A stretch of 6,406 bases of DNA from Chloroflexota bacterium (GTDB lineage Bacteria; Chloroflexota; UBA6077): NCBI GenBank assembly GCA_021845945.1, contig JAJZRD010000217.1, positions 1 through 6,406 of the forward strand, read 5' to 3'. Under the pieces are notes generated by a model. The model worked only from the letters and a program-made list of their open reading frames with translations. It did not search any database and was not told where the DNA came from. Below, one piece after another: positions 1 through 6,406 of the stretch (positions are counted from its first letter, which is position 1; each line of letters begins with the position of its first letter). The position numbers were made by a program, and so were the translations under genes.

Positions 1-1581
1 GAGAAGCTGCGGGACCAGTTGGGCCGTCTGAGGGCGCGGTTGGCCCTGGCGGCGACCCTGGAACAGATGGGCCAGGGGAGGTCCTCGGAGGAGAAGCTGT
101 CGGGAGCCCTCGGCCAGACCCTGGAGCTGCCGGAGCGCCGGCAGGAGCGAACGCTGGCCCTTCAGCGGGCGGCCGCGATCCTCCTGTGCCGGCGACGGCG
201 GAAGGAAGGGCTGGAGAGGGCACAGCAGGCCCTCGAGGCGGCGGTGGCCACATCGCACCAGCCCCTGATCGACCAGAGCAGGCTCATGGTAGCCGCGGGA
301 GAGATGGTCGGCCTGCGGACCGTGGCGGCCCTGGCCCGCATCCGTCGTCTGAACGACGACTTCAACCGGAGCGACGACCGCAGGTGGCTGTCGGCGGGAC
401 ACCGGCTGCTGGCCCAGGGCTACGGCCAACTGGGGCTGCGCCGGCGGGCGCGCTCGCACCTCCGAAGCTCGCTGGCTCTCGCCGCGGAGCAGTCCTACGC
501 AGGCATGCCCATGGGGCTCCCCTCACGGCGGGAGAGGCTCCTGCTTCTGGCTGTGAGGGGGGGCGTAGCTCACGAGACGGCAGGGGCACTGCTGGGGGTG
601 GACGCGGCCGATGCCCGGAAGTGGCTGGCCCCCCTCCTGCGGCAGAAGGACCCGCAGCTGAGGTCGCGGGCTGAGCAGGCGTTGAAAGGGGTGGAGGCGG
701 GTCTGGGGAAGGTGCCGCCGCCCCGGTTGGCTTGGCCGGGCAGCTCTCCCGAAGGCGCCGAGGCCTTTCCGAAGGTGGCGCTCCACTCCCTGGGGGACTT
801 CCTCGGCTCGACCGGCGGACAGCCCGTGGAGTGGCCTTCCGTGGATGCTCGGACGCTGGCGGCCTACCTGTTGGTGCGACGGACGGCGGCCGTTCCTCGG
901 GACAGGGTCCTGCAGGAGGCATGGCCCGACGAGGATCCGGCCATCGCCAACGTGCGGCTGCACGAAGCCCTCTACCGGGTGCGGGAGGCCCTGGGTCCCG
1001 GGTATCCCGCGGTGGACCCGTCGCTGGATGGCGAGGGGGTGTACCGCTGGGATGGGATGGGCTGCTCCATCGACGCAGAGCAGTTCCGGGATGCGCTGAG
1101 GAGGGTGCGGCTGCTGCTGGAGCGCGAGAACCCTCCGGTACTGTCCGCCCAGGTGGTCTCGCTGCTGGAGGAGGCGGTGCGACTGTACCAGGGCGAGTTC
1201 CTGGCCGGCTTCGCCTTCGGGTGGTGCGAGGCCCCCAGGGAGGATCTGCGGAAGCTTCTCCTGTGGACCACCCGCCTGCTGGTCGACCATTACATGGCGC
1301 TTCACCGCTGGCGGGACGCCATTCGCCACGGGCTCAAGTCGCTGAAGAGCGATCCTCTCCAGGAGGACGTTGTGCGGGATCTGATGGTGTGCTACTTCCG
1401 GGTGGGCCAGCGGGGCGCCGTGGATCACCGGTACCGGGAGCTCAAGAGACTGTTGGCCCGGGAGAGGGGCGTCTGGCCCTCCGAGGAGACCCGCGGGCTG
1501 CGCTTGAAGCTGCTGGGCAACGGCGCCGGTTGGGCCCGGGGTGAGTCGATGCCGCCCTCGGTCCTGGTGGTGGGGAAGTAG
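1..1581 (+). CDS. SARP/BTAD-family transcriptional regulator, 3' part
   Basis: The frame is open from the first base to a TAG, so the start lies upstream; 526 codons are visible. Numbering from base 1, residues 1-230 are Arg/Leu/Ala-rich helical sequence that looks like degenerate TPR repeats. Residues about 256-350 fit an OmpR/SARP-type winged helix: LHSLGDF, then ARTLAAYLLVRR, WPDED and LHEALYRVREALG. Residues about 355-505 fit a bacterial transcriptional activator domain, from DAEQFRDAL through LYQGEFLAGF to the C-terminal LLARERGVWPSEETRG. In this family the winged helix binds DNA and BTAD mediates oligomerisation. Many relatives carry an AAA/STAND ATPase further N-terminal, which would be outside the window. 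The target genes cannot be told. It converges on citrate synthase with only 32 bp between the stops, and its stop codon lies inside a palindrome. Confidence 0.85.
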   Translation, partial: EKLRDQLGRLRARLALAATLEQMGQGRSSEEKLSGALGQTLELPERRQERTLALQRAAAILLCRRRRKEGLERAQQALEAAVATSHQPLIDQSRLMVAAGEMVGLRTVAALARIRRLNDDFNRSDDRRWLSAGHRLLAQGYGQLGLRRRARSHLRSSLALAAEQSYAGMPMGLPSRRERLLLLAVRGGVAHETAGALLGVDAADARKWLAPLLRQKDPQLRSRAEQALKGVEAGLGKVPPPRLAWPGSSPEGAEAFPKVALHSLGDFLGSTGGQPVEWPSVDARTLAAYLLVRRTAAVPRDRVLQEAWPDEDPAIANVRLHEALYRVREALGPGYPAVDPSLDGEGVYRWDGMGCSIDAEQFRDALRRVRLLLERENPPVLSAQVVSLLEEAVRLYQGEFLAGFAFGWCEAPREDLRKLLLWTTRLLVDHYMALHRWRDAIRHGLKSLKSDPLQEDVVRDLMVCYFRVGQRGAVDHRYRELKRLLARERGVWPSEETRGLRLKLLGNGAGWARGESMPPSVLVVGK

Positions 1582-1605
1582 AGACGCGACATGTCGCGTC
1601 TCTAC
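1578..1605. repeat. Perfect 28-bp palindrome between convergent genes, possible bidirectional terminator
   Basis: The left half GTAGAGACGCGACA (1578-1591) is followed directly by its exact reverse complement (1592-1605), with CATG at the centre. The TAG stop of the upstream regulator is bases 2-4 of the palindrome, and the citrate synthase stop is 8 bp beyond the other end. As RNA it would form a long stem on either strand, which suits a shared terminator for convergent genes, but neither side has a T-run. Similar GTAGAGACGCGA-type palindromes are, as I recall, dispersed repeats in some Chloroflexota and cyanobacterial genomes, so this may be one copy of a mobile or REP-like element. Copy number cannot be judged from one window. 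Confidence 0.8.
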
Positions 1606-1613
1606 CCCTATCC

Positions 1614-2771
1614 CTACACAGCCACCATCCCGTCGGGGGCTGCCGCCTCCACCCGGGCATCGATGGGAACGTAGGGCACCCCGCGGGCCCCCGTGTACTC
1701 GGCCCGAGGCCTGATCAGCCGGTTGTTCTCGTACTGCTCCAGGATGTGAGCGCTCCACCCCGACACGCGGCTGACGGCGAAGACCGGCGTGAACAGATCG
1801 GTGGGGATCCCGAGGCCGTAGTACACCGACGCCGAGTAGAAGTCGACGTTGGCGTTGATCCCTTTCTCCGCGATCATGAACTCCTCGATCTTGCGGGACA
1901 TCTCGTACCAGCGGGTCTCGCCAGTCTCCTGAGCCATGGCCGCGGACATCTTCCGCAGTTCGAAGGCTCTGGGGTCCTCGGTCCGGTACACCCGATGTCC
2001 GAAGCCGGGGACCTTCTTCCCCTGGGCCAGCAGCCCTGCCACGTAGTCCACCGCCCTATCGGGATCGCCTATGCGGCGGAACATCTGCATCACCTGCTCG
2101 TTGGCACCGCCGTGCAGCGGTCCCGCCAGGGTGCCGATGGCGGCGGTCACCGAGGAGTAAAGGTCGGAGAGGGTCGCCGCGGCCACCCTACCGGCGAAGG
2201 TGGAGGCGTTCAGCTCGTGGTCGGCGTGGAGCACCAGGCATCTGTCCAGGATCTTCGCCTTCCGCTCGGAAGGGATCTCGCCGCTGAGCATGTAGAGGAA
2301 ATTGGGCGCCAGGCCGAGATCCCGCCGCGGCGGGATGGGGTCTAGCTTCTGGCGAGCTCGGTGGTGGGCAGCCACGATCGCGGGCAGGCGCGAAGTGAGC
2401 AAGATGGCCCGGCTGAGGTCCACGTCGTGGTGGTGCTCGGTGCCCCCTGGATCGTACATGGAGAGGGCCGAGACGGCTGTGCGGAGCACCATCATCGGCT
2501 CCGCCGTCTCCGGGAAGTCGGCGATCATCCGCAGGATCCCGTGGGGGAGGTCCCTGCAACAAGAAAGCTTGTCTTCCAGTTCACGCAGTTGGTTGCGAGT
2601 TGGCAGTTGGCCGTACCAGAGCAGGTAGGCCGTCTCCTCAAAGCTGGAGTTGGCAGCGAGCTCGTGGATGTCTATGCCGCGATAGCACAGTCTGCCGCCG
2701 ATGCCGTCCACCTCGCAGATGGACGAGGTGCCGGCGACGACATCTTCAAGGCCGCCTTTGCTCGTCGACAT
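1614..2771 (-). CDS. Citrate synthase
   Basis: Condenses oxaloacetate and acetyl-CoA to citrate, the entry step of the TCA cycle, in the cytoplasm. The 385-residue product has the family motifs in order: CYRGIDIHELA (29-39), HADHELNAST (182-191), GPLHGGAN (217-224, catalytic His220), GFGHRVY (256-262, catalytic His259), NVDFYSASVYYGLG (308-321, catalytic Asp310) and RVSGWSAHILEQ (335-346). The length and the short N-terminus match the dimeric Gram-positive type (CitZ-like) rather than the longer hexameric enterobacterial type. A 2-methylcitrate synthase activity cannot be excluded from sequence. The ATG at 2769-2771 is chosen because AAGGAG lies 7 nt upstream (2779-2784); an in-frame ATG at 2834 would add 21 residues that resemble leader sequence. 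It is monocistronic in this view, with its own promoter. Confidence 0.96.
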   Translation of the reverse strand: MSTSKGGLEDVVAGTSSICEVDGIGGRLCYRGIDIHELAANSSFEETAYLLWYGQLPTRNQLRELEDKLSCCRDLPHGILRMIADFPETAEPMMVLRTAVSALSMYDPGGTEHHHDVDLSRAILLTSRLPAIVAAHHRARQKLDPIPPRRDLGLAPNFLYMLSGEIPSERKAKILDRCLVLHADHELNASTFAGRVAAATLSDLYSSVTAAIGTLAGPLHGGANEQVMQMFRRIGDPDRAVDYVAGLLAQGKKVPGFGHRVYRTEDPRAFELRKMSAAMAQETGETRWYEMSRKIEEFMIAEKGINANVDFYSASVYYGLGIPTDLFTPVFAVSRVSGWSAHILEQYENNRLIRPRAEYTGARGVPYVPIDARVEAAAPDGMVAV

Positions 2772-2863
2772 TTCTACACTCCTTGCAGTTGATACCGCAA
2801 GCCGAGTGCTTCGGTGCACCTCCTCCAGCTTCATCGCGGGGAAACCCTTGCGGGTAGGCCAAT

Positions 2864-2890
2864 CTTATACTACTTTCGTTCTAAATGCAA
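2864..2890 (-). promoter_or_regulatory. Putative sigma-70 promoter of citrate synthase
   Basis: Reading the minus strand, a TTGCAT -35 box (2885-2890) and a TATAAG -10 box (2864-2869) are separated by 15 nt, or 16 if the -35 is taken as CTTGCA. The spacing is short. The local sequence is clearly AT-richer than its surroundings. Transcription would start near 2857, giving a leader of about 85 nt. In that leader, ACCGAAGC can pair with GCTTGCGGT (one bulged G) just upstream of the ribosome site; no known riboswitch was recognised. Confidence 0.5.
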
Positions 2891-2891
2891 G

Positions 2892-3124
2892 AAAGTCGAT
2901 CTACTACTTCCTCATTTGCAACATGCGCACCATCCTACTGCCAGGCCGCATTCTCCCCTTCCCCACGAGAGAGGCCGCCCTATTCCGCGGACCGGTGCGG
3001 CGAGCTCCCCCCTGGCATGGAACTGGCTTCAGAGCGGCTGAGTCGTGGGCTTCCTGGCTCGGGGGTAACCCGTGCCGAGAAATGCCCTTCGTTGACGGCC
3101 TGGAAGCCAGGAAGGGAGATCAGG
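2892..3124. other. Intergenic region between divergent citrate synthase and the 63-aa gene, with an inverted repeat
   Basis: Together with the citrate synthase leader this makes a 353-bp stretch without a gene. No tRNA, convincing forward promoter or known riboswitch was recognised. The only clear structure is at 3050-3114: CTTCCTGGCT (3050-3059) and AGCCAGGAAG (3105-3114) form a perfect 10-bp inverted repeat enclosing a 45-nt loop. Inside it CTCGG (3058-3062) can pair with CCGAG (3075-3079). The right arm touches the Shine-Dalgarno of the following small gene, and a competing hairpin CCTGG-AAG-CCAGG (3099-3111) uses the same bases. Confidence 0.5.
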
Positions 3125-3316
3125 ATGGACGTGGATGCGGCGGCCTTCGTGCTGGATCGGGTGGACCTGGCCCGCGAAGCTCTCACCGAGGCCCAACAGA
3201 TCGTAGGGAAGTTCTCTCAACCGGAGGACGAGGAAATCGCGCGCATGCTGCAGGAGATGCTGGAGAAGGCCGAGCGGCTGGACGCCAGGGTGCGCGGCGC
3301 CTCCTACCCGGCGTAA
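3125..3316 (+). CDS. Small helical protein of unknown function (63 aa)
   Basis: I do not recognise a family. The product begins MDVDAAAFVLDRVDLAREAL and ends GASYPA. It is rich in Ala, Glu, Arg and Leu, has no Cys or Trp, and shows no signal peptide or membrane segment. Residues 10-29 and 36-57 look like two amphipathic helices joined by a short SQPEDE linker, so a helical hairpin or a coiled coil is plausible. The ATG is supported by GGGAG (3114-3118) 6 nt upstream; the frame stays open further upstream but that part looks non-coding. It stands alone, divergent from citrate synthase and convergent with csbD. That it is a real gene is an inference from the ribosome site and the charged, helix-compatible composition. 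Confidence 0.6.
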   Translation: MDVDAAAFVLDRVDLAREALTEAQQIVGKFSQPEDEEIARMLQEMLEKAERLDARVRGASYPA

Positions 3317-3443
3317 CGTCGGGCCACTGCAGATATCCAAACCCCCGGACCGAAGAGCTGCAGGGAAGGCGATGCCAGGGGACGGCATCTCCCCGGGCGT
3401 CGCCTTCGGCCCACGGCTGGGCCTTTGTGCCGGGTCCGCGCCG
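3317..3443. other. Convergent intergenic region with pairing elements
   Basis: This 127-bp gap lies between the 63-aa gene and csbD, which point at each other. AAGGC (3366-3370) pairs with GCCTT (3402-3406) around an inner GATGCC/GGCATC stem (3371-3376 with 3384-3389). Such structure would fit 3'-end stabilisation or termination, but this part has no T-run on either strand. Confidence 0.35.
3408..3426 (+). terminator. Weak terminator candidate downstream of the 63-aa gene
   Basis: GGCCCA (3408-3413), a CGGC loop, and TGGGCC (3418-3423) form a 6-bp GC-rich hairpin followed by TTTG. The T-run is only three bases, so intrinsic termination would be inefficient. It also lies just downstream of csbD on the other strand, where it has no T-run. 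Confidence 0.3.
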
Positions 3444-3629
3444 TCAGGAAGCCTTCTTGATCTTCTCCTGGGCCTTCCCCTTCATCTGCTGGCCCTTCCC
3501 CTTGGTCTCCTGAACCTTGCCCTTGGCCCGCTGCTCCTCGCTGCCGGTGACCTCGCCCATCTTCTGGCGGGCCTTGCCCATCATCTCGTGGGACTTGCCC
3601 TTGGCCTGCTCCTGCTTTCCGCTCGCCAT
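3444..3629 (-). CDS. CsbD-family stress protein
   Basis: The 61-residue product is extremely hydrophilic, Lys/Gln/Glu/Gly-rich, and built on repeated GK-x-x-E/Q units. Residues about 17-55 (GKARQKMGEVTGSEEQ, then AKGKVQETKGKGQQMKGK) match the CsbD pattern: a G-K motif, a short turn with TGSEE, and another G-K helix. CsbD proteins accumulate in general stress responses, for example under sigma-B in Bacillus, and are probably cytoplasmic; their biochemical role is unknown. The length is normal for the family. The ATG at 3627-3629 has a GAGAGG ribosome site about 9 nt upstream. It lies 101 bp downstream of the rhodanese gene on the same strand, so co-transcription is possible. The stop is TGA, which here acts as a true stop because the protein ends where the family ends. 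Confidence 0.88.
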   Translation of the reverse strand: MASGKQEQAKGKSHEMMGKARQKMGEVTGSEEQRAKGKVQETKGKGQQMKGKAQEKIKKAS

Positions 3630-3730
3630 CTGATCCTACCTCTCAGGTTGCATCTTCCTCGAGGCCCAAAACCGACGAGGGCCAGTGGAGGAGCAAAGCA
3701 TGGCAAGTTCGGTGCCGGCGGGCAGCCTAT
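3630..3730 (-). other. Spacer between the rhodanese gene and csbD
   Basis: No gene was found. On the minus strand GGCCC and GGGCC can pair around an 11-nt loop that includes GGTTTT, and an 8-bp CCTCGAGG palindrome follows. I see neither a clear terminator with a T-run nor a good sigma-70 promoter, so the spacer does not settle whether csbD is transcribed with the rhodanese gene. Confidence 0.3.
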
Positions 3731-4093
3731 CTACGCCGCTTCGGCCGCCTCGCCGCTCTCGGCGGGGAAGCCCGCCGCCCGCCAGCCGTTGAAGCCGCCT
3801 GCTATCACGCCGACCCTGGTGTACCCCGCCTGAATCATGTTCAGCGCCGCCCGGGCGCTGGACCCCTCACCGGGTCAGGTTCAATAGAGAAGGACGTCCC
3901 TGTCCCGGGGCAGCTGGAAGTACTCTTCGGGCGGCCCGGAGACGGGGATGTCCAGGGCACCGGGAATGTGGGCCTCGCGATACTCATCGCTACTGCGGAC
4001 GTCCACGAAGATCGCGGTACCTCGGTCGAGGCTCTTCTTCGCCTCCTCCAGGGGAGTGCGGTGCACCTGGTCGGTGCTCCTAGGCGCAGCCAT
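3731..4093 (-). CDS. Rhodanese-like protein with two in-frame TGA codons, candidate selenoprotein
   Basis: Read through the TGAs, this is a complete 120-residue single-domain rhodanese ending at TAG (3731-3733). Residues 27-50 carry the N-terminal signature (IFVDVRSSDEYREAHIPGAL), and 81-110 carry RAAL, AGYTRVGVIAGGFNGW and RAAGFP. The active-site loop follows the strand DVLLY (66-70) and reads TGA-Thr-TGA-PGEGSSAR (71-81). Relatives I recall have Y-C-T-C-P here, so residue 71 is the expected catalytic Cys and 73 the second Cys. Rhodaneses carry sulfur as a persulfide on that Cys; Sec could serve in sulfur/selenium transfer or redox work. The sequence after the TGAs is as well preserved as that before, with no frameshift, which argues against decay. 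The ATG has AAGGGGG (4101-4107) 7 nt upstream. If the TGAs act as stops, the product is a 70-residue fragment lacking the active site. Confidence 0.8.
3842..3860 (-). promoter_or_regulatory. Candidate bacterial SECIS hairpin
   Basis: On the minus strand CAGCGCC pairs perfectly with GGCGCTG (7 bp) around the loop CGGGC, whose second base is G. After an A-C mismatch two further pairs (T-A, G-C) can extend the stem. The loop starts 27 nt after the first TGA and 21 nt after the second. Bacterial SECIS models, as I recall them, ask for a stem-loop with the apical loop about 16-37 nt after the UGA and a G among the first two loop bases; both hold. A smaller hairpin (CTGACCC with GGGTCCAG, one bulge, loop GGTGAG) overlaps the second TGA. 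GC-rich coding DNA forms hairpins easily, so this is supportive rather than decisive. Confidence 0.5.
3875..3883 (-). other. TGA-ACC-TGA recoding site in the rhodanese active-site loop
   Basis: The first TGA is at 3881-3883 and the second at 3875-3877, separated by one Thr codon (minus strand). Both are one third-base change from a Cys codon (TGC/TGT) and both occupy Cys positions of the Y-C-T-C-P type loop. Two chance nonsense changes limited to these two codons in an otherwise intact gene would be a strong coincidence. Assignment to Sec rather than to Cys by a suppressor tRNA is inference. Confidence 0.7.
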
Positions 4094-4305
4094 GGACGAA
4101 CCCCCTTCAGAATGCTGGCCGTACCTCTCTGGTCCGGTCCGCGCGGAGGGGGCAATCGCCGTGCCAGTGGGCGAGGGCGTCGCACGAGGTGGCTGTCGCG
4201 GCGCTCCTATGGGCGCGAACGGGTTCAGCCCTGGGAAGGGCCTCCCACGGTTTCGAGCTCGGTCACCTCGCCGGGAATCGTGGCCCGGACCGGGAGCGGG
4301 CGGCC
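4094..4305. other. Divergent intergenic region, rhodanese gene to pyr promoter
   Basis: No gene is supported in these 212 bp. Apart from the rhodanese ribosome site (4101-4107) I could not find a convincing minus-strand promoter. GCCCT-GGGA-AGGGC can form a small tetraloop hairpin near 4229-4242, of no evident role. Confidence 0.4.
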
Positions 4306-4334
4306 TTGAAAGAGATGGCCTCTTCTGGTATAGT
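4306..4334 (+). promoter_or_regulatory. Sigma-70 promoter of the pyr operon
   Basis: TTGAAA (4306-4311) and TATAGT (4329-4334) each match the consensus in five of six positions and are separated by the ideal 17 nt. The start would be near 4341, giving a leader of about 155 nt before pyrR that contains the whole PyrR attenuator. A small CCCC-GTC-GGGG hairpin (4352-4362) would lie near the 5' end of the transcript. Confidence 0.85.
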
Positions 4335-4373
4335 AACTCCAGCGAAGGTTCCCCCGTCGGGGATGGCTCCGCA

Positions 4374-5022
<649 letters not shown>

Positions 5023-5037
5023 GAAAGGAGGCCAGCG

Positions 5038-6093
5038 ATGGCAGAGACCGTTCTGGACGGCCGTACCAAAAGTGATGTCGCCCCCGGGCGTCCGGCTGCT
5101 GGACCCGAGGTGGAGCCCTTCCGGCGGCGCCACGTGCTCGACCTGGACGACTTCTCTCCAGGGGAGATCCGCCGGGTCCTGGACACCGCGGACATCATGA
5201 AGGAGATCCTCCTCCGCCCCATCAAGAAGGTTCCGACCCTGCGGGGCAAGACGGTGGTCACCCTCTTCTACGAGGCCAGCACCCGGACCCGCGTCTCTTT
5301 CGAGGTGGCGGCCAAGAATCTGGGCGCCGACACCGTCAGCGTAGCGGCCAGTGCCAGCAGCGTGACCAAGGGCGAGTCGCTGGTCGACACCCTCTGCACC
5401 CTCCAGGCCCTGGGTGCCGATGCGGTGGTGATCCGCCATTCCTACTCGGGGGCCCCCTATCTGGCGGCCAGGGTCATCAGGGGATCGGTGATCAACGCCG
5501 GGGACGGCTGGCACGCTCATCCCACCCAGGGGTTGCTGGACGCCTACACCGTCCGCAGCAAGCTGGGCGACCTGGCGGGGCGGCGGGTGGTGATCCTGGG
5601 CGACATCCTCCACAGTCGGGTCGCTCGATCGGCCATCTGGTCGATGACGAAGCTGGGGGCCGAGGTCACCGTCTGCGGGCCGGCGACGCTGCTGCCCTCC
5701 TGGTGGGTGCAGACCGCGGCCCAGAACGACGGGGCTGTGATGCCGGGGCTGAAGCTGTCCACCGACCTGGACCGGACCATCGAGGGGGCCGACGTGGTGA
5801 TGGCGCTGCGGCTGCAACTGGAGCGGATGCAGGCGGGATTGCTGCCCAGCACGCGGGAGTACGTCCGGATGTATCAGCTCAACGCGGAGCGGCTGGCACG
5901 GGCCAACCCAAACGCCGTGGTGATGCACCCCGGCCCCATGAACGAGGGTATAGAGATCGCCCCCGACGTGGCCCACGGCATCCAGTCGGTGGTGGAGGAG
6001 CAGGTGGCCAATGGCGTGGCGATCCGGATGGCGCTGCTGTACCTGCTGATCGGCCCCAACGTCAACCTTCCGGTCGAGGTGGAGAAGCGATGA
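5038..6093 (+). CDS. pyrB: Aspartate carbamoyltransferase catalytic chain
   Basis: Joins carbamoyl phosphate and aspartate to N-carbamoyl-aspartate, the committed step of pyrimidine synthesis. The 351-residue product has the carbamoyl-phosphate loop [10 protein letters not shown] (80-89), the SSVTKGES loop (107-114) that closes over the active site, HPTQGLLD (161-168), [11 protein letters not shown] (188-198), the aspartate-binding ALRLQLERM (256-264) and [11 protein letters not shown] (297-307). The last usually reads N-R-G where this has N-E-G. The start has AAAGGAGG 6 nt upstream. About 28 residues precede the first family-conserved segment ([12 protein letters not shown]), rich in Pro, Ala and Gly and probably disordered, which accounts for a length above the usual 305-315. 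No pyrI regulatory chain is seen next to it. The stop overlaps the pyrC start as ATGA. Confidence 0.97.
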
Positions 6094-6406
6094 GCGAGCT
6101 GTGGATAATCAACGGTCGGCTGGTCGACCCGAGCCAGGGGGTCGACGGTCCCTCCAACCTGCGGATCGTCGACGGTCGAGTCGAGGATCTGGGCCAGATC
6201 GTCCCGCCCGTGGATCTGCCGGCCGAGCGGCTGATCGATGCCCAGGGAAAGATCGTCTGCCCGGGCTTCGTGGACGTTCACGTCCACCTGCGGCAGCCCG
6301 GCTACGAAGACAAGGAGACCATCGCCACGGGGACCAGGGCGGCCGCTGCCGGCGGCTTCACGACCGTGGTTGCCATGCCCAACACCAAGCCCACCGTCGA
6401 CACCAA
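6090..6406 (+). CDS. pyrC: Dihydroorotase, 5' part
   Basis: Cyclises N-carbamoyl-aspartate to dihydroorotate, the step after PyrB. The frame runs off the end of the window after 105 codons. It opens [20 protein letters not shown], the amidohydrolase beta-sandwich start. [13 protein letters not shown] (59-71) follows, with the zinc-binding His64 and His66, then the [18 protein letters not shown] block (77-94) and MPNTKP (96-101). This pattern is the class I bacterial dihydroorotase. The ATG shares bases with the pyrB TGA (ATGA), and GGAG lies 5 nt upstream, so translation is probably coupled. An inactive PyrC-like subunit of an ATCase-DHO complex is not favoured because the metal motif is intact as far as it is visible. 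Confidence 0.95.

What the first reader, a model, noticed from the sequence alone, without database searches (positions are those of the whole stretch)
3731..4093. Rhodanese gene with TGA-x-TGA exactly at the two active-site cysteine positions
The frame has only two internal stops, both TGA, one codon apart, at the expected catalytic Cys and the second Cys of a Y-C-T-C-P type loop. The second half of the domain (SSARAAL, GGFNGW, RAAGFP) is intact in the same frame up to TAG. This points to a selenoprotein with a Sec-Thr-Sec active site. Rhodanese-like selenoproteins have, as I recall, been reported, but a double-Sec active loop would be unusual. Automatic annotation would give a 70-aa truncated gene or a pseudogene.
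Basis: partly seen in the sequence, partly recalled or inferred. Interest (0 to 1): 0.92.

Follow-up and report, generated by a model that had tools for sequence, protein, structure and literature searches.

The report
Rhodanese gene with two selenocysteine codons
A small sulfur-handling (rhodanese) gene from an uncultured bacterium, probably a Chloroflexi, seems to put selenocysteine, the rare 21st amino acid, at both cysteine positions of its active site, one residue apart and apparently guided by one RNA hairpin, whereas the described form of this protein carries only one.

Summary
On the minus strand (4093..3731) a 120-codon rhodanese gene has two internal stops, both TGA, at codons 71 and 73 (Y-U-T-U-P). 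By a simple motif rule 71 of 134 homologues have Cys at both columns, and 15 end right before the first. A hairpin whose loop starts 21 nt after the second TGA and 27 nt after the first fits the published bacterial SECIS model and shows compensatory changes at 5 of 6 pairs; a covariance model trained only on CxU genes finds it in the window (E = 4.5e-7). All six UxU genomes have SelA and SelD; four of five tested have tRNA-Sec and SelB. TGA still ends pyrB and csbD in the window, so it is not reassigned. The window's own genome is not held, so its Sec machinery is inferred. New is the double-Sec U-x-U active site: a 2026 review's table lists five rhodanese forms, none UxU. That one SECIS serves both codons, and the chemistry, are inferred.

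The parts
3731..4093 (-). Rhodanese-like selenoprotein gene, 120 residues with two predicted Sec (U71, U73), ATG at 4093, stop TAG at 3733-3731
   Evidence: AlphaFold2 model mean pLDDT 85.8; Foldseek best match 3nhv, E 2.8e-9
3881..3883 (-). First in-frame TGA (codon 71), at the column aligned with the cysteine of 3tp9_A (VYCRTGG) and with Cys1 of CxC/CxU relatives
3875..3877 (-). Second in-frame TGA (codon 73), the Sec codon shared with CxU rhodaneses
3842..3860 (-). Predicted bacterial SECIS hairpin: 7-bp stem, 5-nt loop (3853-3849) with G at loop position 2; loop starts 21 nt after TGA2 and 27 nt after TGA1
   Evidence: Model R1 built from CxU loci only finds 3874-3839 in the window, 32.2 bits, E 4.5e-7; pair counts; fold
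4101..4107 (-). Ribosome-binding-site-like purine run 7 nt before the ATG
   Evidence: Read directly; not tested
3444..3629 (-). CsbD-like gene downstream, same strand; ends in TGA used as an ordinary stop
   Evidence: (PF05532, 41.9 bits against 40)
4498..6093 (+). pyrR and pyrB, transcribed away from the rhodanese gene; pyrB ends in TGA used as an ordinary stop

Best explanation
The gene encodes a single-domain rhodanese selenoprotein whose active-site loop is Sec71-Thr72-Sec73. SelB with Sec-tRNA-Sec reads both UGAs, directed by the hairpin at 3860-3842, whose loop lies 27 and 21 nt from the two UGAs, within the published 16-37 nt range for bacterial SECIS elements. One hairpin therefore probably serves two insertions one codon apart (inferred, about 0.6). 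Sec71 sits where rhodaneses carry the sulfur-accepting cysteine and would hold the transferred sulfur as a selenenyl-sulfide; Sec73, the position that is Sec in the CxU form, would act as resolving partner, releasing the sulfur and forming a diselenide that the cell's reductants reopen (chemistry inferred from general knowledge of the family, not shown). Shown here: frame, columns, conservation in relatives, hairpin covariation, and machinery in relatives. Not shown: selenium in the protein, one SECIS for two UGAs, substrate. The confidence below is for the double-Sec reading.
For: Double TGA at the same codons in G478, G513, G582, G492 (U-A-U), G534 and G610; reversed-pattern control 0 of 400 genomes. 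C-x-U in 32 further distinct loci. Hairpin on 38 sequences: 85.1% of cells paired, 5 of 6 pairs with changes on both sides, 0 of 500 shuffles as high on any of five measures, above all six slides. CxU-only covariance model finds the hairpin of the window and of all six UxU relatives. SelA and SelD over cut-off in 6 of 6 UxU genomes; SelB over cut-off in 4 of 5; tRNA-Sec(UCA) in 4 of 5. SelD in the 4 loci read is itself a Sec protein, SHGAG-U-ACK. TGA is an ordinary stop of pyrB and csbD. P0003 keeps Cys at column 71 with Ser at 73.
Against: No genome is held for the window. G513 shows no tRNA-Sec (its best Rfam hit is a Ser tRNA) and its SelB-like matches are partial, two at contig ends; G610 was not tested for SelB or tRNA-Sec. 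Energy alone does not single out the hairpin: in 4 of 6 UxU genes folded, the 51-nt stretch folds no better than shuffles, and in L143 the minimum-energy fold lacks the hairpin. The window's loop is CGGGC, not the commoner CGTGC. P0002 scores below the NF041203 cut-off. Downstream coding constraint shows clearly only in the three closest UxU pairs. A terminator-like stem (3906-3891; 1 found, 0.4 expected) lies just before TGA1.
Confidence: 0.87

Rival explanations
1. Decayed gene or sequencing error: two nonsense changes in an ordinary C-x-C rhodanese.
For: Two in-frame stops; databases list a free-standing 70-aa fragment (P0004).
Against: Same two codons, TGA in all seven sequences, in the window and six other genomes; hairpin with compensatory changes; rest of the frame intact; third-position excess downstream of the TGAs in the L144/L145/L152 pairs.
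Confidence: 0.03
2. UGA is reassigned or suppressed, as Cys or Trp, by another tRNA, not selenocysteine.
For: At least five database relatives among those printed show W or R at the second column (for example YCTWPNEE), which could be TGA translated as Trp by a gene caller.
Against: TGA ends pyrB and csbD in the window; relatives have tRNA-Sec, SelA, SelB and SelD; SECIS-type hairpin right after the codons.
Confidence: 0.03
3. Only the second UGA is Sec, as in CxU; the first is a genuine stop or a selenium-sensing attenuator, so the full protein is rare or regulatory.
For: The hairpin found conserved is the one shared with CxU genes, 21 nt from UGA2; 70-71-aa database entries end before the first column, though these may be mere gene-caller products; two UGAs in series should lower the yield.
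Against: The first UGA lies within the SECIS distance range (27 nt) and stands exactly where other members have Cys; if it were only a stop, conserving the second UGA, the hairpin and the C-terminal half would be hard to explain.
Confidence: 0.07

Closest known systems
Rhodanese-like selenoprotein form 3, NCBIfam NF041203 rhodanese_LYCAU (motif CxU, one Sec)
   Same: Same domain, same second Sec column; the CxU genes gathered here share the downstream SECIS-type hairpin with the UxU genes
   Different: First column is Sec (UGA) instead of Cys; P0002 scores 74.6 bits against a cut-off of 115
Rhodanese/DsbD fusion-like selenoprotein TsoB, NF045694 (UxxxxU, two Sec; PMC13188914 table)
   Same: A rhodanese-type protein with two Sec
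   Different: 572-position fusion model; Sec spaced UxxxxU; P0002 31.2 bits against a cut-off of 805
Other two-Sec bacterial proteins in the same review table (for example Prx-like UxxU, FmdB family UxxU, MbdU)
   Same: Two Sec in one protein
   Different: Other families and other spacing; the string UxU does not occur in that review's main text

Membership tests
Bacterial selenoprotein gene | In-frame UGA aligned with Cys in homologues | tested here: met
   Cys at the first column in P0003; C-x-C in P0009, P0013, P0049 and others
Bacterial selenoprotein gene | SECIS hairpin: 4-16 bp stem, 3-9 nt loop, G in first two loop positions, 16-37 nt from UGA to loop (as stated in PMC13188914) | tested here: met
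   7 bp, 5-nt loop CGGGC, 21 nt (UGA2) and 27 nt (UGA1); the paper's free-energy criterion was not applied
Bacterial selenoprotein gene | selA, selB, selC and selD in the same genome | tested here: inconclusive
   No genome held for the window. UxU relatives: SelA 6 of 6, SelD 6 of 6, SelB 4 of 5, tRNA-Sec 4 of 5
Bacterial selenoprotein gene | Selenium shown in the protein | not testable with these tools
   Needs 75Se labelling or mass spectrometry
Pfam PF00581 rhodanese | Score over the gathering cut-off across the read-through | tested here: met
   69.2 bits against 22.2, residues 16-106
NF041203 rhodanese_LYCAU (CxU) | Score over the curated cut-off | tested here: not met
   74.6 bits against 115
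NF041203 rhodanese_LYCAU (CxU) | Cys at the first and Sec at the second active-site column | tested here: not met
   Both columns are TGA
NF045694 TsoB | Score over the curated cut-off | tested here: not met
   31.2 bits against 805

The most novel reading that the evidence does not exclude
A bacterial rhodanese family with a Sec-x-Sec active site, in which a single SECIS hairpin directs two Sec insertions only one codon apart: SelB acts at UGA1, the ribosome moves two codons, and SelB acts again on the same hairpin. This would give an all-selenium centre (diselenide and selenenyl-sulfide chemistry) in a sulfurtransferase fold.
Probability: 0.6. Interest if true: 0.75.

Novelty: new variant of a known kind. 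Interest (0 to 1): 0.66.

Why it matters
Bacterial Sec insertion is described as a UGA with a SECIS immediately downstream (PMC13188914, passages). Two UGAs one codon apart sharing a hairpin at two different distances would directly test how SelB and the ribosome tolerate spacing and whether insertion can repeat on one SECIS. The family also gives a natural Cys/Cys, Cys/Sec and Sec/Sec series in one small domain, a clean system for asking what a second selenium adds. Databases hold several of these genes as 70-71-aa entries.

Tried and rejected
Pseudogene, sequencing error and genome-wide UGA reassignment were considered and rejected (see rivals). A separate hairpin for UGA1 was looked for: the window also folds a GACCC/GGGTC stem overlapping UGA2, a weaker one at the same place appears in L123, and the other four genes folded do not have it; its loop is only 9 nt after UGA1, so it is not taken as a second SECIS. 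A viral-contig scan gave no relative. A phylum sample of 400 with model A3 (70 positions, E up to 1e-17) gave no match, so the window's own species group was not located; PyrB pointed to G478 (78% identity, best of a sample of 201). C-x-C genes for a codon-usage control were sought in the fetched loci with a motif rule and none was found. The tree does not settle how often UxU arose: L144, L145, L152 and L169 form one supported clade, the window lies in another with P0003, P0004 and P0006-P0008, and L123 and L143 are unresolved; that call's count of changes set UxU rows against four truncated rows only and is not used. One search's motif rule demanded TGA at the second column and Cys or TGA at the first, so 'TGA in 38 of 38' at the second column is by construction.

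Full report
WHAT IS THERE. On the minus strand, 4093..3731, an ATG-initiated frame runs 120 codons to TAG with exactly two internal stops, TGA at codons 71 and 73 (TGA1 3883-3881, TGA2 3877-3875). The read-through matches Pfam Rhodanese over residues 16-106 and models as a rhodanese fold (mean pLDDT 85.8; best Foldseek match 3nhv, E 2.8e-9). In the sequence alignment to 3tp9, residue 71 falls on the cysteine of that protein's VYCRTGG loop; that this is the catalytic cysteine is recalled.

IT IS NOT A BROKEN GENE. One search gave 14 homologues: P0004 (96% identical), P0005, P0006 and P0008 end exactly before codon 71; P0007 ends one residue earlier; P0010, P0012 and P0014 end at Y-C-T, as a Cys-x-TGA gene would be annotated; P0003 runs full length with C-A-S. 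A wider search (best 120 of 379 listed) was pooled: of 134 proteins, a simple motif rule puts 71 as C-x-C, 15 as ending before the first Cys column, 3 as ending at Cys-x and 45 as other (40 of each class at most were printed). P0064, in 'other' for its length, also ends before that column. The codon after the end is not seen for these proteins, and some are the same genes as the DNA below (P0070 is 100% identical to L144), so they are not all independent. The source names for P0060 and P0069 are hypothetical proteins of a Chloroflexi bacterium.

DNA OF RELATIVES. G478, the genome whose PyrB is closest to the window's in a phylum sample of 201 (78%), holds Y-U-T-U-P. Four more of the 29 genomes searched in its class do too: G513, G582, G534 and, as U-A-U, G492. 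A pattern scan of 400 phylum genomes found 6 with a match, these five and G610, and none with the reversed control pattern; all six are in the class list. So UxU was seen only in this class, within the limits of sampling and an exact pattern. The phylum name rests on the title of the record behind G001 and on the names of P0060 and P0069. Another 32 distinct loci have Cys-x-TGA at the same place: all 30 loci brought in from the class of G001 (27 distinct after L094, L095 and L099 were dropped as duplicates; these are the 30 best of many matches, 248 of 396 genomes having one at E up to 1e-8), L001 and L003 (Chloroflexi), L002 (an Acidobacteria record), and L124 and L149 from the class of G478.

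THE SECIS. Just downstream of TGA2 the codons for S-A-R-A-A are nearly fixed (AGC 36, GCC 36, CGT 32, GCG 34 and GCG 32 of 38), though the amino acids would allow many codons, and they form a stem (5 bp as a rule, 7 in the window and L123) with a 5-nt loop. On 38 sequences 5 of 6 pairs have changes on both sides, no shuffle of 500 reaches the observed value of any of the five measures, and no slide equals the structure. The outermost pair (28-44) is weak (29 of 38 unpaired), so the firm stem is 5 bp. A covariance model from the 32 CxU loci alone finds the window's hairpin (3874-3839, 32.2 bits, E 4.5e-7) and those of the six UxU relatives. Stem and loop sizes, the G in the first two loop bases and the 16-37 nt distance match the model printed in PMC13188914 (passages seen); its energy criterion was not applied. 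By energy alone the case is weaker: 5 of 200 shuffles of the window's 51 nt and 12 of 200 of L123's fold as well, but 75 to 146 of 200 in the other four folded. In 5 of 6 the minimum-energy fold holds the hairpin; in L143 it does not.

THE MACHINERY. No genome is held for the window. In UxU genomes: SelA 6 of 6 and SelD 6 of 6 over cut-off; the four SelD loci read carry their own Sec codon; SelB over cut-off in 4 of 5; tRNA-Sec in 4 of 5, with anticodon UCA. G513 lacks a found tRNA-Sec (best Rfam hit a Ser tRNA), and its SelB-like matches are partial, two at contig ends. Only matches over the family cut-off, and tRNAs confirmed by ARAGORN, are counted, since at E up to 0.001 the Rfam, SelB and SelD searches ring in 14 of 14 control genomes (over cut-off in 5, 2 and 2) and SelA in 4 (over cut-off in 1). 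Of the genomes with CxU genes tested, G001, G003 and G062 gave only other tRNAs where ARAGORN was run on their best Rfam hits, while G002, G031, G217, G275, G375 and G548 have tRNA-Sec. In the window TGA still ends pyrB and csbD.

MECHANISM. The best reading is SelB-driven Sec insertion at both UGAs. One hairpin is conserved and both UGAs lie within the published distance, so one SECIS probably serves both. The enzyme then has Sec at the sulfur-accepting position and at a second position which is Sec in CxU members. P0003, nested in the window's clade next to P0006 (99/87), keeps Cys at the first and Ser at the second, which fits the first being catalytic and the second helping. The chemistry is inference.

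CONTEXT. In G582, G534 and G492 the UxU gene lies on the same strand between an AAA/M41 (FtsH-like) protease gene and a universal-stress-protein gene; in G534 a 345-aa frame without a Pfam hit at E up to 1e-10 also lies between the protease and the rhodanese. In G478 and G513 the neighbours examined are different. In the window the downstream same-strand gene is CsbD-like. This hints at a stress or redox role and is not proof.

WHAT IS KNOWN. The single-Sec CxU rhodanese is known (NF041203; form 3 in the PMC13188914 table, passages). That table lists five rhodanese forms, none UxU. A text search for UxU found nothing in PMC13188914, PMC9312934, PMC1088965, PMC2398784 and PMC12013277 (passages only were seen). 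Seven library searches listed no paper whose title or shown abstract start describes a UxU rhodanese; most listed papers were not opened, and one likely place, PMC12013261, is not held. So 'not in print' is not established.

VERDICT. A genuine double-Sec variant of a known selenoprotein kind, by all sequence evidence available here, with an interesting and testable recoding problem.

Noticed in passing
L150 (G582), about 841-1233, minus strand: A second rhodanese in a UxU genome has one TGA in a different motif, Y-U-N-M-Q, while L146 (G534) has Y-C-M-M-R in a similar motif: another likely Sec/Cys pair.
   Followed up: no
L148/L151 (G471) and L023 (G004): Rhodanese-like frames with a TGA at the end of other loops, CIGKT-U and CWDFQ-U: possible further Sec rhodanese forms.
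   Followed up: no
P0018, P0025, P0029, P0035 and P0020: Database relatives with Trp or Arg at the second active-site column (YCSWP, YCTWP, YCTWF, YCTRP); the Trp ones may be TGA translated as Trp by a gene caller.
   Followed up: no
window 4370-4473, plus strand: PyrR-binding-site-like attenuator before pyrR, 47.2 bits, under the Rfam cut-off of 54, with a sigma-70-like promoter match at 4306-4334.
   Followed up: no
L181, L182, L145: UxU rhodanese gene on the same strand between an FtsH-like M41 protease gene and a universal stress protein gene in three genomes.
   Followed up: partly
window 3125-3316, plus strand: Open frame of 63 aa with no Pfam hit between citrate synthase and csbD.
   Followed up: no
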